Below, in pieces: positions 1-42,617 of a DNA stretch of 42,617 bases. The notes below the pieces were generated by a model. The model was given only the letters and a program-made list of their open reading frames with translations, was not told the DNA's origin and searched no databases. This stretch comes from Bacilli bacterium. Its GTDB lineage: Bacteria; Bacillota_I; Bacilli_A; RFN20; CAG-826. The translations under genes and the position numbers were made by a program. Position 1 is the first letter of the stretch. Each line of letters begins with the position of its first letter. The stretch covers positions 1-42,617 of the forward strand of contig JAKSUY010000007.1 of the NCBI GenBank assembly GCA_024408495.1. The letters are read 5' to 3'.

Positions 1-868
1 CATGAATATTACGGAGGTTAATAATGATAAAGAAGCTAATAAGTGCCTAAGTAAATTCCAGAAAGATTTATTTAATAAAACTAAATTAATGTGTTCGATT
101 GGTGTAGGGCCTACTCGTTTCTTAGCGAAGATGGGTAGTGACTATAAAAAACCAATGGGAATTACTATCATGCGAAAACGCGATATTAAATCAAAGATTT
201 ATCCTTTAAAAGTTCAAGACTTTTATGGGATTGGAATGAGAACCACTCCTCATTTAAGAGCGATTGGAATTAATACCATTGGCGATTTAGCAATTTATCT
301 AGATAAACATAAAAAAGATGCTTTAGCGTTGTTTGGTAAATATTACTATGATGTTAAAGCGTGCCTCGATGGCACTAGCGATGATAAAGTATATTTAGAT
401 GTTGAAGATCCAAAAAGCATTGGCAATTCAATGACTTTAATGATGGATACCGATGATGAAGATGAGATCTTAAAAAGCATCCGCATAATGTCTCAAGAAG
501 TGAGCGCACGTTTAAAAGCAGCGCGGATGAAAGGAAAGACTATCCAACTAACGTTAAAAGATACCGATTTTAAGGTTTACCTTAAATCACACACGTTAGA
601 TAAAGCGATTAATGATTTAGATGATATTTATCAAAATGCGGTAAGTTTATATCGTAAATATTTTAAACGCTTAACCATTCGTTTAGTCGGAGTAACCTTA
701 TCTAATTTAGTGCCGCTTCATGAAGAGAATGTTCAACTATCTTTGTTTGATGATGCTCCTGAAGATAAAATTAATGATGTGATTAATCAGGTTAACCGAA
801 AATTTAAGAAAACAGTGGTGGGGAAAGCCTCAACTATTTTAAAGGATAAAAAACATGCGCATAAGTGA
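1..868 (+). CDS. dinB: DNA polymerase IV (Y-family), 5'-truncated by the window edge
   Basis: Error-prone translesion polymerase acting on stalled replication forks. The 288 visible residues begin inside the palm domain: the first ATG of the window follows the place where the family's SIDExYLD catalytic motif should lie, so roughly 100 N-terminal residues are outside. Visible are the Y-family core motif CSIGVGPTRFLAKMGSDYKKP, the helix-hairpin-helix thumb region around VQDFYGIGMRTTPHLRAIGI, and the little-finger domain. Near the C-terminus is QLSLF (residues 245-249 of the visible part), a good match to the sliding-clamp binding motif, as is usual for Pol IV. The gene ends in TGA and overlaps xerD by 14 bp, implying co-transcription. 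Identification is secure; only the true start is unknown. Confidence 0.93.
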   Translation, partial: MNITEVNNDKEANKCLSKFQKDLFNKTKLMCSIGVGPTRFLAKMGSDYKKPMGITIMRKRDIKSKIYPLKVQDFYGIGMRTTPHLRAIGINTIGDLAIYLDKHKKDALALFGKYYYDVKACLDGTSDDKVYLDVEDPKSIGNSMTLMMDTDDEDEILKSIRIMSQEVSARLKAARMKGKTIQLTLKDTDFKVYLKSHTLDKAINDLDDIYQNAVSLYRKYFKRLTIRLVGVTLSNLVPLHEENVQLSLFDDAPEDKINDVINQVNRKFKKTVVGKASTILKDKKHAHK

Positions 869-1736
869 TGCAATCGAAAAATTTGCTCAACATTTATATG
901 TTGAAAAAGGGTTAAGCAAACAAACTATCGCTTCCTATGATAGCGATCTTAAACAATTTTTCTTATTATATAAGGATAAAGAAGACACCAATGATTTATA
1001 TCCAACTGATTTAAGAGATTTTTTAAGCGTTGAATTAAACAAAGGTCATTCACCCTCAACTGCATTAAGAAGGTTGTCTTCGTGTCGTGCTTTTTATCAC
1101 TTCCTAATTCAAGAGAAAATTATCGATATTACTTTAGATAAAGTATATGCGCCTAAACCAATCAAACATTTGCCATCGGTTTTGACGTTTGAAGAAGTTG
1201 AAGCTTTACTAGATGCACCTAATACAAAAAAAGATGAAGAGTTCCGTGATAAAGCTATGCTTGAATTAATGTATTCATCTGGACTCCGTGTAAGCGAATT
1301 AATAAATCTTGAAGTCAGAAATATTAACTTTAATAAAAGTTATATAACAATTAAAGGTAAAGGAATGAAATATAGAAATGTCCCGATTGGAGAGTATGCA
1401 CTTGAATGGGTATCTACTTATGTAAATGACATAAGATGTCTAAATCGTGGGGCTAAAACTAAATATTTATTTTTAAATCGATATGGTAAACCATTATCGC
1501 GCCAATTTTTCTTTAAGAAAATTAAAGAATACGCGGCTAGAGTTGGAATTACTACGCATGTTTCTCCACACATAATTCGGCATAGTTTCGCTACTCATAT
1601 GTTAGAAAACGGGGCGGAATTAATCGCAGTGCAAGAAATGCTAGGGCACACTAATTTATCAACTACTCAGATATATACGCACGTCTCAACTAAACGAATA
1701 AAAGATGCATATGATTTATATATTAAAAATAAATGA
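855..1736 (+). CDS. xerD: Tyrosine site-specific recombinase XerD
   Basis: Resolves chromosome dimers by strand exchange at dif. The 293-residue protein has the usual Xer layout: an N-terminal SAM-like DNA-binding domain (about 1-95) and a C-terminal catalytic domain with all active residues visible: R145 (SSGLRVSEL), K169 (IKGKGMKYR), H239 and R242 (HIIRHSFATHML), H265 (LGHTNLSTT) and the nucleophile Y274 (TQIYTHV). Length matches XerD (about 298). The start lies inside the end of dinB. The xerD-deoB order is also known from B. subtilis. A candidate dif site lies about 2.4 kb downstream at 4120-4147, so the enzyme and its probable substrate are unusually close. XerC versus XerD cannot be settled by eye; the deoB neighbour favours XerD. 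Confidence 0.93.
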   Translation: MRISDAIEKFAQHLYVEKGLSKQTIASYDSDLKQFFLLYKDKEDTNDLYPTDLRDFLSVELNKGHSPSTALRRLSSCRAFYHFLIQEKIIDITLDKVYAPKPIKHLPSVLTFEEVEALLDAPNTKKDEEFRDKAMLELMYSSGLRVSELINLEVRNINFNKSYITIKGKGMKYRNVPIGEYALEWVSTYVNDIRCLNRGAKTKYLFLNRYGKPLSRQFFFKKIKEYAARVGITTHVSPHIIRHSFATHMLENGAELIAVQEMLGHTNLSTTQIYTHVSTKRIKDAYDLYIKNK

Positions 1737-1753
1737 TTTATAATATATAAGGT

Positions 1754-2944
1754 ATGAAATATAAGCGAATATTTATCATCGTTATGGACTCGCTTGGTGT
1801 AGGCGAAATGCCAGATGCCGCTCGTTTTAACGATCAAGGTAGCAATACCTTGAAGCATATTATCGAAAAAGCCGGACCAATTAATGCTCCAACCTTAGAA
1901 AAAATTGGTATTGGAGATTTTGTTGATATTGGTTTTAAAAAAGTAGATCATCCTAACTCTTATACTTGTATTTTAAAAGAGACTAGTAATGGTAAAGATA
2001 CTATGACCGGTCATTGGGAAATGATGGGCATAAATACTACTAAACCATTTCAGACTTTTACTGACACCGGATTCCCTCAATCTTTAGTCAATGAATTAAG
2101 CAAGAAAACTGGGTATAAATTTATAGGCAATTATGCTAGTAGTGGAACTAAGATTTTAGAAGTACTTGGAGAGGAACATATGAGAGATAAATCTCTCATA
2201 CTATATACAAGTAGTGACTCAGTTCTTCAGATTGCAGCGCATGAAGAAATCGTACCCGTAAAAGAGCTTTATCGAATCTGCGAAATCGCTCGTGAAATTT
2301 GTATGAAACCTGAGTATTTTGTAGGGCGAATTATCGCACGTCCTTTTATCGGTAAAGATAAGCATAGTTTTAAGCGTGTAACCGGTGACCGCCATGATAT
2401 CGCTGTGAGTCCTTCAGGAATCACAACTTTAGACATTTTAAAAGAAAATAAAATTTTAACCTTAGGTATTGGAAAAATTGGTGATATTTTTAATCAACAA
2501 GGAATCGCTAAATCCATTAAAAGTAAAAATAATGAAGATGGAATGAATATTACTATAAATGAATTAAAAACTAATCCACAAAGCGGATTATATTTTATAA
2601 ACTTAGTAGAATTCGATAGTGAATACGGTCATCGTCGTAACGCACCCGGATATAAAAAATGTATTGAAGATTTTGATAAACAATTAAGCGATTTTATCAA
2701 AAACATGAAAAGTGATGATTTGTTAATCATAACTGCAGATCATGGTAATGATCCAATAATGCCTGGAAGTGATCACACTAGAGAGATGGTTCCTTTTATT
2801 GCTTACTCGACTTTGATAAAAAATGGAAAAAAATTGGAAACTCGAAATTCTTTTGCCGATATCGGTGATAGTGTTCTCTTTAATTTTAAATTAAATAAAA
2901 AGCCGACCATGCTTGGTAACTGTATCAAAGAATTGTTCGAATGA
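1754..2944 (+). CDS. deoB: Phosphopentomutase
   Basis: Interconverts (deoxy)ribose 1-phosphate and 5-phosphate, feeding sugars released by nucleoside phosphorylases into central metabolism. This fits the purine nucleoside phosphorylase and nucleoside importer found elsewhere in the window. The 396 residues match the family length. Alkaline-phosphatase-fold metal motifs are visible: VMDSLGVGEMPDA (D12), the phosphorylated-threonine segment DTMTGHWEM (82-90), and near the C-terminus DHGNDP and DHTRE. The start is the ATG at 1754. A TATAAT sequence at 1739-1744 lies only 9 nt upstream, and the only Shine-Dalgarno-like AAGG almost touches the ATG, so the gene may also have its own short-leader promoter. 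The gene ends in TGA. Confidence 0.95.
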   Translation: MKYKRIFIIVMDSLGVGEMPDAARFNDQGSNTLKHIIEKAGPINAPTLEKIGIGDFVDIGFKKVDHPNSYTCILKETSNGKDTMTGHWEMMGINTTKPFQTFTDTGFPQSLVNELSKKTGYKFIGNYASSGTKILEVLGEEHMRDKSLILYTSSDSVLQIAAHEEIVPVKELYRICEIAREICMKPEYFVGRIIARPFIGKDKHSFKRVTGDRHDIAVSPSGITTLDILKENKILTLGIGKIGDIFNQQGIAKSIKSKNNEDGMNITINELKTNPQSGLYFINLVEFDSEYGHRRNAPGYKKCIEDFDKQLSDFIKNMKSDDLLIITADHGNDPIMPGSDHTREMVPFIAYSTLIKNGKKLETRNSFADIGDSVLFNFKLNKKPTMLGNCIKELFE

Positions 2945-3171
2945 GTTACGACAAGTTTAATCCTTATATATATAATGTACGCGCGCACGTGCGTAACATT
3001 ATTATTTCGCGCGTACGCGAAGAGGATGATTCAATAATCCTTTTTTCTATTAGTATACTAATAGGAGATTTTTTTGATAATTTTAAGAGAAATTTTTATC
3101 AACTCGGAATAGTTATACATCCTAACTCTAGGTCTATAACTTTAAAGACAATGGTGGGGGAGGTTGACTAA
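2941..3171 (+). CDS. Doubtful small ORF after deoB (76 aa)
   Basis: The ATG overlaps the deoB stop codon (ATGA), the junction style used by real operon neighbours in this window, which is the main argument for it. No family is recognised: the 76 residues show an Arg/Val-rich start and a hydrophobic stretch around 32-42 (SIILFSISILI). Against it, the DNA carries an unusual CpG-rich alternating purine-pyrimidine tract (2975-2995), a hairpin followed by T residues (3021-3046) and a perfect 18-bp palindrome (3047-3064). These look more like a non-coding region with transcription signals. It may be translated, but I would not assume so. Confidence 0.25.
   Translation: MSYDKFNPYIYNVRAHVRNIIISRVREEDDSIILFSISILIGDFFDNFKRNFYQLGIVIHPNSRSITLKTMVGEVD
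3021..3046 (+). terminator. Candidate terminator behind deoB
   Basis: GAGGAT pairs with ATCCTT (one G-T pair) around a 9-nt loop and is followed directly by a T run at 3041-3046. A second hairpin with its own T run follows immediately (3047-3075). Together they could end the dinB-xerD-deoB transcript. The stem is short and the location is inside the doubtful ORF at 2941-3171, so confidence is modest. Confidence 0.4.
3047..3075. other. Perfect 18-bp palindrome followed by a T tract
   Basis: Positions 3047-3064 read CTATTAGTA/TACTAATAG, a perfect inverted repeat. Seven T residues follow at 3069-3075. It can form a 7-bp hairpin with a TATA loop (terminator-like) or act as a dimeric repressor operator ahead of the sirtuin gene, which starts 178 bp downstream. 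The sequence alone does not decide between these. Confidence 0.45.
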
Positions 3172-3242
3172 TTTTACAAAATTTGAGTTTTTGTTGTTTT
3201 TAATAAAAAAACGAAATTTTTAAAAAAAATAGGAGAAAAATT

Positions 3243-3977
3243 ATGGAAAACGAAAAAATTGAAAAATTAAGAAAATTGATCAAGGAAGCTAAACACATAG
3301 TTTTCTTAACCGGAGCGGGAATTTCTAAACCAAGTGGTATTCCAGATATTCGAGGTAACGATGGTCTAAGTAAAAGAGAAGCCAATAATAAAAAATATGG
3401 AGCGACTTATGAAGAAATTGTTTCGCATGAATATTTTATGTACGAAACTGAAAAATTTTATAAATATTATTTTAACGAGATGATTTTTAAAGATGCAAAA
3501 CCAAATGTTGCACATCAAGCTTTGGCTAGGCTAAATGATAAAGCGGTGGTGGTCACTCAGAACATTGATGGACTTCATACAATCGGTGGGTCAAAAGACG
3601 TCATCGAAATCCATGGTTCAGTGAACAAAAATCGATGCTTAAATTGTCATGCTTTTTATGACCTAAAAGATATGCTAAAATTAGCCCCCTTTCCGAGGTG
3701 CCCAAAATGCGGTGGAATTATTAAGCCAGAAGTGGTGCTATTTAATGAGTCGCTAAATGAGGAAGATTTGAGTAGGGCAGTCAACGAGATTTCTAAGGCT
3801 GATTTATTGATCTGTATTGGAACCAGTTTAGTGGTCAATCCAGCCGCCTCTTTGCCATACTATTTCTTAGGGCGGAACATGGTGATCATAAATAAGGACC
3901 CAACACCCTTAGATTCTAGAGCATCAATAGTCATTAGAGAAGACGTAGCATCCTTCATAGATCAAGTTATAGACTAA
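3243..3977 (+). CDS. cobB: NAD-dependent protein deacylase, Sir2 family
   Basis: Removes acyl groups from lysine using NAD+. The 244-residue protein is a compact bacterial sirtuin. The Rossmann NAD-binding start is GAGISKPSGIPDIRG (residues about 22-36). The catalytic segment is TQNIDGLH, followed by HGS with the active-site His. The zinc module has two Cys pairs (CLNCH and CPKCGG), and GTSLVVNPAASLP binds NAD near the end. The start at 3243 is supported by TAGGAGAAAAATT just before ATG. It is the last rightward gene before the convergent interval containing dif. Arg in PFPRCPKC is encoded by AGG and Arg in PDIRG by CGA, which supports the standard code. Confidence 0.93.
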   Translation: MENEKIEKLRKLIKEAKHIVFLTGAGISKPSGIPDIRGNDGLSKREANNKKYGATYEEIVSHEYFMYETEKFYKYYFNEMIFKDAKPNVAHQALARLNDKAVVVTQNIDGLHTIGGSKDVIEIHGSVNKNRCLNCHAFYDLKDMLKLAPFPRCPKCGGIIKPEVVLFNESLNEEDLSRAVNEISKADLLICIGTSLVVNPAASLPYYFLGRNMVIINKDPTPLDSRASIVIREDVASFIDQVID

Positions 3978-4069
3978 AATACGAATTAGTAGTTTTTTGG
4001 TAAATACTAAACAATACCTAATGGTGTGGAAAACTAGGTTTTTTGACCTAAAAAGTGAAAAACTCTAAA

Positions 4070-4191
4070 AAGTGGATAACTTAACTTTTATTCGATATTA
4101 ACTTTATTTTATATTATTTAGTTAACATAATATACCTTATGCGAAGTTAATGATTTTTTCACCAAGTGACTTTTCTTGTAGTTAACCACTT
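4070..4191. repeat. 12-bp inverted repeat flanking dif
   Basis: AAGTGGATAACT at 4070-4081 and AGTTAACCACTT at 4180-4191 are inverted copies with a single mismatch. Their midpoint is 4130.5, only 3 bp from the midpoint of dif (4133.5). Each arm also resembles a DnaA box (TTATCCACT and TTAACCACT against TTWTNCACA). They may be paired sites for a protein acting at the terminus, but no such role is established. Confidence 0.5.
4120..4147 (+). other. dif: dif chromosome dimer resolution site
   Basis: The 28-bp site has the 11-6-11 structure of a XerCD target: left arm AGTTAACATAA, centre TATACC, right arm TTATGCGAAGT. Compared from memory with the reverse complement of B. subtilis dif (arms AGTTTACATAA and TTCTAGGAAGT), the left arm matches at 10 of 11 and the right arm at 8 of 11 positions. 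The E. coli site shares the core TTAACATAATATA-C-TTATGCG. The location fits: genes on both sides converge on it and C-rich or G-rich strand composition appears to change here. The left arm corresponds to the XerD-bound half. Strand is given by convention. Confidence 0.85.
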
Positions 4192-4498
4192 CCCACCCCT
4201 ATTACTACTAATTTAGCCAAATGGATACCCCTAGGTCAAGGCTTACTCCACCCCCGCTACCGCTATCATCATCTGACCGGGTATAAAACTACTAATTGAG
4301 AGCAAGTTTGCCCCCTTGATTTACCCTATTACTTCATTACCAGTCTAACCCTATAATTATGTATAGGATTTCTAATGAAAAAAATGAGGACTAAATATCT
4401 ACTAATTTTTATGTAGAAGTCGCCCCTACTTTTCCCTATCTTTTTTGATATAAATTTTAGCCTAATTTTTAATAGGGATTTTTACCCCTAAATTTACC

Positions 4499-4825
4499 CT
4501 ACTTTTTTCGGGTTAAAATTTGGGTCAAATTAAAGCGCTCTCTTTCGCTCTTAGAAAACACGTTGATTATAACATGATAAGCATCAATCAAAACCCACCC
4601 ACTTTTGGCCTTACCTTCTACGTGGTTTAGTTTCACTTTATTTAATTCAAGCTCCCCCACTACTGCATCTCTAATTGCATCAATTTGGCGTGGATTGTTT
4701 GCAGAACAAATGACATAGTAGTTAGTAAAAGGTGTAAGAGCTTTAACATCTATTATTTCCACCTTCTCACCTTTTTTATCTAGAATCGCTTTCTTAATTA
4801 CTTTTAGTAAATCTTTCTCGCTCAT
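4499..4825 (-). CDS. rsfS: Ribosome silencing factor RsfS
   Basis: RsfS (Iojap/YbeB family) binds ribosomal protein L14 on the 50S subunit and blocks subunit joining in starvation. The 108-residue product has the typical family sequence: an N-terminal helix (SEKDLLKVIKKAI), the core VEIIDVKALTPFTNYYVICSA, then KSGWVLIDAYHVIINVFS near the end. The start at 4825 is chosen over an upstream ATG because AGGAG sits just before it and the ATG overlaps the TAA of the preceding nadD/yqeK gene (TAATG), a sign of translational coupling. It is the last gene of the run that begins with parE. nadD-yqeK-rsfS is a common Firmicute order. Confidence 0.93.
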   Translation of the reverse strand: MSEKDLLKVIKKAILDKKGEKVEIIDVKALTPFTNYYVICSANNPRQIDAIRDAVVGELELNKVKLNHVEGKAKSGWVLIDAYHVIINVFSKSERERFNLTQILTRKK

Positions 4826-5928
4826 TATTTTTCTCCTAAGTACAGTTCCATGCATGATTTAGTTAGTGGATTATCAAAACTTAATCCATTCTTAATTAAA
4901 TGCTTTCTATTCTCATTAAGAACAAGTTGGAAGCCGCTATAATAATCCTTATAACATGCGCGTATAAGTTTTTTAGAATCGTATCCACGTAGTGGATCTA
5001 CTTTATCTGCGGCATATACAATCTTACTTATAGGTGTCATATTCATTTTGCCAGTTGCATGAAACTTAATTGCATCTAAGATGGATTCGTTATTAATATT
5101 AAGTTCGGTTTTAGCGAGATAGGCACCGACAAATTGATGATATAGAGTTGGCGGTAACCCAGTTAAATATTCTTTATAATATTTATTCATGATTTCTTTT
5201 TGTTTAATGTCGTTTACTTTTTTACCTAAATCATGAAGGAGCCCTGCTATATAACAATCATTTGTGTCGACCCGATGATTGTTCTTAGCAATCGCATACG
5301 CTACGTTAGCTACACTGACTGCATGTTTAAAGCGCTCTTCTGAATAGCGAGCCTTAACATCCTTTATGTAATAAAGTTCATGCTCAACGATATAGTCTAG
5401 AACCTCTTTTGGAGTATCAAGTTCGCTTAATGCACGAATTGCTTTACTTGAGATAGTACCACTGCCTTCATAAGATAAAGGAGTCATATTGTATTTTTTA
5501 ATGTTTTCTTCTTTAACTATAATACCCGGACGTTCTACATAAATAATATGTGCTAGGTGCGCGAGTTCATCAGCGTCTTTCCAATCATGAAATGATTCGA
5601 CTTGGTCCGCTCCAATTAACAAACAGATTTCACGGTTCTTAAATTTATTAACAAAATATTTAACCGTATCAATTGTGTAATTTGTGTCAGCCTTACTTTT
5701 TATCTCGTAATCGGAAATGTAAACGCTGCCAGTCCCTTCTTTTTTTAGGGCGATGCGAAGCATGTTATGACGATCAGTGATACTTGCATGCGGTTTCTTC
5801 CATCTTGGATTTTTAGCGGGAACAAAGACCACATCTGCATTTAATTTTAAAGAAGCATAACGCGCAATTCGTAGATGTCCGTTATGAACCGGATCGAATG
5901 TTCCACCAAACAAGATTACTTTTTCCAT
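4825..5928 (-). CDS. nadD: Fused NadD adenylyltransferase and YqeK HD-domain Ap4A hydrolase
   Basis: A 367-residue two-domain protein. Residues 1 to about 190 are nicotinate-mononucleotide adenylyltransferase (deamido-NAD synthesis): GGTFDPVHNGH (8-18) is the nucleotidyltransferase HxGH motif and ISSKAIR (159-165) is the ISSTxIR-like motif. Residues about 195-367 are a YqeK-type HD hydrolase, a family shown to split diadenosine tetraphosphate symmetrically. H202 (RFKHAVSVA) and H232-D233 (LLHDLGKKV) are visible metal ligands. In most Firmicutes these are two adjacent genes; a fused form is known in mycoplasmas (MG240). The start lies a few bases after the yhbY stop with no Shine-Dalgarno sequence, so it probably relies on coupling. 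Confidence 0.93.
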   Translation of the reverse strand: MEKVILFGGTFDPVHNGHLRIARYASLKLNADVVFVPAKNPRWKKPHASITDRHNMLRIALKKEGTGSVYISDYEIKSKADTNYTIDTVKYFVNKFKNREICLLIGADQVESFHDWKDADELAHLAHIIYVERPGIIVKEENIKKYNMTPLSYEGSGTISSKAIRALSELDTPKEVLDYIVEHELYYIKDVKARYSEERFKHAVSVANVAYAIAKNNHRVDTNDCYIAGLLHDLGKKVNDIKQKEIMNKYYKEYLTGLPPTLYHQFVGAYLAKTELNINNESILDAIKFHATGKMNMTPISKIVYAADKVDPLRGYDSKKLIRACYKDYYSGFQLVLNENRKHLIKNGLSFDNPLTKSCMELYLGEK

Positions 5929-5930
5929 AT

Positions 5931-6221
5931 CTATAATATAATCCGATCTTTTTTGTCTTTGTTTTCTTTATATAGTACGATTGAGTGTCCGATAGAGGTT
6001 ACTAAATTAGCGTTTGTCTTCTTAACAATCTCATCGGTTAACTTATCCATTTCAGGCGCAATACTTTTATTAAAGTATACTTTAATTAATTCATGCGCTT
6101 TTAAAGCATTCATTAATAAAGTAATAACATCATCATCGATCTTATCTTTACCTATTTGATATTTATGTTTACTGGTGTTAGCTAAAGCTTTAAGCTTTTT
6201 CTTTTCTTTGTTTGTTAGCAT
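5931..6221 (-). CDS. yhbY: CRM-domain RNA-binding protein YhbY
   Basis: Small RNA-binding protein (96 aa) associated with pre-50S ribosomes; the CRM fold resembles KH/IF3-C. The start at 6221 gives the family-typical beginning MLTNKEKKKLKALANTSKH, followed by the KDKIDDD segment and the ALKAHELIKVYFNK motif characteristic of the domain. The open frame extends 25 residues upstream, but that part lies inside yqeH and does not match the family. The start overlaps the end of yqeH by 32 bp. The order yqeG-yqeH-yhbY-nadD-yqeK-rsfS matches the B. subtilis yqe cluster except that aroE is missing. Confidence 0.9.
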   Translation of the reverse strand: MLTNKEKKKLKALANTSKHKYQIGKDKIDDDVITLLMNALKAHELIKVYFNKSIAPEMDKLTDEIVKKTNANLVTSIGHSIVLYKENKDKKDRIIL

Positions 6222-7347
6222 GAGGTATTTTCGCACGGCAAGAATAAACGCCGACGCCTTTTGGAACTGATACACGAATGGTTTGGTTATCACCAAAGAA
6301 TGAAATCCAGCCTAAGCCTTGAATTCCGATATCTCTACCTTCGTGTTCGACAACATTAATTTCGTAAGTATTAAAATCCGCTAAAGTTTTTAAACGTTCG
6401 CTAGTGGGAGTAAGCTTATTTTTACGAATGGCCTTTTCAAAAATATAATCGGTTCTTCTTGTGGATATTCTTTTTACATCAACTTTGCGGGAGAAATAAG
6501 CGTATACTTCAGTCGTTTTTCCTTTAAGGAAATCAAAGCGAGCAATGCCACCAATAAACAATGATACTTCTGGCCACATTTTATAACTTACTTCTTTAAT
6601 TTCACGTTGAGGAATTACGATTTTATGCAATTCTTTTTCTAAGTGTTCGGTAATTGAGTTAGCAATCGCTAAACCGCCTGTATCATATAAAGTCGTGCTT
6701 TTATCTAATGGAATTTGTAGGACGCTAAGCGATGTTCCTGGATATTCCATAGTCTTGATTGGGCGATTTGAAGTGTTACGGTAATTTCTTAAAATTGAAT
6801 TAATTAAAAAGGTCTTACCAGCTCCATCTCCACCAATCAAATAAACATCGTGTCCACGACGTAGTTCATTGATGCGTTTAATAATTTCTTTGATATTTAA
6901 ATTACTAGTTGCACTAGTAAGAATAATATCTTCGACTTTAATTTTTTCCATTCGCATACGATGAGCGACGTCTTCTTTTAAATCTTTATCTTTAGCGTCT
7001 TTAGGTAATAAATCTCGTTTAGTGGCGATAACTAAAACTTTCCGCCCCACTAACTTCTTTGTAATTTCTGGTGAAAATGCAGCTTCAAAAGAAAATAAAT
7101 CAATCACGTAAACAATTAACGCGTCGGTTGCATGAGCGTCTGCTAAAATCGTTTTAAAAGCGTCAGACACCACTACTTTATTTGGAACTAAATCATAAGT
7201 TTCTTTTTTAAAGCACTTATCACAAAACATGACAAGAGCATCGTTTTCAAAAATTTCCTGACTGATGTAACCCTCTTTTTCAGGATCTTCATCTTGTAGG
7301 ACTGCACCACAGCTATAACATTTACGGATAATGTTTAGTTTGCTCAT
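6190..7347 (-). CDS. yqeH: Ribosome biogenesis GTPase YqeH (circularly permuted)
   Basis: YqeH supports 30S subunit assembly. The product (385 aa) has an N-terminal treble-clef zinc motif with C10, C13, C42 and C45. Next comes a GTPase domain in permuted order: G4 (TKRDLLPK) and G5-like TSA precede G1 (GGDGAGKTFLINSIL) and G3 (DTGG). A C-terminal RNA-binding domain follows. G1 ends in Thr where many homologues have Ser. The start at 7347 (MSKLNIIRKCYSCG) is chosen because AGAGG lies about 5 nt upstream and the ATG overlaps the yqeG stop (ATGA). Five in-frame residues further upstream belong to yqeG. Confidence 0.93.
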   Translation of the reverse strand: MSKLNIIRKCYSCGAVLQDEDPEKEGYISQEIFENDALVMFCDKCFKKETYDLVPNKVVVSDAFKTILADAHATDALIVYVIDLFSFEAAFSPEITKKLVGRKVLVIATKRDLLPKDAKDKDLKEDVAHRMRMEKIKVEDIILTSATSNLNIKEIIKRINELRRGHDVYLIGGDGAGKTFLINSILRNYRNTSNRPIKTMEYPGTSLSVLQIPLDKSTTLYDTGGLAIANSITEHLEKELHKIVIPQREIKEVSYKMWPEVSLFIGGIARFDFLKGKTTEVYAYFSRKVDVKRISTRRTDYIFEKAIRKNKLTPTSERLKTLADFNTYEINVVEHEGRDIGIQGLGWISFFGDNQTIRVSVPKGVGVYSCRAKIPHANKQRKEKA

Positions 7348-7868
7348 AACGCCTCTTTCCAATTATTAAGTTTACCACATTTTTGTAAACGCGCGCGTAT
7401 ATGTTTATCGCGTAATCGATTAATACGCGTAATAAAGAATTCACTTTTAGTTAACGGTTCTAGTAATAAAGTTTTAATTTTAAGAGCATTTCCGCATGCT
7501 ATGTCAGTAATTAATTGGTCCCCGATTACAATGCAATCTTGAGGGTTGATACCTAACCCGTTCAATCTTTTCTTTAAGACGCGTCCAAATGGTTTATAGA
7601 CACGGGTAATACACTCTATCTCAAGTGCACGCGCGTAGTTTTTTACATGATTTGATGTATTATTGCTTACAATAATTGGTCGGATTTTAAGCTCTTTCAA
7701 TTGTTTGATGTAATTAACAACTCGTTTGCTAGGATTAGTAGTTTTATAGTTATCTAAAGTGTTGTCTAAATCAAGCAATAAAACATTAGTTTTAATCCGA
7801 TGAAAAAATACCGGATTCACCTCGAATATGTTATTAGCATAATAAGTTGGTGTGTAACGTTTCATCAT
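7344..7868 (-). CDS. yqeG: YqeG-family HAD phosphatase
   Basis: HAD-superfamily subclass IIIA phosphatase of 174 residues. Motif I is LLLDLDNTLDNY, motif II the Ser/Thr of PIIVSNNT, and motif III lies around YKPFGRVLKK and VIGDQLITDIACGN. The family's cellular role is poorly defined. It is regularly found directly before yqeH, as here (4-bp overlap). Two adjacent ATG codons are possible starts (7868 or 7865); the first overlaps the TGA of parC (ATGA), which favours coupling. The gene lies at 4-bp overlaps on both sides, so it must share the parE-parC transcript. Confidence 0.9.
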   Translation of the reverse strand: MMKRYTPTYYANNIFEVNPVFFHRIKTNVLLLDLDNTLDNYKTTNPSKRVVNYIKQLKELKIRPIIVSNNTSNHVKNYARALEIECITRVYKPFGRVLKKRLNGLGINPQDCIVIGDQLITDIACGNALKIKTLLLEPLTKSEFFITRINRLRDKHIRARLQKCGKLNNWKEAL

Positions 7869-10432
7869 TTATTATCTTCGTCAAACATGGAAATTTGAGT
7901 ATATTTTTCGTTTTTAGTATTAGTGTCTTTTACTTCATTAACCGGGATCGGTTTTGGTTTATAAGTTGATTTTAATTTTGGATCAACGTGCTCGCCGTGT
8001 GAATATAGACGTAATAAATGGTCTTTTTTAATAACTGGTAAATTAGTTTTTGCATATTTATCTAAAGGTGTCATATAGAAATCAGTAATCTTTAGATTAA
8101 GTAGACCCTTGAGTTGTGATAAAGCATAAACATTAATTGAATCACCGACATCAATTAATTTCTTAACCGCAATAATCTTGTGTGGGTCGCCTTTAAATGT
8201 GGGCATAATTACGACCGGTTTAATTAAACGTTTAGTTAAAGGCACATGGAGATTATCAATCATTCTTGAACAACCATGGTCGGTTATTATCATAACCTTG
8301 GTTTTTTCATCTTTCCCAAAAGTAAGCATTGCGGCAACATAAGTTTTGTTTAACTTAACCGCTTTTACACCACCGGCTTTTGGACCAATTGGAGTTAAGA
8401 CATCTTCGTTATAGAAACTAGCTTCGCCGTTTGCTAAGAATAACAAGATATTATCGCTACCAGTAGAAACTGATACATCTATCATTTCATCGTTGGCGAG
8501 TAAACGCATTGCGGTATAAGTACGATTATATTTTGTTGTAACAAAATCCGACATTAGTGTACGTTTAATTTGTCCATTCTTACTAACTAATACGAAGAAT
8601 AAATCTTTTCTAAATGCTTTTACGGTAAAAGCATTGATGATTTTTTCTTCTTGCGCATTATAAGTAATGTTTATACTTAATGGTTTACCTTCATCCTTCC
8701 ATTTAGTTTCAGGAATCTGGTGAATTGGTAATACCACAAAATTACCTTTGTTAGTAAAAGCAATCAAGAAGTCTTCAGTATTGGCTTGATGCGATAAAAC
8801 AAGACAATCGCCAGCCTTAACTCCAGGTAGACATTCTTCGCTACTCATGTAACTCTTAATCGAACTACGTTTTACGTAGCCATCACGAGTCATGGCCACC
8901 ATAACATCTTCTTTATTAATAAGGTCGCGTTGGTCGAATTCTTTATCTTCTTTATCGATATGTTTAATAATTGTGCGACGTTCATCGCCGTACTTTTTCG
9001 CAATTTCTCTTAAATCATGTACAAGTTCTTTATTAAGAACTTTTCTGTCATCTAGAATTGCTTTTAAGCGTGCGATTTCGCTTTCTAAAGTTCTCTTCTC
9101 TTCATTAAGGATATTTACATCTGTATGACTTAATTTATATAAAGGCATCATGACGATTGCTTCGCTTTGTGCTTCAGTGAATTGGTATTTTTCTTGAAGC
9201 TTAAGTTTAGCATCGGCTTTATCTTTACTGGCTCTAATTATTTTAATTACTTCATCTAAATCTTTAATGGCTTTAATTAAGCCAACTACGATTTCTAGTC
9301 TTGCTTTATTTTTCACTAAATCAAAATTAGAAACGCGAGTAATTACACTTACTTGATGTTCGATATAACAATCAATATAATCTAAGATATTTAAAGTACG
9401 TGGATGCCCATTAACAATTGCAACAATATTAGCGGTATAACCTGTGGTTAAACCGGTTTTACTCATTAAGAATTTTAGAATGGCATCAGGATTAACGCCT
9501 TTACGACAATCAACCACAATCTTAAGACCGCGACGATCACTTTCATCTCTTACTTCTAAAATACCTTCGATAATTTTCTTATGGCGAATTTCATCGATTT
9601 CGTGAACGATATTAATCTTTACGGCTTTGTATGGGATTTCGGTAATGACAATCTTATTAACCTTGTCATTTGTGTTAATTTTCGCACGAGCGGTAATTTC
9701 AATACGTCCGTGTCCAGTTAAATAGATATTCTTTAAACCTTCACTAGAAACAATGACTCCGCCAGTTGGGAAATCAGGTCCACGAACAAATTTCATTAAG
9801 TCACGCGGTTCAGCGTCTTTATGATAAATTCGATAAATAATCGCTTCAATTAATTCGTTTAAATTGTGCGGAGGAATTTCGGTTGCTAAAGCAACGGCAA
9901 TTCCTTCTGCCCCATTAATAAAAAGGTTAGGGAAACGCGCTGGAAGTACGACTGGTTCATATTCAGTATCATCATAAGTGAGAGCTTTCTCTACTGCATT
10001 TTTATTTAAATCACGAACAAGTTCATCGGCTAAAGCAGAAAGCTTTGCTTCAGTATAACGATATGCAGCGGGTTGGTCACCATCGATACTACCATTATTA
10101 CCTTGGAAGGTGATGAGTGGCATTCTCACTTTCCAGTCTTGACTCATTCTCGCTAAAGCTTCGTAAACACTAGTATCACCATGTGGGTGATATTTACCAA
10201 TAACATCACCAACAATCTTCGCGCACTTACGGGTTTTAAATTGGGATGTGTTGTGATTAGACCACATCGAATAAATTATTCTTCTTTGAACGGGTTTAAG
10301 ACCATCACGAGCATCTGGAATAGCACGATCTTGAATAACGTATTTAGCATAAATACCATAACGATCGCCCATGACATCATCAAGCGGTTCGATGACTATA
10401 TTTTCTTTCAATAGTTTTACTTCGTCCGCCAT
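7865..10432 (-). CDS. parC: DNA topoisomerase IV subunit A
   Basis: Catalytic strand-breaking subunit of topoisomerase IV, which decatenates daughter chromosomes. The 855 residues include the winged-helix 5Y-CAP domain with YHPHGDTSVYEAL (81-93), the ParC-type GNNGSID (GyrA has GNFGS), and the active-site tyrosine Y126 in AAYRYTEAKL. The coiled-coil C-gate arms lie around 378-460, and a C-terminal beta-propeller follows. No GyrA-box QRRGG sequence was seen, again favouring ParC. The protein ends in YTQISMFDEDNK, where QISMF resembles a sliding-clamp motif. parE lies one base upstream. The segment at residues 378-457 is the part that resembles the insert in the ABC ATPase at 15719-17641. Confidence 0.95.
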   Translation of the reverse strand: MADEVKLLKENIVIEPLDDVMGDRYGIYAKYVIQDRAIPDARDGLKPVQRRIIYSMWSNHNTSQFKTRKCAKIVGDVIGKYHPHGDTSVYEALARMSQDWKVRMPLITFQGNNGSIDGDQPAAYRYTEAKLSALADELVRDLNKNAVEKALTYDDTEYEPVVLPARFPNLFINGAEGIAVALATEIPPHNLNELIEAIIYRIYHKDAEPRDLMKFVRGPDFPTGGVIVSSEGLKNIYLTGHGRIEITARAKINTNDKVNKIVITEIPYKAVKINIVHEIDEIRHKKIIEGILEVRDESDRRGLKIVVDCRKGVNPDAILKFLMSKTGLTTGYTANIVAIVNGHPRTLNILDYIDCYIEHQVSVITRVSNFDLVKNKARLEIVVGLIKAIKDLDEVIKIIRASKDKADAKLKLQEKYQFTEAQSEAIVMMPLYKLSHTDVNILNEEKRTLESEIARLKAILDDRKVLNKELVHDLREIAKKYGDERRTIIKHIDKEDKEFDQRDLINKEDVMVAMTRDGYVKRSSIKSYMSSEECLPGVKAGDCLVLSHQANTEDFLIAFTNKGNFVVLPIHQIPETKWKDEGKPLSINITYNAQEEKIINAFTVKAFRKDLFFVLVSKNGQIKRTLMSDFVTTKYNRTYTAMRLLANDEMIDVSVSTGSDNILLFLANGEASFYNEDVLTPIGPKAGGVKAVKLNKTYVAAMLTFGKDEKTKVMIITDHGCSRMIDNLHVPLTKRLIKPVVIMPTFKGDPHKIIAVKKLIDVGDSINVYALSQLKGLLNLKITDFYMTPLDKYAKTNLPVIKKDHLLRLYSHGEHVDPKLKSTYKPKPIPVNEVKDTNTKNEKYTQISMFDEDNK

Positions 10433-10433
10433 A

Positions 10434-12356
10434 TTATTTTAATTCCTCAAAATTATCTTTCTCGTTGAAGTCGACATTTTCTTCAACCCATTTTCTACGT
10501 AAAGAAGCATCCTTACCCATTAATACCGCAACGCGGGTTTCAACTAGTAAGGGATCATCGATTCTAATTCTTACTAACATTCTATGTTCAGGATTCATAG
10601 TTGTTTCCCAAAGTTGAGATGCATCCATTTCACCTAAACCTTTAAAGCGACTTATTTCATAGCCACGTCCAATTTTGGCTTTGGCTTCTTCTAAATCATT
10701 ATCCCGCCAGGCATATTGTTCCTTGCCTTCTTTAAATACACGATATAGAGGTGGCACCGCAACATAAACCATACCGTTTGTGATTAATGGTCTCATATAA
10801 TGATAGAAGAACGTTAATAATAATGTTTGAATATGTGCACCATCGGTATCAGCATCGGTCATAATAATAATCTTTCCATATCTAGAATCATTAACATCAA
10901 ATTCACTTCCTACACCTGCACCTATGGTATTAATGATTGTCGCGAATTCTTCGTTTTTAAGCATTCTGTCCATGGTAATTGAATCAGTGTTAAGTGGTTT
11001 ACCTCTTAAAGGTAAGATGGCTTGATGAAGTCGATCTCTTCCTTTTCTAGCCGAGCCTCCAGCGGATTCACCTTCAACAATAAATAGTTCGTTTTTCTTG
11101 TAATCTTTAGATTGTGCGGGAGTTAATTTATCGGAGAGAATGATTTCTTTTCTTTGTTTCTTTCCACGTGCTTCATCTTTTGCTTTACGAGCAGCAATTC
11201 GTGCGTTCTGGCTTTCGATACACTTGTTAATAAGATTTACAGCGTATTCATTATTTTCGTTTAGGAAATAAGTTAATTTCGTATAAATAAAGTTATTTAC
11301 TAAAGCGGTTGCCTCTGGAGTTCCGAGTTTAGATTTAGTCTGGCCTTCATATTGAATCAAACTCTCAGGAACTTTTAAGGAGAGAATTGCGGTTAGTCCT
11401 TCACGGATATCTCCGCCTTCTAGTTTTTTACCACGCAATAAATCTTTTTCTTCAGCAAAATCGTTAACCGCACGGGTAATCCCTAATTTAAAGCCAGTTT
11501 CATGAGTACCACCATCATGAGTACGTACGTTATTAGCATAGCTATAAATGTTTTCGTTATAATCGTTTGCGCAATATTGGAACGCTACTTCCATTTTGAT
11601 ATCATTCGAGAAATCTTCAAAAGAAACAATTGGACCGATTGGGGTCTTATTCACATTAAGTGCAGAAACATATTCTTTCAAACCTTCGTTGTATAAATAA
11701 GTTTCGTTTAAATAAGGAGTAACTCGCTCGTCTTTTACTATAAATCTTACTTTCTTTAGAAGGAAAGCGGATTCTTGTAAGTGACGAGTAATGGTTTCCC
11801 ATTTAAAATCGACACTGCTAAATATTTTTGGATCAGGTTTAAAGCGCACAAGCGTTCCGGTTTTTCTACCCGCATCGCCAATCACTTTTAGTGGCTCAGT
11901 TAATTTACCGCCTTTTTCGTAACGAATGTGATAGATTTTGCCATCGCGCATGACAGTAACATCTAGCCACTCGCTCAATGCATTAGTAACGGCTGCACCA
12001 ACACCATGTAAACCACCAGCATTCGAATAAACCTTACTAGAGAATTTACCACCAGCGTGTAAAGTTGAGAAAATTAAATGAATCGCGGGGACTTTATATT
12101 TACTTTGAATTCCGCAGGGAATGCCGCGCCCTCTATCTTCAACCGAAATTGATCCATCTTTATGGAGAGTTACTGCAATGGTATCGCCATACCCGTTAAG
12201 CGCTTCATCTACACCATTATCAACGATTTCCCAAACTAGGTGATGAAGACCGCTAAGGTTGGTCGAGCCAATATACATGGCCGGTCTTTTTCTGACCGCT
12301 TCTAAACCTTCGAGGACTTCAATATCGTCTGCGCCGTAACTTTTTACACTTGCCAT
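10434..12356 (-). CDS. parE: DNA topoisomerase IV subunit B
   Basis: ATPase subunit of topoisomerase IV. The 640 residues show the GHKL ATP-binding fold: EIVDNGVDEAL with the metal-binding Asn, DRGRGIPCG, and GGLHGVGAAVTNALS. The Toprim domain has EGESAGGSARKGRD and DADTDGAHI. Wording such as LPLRGKPLNT and MLKNEEFATIINTIGAG is ParE-like, and the parC neighbour settles ParE over GyrB. A near-consensus promoter ends 11 nt before the ATG and there is no Shine-Dalgarno sequence, so the mRNA may be almost leaderless. It heads a seven-gene run reaching rsfS with gaps of at most about 2 nt. Confidence 0.95.
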   Translation of the reverse strand: MASVKSYGADDIEVLEGLEAVRKRPAMYIGSTNLSGLHHLVWEIVDNGVDEALNGYGDTIAVTLHKDGSISVEDRGRGIPCGIQSKYKVPAIHLIFSTLHAGGKFSSKVYSNAGGLHGVGAAVTNALSEWLDVTVMRDGKIYHIRYEKGGKLTEPLKVIGDAGRKTGTLVRFKPDPKIFSSVDFKWETITRHLQESAFLLKKVRFIVKDERVTPYLNETYLYNEGLKEYVSALNVNKTPIGPIVSFEDFSNDIKMEVAFQYCANDYNENIYSYANNVRTHDGGTHETGFKLGITRAVNDFAEEKDLLRGKKLEGGDIREGLTAILSLKVPESLIQYEGQTKSKLGTPEATALVNNFIYTKLTYFLNENNEYAVNLINKCIESQNARIAARKAKDEARGKKQRKEIILSDKLTPAQSKDYKKNELFIVEGESAGGSARKGRDRLHQAILPLRGKPLNTDSITMDRMLKNEEFATIINTIGAGVGSEFDVNDSRYGKIIIMTDADTDGAHIQTLLLTFFYHYMRPLITNGMVYVAVPPLYRVFKEGKEQYAWRDNDLEEAKAKIGRGYEISRFKGLGEMDASQLWETTMNPEHRMLVRIRIDDPLLVETRVAVLMGKDASLRRKWVEENVDFNEKDNFEELK

Positions 12357-12367
12357 AATACTTAAAT

Positions 12368-12396
12368 ATTTTAAGAAAAAATATGAGAAAAGTCAA
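12368..12396 (-). promoter_or_regulatory. Sigma-A promoter of parE
   Basis: Reading leftwards: TTGACT (12396-12391), a 17-bp spacer, then TAAAAT (12373-12368). The parE ATG begins only 11 nt after the -10 box, so transcription should start about 4-5 nt before the start codon. Confidence 0.75.
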
Positions 12397-12439
12397 AAAT
12401 CTTTCATAAGCGCGCATAATATTACACTTGCGATATATC

Positions 12440-12457
12440 CGTATGCGTATGTGCGCG
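12440..12457. other. CpG-rich alternating purine-pyrimidine tract upstream of parE
   Basis: Eighteen bases alternate strictly between pyrimidine and purine (CGTATGCGTATGTGCGCG). Together with GCGCGCATA about 30 bp to the left it forms an imperfect inverted repeat. It lies between the yneF terminator and the parE promoter. Such sequence can adopt Z-DNA under supercoiling. Confidence 0.4.
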
Positions 12458-12471
12458 ATAAATTTCTAAAC

Positions 12472-12494
12472 AAAAAGGTGGATTTTGTCCACCT
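12472..12494 (-). terminator. Intrinsic terminator of rpmG-MBL-efp-yneF
   Basis: On the minus strand AGGTGGA pairs with TCCACCT around a CAAAA loop and is followed by a T run (A tract 12472-12476 on +). It lies 25 bp after the yneF stop and before the parE promoter, so it separates the two operons. Confidence 0.85.
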
Positions 12495-12518
12495 CCTTGA
12501 TTATAACTTTTAACTAGT

Positions 12519-12734
12519 TTATTGATTGTTCTTCATGTTATTCATGACCGCACGAATTTGTGCTTCACTAGGCTTACGCCCCATCGACATAAACATAGCG
12601 CGAATCATATTTTCGTTAATCGGAGGATTCTTTTTTAGTTCGTGCTTTACTAATTTACGAGTTGCGACGAATCCGATAATTAATCCCGCAAAGAAACATG
12701 CAATTGCAATACCTGCTACTACTCCAGGCTCCAT
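12519..12734 (-). CDS. yneF: YneF family membrane protein (UPF0154)
   Basis: 71-residue protein with one N-terminal transmembrane helix (about residues 5-25, VVAGIAIACFFAGLIIGFVAT) followed by a short cytoplasmic tail. The tail matches the family signature: KNPPINENMIRAMFMSMGRKPSEAQIRAVM. YneF proteins are widespread in Firmicutes; their function is not established. GGAGG sits about 7 nt before the ATG. The gene follows efp after an 11-bp gap and is directly followed by a strong terminator, so it closes the operon. Confidence 0.85.
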   Translation of the reverse strand: MEPGVVAGIAIACFFAGLIIGFVATRKLVKHELKKNPPINENMIRAMFMSMGRKPSEAQIRAVMNNMKNNQ

Positions 12735-12745
12735 AATTAACCTCC

Positions 12746-13309
12746 TTAACCATTCGCGCGACCATCATAGTCGCCGGTATCGGTTCTTACTAATATGGTT
12801 TCTCCATTATCAATGAATAATGGAACTTTGACTTCATAACCAGTTTCAAGTTTTGCGTTTTTCATCGCGCTTTTAACGGTATCACCACGGACCGCCGGTT
12901 CACAATCGACAATCTTTAAAGCGACTTTAATTGGTAAAGAAATACCAAGGATTTCATCGTTATATCTAACGATATCGATTTCAGTATTAGCGACTAAGAA
13001 ATTCATTTCCCATTTTAAACGTTCTTTGCTAATTTCCACTTGTTCATAACTAGTTTGGTTCATGAAACATAGAGTGGTGCCACTATCATAAAGATAGACC
13101 ATTTTTTCTTTATCTAAACGAACCACATCTACCATGTAACCTGAGTTACGAGAAAGTTCAACAATTGCGCCAGTTTTTACGTTTTTAACTTTAACCTTAG
13201 CGACCATCTTTCTCATCGCGGTTTTATTTAATAAAATGTCCATGACTAAGAACAATTGATTCTCATCTTTAAAGTAATTGCCAGGACGTAATTCAGTAAC
13301 GTTAACCAT
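12746..13309 (-). CDS. efp: Elongation factor P with non-canonical loop
   Basis: EF-P enters the ribosomal E site and rescues stalling at polyproline. The product (187 aa) has the three-domain EF-P layout: an N-terminal KOW-like domain (VNVTELRPGNYF), a central OB fold and a C-terminal domain ending KNAKLETGYEVKVP...GETILVRTDTGDY. The start at 13309 is chosen over an upstream in-frame ATG because AAGGAG precedes it and the family begins here. At the domain I tip, the usual PGKG loop with the modified lysine is replaced by NKTAMRK (28-34), with Met at position 32. As far as I recall, mycoplasma EF-P has a similar loop. It follows the MBL gene after 40 bp. Confidence 0.92.
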   Translation of the reverse strand: MVNVTELRPGNYFKDENQLFLVMDILLNKTAMRKMVAKVKVKNVKTGAIVELSRNSGYMVDVVRLDKEKMVYLYDSGTTLCFMNQTSYEQVEISKERLKWEMNFLVANTEIDIVRYNDEILGISLPIKVALKIVDCEPAVRGDTVKSAMKNAKLETGYEVKVPLFIDNGETILVRTDTGDYDGRANG

Positions 13310-13349
13310 ATAATTCTCCTTTTGCTTGTGCTTATTTATTATACACAAA

Positions 13350-13976
13350 TTAATTTAAGTATTCTTGTTTTAAAAATCGATATTCACGAGAGAGCGTGGT
13401 TTTACTCCCGTGTCCAGGGTAGACAATTGTGTCATTATTTTCTTCGTGTGGTAGCTTAAATAACTTATTTAAAGACGACGAAATTAAGCGTGGCGCGCTC
13501 GTTGGTAAATCGTATCGACCAATCGCATGTAAGAATAAAGTATCACCCGTAAAAACCACTTTTGCATCTTTTAAATAAAAGCAAACACTTCCACTAGTAT
13601 GAAATGGAGTATGAATCACTTCAAAATCAATCCCAATCAAGTTAAGTTTACCTTCATTAAAAGTCACAACTTTAACATCGTTAATCTCAAATGGATTAGG
13701 CGACATAACCGAGCAATTATAACGAGAATTGCTTAATGATTTTTCTTCACCTTCAAAAATATAAACTGGGATATTTTTAATATTTCTTAAAGCTTCAATA
13801 TGGTCATAATGACCATGAGTTAATAAGATTGCTTTTAAAGTAAAATGCCGATCATTAATTGCTTTTATTAAACAATTATCGTGATTAAAACCTGGGTCAA
13901 TTACGATGCATTCGTTGTTATTACTTATTAAATAGGTATTACAGTTATGATTAAAATAAAGGAGTTCAATTTTCAT
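13350..13976 (-). CDS. Metallo-beta-lactamase fold hydrolase (glyoxalase II-like)
   Basis: 208-residue enzyme of the MBL superfamily, YqgX/hydroxyacylglutathione hydrolase-like. The metal-binding signature is complete: THGHYDH (about residues 54-60), HTPFHTSGS with the third metal His, FTGDTLF with the bridging Asp, and PGHGSKT with the last His. The true substrate is unknown; Firmicutes often lack glutathione, so a thioester of another thiol or a different ester is possible. A TATAAT lies 7 nt before the ATG and the AAGG almost touches the start codon, so a very short leader is possible here too. It follows rpmG by 19 bp. Confidence 0.88.
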   Translation of the reverse strand: MKIELLYFNHNCNTYLISNNNECIVIDPGFNHDNCLIKAINDRHFTLKAILLTHGHYDHIEALRNIKNIPVYIFEGEEKSLSNSRYNCSVMSPNPFEINDVKVVTFNEGKLNLIGIDFEVIHTPFHTSGSVCFYLKDAKVVFTGDTLFLHAIGRYDLPTSAPRLISSSLNKLFKLPHEENNDTIVYPGHGSKTTLSREYRFLKQEYLN

Positions 13977-13995
13977 ACCTTATATTATATATAGG

Positions 13996-14148
13996 TTACT
14001 TCTTTTCTTTATGAACGGTCTCTTTCTTACAACGAGGACAATATTTCTTCTTTTCAATGCGTTCAGGTTGCTTTCTTTTGTTCTTGGTTGTGATATAGTT
14101 TTCTTCACCACAAACGGTGCATTTTAATGTAATGTTTTCGCGAGCCAT
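13996..14148 (-). CDS. rpmG: 50S ribosomal protein L33
   Basis: A 50-residue ribosomal protein located near the E site of the large subunit. The sequence starts [18 protein letters not shown] and ends [14 protein letters not shown]. The two CxxC pairs (CTVC and CPRC) make this the zinc-binding form of L33. GAGG lies 7 nt before the ATG. The gene is divergent from the nucleoside transporter operon; the 174-bp space between them contains a 16-bp palindrome. A plausible -10 (TATGAT, minus strand, 14184-14179) lies about 30 nt upstream of the start. Confidence 0.92.
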
Positions 14149-14201
14149 AATTTTATCCTCTTTTTAACTCTAGGAAATATCATAACACTTCTATTAAATA
14201 G

Positions 14202-14232
14202 TTGCTATATCATTTCATATATGAAATAATAT
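14202..14232 (+). promoter_or_regulatory. Putative promoter and palindromic operator of the nucleoside import operon
   Basis: TTGCTA (14202-14207) and TAATAT (14227-14232) can serve as -35 and -10, though the 19-bp spacer is long. The spacer is filled by a perfect 16-bp palindrome, ATTTCATA/TATGAAAT (14212-14227). A repressor bound there would block the promoter. It also lies upstream of the divergent rpmG gene. Confidence 0.45.
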
Positions 14233-14271
14233 AAAAGTCATGTTAAAGGTAACAATTTAGCGTAATTAGCT

Positions 14272-14292
14272 AGGGGCAAGTGCCCTTTTTTA
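14272..14292 (+). terminator. Terminator-like hairpin in the leader of the BMP operon
   Basis: AGGGGC pairs with GCCCTT around AAGT and is followed by TTTTTT. It lies about 30 nt before the BMP lipoprotein start, with the Shine-Dalgarno sequence after it, so it may attenuate the operon. A competing small stem (TAGC/GCTA) overlaps its left arm. No known purine, 2'-dG or preQ1 riboswitch consensus was recognised upstream. Confidence 0.45.
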
Positions 14293-14322
14293 TTGTTATT
14301 TTTATATAGGAGGATAGGTTTT

Positions 14323-15705
14323 ATGAACAAATTCCTTAAATTAGCGGTTATTCCGGTTGCGTTTTTAATTGTAGGAAATGCCACTAGTTGCTCAGCATCT
14401 CCTAAGGAGATTGCACTAATCACCGATATCGGTGATATCGATGATGGTAGCTTTAACCAAGAATCTTGGGAAGCATGTAAGGATTTTGCTATTGATAACA
14501 ACAAATCTTATGATTTCTATCGTCCTTTTACCGATAGTGAATTTGCAAGAAGTTGCGCAATTAAGCAGGCTGTAGCTAAAGGTGCTCAAGTTATTATATT
14601 ACCTGGATTTAAATTTGCGACGACCTGTGCGATTGAAAGCAAAAAATATCCTAATGTTAACTTTTTGTTAATTGATAGTTCAATTGAACAAAGCGAAGAT
14701 AATCCTGCTAACAACGTTTGTTGTGTTGGGTTTAAATGTGAATATTCAGGTTTTGCTGCCGGTTACACTATTGCTACCGATTTAATGATGCGTGATATAG
14801 AAGACGGCGGATTAAAAGATAAGTACGGATATGGTTATTGTGGCGGTATGGCTAGCCCTGGCGTCTATGAATTTGGATTTGGATATATCCAAGGTATATG
14901 TAAAGCCACTGATGATTTCTGTAAAGATATAAAAGATGATAGTAGCAAACCAAAAATTTGGATTAACTATAACTATGCTCAAGTGTTTGCGCAAAGTGAC
15001 ACTGCAACCGCTACTATGAAAGGTTGGTTAGCCGATGACACTAAAGATATTAGAGTGTTATTCCCTTGTGGTGGTAAATTATATCAGTCAGCTACTGAAG
15101 CAGTTCAATACTATAATAGCCATAACGTTAAAAACTATAATGATTGGCTTAAAGGAAACATCGAAGCGCCCCGTGAAGCAGCTCGTTGGGTGGGTGTTGA
15201 CTCTGATCAATATCGCGGACTTAAATACGACTATGAAAAATCCTCAATTTATACCAGCGCTTTAAAAGGACTTAAAGTGGCGGTTCAACATGCGCTCAAG
15301 CTTCATTACAATGACCAATGGTCATTAATCGGTGGATGGCGTAAGGAAGGTCCGACTGATTCCGGAGGCGAGATTGGACTTAATGGTCAATGGATTTTAG
15401 GAATGAATTCTGTTTTTGGTGATGGCGAGGTAGAACGCGGTGATTATGTCGGAATCCCCGCGGATGAACACGATGAAAAGGGCGTTATCAGAGGATTTAG
15501 TAGATATACTATTACTCAATGTGAAGAACTTCGCAATAACCTTATTAAAGAAGAAGGCAGTATCAAAGTTTATGGTGGTAGCGGAACCGAGTACGGATCA
15601 GATCAAGGAATTCCAACCGGAATGGAAAATTGGGAAAAAGACGGAGTAAAATTCCGTGATGAATATTTAGGAAGCTATCCTAATATCGATATTAAATATA
15701 TTTAA
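14323..15705 (+). CDS. BMP-family nucleoside-binding lipoprotein of an ABC importer
   Basis: Extracellular substrate-binding protein that delivers nucleosides to the ABC importer encoded next to it. The start at 14323 is preceded by GGAGG and gives a lipoprotein signal peptide: basic n-region MNKFLK, hydrophobic stretch, then lipobox ATSC with the lipidated Cys at about residue 23. The mature protein starts with the BMP signature EIALITDIGDIDDGSFNQESWEA and continues with AAGYTIATDLM and WVGVDSDQY. At 460 residues it is longer than the common 330-360 of the family; the extra sequence lies mostly in the C-terminal half. The linked permeases and deoD support a purine nucleoside substrate. The operon runs opposite to the neighbouring genes. 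Confidence 0.9.
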   Translation: MNKFLKLAVIPVAFLIVGNATSCSASPKEIALITDIGDIDDGSFNQESWEACKDFAIDNNKSYDFYRPFTDSEFARSCAIKQAVAKGAQVIILPGFKFATTCAIESKKYPNVNFLLIDSSIEQSEDNPANNVCCVGFKCEYSGFAAGYTIATDLMMRDIEDGGLKDKYGYGYCGGMASPGVYEFGFGYIQGICKATDDFCKDIKDDSSKPKIWINYNYAQVFAQSDTATATMKGWLADDTKDIRVLFPCGGKLYQSATEAVQYYNSHNVKNYNDWLKGNIEAPREAARWVGVDSDQYRGLKYDYEKSSIYTSALKGLKVAVQHALKLHYNDQWSLIGGWRKEGPTDSGGEIGLNGQWILGMNSVFGDGEVERGDYVGIPADEHDEKGVIRGFSRYTITQCEELRNNLIKEEGSIKVYGGSGTEYGSDQGIPTGMENWEKDGVKFRDEYLGSYPNIDIKYI

Positions 15706-15718
15706 AGGAGGAAGATTT

Positions 15719-17641
15719 ATGGAAAATAATAATTACGCAATTGAGATGTTAAATATTACCAAGAAATTTGGTCCTCTTTATGCAAATAAAAACGTTACTT
15801 TAAAAATTAAGAAGGGTGAAATTCACGCGCTTCTTGGTGAAAACGGCGCTGGTAAATCTACTATCATGTCTATTCTCTTTGGACTTTATTCCCCGGATGA
15901 AGGAAAGATTAAAGTCAATGGGAAAGAAGTTAAGATTAAAGATCCTAATGATGCTAACGATTTAAAAATCGGAATGGTGCATCAACACTTTAAATTAGTT
16001 GAATGTTATACCTTACTCGAAAACATTATTTTAGGTAAAGAAATTGCGAAAAACCACTTCGTAGAAGATGCTGAGAAAAGAGAGCAAGCCATTATGACTC
16101 GCTTATACATCATCGAAGGTTTAATTCGTTTCTTAAAATTAAGAAAAGATTTAACGGAAGTTTTAAAAACAGCAGTAAGCGATAATGATTTAAGATTTAT
16201 CTTAGGCCACGATTATCATTTCACTCAATCACAGACTAACGCCATTTTATCCTTACCTATTTCCGAACTTAACGATTTAAAAGAAAAGGAATTACAAAAA
16301 GAGGCTAAGGAATTACGTGAAAAGTTCTTTGCCCAAAACGAAAAGAAACCAAACGTTTTTCAAAAGGCTGCTAAAGCAACTGGTCGTGGCTTGGCACGTT
16401 TCGCTGACTGGTGGAATAAAACTGTATTTAATGTTGACTTAAATAAAGCTGCATATGATATTACCGAAATCTCTCGTAAATACGGTTTAGGCGTTGATCT
16501 AAATTGTGTAACCGAAGATGCAACAGTAGGTATGCAACAAAGAACTGAAATATTGAAAATGCTTTATCGCAACGCTGATATTCTCATCTTTGATGAACCG
16601 ACTGCGGTTTTATCTCCTCAAGAAATTGAAGGATTGCTTTTAATTATGAAAAATCTCAAACGCGAAGGTAAGACCATTATCTTTATTACTCATAAGCTTA
16701 ATGAAATTAAAGCGGTTGCAGATCGTGTTACCGTTCTACGTAGAGGCGAAACAATCGGTACTTATGATGTAAAGAAAACCCCGGTTAATAAATTATCTGA
16801 TCTCATGGTTGGTCGTCATGTTACCACCACTTTAAACAAGAGTAAAAAGAAACCAGGAAAACGCATGCTTTCAATACGTAACCTTACTATGTTTGATAAC
16901 CACAAAAAGAAAAACGTGGTTAATAAAGTAAACTTCGATGTACGTGAAGGAGAAATCGTTTCGATTGCAGGAATCGATGGAAATGGTCAAACCGAATTAA
17001 TTTACGGAATTACTGGTATTGAAAAACAGACTGACGGCACTGTTCAATTCGCTGATACTATTCTAAAGAAAGGCGATATAAAAGAACGTAACGCTCTTGG
17101 AATGTCACACATTCCTGAAGATCGTCATAAACACGGGTTAGTTCTAGATTACGATTTAAAACAAAATCTAGTGCTTAGAGATTTTAAAGATTCTAACTTC
17201 CAACGCTTTGGTTTTATTAAAAATAAAAGTATTAAAACAAATGCTGATAAATTGATTGGTGAACACGATATCCGCTCTTCTAACGGCGCAAATAGTAGCG
17301 CCCGTGGAATGAGTGGAGGTAACCAGCAAAAAGCGATTATAGCGCGTGAAATCGCTCGAAAACCAAAAGTCCTAGTTGCGGTTCAACCTACTCGCGGAGT
17401 TGATGTTGGCGCAATTGAAAACATCCATACTCGTCTTTTAAAAGAAAAAGAACGCGGTACCGCTATATTGCTTGTCTCATATGAATTAGATGAAGTCTTT
17501 GCTTTAAGCGACCGCATCCTTGTAATGTATGAAGGAGAAATCGTCGGTGAGTTTAAACCCAAAGATGTAACTCGCCAAGAACTAGGTTTATATATGTCAG
17601 GCGCAAAGCGCAATTACCAATTTGTTGAGGGGAGGAGATAA
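15719..17641 (+). CDS. Nucleoside ABC importer ATPase with a GyrA/ParC-like insert in NBD1
   Basis: Double-cassette ATPase (640 aa) of the NupA/YufO type that powers the importer. NBD1: Walker A GENGAGKST (40-48), Q-loop Q89, degenerate signature VGMQQR (270-275), Walker B ILIFDEP (288-294), H325. NBD2: degenerate Walker A (GIDGNGQTE), intact signature MSGGNQQK (531-538) and PTRGVDVGA, normal for this family. Unusual: between the Q-loop and the signature of NBD1, about 120 extra residues (roughly 117-238) interrupt the helical subdomain. Part of this (127-203) resembles the coiled-coil segment of GyrA/ParC (RLYIIEGLI, FTQSQTNAILSLPI). Family sequence resumes at NVDLNKAAYDITEISRKYGL. Homologues are usually about 510 aa. 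Confidence 0.92.
   Translation: MENNNYAIEMLNITKKFGPLYANKNVTLKIKKGEIHALLGENGAGKSTIMSILFGLYSPDEGKIKVNGKEVKIKDPNDANDLKIGMVHQHFKLVECYTLLENIILGKEIAKNHFVEDAEKREQAIMTRLYIIEGLIRFLKLRKDLTEVLKTAVSDNDLRFILGHDYHFTQSQTNAILSLPISELNDLKEKELQKEAKELREKFFAQNEKKPNVFQKAAKATGRGLARFADWWNKTVFNVDLNKAAYDITEISRKYGLGVDLNCVTEDATVGMQQRTEILKMLYRNADILIFDEPTAVLSPQEIEGLLLIMKNLKREGKTIIFITHKLNEIKAVADRVTVLRRGETIGTYDVKKTPVNKLSDLMVGRHVTTTLNKSKKKPGKRMLSIRNLTMFDNHKKKNVVNKVNFDVREGEIVSIAGIDGNGQTELIYGITGIEKQTDGTVQFADTILKKGDIKERNALGMSHIPEDRHKHGLVLDYDLKQNLVLRDFKDSNFQRFGFIKNKSIKTNADKLIGEHDIRSSNGANSSARGMSGGNQQKAIIAREIARKPKVLVAVQPTRGVDVGAIENIHTRLLKEKERGTAILLVSYELDEVFALSDRILVMYEGEIVGEFKPKDVTRQELGLYMSGAKRNYQFVEGRR
16097..16327 (+). other. GyrA/ParC-like coiled-coil segment inside the ABC ATPase
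   Basis: Encodes residues 127-203 of the ATPase. By eye it aligns without large gaps to ParC residues 378-457 of this same window (9062-9301, minus strand). RLYIIEGLI matches RLEIVVGLI, LTEVLK matches LDEVIK, and YHFTQSQTNAILSLPISEL matches YQFTEAQSEAIVMMPLYKL. Both then run into a Glu/Lys-rich helix. A basic linker (about 204-237, KPNVFQKAAKATGRGLARF) joins it back to the ABC fold. Confidence 0.75.
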
Positions 17642-17643
17642 TT

Positions 17644-18831
17644 ATGAGTACTAAACAAAGTTTTATGAAGTCTTTCTCTCATAGTGTAAAAAAGACCTTT
17701 ACGAGTAACAGCGCTCACAAAGCTTTTTCGTCAATTGCTTGTGTCTTAGTCGGTTTATTAATTGGTCTAATTATTATGATTTGTTTATCGCCAGGCGATG
17801 CATTCTATGATTTTGGAATGATGATTACTGGCGGTTTAAAATATTATGAGCTTGAGGGCTTTGGTAATATCTTAGCCACAATGGCTCCATTACTTTGCTG
17901 CGGAGTCGGCATTATATTTGCTTATAAGACTGGCATCTTTAATATCGGCGCAGCCGGACAATATGTTCTTGGTTCTTTTGGAGCAATCGTTTTTGCTCTT
18001 CAATTTAAACAACATTGGACTATTTGCGTTTTAATGGCAATGATATTTGGCGCTCTATGGGCAATCATCCCTGCGCTATTAAAAGTATTTTGCAACGTTA
18101 ACGAAGTTATCTCCGGAATTATGCTTAACTGGATTGGTTTATTCTTTGTTAACTATTCCTATCAAACTTATTTATCTAAACTGGTCGATCCAGGTAATAG
18201 TTTTAAAACTTTGGTTATTGCTAGTAATAGTCCATCATCGGTTTTACCGAACTTTGGCGCAGATTCAACGGTAATTGGCAATACGTTCTCTTGTGCGTTC
18301 TTAATCGCAATACTTATTGCAATCGCCGCCTATATACTAATGGAAAAGACCACCTTTGGTTATCAACTAAAGGCATCTGGTTATAACCGTCACGCAACTA
18401 AATATGCTGGTATTAATGCAAAGAAAAACGCAATTATTACCATGGCAATCTCTGGTGCGATTATTGGTTTAGGAGCAGCGCTTTATTATCTAGCGGGGGT
18501 TGAAGAGTGGTCAAGCCAAGTTTCTAACGTTTTACCACAAGTACCATGGAATGGTATTATAGTGGCATTCATCGCTCAGCTTAATCCAATCGGTGCTATT
18601 TTTGGTGCAGGATTCTTATCCATTATTTCAGTCGGTTCAACTGCAACCAGTCAATCCGCCTTCCCAAAAGAAATTAGTGATTTAATCACTGCGGTTATTG
18701 TTTACTTGAGCGGATTAACCGCAATCACACTTCGCTTTATTCCTTGGATTAAAGCAAAGCTTAAAAAGAAGAAAGAGGGCGAGCCAAAAGAAATGGCCCT
18801 AAGTGTTGATGGCTCAAAAGGAGGTAAATAG
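17644..18831 (+). CDS. Nucleoside ABC importer permease 1 (NupB/YufP type)
   Basis: Integral membrane permease of 395 residues in the BPD_transp_2 family (relatives carry ribose, branched-chain amino acids and nucleosides). After a basic cytoplasmic N-terminus of about 30 residues come 8-10 predicted hydrophobic segments, for example ACVLVGLLIGLIIMICL. The conserved FNIGAAGQY loop contacts the ATPase subunit. The C-terminus is rich in Lys. GGAGG precedes the ATG with normal spacing and the ATPase stop is 2 bp upstream. It pairs with the next gene, giving the heterodimeric channel usual for BMP-type importers. Confidence 0.92.
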   Translation: MSTKQSFMKSFSHSVKKTFTSNSAHKAFSSIACVLVGLLIGLIIMICLSPGDAFYDFGMMITGGLKYYELEGFGNILATMAPLLCCGVGIIFAYKTGIFNIGAAGQYVLGSFGAIVFALQFKQHWTICVLMAMIFGALWAIIPALLKVFCNVNEVISGIMLNWIGLFFVNYSYQTYLSKLVDPGNSFKTLVIASNSPSSVLPNFGADSTVIGNTFSCAFLIAILIAIAAYILMEKTTFGYQLKASGYNRHATKYAGINAKKNAIITMAISGAIIGLGAALYYLAGVEEWSSQVSNVLPQVPWNGIIVAFIAQLNPIGAIFGAGFLSIISVGSTATSQSAFPKEISDLITAVIVYLSGLTAITLRFIPWIKAKLKKKKEGEPKEMALSVDGSKGGK

Positions 18832-18832
18832 T

Positions 18833-19789
18833 ATGGGTGCACAATTTGCTATTTTATTCTCCTACATGTTTATCTTTGCGGTTTCGTTGATGATTGTTGC
18901 GATTGGCGGAATGTTCTCAGAGAGAAGCGGTGTTATTAACATTGGTCTAGAAGGAACGATGGTGTTCGGTGGCTTCTTTGGATTATTGACTTTAACCGGA
19001 TTAACCGGGGCTGGAGCGCATCCGGCGCTTATTGTAATACTTACAATATTAGTGGCTGTTATAGCAGGAGCGGCCTATTCAATGTTATTAGCCGTTGTAG
19101 CCATTAAATTTAACGCTGATCAAACCTTAATTGGTACTGCGATGAACTTACTCGCTACCGCTGCGGTGGTAGTTTTAGCTAAACGCATTTCTCCTTATGC
19201 GACTGATGCGATTACTTTTGTTAAAGATTCATTTATTATTCCGATTGGACAATTTGATATTAATATCTTCTTATTCTTAGGAATAATTGTATTAATTGTT
19301 TCTTGGTTTGCTTTATTTAAAACTAGATTCGGATTACGTCTTAGAGCGTGTGGTGAAAATCCTCATTCAGCCGCTAGTGCGGGTATTAATGTATTTAAAT
19401 TCCGCTACATTGGTGTCTTAATTTCTGGCGCTCTAGCTGGATTAGGAGCCCTAGCTTATATTATTCCTGCTAGTAGTTCTTGGAACGCTTCTAGTGGAGT
19501 ATCAGGTTTTGGCTTCCTTGCTTTAGCAGTATTAATCTTCGGCGCTTGGAAACCATTTAGGATTGCCGGTACCGCCTTGTTCTTTAGTTTCTTTATGGCA
19601 CTTAGTTTCTGCTACTATGATTTATTCTTTGCTTTGTTCGGCGTTGAACTTAGTAAAGATGTAGGAGTTACTAGTGAGCTTTTTAGAATGATTCCTTATA
19701 TATTATCGTTAGTACTATTAGCCTTTACTTCGAAGAAGTCACGCGCTCCAAAAGCGGAAGGTCAACCATATGAAAGGGGGCAAAGATAA
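18833..19789 (+). CDS. Nucleoside ABC importer permease 2 (NupC/YufQ type)
   Basis: Second channel subunit, 318 residues, BPD_transp_2 family. The start at 18833 is chosen because AAAGGAGG precedes it; an upstream in-frame start would lie within the first permease. The coupling-loop motif ERSGVINIGLEGTM is near the N-terminus and about eight hydrophobic helices follow, with FKTRFGLRLRACGENPHSAASAGINV as the typical cytoplasmic loop. Its stop overlaps the deoD start (TAATG), so import and phosphorolysis of nucleosides are translationally linked. Confidence 0.92.
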   Translation: MGAQFAILFSYMFIFAVSLMIVAIGGMFSERSGVINIGLEGTMVFGGFFGLLTLTGLTGAGAHPALIVILTILVAVIAGAAYSMLLAVVAIKFNADQTLIGTAMNLLATAAVVVLAKRISPYATDAITFVKDSFIIPIGQFDINIFLFLGIIVLIVSWFALFKTRFGLRLRACGENPHSAASAGINVFKFRYIGVLISGALAGLGALAYIIPASSSWNASSGVSGFGFLALAVLIFGAWKPFRIAGTALFFSFFMALSFCYYDLFFALFGVELSKDVGVTSELFRMIPYILSLVLLAFTSKKSRAPKAEGQPYERGQR

Positions 19790-20517
19790 TGAGTGTTCAT
19801 ATTAATGCTAAAAAAGGCGACTTTGCAAAAGTCTTATTAATGCCTGGAGATCCAGTTAGAGCAACTTGGATTGCTCATACTTTCCTTAAAGATTATAAGG
19901 AAGTATGTGATGTAAGAGGAATGCTCGGTTATACTGGGTTTACTAAAAACGGAAAACGAATTAGTGTGATGGCAAGCGGAATGGGACAACCAAGTATTGG
20001 TATTTATAGTTATGAACTATATAGTCAATATAACGTTGAAACAATCATTCGTGTTGGTACGTGTGGAGCGTTCCAAAAATTTGTTAATACTAAAGACATT
20101 ATTATTGCTCAAACCGCGAGTACTGATTTTAATTGGATGACTGATTTTACTTTAGACGGCACTTATAGTGCAGGTGCTGATTTTGAAGTTTTAAAAGCCG
20201 CGGTTGAAGAAGCCAAAAAATGTAAAAGTGTAAAAACCCACGTAGGTAATATTTTTAGTGAAGGGCGCTTCTACCATTTTTCTGGCAATAGTAAAGAACC
20301 TTGGTGGAAAGGCTGGGAAAAGATTGGAACATTAGGCTGTGAGATGGAAAGCTATGCTTTATATTGTAACGCAGCGGTATTACGTAAAAGAGCGCTTGGT
20401 ATGTTCACGGTTTCTGATCACTTCCAAAAACCCGGCATTTTATCTAGCGATGAAAGAGCGAAAGGCTTAAAGAACATGATTGAAATCGCTATTCGTGTTG
20501 CAGAAAAATTTGCATAA
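19789..20517 (+). CDS. deoD: Purine nucleoside phosphorylase, DeoD type
   Basis: Splits purine (deoxy)nucleosides with phosphate into free base and (deoxy)ribose 1-phosphate. The 242 residues match hexameric DeoD enzymes: LLMPGDPVRA with phosphate-binding residues near the N-terminus, VMASGMGQPSIGIYSYEL, RVGTCGAF, the ribose-binding EMESYALY, and SDHF with the catalytic Asp. AAAGGGGGC lies before the ATG, which overlaps the permease stop. Placement as the last gene of the importer operon indicates immediate use of imported purine nucleosides; DeoB (1754-2944) can handle the sugar phosphate product. Confidence 0.94.
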   Translation: MSVHINAKKGDFAKVLLMPGDPVRATWIAHTFLKDYKEVCDVRGMLGYTGFTKNGKRISVMASGMGQPSIGIYSYELYSQYNVETIIRVGTCGAFQKFVNTKDIIIAQTASTDFNWMTDFTLDGTYSAGADFEVLKAAVEEAKKCKSVKTHVGNIFSEGRFYHFSGNSKEPWWKGWEKIGTLGCEMESYALYCNAAVLRKRALGMFTVSDHFQKPGILSSDERAKGLKNMIEIAIRVAEKFA

Positions 20518-20529
20518 CCATATATAAAT

Positions 20530-21570
20530 ATGAAGCGAAACCAAACATTGAAAATCAAAGTTGGTCGTTTAACCCTCGGCGGAAATAACCGTGTTTTGAT
20601 TCAGTCAATGTGCAACATCAAGACTAGTAAAGTTAACGAAGTTAGTAGACAAATTAATGAATGCGCTAAGCTTGGCGCAGACTTAATGAGAGTTAGTGTA
20701 TTGGACGCTAATGATGCAAAAGCAATTAAAGAAATAAAAAAGAAAATCAAGATACCTTTGATTGCAGACATCCACTTTGATTATCGCTTAGCGATTGATG
20801 CGATTAATAACGGAGCGGATGCGATTAGAATTAATCCCGGAAACATTGGTAGCATTGATAAAATCAAAAAAGTCGTTTCTTTAGCAAAAAAGAAAAATAT
20901 TCCGATTCGGATTGGTGTTAATTCTGGATCATTAGATAAATCTATTAGCGATAAAGTTAGCGCAATTAACTTAGTTAAAAGCGCAAAGAAGCATGTCGCA
21001 ATCTTAGAAAAATTAGGATTTAAAAATATTGTCATTTCCCTTAAGGGAAGTAATGTTAGAGACACAACTGAAGCCTACACTTTAGCGAGTAAAACATTTA
21101 AATATCCACTCCATTTAGGAATAACTGAGGCTGGCCCTAGCGAGATTGGAATTTCACGTAGTGTCGCTGCACTAGCCCCACTGCTTCTTAATGGAATCGG
21201 CAACACAATTCGTTTATCACTAAGTGATGAACCGCAAAAAGAAGTAATTGCCTGTAAAAAACTTCTTCATGATGTTGGATTATATCCAAACTACCCCACT
21301 TTAATATCTTGTCCTACTTGCGGTCGCACCCAGGTTAATTTAATTCCTTTAGCTAATAAAGTACTTAGGTACTTAGAAGATAATAATATCAATAAGAAAG
21401 TGGCTGTTATGGGCTGCGTGGTTAATGGTCCAGGCGAAGCTAAAGAATGCGACATTGGACTAGCGGGTGGTAAAAACGAATGGGTTCTTTTTAAGAAAGG
21501 TAAAGTAGTCAAAAAAATTAAAGAATCCGATGCTTTTAAAGTTTTAATTCAAGAATTAAAGAAAATATAA
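20530..21570 (+). CDS. ispG: 4-hydroxy-3-methylbut-2-enyl diphosphate synthase (IspG)
   Basis: Fe-S enzyme of the MEP isoprenoid pathway that converts MEcPP to HMBPP. The 346-residue product has a TIM-barrel start (IKVGRLTLGGNNRVLIQSM) and DIHFDYRLA. The C-terminal iron-sulfur domain has the three cluster cysteines: C261 and C264 (SCPTCGRTQ) and C296 (GCVVNGPGEAKE). IspH, the next enzyme of the pathway, is encoded at 24727. The gene starts 12 bp after deoD without a visible Shine-Dalgarno sequence, so it is probably read from the importer transcript, although the functions are unrelated. Isoprenoid synthesis by MEP argues against a typical Mycoplasma. Confidence 0.94.
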   Translation: MKRNQTLKIKVGRLTLGGNNRVLIQSMCNIKTSKVNEVSRQINECAKLGADLMRVSVLDANDAKAIKEIKKKIKIPLIADIHFDYRLAIDAINNGADAIRINPGNIGSIDKIKKVVSLAKKKNIPIRIGVNSGSLDKSISDKVSAINLVKSAKKHVAILEKLGFKNIVISLKGSNVRDTTEAYTLASKTFKYPLHLGITEAGPSEIGISRSVAALAPLLLNGIGNTIRLSLSDEPQKEVIACKKLLHDVGLYPNYPTLISCPTCGRTQVNLIPLANKVLRYLEDNNINKKVAVMGCVVNGPGEAKECDIGLAGGKNEWVLFKKGKVVKKIKESDAFKVLIQELKKI

Positions 21571-21571
21571 A

Positions 21572-21613
21572 TATATATAATTATTGACAAATGTATATAT
21601 AATTATAGAATAT
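21572..21613 (+). promoter_or_regulatory. mntA-hepT promoter with paired 13-bp operator repeats
   Basis: A consensus -35 TTGACA (21584-21589) is followed 18 bp later by GAATAT (21608-21613) as a -10. The 13-bp word TATATATAATTAT occurs twice, at 21572-21584 and 21594-21606. The copies are 22 bp apart, about two helical turns, one abutting the -35 and one within the spacer. This arrangement suits autorepression by the RelB/DinJ-like domain of the antitoxin. Confidence 0.6.
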
Positions 21614-21630
21614 GTATGTCGGAGGTTTTT

Positions 21631-22122
21631 ATGACAAAAGACACTACATTTCTATTTCGGGTTAATACTGAATTAAAGAATAAAGCGATGGCAATCGCAA
21701 AGCGAAATAACGTTAAACTTGGATCACTACTTAATGCATATTTAATGGATACGGTTGCTCGTGACATGATTCCAATTAATATCAGAAGTAAAATCCGAGT
21801 CTTTGAAAAAGACCGGGTCTCGATTCCAGAAATTAAAAAAGCGCTTAATGAAATCATCAATAAAAGCTACAAAGAAAAAGTTTTTGAAGCTTCGCTTTTT
21901 GGTAGTTATGCTCGAGGTGAAGAGCGTGGCGATAGCGATATCGATATTCTAATTACAACTGATCGTAATAAATTTGATTTGATTGATCTATCCGTTATGC
22001 AAGATAAACTAGAGAATCAACTTGGAAAAGAGGTTGATGTTGTCATCAAAGGAGGCCTCCGCCCGGAATTTCTGAAGGAGGTTTCTAAAGATGAAATACG
22101 AATCTTTGAGCGCTCGCGATAA
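21631..22122 (+). CDS. mntA: MntA-type nucleotidyltransferase antitoxin with N-terminal RelB/DinJ-like domain
   Basis: Antitoxin of a HepT/MntA (type VII) toxin-antitoxin pair, 163 aa from the ATG at 21631, preceded by CGGAGG. The C-terminal half is a minimal nucleotidyltransferase with the motif GSYARGEERGDSDID (91-105), whose Asp residues bind metal. Family members inactivate HepT by adding AMP to its tyrosine. The N-terminal 55 residues are different: TKDTTFLFRVNTELKNKAMAIAK and the following segment resemble the ribbon-helix-helix domain of RelB/DinJ antitoxins, so the protein may also bind DNA. The 3' end overlaps hepT by 32 bp. I know of no standard MntA with this extra domain but cannot search. 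Confidence 0.85.
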   Translation: MTKDTTFLFRVNTELKNKAMAIAKRNNVKLGSLLNAYLMDTVARDMIPINIRSKIRVFEKDRVSIPEIKKALNEIINKSYKEKVFEASLFGSYARGEERGDSDIDILITTDRNKFDLIDLSVMQDKLENQLGKEVDVVIKGGLRPEFLKEVSKDEIRIFERSR

Positions 22123-22450
22123 ATTAAGAGTGCAATACATTTTTAAATGGCATGATGAACTAGTTAATGAAATTAATGGTCAATCATACGAACAGATTTC
22201 TAAGAATCCAATTTTGGTCAAGGCAATTAAAATGGATTTAGCACAAATCGGTGAACACGTTATCAATTTGCCAAAGGCAATTAAGGATTATCTAAATCCA
22301 GCTCATGTGTCATTTTTTAGAAAAACTCGTAATCTGATTATTCACGAATACGAACGCGAGGACTTTATCGAAATCTACACCACGATGCAAAGATGCATTG
22401 GTCCGTTTATTGATACTTTAAAATCGATACCATCTGTTCAAAAACTATAA
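22091..22450 (+). CDS. hepT: HepT toxin (HEPN ribonuclease)
   Basis: HEPN-domain toxin, 119 aa, an all-helical metal-independent RNase. The active site RN-x3-H-x-Y is intact: R80, N81, H85 and Y87 in KTRNLIIHEYERED. The Tyr is the residue AMPylated by MntA in characterised pairs. QIGEHVINLPKAIKD matches the family's central helix. AAGGAGG lies inside the end of mntA, 9 nt upstream of the ATG. The stop lies 13 bp inside the convergent nfo gene, so the two 3' ends overlap. The pair sits at the end of the rightward block next to core genes and is a likely accessory insertion, though no repeats or integrase mark its edges. Confidence 0.88.
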   Translation: MKYESLSARDKLRVQYIFKWHDELVNEINGQSYEQISKNPILVKAIKMDLAQIGEHVINLPKAIKDYLNPAHVSFFRKTRNLIIHEYEREDFIEIYTTMQRCIGPFIDTLKSIPSVQKL

Positions 22451-23319
22451 GCCCAATTAGGATCAAACTTTTTGTTACGAAGCATTTCAATCTCCTTTTT
22501 ATAAGGAGGCTTCTCATTAATATAAGGTGTTTCTAATATTTTTGGTATGCCATCTAGTTTAGGATGATGAACGTAGTTCACTAATGTATTAAAGCCGATT
22601 AATCCCACTCCGATATTAGCGTGTCGATCTTTATGTGCGCCTTTTCCGTTTATGGAATCGTTGATATGAATTACAAGTAATTTGTTTAATCCAATAATCT
22701 TATCGAATTCATCAATGACACGATCCACATCTCTTACTTCGTAACCAGCATCATTTATATGGCAAGTATCAAGACAAACACCAATGCGGTCTTTTTTATG
22801 AACTCCATCGATAATAGTTTTTAATTCATTAAAATTCTTGCCAAGTTCACTGCCTTTACCCGCCATAGTTTCGAGTGCAATTCTTACATCTGAATCATCG
22901 TGATCTAAAACTTCGTTTAAACCATCAATAACGGCTTTTAATCCTACTTCAACTCCAGCATCAACGTGACTACCAGGATGAAGCACTAAAGTCTTTACGT
23001 GAAAATCATTTACACGTTTTAGTTCTTCTTTTAGAAAGCTAATCGCAAGTTCGCGCGTCTTTAAATTAACTGTATTACCTAAGTTAATGATATAGGGAGC
23101 GTGGATTACAATTTTACTTTCATCTAATCCGCTCTCTTTAATTAATTTACGACCCTCATCAATTTTTAATTGATTAGTCGGTTTACGAATCGTGTTTTGC
23201 GGAGCGCCCGTATAAAACATAAAACAGTTCTCATTAAGAGAAAGCGCCGTTTTAACCGTTCCTAAATAATAATCTGGTCCACTTAAATTAACGTGACTAC
23301 CTAAATATAAATTATTCAT
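22438..23319 (-). CDS. nfo: Endonuclease IV (AP endonuclease)
   Basis: Cleaves DNA 5' to abasic sites in base-excision repair. The 293-residue TIM-barrel protein shows the trinuclear zinc motifs: GSHVNLSG at the start, VIHAPYIINLG, LVLHPGSH, ALETMAGKGSELG, GVCLDTCHINDAGY and HINDSINGKGAHKDRHANIGVG. The start at 23319 is chosen because the family begins MxxLYLGSHV here; it overlaps the end of cshB by 8 bp and has no Shine-Dalgarno sequence, implying coupling. cshB-nfo is also the order in B. subtilis (yqfR-yqfS). The last codons overlap the end of hepT on the other strand. Confidence 0.93.
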   Translation of the reverse strand: MNNLYLGSHVNLSGPDYYLGTVKTALSLNENCFMFYTGAPQNTIRKPTNQLKIDEGRKLIKESGLDESKIVIHAPYIINLGNTVNLKTRELAISFLKEELKRVNDFHVKTLVLHPGSHVDAGVEVGLKAVIDGLNEVLDHDDSDVRIALETMAGKGSELGKNFNELKTIIDGVHKKDRIGVCLDTCHINDAGYEVRDVDRVIDEFDKIIGLNKLLVIHINDSINGKGAHKDRHANIGVGLIGFNTLVNYVHHPKLDGIPKILETPYINEKPPYKKEIEMLRNKKFDPNWAYSF

Positions 23320-24679
23320 AATTTTTATTCTTAGCCTCTTGTTTATATCTTTCAACTCGCTGACGACGAATGTCTTGTCGGATAATCTCACGTTTATGTT
23401 TTTGCTTAACTTTGTTAATCGCTAACTTTACTTTCTTTTTATAATTCGGTTTAACTTTATCGCCTCGACTTTCGTATTTAGCCTTTTTAATATCTCTCAA
23501 GAGATTTTCATCAACCTTCTTGTTATGCTTGAATTCTTTAACAAAAGGTTTACCTTGTGTTAATTCATTATTCTTAAGTGATAAATAATTAAACTTAACA
23601 CCTTGATTAATTAGAGCGCTAACTCGTTTAGTTTCACTAACGTTATAAAAGACATAGGAATTACCAACCTTATCAAAGCGACCGGTTCTACCAGCGCGAT
23701 GATGATAATAAGTTAAATCACTAGGTAAGTTGATACTTAAAACATCGCTTATATTTTTAAAATCCATTCCGCGGCTTACTAGATCACTAGCAACTACAAT
23801 TTGATATTCATCATTATTGATGCGCTTGATCGTAGAGCGTCTTTCTCGATCGGTTAAATCTCCGGTAATCATCGTTATAGAATATTTAAGTTTCTTCAAA
23901 TAGTTATATAAACTATTCACTTCATTTTTGTTGCTCGCAAATATCAATAAGAAATATGGATTCTTTATTTTAATAAAAGATAAAGTAGCTTCGTTTAAGT
24001 CCTGGTGATGAATATCTATTAGATAATGAGTGACCCCACTACCAGTGTCTTGTTTCTTATCACTGGTTATTTCATAATCAGCGCCGATATATTTATTTAT
24101 TTGATTACGTAAATTATCTTTAATGGTTGCCGAGAAGATCATGATTTGCGGTTTACTAAATAAACCAACTAAATAGTTAATGTCGTTAAAGTACCCTAGT
24201 TCAAGTAACATATCCGCTTCATCAAGGATTAATGTATTAACATATTTACCGTTTAAATGCCCCTTCTTAAATAAAGAAGATAAGCGGCCAGGAGTGGCAA
24301 TCACCAAGTTAGGAGTAACTGATAAACCAGAAATATTTTCTCTCTCACTAGTTTCACTAGTAAGGAGACGGACTTTAATATCTCCATATTCGCGTTTAAA
24401 CATGCGCGTAAAATTAAATATTTGTCTAGCTAGTTCATTAGTTGGCGCAATGATAACGCCATACAAATTAGCGCGTTCTAGACGATTTAGTTTAGCGAGT
24501 AAAGGAATTAAGTAAGAATGGGTCTTCCCGCTCCCAGTTTCGCTTTTAACCACTAAATTTAAGCCTTGAAGCGCTTTGGGAATGACGAGACTTTGAATTG
24601 GAGATGGCGAAAGATAACCTTGTCGATTAAGACTAGAAATCATCCTACTATCTAAGTTAAAGGCTTTGAAGCTTCCCAT
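23312..24679 (-). CDS. cshB: DEAD-box ATP-dependent RNA helicase, CshB-like
   Basis: RNA helicase (455 aa) acting in RNA folding and degradation or ribosome assembly. Q motif FKAFNL...SPSPIQ, motif I SETGSGKT (46-53), PTNELARQ, TPGRL, DEAD box LILDEADML, motif III SAT, and motif VI HRAGRTGR are all visible. The C-terminal tail (about 370-455) is strongly basic (PNYKKKVKLAINKVKQKHKR), as in CshB, and probably binds RNA. The ATG at 24679 gives the family start; 11 nt upstream is a perfect TATAAT and no Shine-Dalgarno sequence, so the transcript may be nearly leaderless. It is divergent from ispH, 47 bp away. Confidence 0.93.
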   Translation of the reverse strand: MGSFKAFNLDSRMISSLNRQGYLSPSPIQSLVIPKALQGLNLVVKSETGSGKTHSYLIPLLAKLNRLERANLYGVIIAPTNELARQIFNFTRMFKREYGDIKVRLLTSETSERENISGLSVTPNLVIATPGRLSSLFKKGHLNGKYVNTLILDEADMLLELGYFNDINYLVGLFSKPQIMIFSATIKDNLRNQINKYIGADYEITSDKKQDTGSGVTHYLIDIHHQDLNEATLSFIKIKNPYFLLIFASNKNEVNSLYNYLKKLKYSITMITGDLTDRERRSTIKRINNDEYQIVVASDLVSRGMDFKNISDVLSINLPSDLTYYHHRAGRTGRFDKVGNSYVFYNVSETKRVSALINQGVKFNYLSLKNNELTQGKPFVKEFKHNKKVDENLLRDIKKAKYESRGDKVKPNYKKKVKLAINKVKQKHKREIIRQDIRRQRVERYKQEAKNKNYE

Positions 24680-24690
24680 ATGCAACTATT

Positions 24691-24720
24691 ATTATAGCCG
24701 ACTTTTATTTTTGATAAAAT
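24691..24720. promoter_or_regulatory. Back-to-back -10 boxes of cshB and ispH
   Basis: The 47-bp divergent spacer holds TATAAT on the minus strand (24696-24691, for cshB) and an extended -10 TGATAAAAT on the plus strand (24712-24720, for ispH). The gaps to the start codons are 11 and 6 nt. No good -35 is seen for either. Neither gene has a Shine-Dalgarno sequence in this space. Confidence 0.55.
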
Positions 24721-24726
24721 ATAAGA

Positions 24727-25602
24727 GTGAAAACTTACTTAGCGAATCCTAGTGGCTATTGTCAAGGCGTATCACGCGCTATTGCTTTAGCGCTTTCTTT
24801 TAAAAAGAAATATCCTGACAAAGAATGCTATGTTTTAGGCGCACTAGTACATAACGAAACAGTTACTGAAGAATTAAAAAAATATGGCATTATTTCCTTA
24901 ACGGAAAAGATTAGCAACGAAGAGAAAATCAAGAATCTTCCTAAAGGCTGTGCGGTGATTTTAACAGCTCACGGGCACGATAAAAAATTAGAAGATTTAC
25001 TTAAACGTAAGGATATAGTTTATTTAGACGCGACATGCCCAATAGTAGAACTAAGCGCTAATAATATCAGAAAAGCGATTAAAGACGGACGACAAGTAAT
25101 CTACATAGGAACACCTAACCATCCTGAAACCATCGGGATGCTATCTATAGATAAAGAAGTCTATTTGTTCCAAAACATCATGGAAGATATGAAAAGTTTT
25201 ATCATAGATAAGACTCCATACGTAAGTTCACAAACAACATTATCTGTGCTAGAACTCGAAGCAATCTTTAATAAAATTAAGGGCACATTCCCTAATGCTA
25301 TTTTCCAAAAAGAGATTTGCCAAGAAACCAAGATTCGCCAAATGGCGTTTAAAAAACTGCCCAACGATGTTGATGCGGTTTTTGTAGTAGGTGGTAAAGA
25401 TTCAAGCAACACTAAAAAACTCTACGAGTTAGCAAAGAAACACTTTTCTACTTTAAAGATTTTTTACATCTTAAACGAGCATGACATAGATCCAATTAAA
25501 GACAAACTTAAAGGTTGTCTTACTTGTGCAATTATCTCTGGAGCCTCTACCCCACTTAACGAAACTATGAAGATTAAAGTTAAGTTAGATGAAATTTGGT
25601 AA
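24727..25602 (+). CDS. ispH: 4-hydroxy-3-methylbut-2-enyl diphosphate reductase (IspH)
   Basis: Last enzyme of the MEP pathway: reduces HMBPP to IPP and DMAPP with a 4Fe-4S cluster. The 291 residues show the three cluster cysteines C12 (SGYCQGV), C104 (DATCP) and C198 (EICQET), plus substrate residues in VHNETVTEEL, AHGHD, the SSQTTLS segment and SGASTPLNE. The start codon is GTG at 24727; family alignment of the first residues supports it. An extended -10 box ends 6 nt before the GTG, so the RNA may begin at the start codon. It is the only rightward gene between 22450 and the right end of the window. Confidence 0.94.
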   Translation: MKTYLANPSGYCQGVSRAIALALSFKKKYPDKECYVLGALVHNETVTEELKKYGIISLTEKISNEEKIKNLPKGCAVILTAHGHDKKLEDLLKRKDIVYLDATCPIVELSANNIRKAIKDGRQVIYIGTPNHPETIGMLSIDKEVYLFQNIMEDMKSFIIDKTPYVSSQTTLSVLELEAIFNKIKGTFPNAIFQKEICQETKIRQMAFKKLPNDVDAVFVVGGKDSSNTKKLYELAKKHFSTLKIFYILNEHDIDPIKDKLKGCLTCAIISGASTPLNETMKIKVKLDEIW

Positions 25603-25613
25603 TTATATTATTT

Positions 25614-26375
25614 TTATATAACTTTTGGATATGGCTGGTTAACCGTAATAATTTTTAATTTTCTGTCCAACGTTTTTAAGCGACGCGCCATCACTGGTAT
25701 AAAAATTTGTTCAGCTTCGTGCCATATTTCTAAATAATTAAATTGATAACAATTTACGTCATGACGAATATGGTGAGGAGCGTCCCCGCTTACATAAACG
25801 TCATATCCTTCATCAATCGCCATCTTAAAACATCCACCCGCTGCACCACCACAGATTGCTACTTTCTTCACCATCTTTTTTCCGCGGTTTATTAAATAAA
25901 CATTAGGAAGATTTAGTGCTTTTTTAACATAACGAGCGAATGCGTTAATCTCCATTGCTTCTTTTAAATTACCACCACGAATCATCGGATCAGCCTTAAG
26001 CGATTTAATATTTCTTAGTCCGATTGCATTAGCAAGATTATCATTCATACCATCAATACCGGTATCAAAGTTCGTGTGCATACTATAAACAGGAATCTTT
26101 AACTTATCTATCTTCTTTACTAGCGCCCGCTTAACTGGATCAAACTTCAGCACTTCTTTGCGTTTCCCGTATATTAGAGGATGATGGGTTAAAATTAAAT
26201 CGATCTTTTCGTTCTTAACTTTGTTAAAAACATCATTGTCAAAATCAAGACACACTAAAATAGTGTTAGTGTCTTTTCTAAGTTTCCCGGTTTGTAAACC
26301 GATAAAATCCCCAGGGCAAGCCACGCTTTTTGGGTACCATTTTCTTAAATGGTATATTAATTTACTACTTTGCAT
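25614..26375 (-). CDS. Nif3-like dinuclear metal centre protein (YqfO)
   Basis: Member of the NIF3/DUF34 family, hexameric rings with a two-metal site; suspected GTP cyclohydrolase I-like or metal chaperone role, not settled. The 253 residues contain ILTHHPLIYG and SMHTNFDTGIDGMN with the metal-binding His and Asp, and near the C-terminus WHEAEQIF with another His. Between them VAICGGAAGGCFKMAIDEGYDVYVSGDAPHH is typical. The N-terminal match to the family (IPPxLAExWDNVGLQVG) is weak: here it reads CPGDFIGLQTG. The start overlaps trmK by 11 bp. The trmK-nif3 pairing is conserved in Firmicutes. Confidence 0.88.
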   Translation of the reverse strand: MQSSKLIYHLRKWYPKSVACPGDFIGLQTGKLRKDTNTILVCLDFDNDVFNKVKNEKIDLILTHHPLIYGKRKEVLKFDPVKRALVKKIDKLKIPVYSMHTNFDTGIDGMNDNLANAIGLRNIKSLKADPMIRGGNLKEAMEINAFARYVKKALNLPNVYLINRGKKMVKKVAICGGAAGGCFKMAIDEGYDVYVSGDAPHHIRHDVNCYQFNYLEIWHEAEQIFIPVMARRLKTLDRKLKIITVNQPYPKVI

Positions 26376-26832
26376 ATCTTACTAAATGATATCCCTTCTT
26401 CTTATCAATTATATCAATTGATTTATTAACTTTAAATCCTAAACTGGATAAATATTCTTTCACTTTTACATCATCACGATGGATATCCGTGACAATATAT
26501 TTAATATATTTGAGTTTATCCTTATTATCATCAATCATCTTGATAACATTAAGACCACCTAAACCAGCGAACACTAAAGTGTTAACGTCTTTCTTTAAAT
26601 TAAAATTTAATCCATCCGCTTTAATCACTTCGCATTTATCTTCTAAATTATATTTCTTAATGTTATTAAGCGCGTTTTGAATTGGACCCGATTTGTTATC
26701 AATCGCGTAAGCGTAAAGTATCTTCTTAGATAATAGTAAGTTGATAATTAAATACGCATGATCGGTACCAATATCAGCTACCACGGTTTTAGATGGAACT
26801 AGTTTTGCAATTTCTTCAATTCTATTTGCCAT
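26365..26832 (-). CDS. trmK: tRNA (adenine-22 N1)-methyltransferase TrmK, short form
   Basis: Methylates A22 of tRNAs with S-adenosylmethionine. The 155-residue product has the Rossmann SAM-binding start [33 protein letters not shown], and the family motif [16 protein letters not shown]. subtilis TrmK has about 238 residues; the missing part corresponds to the C-terminal coiled-coil domain that helps hold tRNA. The frame ends cleanly in TAG inside the nif3 start, so this looks like a trimmed protein, not a frameshift. It overlaps the end of rpoD by 11 bp. Confidence 0.88.
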
Positions 26833-28324
26833 TATTATTAGTAGGAATTCGATAGTCGCCTAACTTCTTAATTCTCATCGGGGAGCGAAGCTTTTTTAAA
26901 GCTTTGGCTTCGATTTGACGAATACGTTCACGGGTAACCGCAAATTCACGACCAACTTCTTCTAATGTTCTAGGTTTATTGTCATCAAGACCATATCTTA
27001 AACGAAGAACTCGTTCTTCTCTTTCAGAGAGTTCACCTAGAACCATAAATAAGGCATCTTTAGATAGTGACTTAGTGGTAAATTCGTTGGGAGAAACGTT
27101 TTGCTTATCTTCGACAAAGTCGACTAAGTGTGATTCATCTTCTTCACCTACTGGTGTTTCTAATGAAACTGGTTCAAGCGCAATCATTTGAATCTTTCTT
27201 AAACGGTCTGGAGAAATACTACCATCAAGTTTTTCGCTTATTTCTTCCGCCGTCGGATCACGACCTAGTTCTTGAACTAGTTGGCGTTGTACACGAGTAA
27301 TCTTATTAATAGTTTCGACCATGTGAACTGGAATACGAATAGTTCTAGCTTGGTCGGCAATCGCACGAGTAATTGCTTGACGAATCCACCAAGTTGCGTA
27401 AGTTGAAAACTTAAACCCTTTAGAATAATCAAATTTATCAACCGCTTTCATTAATCCTAGATTTCCTTCTTGAATTAAATCAAGGAAATGCATGCCACGA
27501 CCTACATAGTGTTTCGCAATGGAAATAACTAAACGTAAGTTTGCATTAATTAATTCGTGTTTAGCTTCTTCAGCATCTTTACCGCCTTTTGCGATACGCT
27601 TTGCGAGTTCAATTTCTTCATCTCTACCTGAGAGTAAACCTACACGACCTATTTCTTTTAAATAGACCTTGACTGAATCGGTTGATTTAATGTCACTGCT
27701 AGCAAGAGCGTTTAAGTCTTTTAGACTTTTAGCGATTTCTTCATATTCGCTCTTTTCTTGATCGTGAAATTCTCCATCATCTTCGACATCAAGTTCATCT
27801 TCGCTCATTTCCTTTTCTAGATCTTCTTCATCGCCAAGAAAATCCTTTTCGTCGATATCATCAGCTTCTTCTTCGTTGGTTTCGACTTTTACTTTTTTCT
27901 TTTTAAAGAAATGCAATAAATCCTCAAGTTCATCTTCGCTTAAATCAAGCGGCTCAACTGCATCCATAATATCTTCTTGTGAAATAGAGCCTTCTTTTTT
28001 CGCTATTTTTAAATATTTGTCTTTAATACGTTCGAGTTCAACGAGCTTTTCGTCCTCATCTTCATCATCAATGATTTTTTTGGAAACAACTTTTTTAGCA
28101 GCTTTAATGTCTTTCTTTATTTCTTTTTTGGTGCTCTTTACTGCTTTTTTAACAGATTTCACATCCTTTTTAGCGGTTTTAAGCGCCTTTTTTAGTTTCG
28201 CCTGATCTTCTTTATCAAGATACGGCTTAACAGCCTTAGCGGCTTTTTTAACCGCCCTTTTTGCCTTAACCTTAATGACCGCTTTGGTCACTTTGGCCTT
28301 CACTTTTCTTTTAACTTTTCCCAT
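26822..28324 (-). CDS. rpoD: Primary sigma factor (sigma-A) with Lys-rich N-terminal tail
   Basis: Housekeeping sigma factor directing RNA polymerase to TTGACA/TATAAT promoters. The 500-residue protein has region 1.2 ([19 protein letters not shown], about 214-232), region 2 with [19 protein letters not shown] and [13 protein letters not shown] (residues that open and read the -10), region 3, and region 4.2 ([24 protein letters not shown]). It is about 130 residues longer than B. subtilis SigA. Residues 1-84 contain 33 lysines in Ala/Val/Lys patterns resembling a histone H1 tail, then an acidic stretch (85-195). AAGGAG lies upstream of the ATG. dnaG-rpoD order is classical. Confidence 0.95.
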
Positions 28325-28347
28325 ATAAATCTCCTTTTAATTTATAA

Positions 28348-30138
28348 TTAATCGTCATCCGCCCTTAAAGTATCTGCGATGATTCTTGCTTTCTCTTCTT
28401 CGCTTTTACCTTCCGTTGCTCTAGAAATTTTCTCTTGTTTATGAATTTTCTTCTTTTCTTTATCAATTTCTCGTTTACAACCTTCAAGTAATTTCTCGGA
28501 ATATTTTAAATGCATTCCTTTCTCGTCTAGAAGTTTAGTGATTTCACTTTTAACAGTTTCTTTATTGGGTGCATTCTTAATTTCAATTTCGGTAAATAAG
28601 TCTCCAATATTAAGACCTGAATGTTGAACTAAATATTCCATTAAATAATTAGCAATATCTCGATATAGTTCGGTATAAAAATATTCAATATTTTTTTCGT
28701 AGAACTTAATCGCGTCTTCGTGGGTAAGCATATGGTAGAGAATTTCACGTTCGTTCTTTTCCAAATGACGTAATTTTTCTTTGATTGGTTTAAAAGTAAA
28801 TCTTTTATTAGTGTTATCCTCTTCTTCCACGATATCGACTTTTTTATGCGAACGTGCAGTCGCTAGTGCATTTTTAATCGCATTAATGGAAAAATGGGTA
28901 ACATCCGCTAATTTGTATAAATAATCATCCAATTCAAGTTGAGAAGTAGTTGCTAATAGCAAAGGGATGAATCTCGCGATTAATGCCTTTCTATCTTCGA
29001 CCGTATCTAATGGTTTACTATTTTTATAGAAATTTATAACAAAATCAAATGGAGTTAATAAATTATTAAGATATTTTTTTAATGCATCAGCGCCTTGTTC
29101 GTTAAGAATCTCATCAGGATCACGAGTATCGTTTAGATTATTTACGATACGTACAGGTATGTTGTTATTTAGTAGCATAGGTAGAATTCGCATGCTTGCT
29201 TCTTGTCCTGGAAGATCACCATCTAGACAAAGTCTAACTTCAACATTTAATTTCTTTAAAGTTTGAATATGGTCCTTACTTAAAGCAGTGCCCATCAAGG
29301 CGATGCAGTTATTAACATTAATTTTATTAAGAGCGATGACATCCATAAAACCTTCAAGTAGATAAACCGCTTGTTCGTTTTTAGCAATGTCGCGCGCTTG
29401 GTAGAAATTATATAAAACTTTACCTTTGGTAAATAATTTAGTCTCAGGCGAATTAACGTATTTAGGTCCATCATCATCGGTTAAATGACGAGCAGAGAAT
29501 CCAACTACTTGACCAGCATTATCAACTAACGCGAAAGTAATGCGACCTTGATTATTATCGTGAGTCCTATCGCCGATGTTTGTAGTGATTCCGATATCCT
29601 CCATCACTTTTAATGAATGGCCTTTACTTTGTAAAAATTTAATAGTTTTAGTTCCGTCTTTTAGTGAATATCCAATATGAAATCTTTTAATAATGTCAGG
29701 ATTAATATTGCGCTTAGCTAAATATTCGCTTGCATCTTTACCCTCTTCGCTAGTTAATGAATATTCATAGAATGAATTTAAATCGTCAATGCATTTAATT
29801 AATGGCACTAAGTTGTCATCGACTCTCTTTACATAAGATTTCTCGTGTAAACGAGGATCATCAAAGCCGATAATCTCCGCTACTTTTTTAACCGCCTCGA
29901 CAAAGGTAACGTGTTCATACTGCATGACAAAACTAAAAGCGTTACCGCTATGTCCATCAACCCAACAATGGAACGTATTACGTTCAGGATTGACCTGTAG
30001 ACTAGGATTAGAGTCGTCGTGAAAAGGGCAAAGTGCTAAATAGATTCGTCCTTTCTTAACTAAGTTAAGATAAGAACCTACTACAGTCACAATGTCGGCC
30101 TTTTTACTTATTTCGTCAATTAATGACTTATCAATCAT
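28348..30138 (-). CDS. dnaG: DNA primase
   Basis: Makes RNA primers for replication. The 596 residues comprise an N-terminal zinc-binding domain (to about 100), the RNA polymerase core with Toprim motifs (VYLLEGFMDVIAL and VRLCLDGDLPGQEA), and a helicase-binding C-terminal region. The zinc site is atypical: C37, H40 and C58 fit the CHC2 pattern, but the fourth ligand, normally Cys at 61, is Asp (HCWVDGHSG); H63 might substitute. GGTAGGA precedes the ATG. The gene lies between glyS and rpoD as in B. subtilis-type genomes. Confidence 0.95.
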   Translation of the reverse strand: MIDKSLIDEISKKADIVTVVGSYLNLVKKGRIYLALCPFHDDSNPSLQVNPERNTFHCWVDGHSGNAFSFVMQYEHVTFVEAVKKVAEIIGFDDPRLHEKSYVKRVDDNLVPLIKCIDDLNSFYEYSLTSEEGKDASEYLAKRNINPDIIKRFHIGYSLKDGTKTIKFLQSKGHSLKVMEDIGITTNIGDRTHDNNQGRITFALVDNAGQVVGFSARHLTDDDGPKYVNSPETKLFTKGKVLYNFYQARDIAKNEQAVYLLEGFMDVIALNKINVNNCIALMGTALSKDHIQTLKKLNVEVRLCLDGDLPGQEASMRILPMLLNNNIPVRIVNNLNDTRDPDEILNEQGADALKKYLNNLLTPFDFVINFYKNSKPLDTVEDRKALIARFIPLLLATTSQLELDDYLYKLADVTHFSINAIKNALATARSHKKVDIVEEEDNTNKRFTFKPIKEKLRHLEKNEREILYHMLTHEDAIKFYEKNIEYFYTELYRDIANYLMEYLVQHSGLNIGDLFTEIEIKNAPNKETVKSEITKLLDEKGMHLKYSEKLLEGCKREIDKEKKKIHKQEKISRATEGKSEEEKARIIADTLRADDD

Positions 30139-30159
30139 AATCCTACCTTAATATAAATA

Positions 30160-31536
30160 TTAGAACTTTGTGTGTTCTAAAATGTACGCACCAACTTCGC
30201 TAATCTTTAAACGAATTTGTTTCATTGAATCTCTTTCACGAATTGTAACTGTCTCATCTTTTTCAGTATCAAAATCGATGGTTACACAATATGGGGTACC
30301 AACCGCATCTTCTCTGCGATACCTTTTGCCAATACTTCCAGTGTCATCATAGATGGCGACGGTGTGTTGGCTCACTAGTTCAAAGACTTTTTTAGCTTTA
30401 TCGCCTAGTTGTTTGCTTAAAGGAAGAATCGCAACTTTATACGGGGCCAATGCTGGTTTAATGTGCATTACGATACGAGTATCGTTTTCGAGTTTTTCTT
30501 CATCGTATGCATCCATCATAATCATAAGCATTAAGCGATCAACACCCATAGAAGGCTCGATACAATAAGGAATATATTTTTCGTTTGTTTCTGGATCAAG
30601 ATATTCAAGCGATTCTTTAGAATGTTCCATATGGCGTTTTAAATCATAATCCGTACGATCAGCAATTCCAAGTAATTCACCCCAGCCTAAATCTGGGAAA
30701 TTATATTCAATATCAGTTGTCGCCTTAGAATAAAATGCTAATTCAGCCTTATCATGATCACGGTAACGTAAGTTCTTTTCGTTAATATTTAAACTTTTAA
30801 TGAATTTAAGACATTCGTCTTTCCAATATTTGAACCAATCTAAATCCGTACCGGGTTTGCAGAAGAATTCCATCTCAAGTTGCTCGAATTCACGAGTTCT
30901 AAAAGTAAAGTTTCCGGGAGTAATTTCGTTGCGGAAACTTTTACCCATATTACAAATACCGAAGGGTATTTTCTTTCTGGAACTTCTTTGTACATTTTTA
31001 AAATTCACAAACACGCCTTGCGCAGTTTCAGGGCGAAGATATACTTCACTACTGGAATCATCGGTTACACCAATATGGGATTTAAACATCATGTTAAATT
31101 GACGTACATCCGTAAAGGTACCAACCTTACCACATACTGGACATTTAACTTTATTTTCTTTTATAAATTTGTTCATGTCATCAAATGACATTTTATTAGT
31201 GTCAACATCAGGGAACTGACTTTTAATTAATTCATCGGCACGGTGGCGAGCTTTGCAAGATTTACAATCAATCAACGGATCATTAAAGGTGGTAAGATGC
31301 CCGGTTGCTTCCCAGACTTTTTTATTCATAAGAATAGCAGAATCAATTCCAACATTATAAGGAGATTGTTGAACGAAATGTTTCCACCAATACTGCTTAA
31401 TGTTGTTTTTAAGTTCAGCACCTAAAGGACCGTAATCCCAAGTGTTAGAAAGACCCCCATAGATTTGGGAGTTAGGATACACATAACCACTCGTGGTTAA
31501 ATGAGTAACAATTTTGCTAAATTTGTTTTCTGTCAT
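30160..31536 (-). CDS. glyS: Glycyl-tRNA synthetase (single-chain, class II)
   Basis: Charges tRNA-Gly. The 458-residue single-chain (alpha2) type is visible from the N-terminal [32 protein letters not shown], motif 2 ([25 protein letters not shown]) and motif 3 near the anticodon-binding domain (PSMGVDRL). Two Cys pairs (CKSCKARH and CPVCG) suggest a bound zinc. Most Bacilli other than this type carry separate glyQ and glyS; the single-chain form is typical of staphylococci and mollicutes. A consensus promoter (TTGACA-17-TGTAAT) lies directly upstream, giving a leader of only about 10 nt. Confidence 0.95.
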
Positions 31537-31553
31537 AATTTATTAACCTCAAT

Positions 31554-31582
31554 ATTACAACATTTGTCTTTATTTTTGTCAA
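31554..31582 (-). promoter_or_regulatory. Promoter of glyS-dnaG-rpoD-trmK-nif3
   Basis: On the minus strand TTGACA (31582-31577), 17 bp, TGTAAT (31559-31554). The predicted start at about 31547 is 10-11 nt before the glyS ATG; the GAGG element coincides with the predicted 5' end. No T-box was seen in this 65-bp space. Confidence 0.75.
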
Positions 31583-31601
31583 CCTATTATAAGTGTGTTT
31601 T

Positions 31602-32318
31602 TTATTTTTTTTTTAAGTTTTCGCTCTTTAAGCGAACTCCCGTTTGATCATAAGTATAAATTAGTAAATCATCAAGAATTTCATAAGTATCGCGCTTAGC
31701 AAAGTTAATCTTTTCTAAATCGTCTGGCTTAACTTTAAAGATAATGCGAAGCATATTAATCTTCTCTGAACTATATAGTTTATGTCGAGAACTTCGATAA
31801 ACTTCTTTGCTGATAAGTCCACCATCTAGATACGAGACTCCTACTATATTAGTTTTACTATTAGTAAGTACGCAACTATCGACTTGTAAACCAAATCCGT
31901 TTAAACGAAGAGAGGTCGCTAAATAAGCTAGCATTAATCCTTCTACTGGTTTTCTTTCTTGTATTAGTTCTAAGGTTTTAATTAAATAAGGATAAATATT
32001 CGGCATCTCTTCTTCTGAGAAAAGACGAATAGTAACTTCGTTAAGAAAATCGATTGCTGCTAATTTTATATAGTCGTTCATATAAGCACGGGTATCAAGA
32101 ATTGGTGACATTTCTTTAAAAGTTAATGTAGATTTTTTATTATCAGAAAAAGTAAATTCTCCATACATTAAAGGAGTAGTTAACAAAACGTTCTTATTAT
32201 CAACTTTATAAATATTACGAGCGTAAAAAGCAAAGAGTTGCTCTTTACTTAAAACATTTATCATTGCTCCGCTCTCTTTATAAGGAGTAACACGTACAAT
32301 CACGCCTTTAATATTCAT
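31602..32318 (-). CDS. recO: DNA repair protein RecO
   Basis: Mediator that loads RecA on SSB-coated DNA together with RecR. The 238-residue product has the N-terminal OB fold (IKGVIVRVTPYKESGAMINVLSKE) and helical C-terminal region. The zinc-binding cysteines present in many RecO proteins are reduced to one visible Cys (LQVDSCVLTNSKT...), so the metal site is lost, as in some other RecO lineages. The start at 32318 is the ATG overlapping the era stop by one base (TGATG); the codon before it is TTG and less likely. era-recO adjacency is conserved in Firmicutes. Confidence 0.9.
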   Translation of the reverse strand: MNIKGVIVRVTPYKESGAMINVLSKEQLFAFYARNIYKVDNKNVLLTTPLMYGEFTFSDNKKSTLTFKEMSPILDTRAYMNDYIKLAAIDFLNEVTIRLFSEEEMPNIYPYLIKTLELIQERKPVEGLMLAYLATSLRLNGFGLQVDSCVLTNSKTNIVGVSYLDGGLISKEVYRSSRHKLYSSEKINMLRIIFKVKPDDLEKINFAKRDTYEILDDLLIYTYDQTGVRLKSENLKKK

Positions 32319-33175
32319 CAATAGCCCAATTCCTTTAAATCTTTTATGGAATTTAGCCAGTCTTTTTTAACTTTAACTTTTAAATCAAGAAAAATTCTTT
32401 TCTTAAAATATTTTTCTAATTCTTCACGGGCTTTCATTCCAATCTTTTTAATCATCTGGCCGTTTTTACCGATTACAATCCCTTTGTGTGAATCTTTACT
32501 AACAATGATGTTAGCATCGATTAACATGCTTTCTTTTTTGCGTTTTATATCTTTAATATAAATCGCGATGTTATGAGGAACTTCTTCATTTAAAAGGAAT
32601 AGGATTTTTTCACGGATAATTTCTTTAGTATAGAACACATCGTCTTTTAGCGCATTTGCATCCGGATAATATTTGGGCCCTTCGGGTAAACGCTTAATGA
32701 TTTCTTTAAGAAGTTCTTCTTTATTAAATCCATCTTTAGCGCACATCTCAATTAATTGGGCCGTAGGAAATAAATCACGAAGTTTATCTTTGGCTTCGTT
32801 AACCTCCGGTAGACGAATTAAATCAATTTTATTCAACACAACGATATCAATTTTTCTTTTTAGAAAAGGAGCTAATGTAATTTCATCAATGGAATCACGA
32901 GGAGAAATAATTAATACCAGAATATCCGAATCAGAAACTGCTTCATTAACTTTTTTATTCATGCTTTTTCCTAAAGCGGAGGTCGCATTATGTAGACCGG
33001 GAGTATCTTCAAACACGATTTGATATTCGTTATCATCGATTAAAGACAGAATATTGTTTCTAGTAGTTTGCGCTTTAGGCGTTACAATACTCACTTTCTT
33101 ATTTACTAGTAAATTAAGAATCGTTGATTTACCAACGTTTGGTTTACCGATTAGACTAACAAATCCTGATTTCAT
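32318..33175 (-). CDS. era: GTPase Era
   Basis: Binds 16S rRNA near the 3' end and assists 30S maturation. The 285 residues show G1 GKPNVGKST (10-18), the switch region PKAQTTR, G3 DTPGLH, G4 NKID, and a C-terminal KH domain with VIGKNGQMIKKIGMKAREELEKYF. The start overlaps the end of cdd by 4 bp (ATGA) and the stop overlaps recO by 1 bp, so ybeY-cdd-era-recO are tightly coupled. The dgkA gene often found between ybeY and cdd is absent here. Confidence 0.95.
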   Translation of the reverse strand: MKSGFVSLIGKPNVGKSTILNLLVNKKVSIVTPKAQTTRNNILSLIDDNEYQIVFEDTPGLHNATSALGKSMNKKVNEAVSDSDILVLIISPRDSIDEITLAPFLKRKIDIVVLNKIDLIRLPEVNEAKDKLRDLFPTAQLIEMCAKDGFNKEELLKEIIKRLPEGPKYYPDANALKDDVFYTKEIIREKILFLLNEEVPHNIAIYIKDIKRKKESMLIDANIIVSKDSHKGIVIGKNGQMIKKIGMKAREELEKYFKKRIFLDLKVKVKKDWLNSIKDLKELGY

Positions 33176-33582
33176 TTTAATTTTTTCGCTAAAGAGTCAA
33201 AACCGTTTGGTAGAAGTTTACCAACAGTTGTTTCTTTAATTTTTCCTTTATAGTTACCTAAATATACTTTAGTATCTAGATTAAGCATTTCAGACATTAC
33301 TTGTCGACATTCGCCGCATGGCGCAACTACATCTGGTAAATCCGCAATAATTGCGATTGCGTGAATGTCCTTTTTCTTAACTCCGCTCATATAAGCGTGA
33401 TAAATCGCTGCGCGTTCAGCGCACATCGTGCTAGAGTAGGCAACGTTTTCGATGTTCGCTCCGTAAAACACACGATTATCTTTAGTTAATATAGCCGCGC
33501 CCACTTTAAATTTGGAATATGGAATGTACGCGTAAGCTGTAGCTTTTTTTGCATGAGTCATTAATTCTTTTTTGTTCATCAT
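33172..33582 (-). CDS. cdd: Cytidine deaminase
   Basis: Deaminates (deoxy)cytidine to (deoxy)uridine in pyrimidine salvage. The 136-residue tetrameric-type enzyme has the zinc ligand and catalytic Glu in CAERAAI (C54, E56) and the second ligand pair in PCGECRQ (C89, C92). The usual HAE is CAE here, normal for the homotetrameric class. Start at 33582 (ATGATG); the first ATG overlaps the ybeY TGA. With the nucleoside importer and DeoD, it points to use of external nucleosides. Confidence 0.93.
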   Translation of the reverse strand: MMNKKELMTHAKKATAYAYIPYSKFKVGAAILTKDNRVFYGANIENVAYSSTMCAERAAIYHAYMSGVKKKDIHAIAIIADLPDVVAPCGECRQVMSEMLNLDTKVYLGNYKGKIKETTVGKLLPNGFDSLAKKLK

Positions 33583-34037
33583 AGTTTCTCTCCTTCAAGA
33601 ATCTTGTCTTCTAACGAAAACATTATTTTCTTTTCTTTTTCGTTATGAACATGGTCATAACCAAGAAGATGTAACAAACCATGTAAATATAAATACGCTA
33701 ACTCATAAGTAAAAGAGTGTTTAAACTCTTTAGCCTGCGCTTCGATTTTATGAGTTGAGATAATAATCTCACCTAAAAATTGCGGTTGTTTGCTTTTAAT
33801 TTTAACTTCGCCTTTTTTTAATTCAAGGAATGCAAAAGATAAGACATCGGTTTCTTTATTTATGTTTCGATATTGTTTGTTAATTTGCTTAATTTTCGAT
33901 GCGCTTACAAAATCAAGGTCGATAATAAAATTATCTTTGATATTTAAATGTTTAAAGGTCTTCTTGCTTAACTTTAATAAAAGCGGTTGGTATTTACTAT
34001 ATTTTTTATCGCTTGAATTATTAAAATTTAATTGCAT
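33579..34037 (-). CDS. ybeY: Endoribonuclease YbeY
   Basis: Single-strand-specific zinc endoribonuclease for 16S rRNA 3'-end maturation and ribosome quality control. The 152-residue product carries the zinc motif HGLLHLLGYDH (H119, H123, H129) and the conserved RNINKETDVLSF segment. A perfect TATAAT lies 8 nt before the ATG within an inverted repeat (34040-34056), with no Shine-Dalgarno sequence. It may therefore start its own leaderless transcript, although the C39 gene ends only 17 bp upstream. Confidence 0.93.
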   Translation of the reverse strand: MQLNFNNSSDKKYSKYQPLLLKLSKKTFKHLNIKDNFIIDLDFVSASKIKQINKQYRNINKETDVLSFAFLELKKGEVKIKSKQPQFLGEIIISTHKIEAQAKEFKHSFTYELAYLYLHGLLHLLGYDHVHNEKEKKIMFSLEDKILEGEKL

Positions 34038-34039
34038 GT

Positions 34040-34074
34040 AAAGATATTATATCTTTATTTCTTTGTATTTTCAT
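34040..34074 (-). promoter_or_regulatory. Promoter of ybeY inside an inverted repeat
   Basis: AAAGATAT and ATATCTTT flank a single base (34040-34056) and enclose TATAAT (34051-34046, minus). ATGAAA (34074-34069) at 17 bp is an acceptable -35. The repeat could be a repressor operator or merely AT-rich symmetry. Confidence 0.5.
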
Positions 34075-35269
34075 TAATTAAATTATGGAATTTAACCTGA
34101 TTAATTTGATTTTCTTTGCTTGTATCCACCATTTTATAAACATTATCCAAACTTACATAAGTAAACATGCACATCGTAAAATGAAAGATTACAAAATAAA
34201 TATCCACACTGCCGCTCATTCTTGAAAGAACTAGGGTTAGGATTAACAAAATAAAATACCCGATCAATCTTTTTAGCCCAACTAGTCGCGCAATTTTATA
34301 CGTCATATCTTTAATCTCGCTATAGTTGTTAAGATATTCTTCTTTAGTTAAATTTTCCTTTTTTAATATCGAGCTTTCTAATTTTTCTAAATCATATGAT
34401 TTATTTTTAATCCATGGGTCGATAAAAGCAGCATCAATTACCACTAAAGCTAACGAAGAAATAATGATATAGACCGCAATTGTGTTTTGCAAAATCAAAA
34501 TTACGTTGATCAACAACGAGGAAGATAAAGTAAGAATAATATTAGTGGTTGAATTTAAAAGTCCGCTTTTAGTTTTATGCATCAAACGATAATTTTCCTC
34601 ACGTTTAGTTAGATTGTTACTATAAGTAAATTCAATAAATTCTTCATCAAAGCGCTTCATCGTAGAAATGGAAACTCCTTTAAAGATAATCGAAAATAAC
34701 GCTCCTATTACCATTAAAACAAGAGGAATAATGATATCAAACTCCTTACCTAAGAAGTAGGTAGCGAAGAAATAAAACATAATCGCCAATACTTCACATG
34801 TTATGTTTTTCGCCCGTTCTTTATTTGACAATAAAGGTTTCATATCAAACGTTCGACTAACAAAGGAATGAGATTCAACTTGCAATACTTCTACATTGTG
34901 ATTTAAAGAAAAATATTTTTTAGTACGGACCGTTTTCTTGCCTAACGCTGGATCATATACAATGGCTAAACTTTTATAAATCTTTTTCACCACCACTGCG
35001 TGTTTGCCTCCATTGGCTAAAGTTTTGACCATAATAAATGGTGTTTTTAGATTTAATAAATCGTGCTGGTTATTTATTATATAACCTGCTAACAACACCC
35101 CATTCGCTTTAGCGATTTCTTTGAGTTCTAATAAATCATACTGATGATTCTTATCTTCGTGATGTGGCAAAAACAAGTAAGCACTATCCTTAAGGACAAT
35201 CGCTAATAACATCTTTAGCGAAGCATAACCGCATTCGTTTTGATTAATTTGATACACAAAATCTTTCAT
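34055..35269 (-). CDS. C39 peptidase fused to a membrane domain, no ATPase domain
   Basis: 404 residues. The N-terminal domain (1 to about 130) is a papain-like C39 peptidase as found at the front of bacteriocin exporters: C13 in QNECGYASLKMLL, H90 in GGKHAVVVKK and D106 in VYDPALGK form an intact catalytic triad. After about 150 come roughly six hydrophobic segments (for example IIIPLVLMVIGALFSIIF and LIGYFILLILTLVLSRM) resembling an ABC exporter transmembrane domain. No Walker A, signature or Walker B follows; the protein ends at 404 instead of about 700 residues. It could be a membrane-bound leader peptidase, or need an ATPase encoded elsewhere. No RiPP gene cluster is visible nearby. Start has no Shine-Dalgarno sequence. 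Confidence 0.8.
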   Translation of the reverse strand: MKDFVYQINQNECGYASLKMLLAIVLKDSAYLFLPHHEDKNHQYDLLELKEIAKANGVLLAGYIINNQHDLLNLKTPFIMVKTLANGGKHAVVVKKIYKSLAIVYDPALGKKTVRTKKYFSLNHNVEVLQVESHSFVSRTFDMKPLLSNKERAKNITCEVLAIMFYFFATYFLGKEFDIIIPLVLMVIGALFSIIFKGVSISTMKRFDEEFIEFTYSNNLTKREENYRLMHKTKSGLLNSTTNIILTLSSSLLINVILILQNTIAVYIIISSLALVVIDAAFIDPWIKNKSYDLEKLESSILKKENLTKEEYLNNYSEIKDMTYKIARLVGLKRLIGYFILLILTLVLSRMSGSVDIYFVIFHFTMCMFTYVSLDNVYKMVDTSKENQINQVKFHNLINENTKK

Positions 35270-35457
35270 AAAAGTTTAGGGCAATAAAGACAATTAGCAT
35301 ATGAGAAACCAAAGAAAACTTTTTCATGTCTATTAAAGTGAGGAGTATTCTCTATTGCCCCTACTATATACTTAACAAGAAAGGCTAAAAATGCCACGCG
35401 AAGAGGTGAAATATTTATTTATATAAATAAATATATTTTTTTCGAGTTTTTTAAAAT
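35270..35457 (-). other. Leader region of the C39 gene with inverted repeats
   Basis: About 190 bp without a secure gene. TAGGGCAATA (35277-35286) and TATTGCCCCTA (35353-35363) are inverted copies bounding an 87-bp element, with a nested AGACA/TGTCT pair (35288-35292, 35327-35331). A TATAGT at 35368-35363 (minus) could start transcription at the outer arm, making the element a structured 5' leader. Further right, 35411-35434 is a perfect 24-bp AT palindrome with half-site ATATTTATTTAT. A 27-codon frame at 35327-35244 (MKKFSLVSHMLIVFIALNFY...) overlaps the C39 start; no ribosome binding site supports it. Confidence 0.45.
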
Positions 35458-35484
35458 GTTAACCAAATCACTCCTTTGGTTAAC
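35458..35484 (-). terminator. Intrinsic terminator of valS
   Basis: GTTAACCAAA and TTTGGTTAAC form a 10-bp stem with a 7-nt loop, a few bases after the valS stop. The T run is stronger on the + strand (T tract 35485-35491), so it may act in both directions, but no rightward gene reads into it. Confidence 0.75.
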
Positions 35485-35489
35485 TTTTT

Positions 35490-38069
35490 TTATTTAGCTA
35501 TGCTAAAAAGCTTTTCTTCAAGCGACCTTTTCGTCAACTTATATTTTTCGTATTTGTCTTGCTCTAAGGCGAGTTTTTCTTTAGGGGCTTTCTTCACAAA
35601 ATTCTCGTTATGAAGTAGACCTTCACTACGTTTAATTTCTTGGTTAATGTGTTCTAATTCTTTACTTAAACGTTCTTTTAATTCTTTAACATCAATCTTT
35701 ACATCAATAATAAGAGTGGCGTTATGGTAGGTAAAGCTAACTCCTTTTGCATCCGCCTTCTTATCTAATTTAATTTCTTTAGCAAAGCTAAACCGTTTTA
35801 AGTAATCGGTAAAACCATCAAATAAAGTATCATTAGTGACAACAGTTAAATCAACTTCCGCATTAGGAGCGATTTTATTAGTTACTTTATAATTACGAAT
35901 ATCCTTAATCATGTTATTAAGAAGACTAACTTGATCAATTGCGTTTTGATCAATCATATTTTTATCATAGATAGGATAATCTTCAATCATGATACTTTCT
36001 TTGTGTCCGGGGAGATTTTGATAAATCTCTTCGCTAATAAACGGACAATAAGGATAAATCATTAAGACAATCGATTTTAAAACGTAATATAGGACCTGTT
36101 TAGTCTCTTCTTTTGTATTAGTGAGTTTACTCATCTCTAGATAGAAAGAACAGAAATCATCATAGACAAAATTGTATAAGTGAGATGAGGCTGCGCCTAA
36201 TTCAAATTTTTCCATGTTATTAGTCACGTTATTAATCGTTTCGTTTAATCGAGAAATAATATATTTCTCCATCGCAGGTAATTTATTAAAGTCTAATTTA
36301 TTAACTTTATAGTCTTCGCCTAAAATATCTAAAACATAACGTGCACTGTTCCAAATCTTATTTAAGTAATTTTGGCTAGCCTCTACTTTCGTCTCATCAT
36401 ATCATAAATCTAATCCAGGAGATGAATTAGTAGTCAAGAAATAACGAAGTGCATCAATGCCATATTTAGCAATAACATCAAATGGATCAATGCCATTTCC
36501 TAAAGTTTTTGACATTTTTCTACCTTGGTTATCACGAATAAGACCATGAATTAATATTTGTTTAAATGGAGGCTCTTTAGTGAATTCAATACTTTGGAAC
36601 ACCATGCGTGATACCCAGAAGAAGATTAAATCATAACCAGTCACCATTAATGAGGTTGGGAAGTAACGTTTGTAATCACTATCATTAGTGTCAGGCCAAT
36701 TTAAGGTCGAAAACGGCCACAAGGCGCTAGAAAACCAGGTATCTAGTACATCTTCATCTTGTTTATAGTTTTCGATGTCCTCAGGCGCATTTTCACTTAC
36801 TAATATCGTTCCGTCGTTTTTATAATAAACCGGGATTTGGTGTCCCCACCATAATTGACGAGAAATGCACCAATCATCAATATTCTCCATCCATTGAATC
36901 ATCGTTTTAGAAAAACGAGGTGGGAAGAAATTAATCTTTTTATCGCTATTTTGAAGTCTAATGACCGCATCCGCTAGTGGTCGCATTTTCACAAACCATT
37001 GTTTACTTAAATAAGGTTCCACCACCGCATCACTTCTTTCCGAGTGCCCTACTTCGTGTTCAATATCTTCAATTTTAATGAATAAACCTTTCTTTTTGAT
37101 ATCATTTACTAATTGTTCTCGACATTCAAAACGATCTAGGCCTTGATATTTACCAGCCTTTTCGTTCATATGTGCGCTTTCATCCATTACGATAATCTTT
37201 TCTAGATTATATTTATTCGCTAGATTAAAGTCGTTTGGATCATGAGCGGGTGTACATTTCATCGCACCAGTACCAAATTCAATATCAACATATTCATCAC
37301 CCATAATCGGTAATTTCATATCATTAGCGGGATTAATGCAATATTTACCAATATATTTTTTATAACGTTCGTCTTTAGGATTAACAAATACCGCCGTATC
37401 GCCAAACATCGTTTCTGGACGAGTAGTCGCGACAATTAAGCTATCTTTAGAATCAACAATTGGATATTTAAAATACCAGAACTTACCTTTATCCAGTTTA
37501 TGCACTACTTCAACATTACTAAGAGCAGTTTTAAGTTCAGGATCCCAGTTAATAATCTTTTCGCCTTGATAAATAAGTCCTTTATTATATAAAGACACAA
37601 ATACTTTTCTAACACATTTATTTAATTTTTCATCCAAAGTAAACCGTTCTTTTGGGTAGTCTAAAGCAAGCCCTAAGGCTGCCCATTGGCTATGAATTGC
37701 TTTTGAATATTCATCTTTCCATTCACGTACCTTCTTTAAAAAGGCTTCACGACCTAAAGAGTGATAATCACTAATGCCTTCACCTCTTAAACGTTCTACG
37801 ACTTTAGCTTGAGTTGCAATACCCGCGTGGTCCATCCCTGGTAGCCACATGGTATCAAAGCCTTTTAACTTTTTATAACGAATTAAGATATCCGCAGGAA
37901 TCGTATCAAGCGCATGCCCTAAATGTAATTTACCGGTTACATTTGGAGGAGGTATAACAATGCTAAAAGGAGTCTTATTCTCATCATGCGTAGAAAAATA
38001 TTTATGCTTTAACCAAAAATCATATTTACCGTTCTCTACTTGTTTATGATCGTATCTTTTATCTAACAT
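35490..38069 (-). pseudogene. valS: Valyl-tRNA synthetase interrupted by an in-frame TGA
   Basis: Charges tRNA-Val. Read through, the gene has 859 codons. Start 38069 follows GGAGGAG. Class I motifs are intact: HLGH in [13 protein letters not shown] and KMSK in [11 protein letters not shown]; the editing domain ([13 protein letters not shown]) is also present. At 36402-36404 codon 556 is TGA, in the conserved SPGLDL-x-YDETKVEAS where homologues have Arg (DLRF/DLRY). The frame then continues without shift through the anticodon-binding domain and C-terminal coiled coil (KELKERLSKELEHINQEIKRSEG). Termination there would leave a 555-residue protein without the anticodon domain, which should not work. 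Since valS is essential and all else is conserved, a sequencing or assembly error or very recent mutation is likely; the T-box is intact. Confidence 0.9.
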
Positions 38070-38086
38070 AATCTCCTCCATTAAAT

Positions 38087-38287
38087 AAAAAAAGATGGTT
38101 AAGGGCGATGTTATTCGCGGTACCACCTTATTTTATATATCTTAGATATACCTTCGTTTAATTTACCTCTTAACGCGAGGTTCACGAGATTCCTCTATTT
38201 ATACGGAAGCGACCCAATTAGGTAACTAGATTCTTTTTCACCAACCAAGAACTCTCTCGGCTAGTTAGTCTAATTTCCTCTCCCGTA
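38087..38287 (-). ncRNA. T-box leader of valS
   Basis: tRNA-sensing leader that permits valS transcription when uncharged tRNA-Val accumulates. The antiterminator consensus reads AAGGTGGTACCGCG on the minus strand (38129-38116). It is followed by the complementary CGCCC...ACCATC and a T run (38093-38087) forming the terminator alternative. Upstream, Stem I elements are visible: GAGAGAG and the distal GGTTGGTGAAAAAG. The likely specifier is GUC (38213-38211) in GGGTCGCTTCC, matching valine, though I assign the exact codon with less certainty. The element ends about 18 nt before the valS ATG. Confidence 0.9.
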
Positions 38288-38290
38288 TTT

Positions 38291-38319
38291 ATTATATCGT
38301 AATTAAAAATAAATGCTAA
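38291..38319 (-). promoter_or_regulatory. Promoter of the valS T-box transcript
   Basis: Minus strand TTAGCA (38319-38314), 17 bp, TATAAT (38296-38291). It overlaps the stop codon of the LRR gene. The predicted transcript starts near 38284, just before Stem I of the T-box. Confidence 0.7.
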
Positions 38320-40970
38320 TCAGAGGCTTCTACGATGTGCTCAAGAAAATCGTATAGATTGTTTTCCATGAACCAATCGGCAAACCTGCTTCCTAATCCT
38401 TTTTTAACCAATATATGGTAATCAGGATTTGACTTATACATAATGGTTCTGCTTTCAATTTCAGAGCGGAAGGTGTAACCACTTGGTCCTTCTAAACTAG
38501 TTAAATCAATAGTTTCAAGATTAGGACAATAGGCAAACATATAATTATACAAACGATCTAAAGCATTGAATTTAATTTTTTTAACTTTAGAATAAGCCAA
38601 CACGTATGGACTTAACGGATTTATCCCCTTCGTGTAACTTTCATCCACAAAAGGTCCGATTGCACTAGCAGAAGAAGTAGTAAAACAACCTGCACAAATT
38701 TGACTAGGTTGGCAGTCAGTTTGTAAAACCGAAACATTGTTAGGCGCACAAATGAACCCATCTGCATTTTTAGAAAATAGAACACCGTTTCTATCAAGAC
38801 TAAATTCGCTGGATGACCCACATTGAATATTTCTCAACGAAATGCAACCGCTAAACGGATTAACAAAGTGCATATTATCAGGCCCTCTTTCAAGACGCAT
38901 ACCTTCTGTAATATTAATGGCAGTTAAAGACGTATCATTAGCGAAAGATAAACCATATATTCTAGGGTATGATTCTGAAAAGTTAACCGAAACAAGATTT
39001 GGGCAATCGGCAAATGCAAAACACTTAATGTGCTCAACCGAATCAGGAATCAACAAAGATTTTAGACCTGTATTATCAAAGGCGTACTCATCAATTGTAG
39101 ATAGAGCCCCTTCAGTCTTTTCGATAATATTATAATCAGCAAAAATGAATTCTTCTAACGACGTTAGACCATAGTAAGAATAAGGAAGAATACGCGTCTT
39201 TTCATCGTATTCTCCTCCATACACGCCAAAATATTTAATAAATTTTATATCGTCAGCATCTTGCCCGGGCACGATATGCACCACTTCTTCTTTTTCATAA
39301 TCATATTCTTCGCGTGAAAATTGCATATTTAGGGATTCATAATTATATGCAAATTCTTCTTCACTTACTTCTTTTTCGTATACCGAATAAACATTAACAC
39401 AATATGCACTTAAATGATCGTTCTTATCCCAATCGCCACCTGCATCATAGCTAGCCCAATAAGAAACTCCATAATCCGTACTAAATTCTGGATTTATGGG
39501 ATTAGTAAAAAGGCAACCACGATATGATGCATGATCTCCGTAACTAAAGTAACCGCCAAACTCTTCACCGCCACCGTAATCAGGCCGTAATTTATTTACT
39601 ATAATAGAGGAAGGGACGGTTTTTAACGAGGTTGAGAACCATTCAGGTAGGCGTGACCAACCATATTTTTCGGCTTCACTATATATATCAATCATAATTT
39701 CAGGATTCTTATGGATAAACGGAGCGTATGTGTCATACTTTTTTGTTAAGAGAGTGGGTATACCATAAGACTCGTAAAACGCTTCTGGAGTCATAAAAGG
39801 CGAATGAGTAAGGTTAGAAAAGTCAACAGTTGATAACATATTGCAATAAGCAAACGCCATTCTTTTGACCGTTTTTAAATTAGTCGACAATTCAATATAC
39901 GCTATAGATGAATGAATAAAAGCGAACTCCTCAATTGTTTCTACTGAAGCAGGTAGGCGTAGATACGATAACCGACGATTGCCAGCAAAAGCGGCTTTCT
40001 TGATGGTTTTAACTCCGCCAGGAACAAAACCATTAGCACCGCCAATAATTAATTCGTTAGTGCGAGAATCAATTAAACATTTACAATTTTCACGACTATC
40101 AAAATATGGATTATCTTTACTAACAACAATTTCTTCTAAATCATAAAAAGAAAGTGCACCTCGATCGAGCATTTTATCGATTTCAAACGGAACAACAATT
40201 TCTTTAATATCCGCTCCAATATAAAGCTTACGCACGTTGGTAAGTTGAGTAAACATCATTATGTTAATTGAGGTCACTCCATAGTTGAAATAAATTTCTC
40301 TAACACAAGAAGCAGCTTTGAAAAGCTCGCTAAGCGGATCAAAAGCAATCGAAGAGCAATTACCATATATTTTAACGCGTGGTCCGCCATCTCTTGGGAA
40401 AAGCTCGCCATCAATTATATTGGTTCTAGAATCAATTGGTCGGAACGCATAGCCGTTTCCAAAGTCAACCGCTTTAATCGATCCGGTGTAACTAAAAGCG
40501 ATTTGTTGCCCTGTAATTTTTTCATCGTAGTGAATTTCAATCGCAGGCGTCTTTGAGTAAGCATCAATAACAACATGTTGGCAGTTTGTAGGAGTAAGTT
40601 CAAACGTCCCTAAATCAGGATTGTATATATAACCAACGCTTTTTGTCGGATCGTTATCGACATTAAACGCTAAAGTCGGATTGTCAAGTCCTTGCTCTGT
40701 TAAAGAGAAGGCAAACGGCGTTGTAGCATTTAAAGTCACGTAATCCTTAAAGTTCTTTTGTAGTAAACCGGTTTCGCCTTTTTTAACTAAGCATCCATCA
40801 TCGCAATTAATTTCAACATAACAAGTATTAGGTGGTAATGCTAGTTTACATCTAGTCGTTTCTCGAGTTGATTCATCGCTACCATTATCAGCAACAAACG
40901 GAGCTATCGAATTAGATGAAATGACTAAAGTTAAACCTGCCACAAATAAAGTTGGGAATATTTTTTTCAT
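38316..40970 (-). CDS. Secreted BspA-type leucine-rich repeat protein
   Basis: 884 residues with an N-terminal signal peptide (MKKIFPTLFVAGLTLVISSNSIA). A Cys-containing N-terminal region (CKLALPP, CYVEINCDDGC) follows, then many LRR_5/BspA-like repeats, recognisable by blocks such as VKTIKKAAFAGNRRLSYLRLPASVETIEEFAF and LKSLLIPDSVEHIKCFAFADCPNLVSVNF. The repeats are interrupted by a non-repeat stretch (about 450-560). No LPxTG motif or C-terminal anchor helix was seen, so attachment is unclear. BspA proteins mediate adhesion to host surfaces or other microbes in gut and oral bacteria and trichomonads. The ATG overlaps the stop of the upstream gene (ATGA), so the two surface proteins are co-expressed. 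Confidence 0.85.
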   Translation of the reverse strand: MKKIFPTLFVAGLTLVISSNSIAPFVADNGSDESTRETTRCKLALPPNTCYVEINCDDGCLVKKGETGLLQKNFKDYVTLNATTPFAFSLTEQGLDNPTLAFNVDNDPTKSVGYIYNPDLGTFELTPTNCQHVVIDAYSKTPAIEIHYDEKITGQQIAFSYTGSIKAVDFGNGYAFRPIDSRTNIIDGELFPRDGGPRVKIYGNCSSIAFDPLSELFKAASCVREIYFNYGVTSINIMMFTQLTNVRKLYIGADIKEIVVPFEIDKMLDRGALSFYDLEEIVVSKDNPYFDSRENCKCLIDSRTNELIIGGANGFVPGGVKTIKKAAFAGNRRLSYLRLPASVETIEEFAFIHSSIAYIELSTNLKTVKRMAFAYCNMLSTVDFSNLTHSPFMTPEAFYESYGIPTLLTKKYDTYAPFIHKNPEIMIDIYSEAEKYGWSRLPEWFSTSLKTVPSSIIVNKLRPDYGGGEEFGGYFSYGDHASYRGCLFTNPINPEFSTDYGVSYWASYDAGGDWDKNDHLSAYCVNVYSVYEKEVSEEEFAYNYESLNMQFSREEYDYEKEEVVHIVPGQDADDIKFIKYFGVYGGEYDEKTRILPYSYYGLTSLEEFIFADYNIIEKTEGALSTIDEYAFDNTGLKSLLIPDSVEHIKCFAFADCPNLVSVNFSESYPRIYGLSFANDTSLTAINITEGMRLERGPDNMHFVNPFSGCISLRNIQCGSSSEFSLDRNGVLFSKNADGFICAPNNVSVLQTDCQPSQICAGCFTTSSASAIGPFVDESYTKGINPLSPYVLAYSKVKKIKFNALDRLYNYMFAYCPNLETIDLTSLEGPSGYTFRSEIESRTIMYKSNPDYHILVKKGLGSRFADWFMENNLYDFLEHIVEASD

Positions 40971-42617
40971 AAAAACATTGCCTCCATTTCAATTGATCGA
41001 GCATTTCGGACAAAAGCATTCGTCGAAACATAACTAACTTTAAGATATAAATAATTGGTTTTAACTACTTCTTCTTCTATTTCAGTTTCGCCTTGATATA
41101 AATCACTAGATAATTGAGCTTTAGTATAACTAGTCCCGTCGATAGTAAAGGAAGCGTTGCTAAGTACCGTTTCGGCTGTATTAGCGCTATCAAATTCCAT
41201 AGCAATCAATCCGCCATAAAATTCAACTGAACGATAATCGAATTCACCATTAAGTGGATAAGAATCACTTATGTAATGGAAATTAATCTCATCATCATAA
41301 TCATAAGTAGCAAAGTAGGTCATATTATCATCTACTGGTAATATTTCAGGTGAGAAACCTTTGAATTTATAGCGATGATTAAGATCAGGCGCTAAGGTTG
41401 GAGTAGTTCCTTTATAAGAAGGAAGTTCTCCAGCATCATAATTTTCAGCAGTAACTAAAGGAGTGTGGTTTATATCGGCATTTAACCAACGAATATGATA
41501 TTGTTCAGGCTCATAATATGCATAGACAATTTTATCTTCATAAATCGGAGCATCAAAATTAAATTCTTTCTCTCCGCCTATTATAAGACACCAATATTTA
41601 AATGAGTATCCGTCTTTACTCGGATCTTCAGGGCGAGTTACTTTATCACCATAATTAGTGTCTACCGAACATAAAAGAGTTTCACCGTCATCATCATAAA
41701 AGTCTACTTGAAAAACAGTTATATCACTCCAATGAGCGTATATAGTAACATCTTCGGTAATTGTTCTTGTATCAAAATTCCAAACCGAGCCACCAGCGGC
41801 TGAATCATACCATTCAATGAAGGTATAGCCATCTTTGTAAGTAGGTAAAGTAGGTCTACTTACCGTGCTACCATGTGCTATGGTTGCGCTTTTAATAGAA
41901 CTACCGCCTTGAGTGTTGAATGTAACAGTATGATAAGTAGTTACATCCCAATGTGCAAAAACTTCAACATTAGTAGTAATAGGATTTGAAAAATCAAAGG
42001 CAATACCACCGCTTGCTAAAGTAAACCAGCCGACCAAAGAATTATATTCAAGAATCGGGGCGACAGGAGTATAAACATTTGAACCATAGTCAACAGTGAT
42101 AACTTTTGTAGTATTACTCCCCCATTTACCACCATTACCATTGAAAGTAACTGTACACTTATTGATAGCAGGCCATTTAGCGTAAAGTGTTATGTTAGTG
42201 GTAACCGTTGTTCCAGTGCCTATAGCACCAAAAGTAAATTGAGTTCCCGGAGTAAATGTATCAGTAGTCCACCAGGTTACATTTTCTTTTACATATCCTG
42301 GACGATCTGCTAATGTAGGAGCGTTTAAAATGGTTTTACCATATTCAACACTTGTAATAGGTGCACCGGTGATAGTTCCACCATTAGTGACATAAGTTAT
42401 GTTACAAGTATCAAGTTCCCAGTTTGCGACTATTTTAATGCCATCGCTTGTAATAGGAGTTGAGAAGTTGAAGTCACCACCAGATTCATAAGTCCATTTA
42501 AGTAAATGATGACCAGTATAAGAAATTTGTGGTTGTATCACATAACCATTATGAACAACAGTTTGGGTATGAACGCCTCCTCCGTTATTATAATTTAGCG
42601 TTACTGCATGAGAATTA
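40967..42617 (-). CDS. InlB B-repeat (Listeria-Bacteroides repeat) surface protein, 5' end outside the window
   Basis: The frame is open to the right edge; the GTG at 42541 lies mid-repeat, so the gene starts beyond the window. The visible 550 codons contain about six repeats of 65-80 residues of the InlB_B/Flg_new type. The best copies read YHTVTFNTQGGSSIKSATIAHG...PTYKDGYTFIEWYDSAAGG...ITEDVTIYAHWS and CTVTFNGNGGKWG...VEVFAHWD. The later copies are more diverged. The last about 110 residues have no recognisable repeat and no cell-wall anchor motif. Such repeats occur in secreted or wall-linked adhesins. It is translationally coupled to the LRR protein. Confidence 0.85.
   Translation of the reverse strand, partial: NSHAVTLNYNNGGGVHTQTVVHNGYVIQPQISYTGHHLLKWTYESGGDFNFSTPITSDGIKIVANWELDTCNITYVTNGGTITGAPITSVEYGKTILNAPTLADRPGYVKENVTWWTTDTFTPGTQFTFGAIGTGTTVTTNITLYAKWPAINKCTVTFNGNGGKWGSNTTKVITVDYGSNVYTPVAPILEYNSLVGWFTLASGGIAFDFSNPITTNVEVFAHWDVTTYHTVTFNTQGGSSIKSATIAHGSTVSRPTLPTYKDGYTFIEWYDSAAGGSVWNFDTRTITEDVTIYAHWSDITVFQVDFYDDDGETLLCSVDTNYGDKVTRPEDPSKDGYSFKYWCLIIGGEKEFNFDAPIYEDKIVYAYYEPEQYHIRWLNADINHTPLVTAENYDAGELPSYKGTTPTLAPDLNHRYKFKGFSPEILPVDDNMTYFATYDYDDEINFHYISDSYPLNGEFDYRSVEFYGGLIAMEFDSANTAETVLSNASFTIDGTSYTKAQLSSDLYQGETEIEEEVVKTNYLYLKVSYVSTNAFVRNARSIEMEAMFL

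Follow-up and report, generated by a model that had tools for sequence, protein, structure and literature searches.

The XerCD/dif system of E. coli and the CodV-RipX/dif system of B. subtilis have in common a 28-bp site of 11-6-11 design at the terminus, two recombinases and an FtsK-type translocase. In the genomes of Kono et al., xerD genes lie mostly near the origin (PMC3025954), and linkage between a recombinase gene and its site is known from single-recombinase systems (PMC5357621, PMC2731167), among them XerS/difSL, which is defined by a 31-bp site with an 11-bp centre (PMC5357621). A chromosomal dif with a 6-bp centre is taken to need no accessory elements (PMC2731167). The accepted picture is one of a bare 28-bp dif core without accessory DNA and of two-recombinase genes that are scattered; the clade described here appears to hold clade-wide exceptions to both.

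We analysed a window (a whole stretch of 42,617 nucleotides) that forms contig C67 of a 72-contig draft genome from an uncultured gut member of the Bacilli (1,282,060 bases, 85% complete). By its XerD, the closest named record is the MAG ‘Bacilli bacterium isolate Horse_feces346’ (92% identical); the lineage may be the GTDB order RF39. Our main reading, to which we give a probability of roughly 0.87, is that the window carries a standard XerC/XerD-FtsK dif at the terminus, that the nearness of xerD is an old gene order of the class, and that the XerD-box side of the site holds a dif-anchored cis element. The genes around the site are as follows; names beyond the profile search of the window rest on tblastn with the window proteins, or on inspection.

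2..868, plus strand: DinB-like Y-family polymerase, upstream of xerD, cut by the contig end; named by inspection
855..1736, plus strand: xerD (293 aa), on the XerD-box side and transcribed towards dif; TIGR02225
1754..2944, plus strand: deoB (phosphopentomutase), partner of xerD in a conserved cluster; TIGR01696
3243..3977, plus strand: Sir2-family deacylase, between deoB and dif
4120-4147, minus strand: dif, with XerC box 4137-4147, centre 4131-4136 and XerD box 4120-4130
4499..4855, minus strand: rsfS, first gene on the XerC-box side, convergent on dif; TIGR00090
4825..7868, minus strand: nadD/yqeK, yhbY, yqeH and yqeG
7865-10432, minus strand: parC (topoisomerase IV); TIGR01061
10434-12356, minus strand: parE (topoisomerase IV); TIGR01058

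A canonical dif site at the terminus

On the minus strand the site reads ACTTCGCATAA-GGTATA-TTATGTTAACT (window 4120-4147; 11-6-11, 28 bp) and is identical to E. coli dif at 23/28 positions (E. coli sequence within locus L326) and, presumably, to B. subtilis dif at about 22/28. It is the single match in the 1.28-Mb genome at ≤3 mismatches, a search of the draft for other dif-like sites having returned no second or better match at that threshold, and 100 shuffles of the window gave zero matches. Within the genus the 28 bp are unchanged, and most of the surrounding intergenic DNA has diverged. With a degenerate pattern, dif-like sites were found in 97/124 genomes of the family and 124/156 of the order. 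The XerD arm of the site is conserved. A peculiarity is at dif position 12 (window 4136, the first centre base), which is G here and in genus g23 besides the window’s own genus, and T in 80/81 compared sites. The original prediction had taken 4120-4147 for the dimer-resolution site, lying where gene directions converge; both points stand, with the plus-strand sir2 gene (ending at 3977) and the minus-strand rsfS gene (ending at 4499) facing an intergenic dif, and on this evidence from the DNA we consider the site a genuine chromosome-dimer resolution site.

Several observations touch on the site and its surroundings. The dif-rsfS intergenic region (4148-4498) has a strong run polarity, with 18 CCC versus 2 GGG on the plus strand. 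Locus L152 (genome G164, family f16) has dif-like sites in opposite orientation, at C1:1181635 (+) and 1181686 (-), with starts 51 bp apart. In families f9 and f20, whose genomes are small (mostly 0.6-1.6 Mb), dif matches are almost wholly missing, as would be expected if the system had been lost.

The same prediction placed the window in the terminus region, and the genomes of relatives support this. In the window itself, GC skew changes sign at dif and reverses again at 14-22 kb because of a plus-strand operon there, so that in-window skew mostly tracks gene direction; fourfold-site skew within the window gives a weak hint only. Since the host genome is a 72-contig draft, whole-genome skew was followed in two relatives with nearly complete genomes. 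In G116, a single contig of 1,061,998 b, the sign of the sampled skew changes from plus to minus at dif (719,220) and reverts near 203 kb; ten DnaA-box-like sites stand there, just upstream of genes read as dnaA-dnaN-recF. In G121 (main contig, 1,481,977 b) dif, at 298,530, again marks the skew switch, and the DnaA-box cluster of oriC, likewise just upstream of genes read as dnaA-dnaN-recF, is at 1,023,070-1,023,337 of the main contig. In both, oriC is nearly opposite dif. Canonical KOPS and SRS octamers had no useful skew in the G116 sample, in which the most skewed octamers were mostly AT-rich and not diagnostic.

Two recombinases and an FtsK translocase

Because the recombinase gene and the site are so closely linked (2,384 bp from the end of xerD at 1736 to dif), the locus had been likened to a single-recombinase XerS/difSL or XerH/difH module, in which the linked xerD would resolve dimers alone. 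A PF00589 search of the draft genome gave the window’s xerD as its sole match, which would fit such a module. However, residues 1-136 of an XerC are encoded at the very edge of contig C57 of the same genome, 71% identical to the same-genus XerC used as query, and the PF00589 search missed this gene because its catalytic domain lies off the contig. Relatives carry intact XerC, the catalytic R-K-HxxR-H-Y set being kept in the XerC proteins of nine of them, and across 29 genera of the family most genomes encode at least two tyrosine recombinases. The window XerD scores 118.7 bits against the XerS model NF003462 (cut-off 267), and the dif centre is the canonical 6 bp, not the 11 bp of a 31-bp difSL-type site. 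As in XerH/difH the recombinase gene is linked to the site, but a second recombinase exists. The single-recombinase module was rejected on account of the XerC fragment, and we regard it as hardly tenable.

In its scores the window protein is an ordinary XerD (TIGR02225, 328 bits, cut-off 329.6; TIGR02224 for XerC, 299.5 bits), and its deoB neighbour is ordinary too, both as had been surmised. FtsK with a gamma domain is also encoded in the genome (G000:C36; PF09397, 37.6 bits, cut-off 30.6). The system is thus one of two recombinases.

Linkage of xerD and dif across the class

The closeness of xerD to dif is real and far more widespread than expected. The family has 82 genomes in which dif shares a contig with a listed recombinase (in 11 more the two are on different contigs); in 82/82 of these, xerD lies on the XerD-box side at 1.4-6.3 kb and is directed at dif. 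Most sampled families of the order share the layout dinB-xerD-deoB > dif < rsfS-nadD-yhbY-yqeH-yqeG-parC-parE, and Candidatus Fiminaster equi has the same cluster. The Sir2-family deacylase occupies its place in the window and its nearest relatives (L163, L164, L173 and L268). The window’s parC-parE pair is 3.7-8.2 kb from dif, a conserved position; separately, most sampled order members (L076, L083-L122) and some other families have parC-parE on the XerC-box side, at a distance of 3-10 kb.

At the level of the class, xerD is ≤10 kb from dif in 62/80 sampled loci and 17/24 families. In families f16, f17, f22 and f26 it is 51-236 kb away (genomes of 1.7-3.0 Mb), a range that becomes 8-236 kb once some f23 members are added. 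Of 23 genomes outside the class, 14 gave a dif-like match, and none of the matches fell inside the up-to-10-kb flanks of their xerD. We found no report of xerD-dif linkage in two-recombinase systems in the open-access literature. In L097 and L161 (f4) and L160 (genome G459, f15), dif itself is apparently inverted in place, the flanking genes of both sides swapping and staying near. Re-association of xerD with the other side was considered for these cases (f4; G459, f15) and rejected: the flanking EF-P and MBL-fold genes swap together with xerD, so that inversion of dif in place is simpler. Judged by these gene orders, xerD and dif have long been neighbours in the class, through a conserved gene order rather than a single-recombinase module.

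Whether selection has maintained the linkage beyond mere inheritance, through the timing or dosage of XerD or its local supply at the site, is a further matter. In favour of selection, xerD forms the commonest gene cluster near dif (17 families; 1398 ORFs from 80 loci), followed by deoB (16 families), dinB (9), parC (8) and parE (7), with 5-8 families for the genes on the opposite side; it remains close where deoB was not found nearby (L144, L157, L158); and even the families without close linkage keep it at the distances given above. Against it, sampled loci of f8, f11, f16, f17, f22, f24 and f26 have no xerD ≤10 kb from dif and show no obvious harm, descent alone can conserve terminus gene order, and the two side swaps resemble inversions of dif rather than re-associations. 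On balance we think selection for the linkage rather unlikely.

A conserved element on the XerD-box side

When 8-mers were compared without bias over 300 bp on each side of dif, enrichment was much the strongest on the XerD-box side. The element takes two forms there: in the window’s order, TTAGTAG repeats spaced 11 bp together with TGTGGAWAA; the form of other families is a 9-mer similar to TTATCCACA, at a distance of exactly 47 bp. In the window it comprises the following.

3984..3992, plus strand: AATTAGTAG, with TTAGTAG at 3986-3992, -134 from dif; the window’s sole copy of the order-wide repeat spaced 11 bp
4025..4033, plus strand: TGTGGAAAA, a DnaA-box-like 9-mer, -95 from dif
4071..4079, plus strand: AGTGGATAA, a second DnaA-box-like 9-mer, -49 from dif (TGTGGATAA in the nearest relative, L163)

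In families f1-f3, the 200 bp to the left of dif contain TAGTA pairs with 11-bp spacing at 5.42/kb, versus 0.043/kb elsewhere, and TGTGGAWAA at 2.92/kb versus 0.011/kb; the boxes cluster at about -104, -95 and -83, with iteron steps of about 10.5-11 bp. For the other families the mean match to TTATCCACA outside dif peaks at -47, then at -56. The hypothesis was fixed before 40 unseen genomes were obtained, 28 for the -47 box and 12 of the order. In the 28, the mean match at -47 was 6.78/9 (z 8.4), the best of about 560 offsets; iterons were present in 10/12 of the order genomes and strict boxes in 9/12, so that both forms were borne out. Pooled, 29/45 sites match at ≥7/9 at -47, against a background of 1.15%. 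Related genomes are not independent and formal P values overstate certainty, though the flanks are otherwise hardly alignable. From these comparisons of DNA, a conserved dif-anchored element is shown to exist on the XerD-box side. It is absent or unrecognised in f4-f7, f11, f12, f13, f15, f16, f18, f22 and f23 and in some members of f25, f10 and g25, and is therefore not essential everywhere; in 801 bp around E. coli dif there is no DnaA-box-like element. On the XerC-box side of the window, CTACTAATT occurs three times (4205, 4289 and 4399), inverted relative to the left-hand AATTAGTAG, and right-hand copies are present in genus relatives too.

The element often lies just past the stop codon of the left gene, which would suit a conserved RNA, a terminator or a gene tail that stands beside dif by chance. 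The spacing argues otherwise, with a standard deviation of 7 bp for box to dif versus 225 bp for box to gene stop (the latter inflated by one outlier). In nine members of f14, CCACA at the box is the longest invariant run within the 110 bp before dif, and the alignment has no predicted pairs; Rfam gave no match, and the window element contains no terminator-like site. An RNA element was rejected for want of an Rfam match and a consensus structure, and chance adjacency of this kind is very improbable.

The element reads best as a putative protein-binding site, for which DnaA is the simplest candidate ligand because the 9-mers match DnaA boxes and the oriC regions of G121 and G116 use the same forms, TGTGGAAAA included. 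Its fixed position and register of roughly 11 bp hint at a protein, with DnaA the simplest choice, whose rotational setting beside the XerD subunit would be constant. Since the 11-bp period is unlike the 3-nt period of DnaA-trios, we do not claim trio membership. That DnaA occupies the dif-flank 9-mers, and any function it may have there, we infer from motif identity. A different ligand, for example a replication-terminator protein or a Xer accessory factor, is a serious contender, if at slightly less than even odds: the 11-bp iterons have no likeness to any oriC feature found and do not occur in the oriC clusters of G116 or G121, some -47 sites are TTATCAACA or ATATCCACA, and terminator-protein sites occur in the dif region of B. 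subtilis and E. coli too (PMC13220808). On the other side, standard DnaA-box variants make up most of the 9-mers at -47 and -95, and these variants also fill the oriC of the same genomes or of sister genomes. More tentatively, dif in a large part of the class may be a composite in which a DnaA-bound element is phased with the XerD box, next to xerD (and to parCE in the window’s order). A DnaA-box-like motif at a fixed distance from dif is apparently unreported, no account of a DnaA box tied to dif having been found in the open-access literature.

Proposed mechanism and implications

In the main reading, XerD (gene 855-1736) would bind the XerD box at 4120-4130, and XerC, whose gene lies elsewhere and is broken by a contig end in the draft, would bind 4137-4147; septal FtsK would then join two dif copies and trigger strand exchange in the 6-bp centre. 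These steps are drawn from sequence and family knowledge. Beside the XerD subunit, the flank of dif may carry a rotationally fixed protein, DnaA being the simplest candidate. The element may assist or time XerCD, titrate DnaA or stall forks.

If dif were such a composite, dimer resolution would be coupled to the replication initiator at the locus that is copied last; the element might, for instance, signal that replication is complete, or act as a sink for DnaA that doubles on replication of the terminus. Because the conserved DnaA-box-like site keeps a constant distance from dif, a connection of initiation control with termination or segregation can be tested directly. Linked xerD and the 47-bp rule also offer a simple confirmation of dif in draft genomes of a group rich in uncultured members.

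Comparison with known systems

The xerD-deoB pair is a likeness between the window locus and known two-recombinase systems, ripX-drm of B. subtilis being, as we assume, its counterpart. The locus differs from the XerCD systems of E. coli and B. subtilis in having xerD beside dif, and a DnaA-box-like element at a fixed distance. It resembles XerS/difSL of streptococci and lactococci and XerH/difH of epsilon-proteobacteria in that a recombinase gene is linked to the site, but those systems have one recombinase and atypical sites, in contrast to the recombinase pair and canonical site of this genome. Plasmid cer and psi (PepA/ArgR) likewise combine a Xer core with a one-sided conserved DNA element at set spacing; the present site differs in its chromosomal terminus location, its 6-bp centre and its motif. 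In E. coli, XerC mediates the action of Topo IV at dif (PMC4865107), whereas here there is only the physical nearness of the parCE genes to dif. The DnaA-box/DnaA-trio region of B. subtilis oriC, with a trio consensus of 3′-GAT-5′ (PMC10201434), is alike in placing a 9-mer a few turns from TAG-containing motifs; the dif flank differs from it in a period of 11 bp rather than 3, in having no box cluster, and in its location at the terminus.
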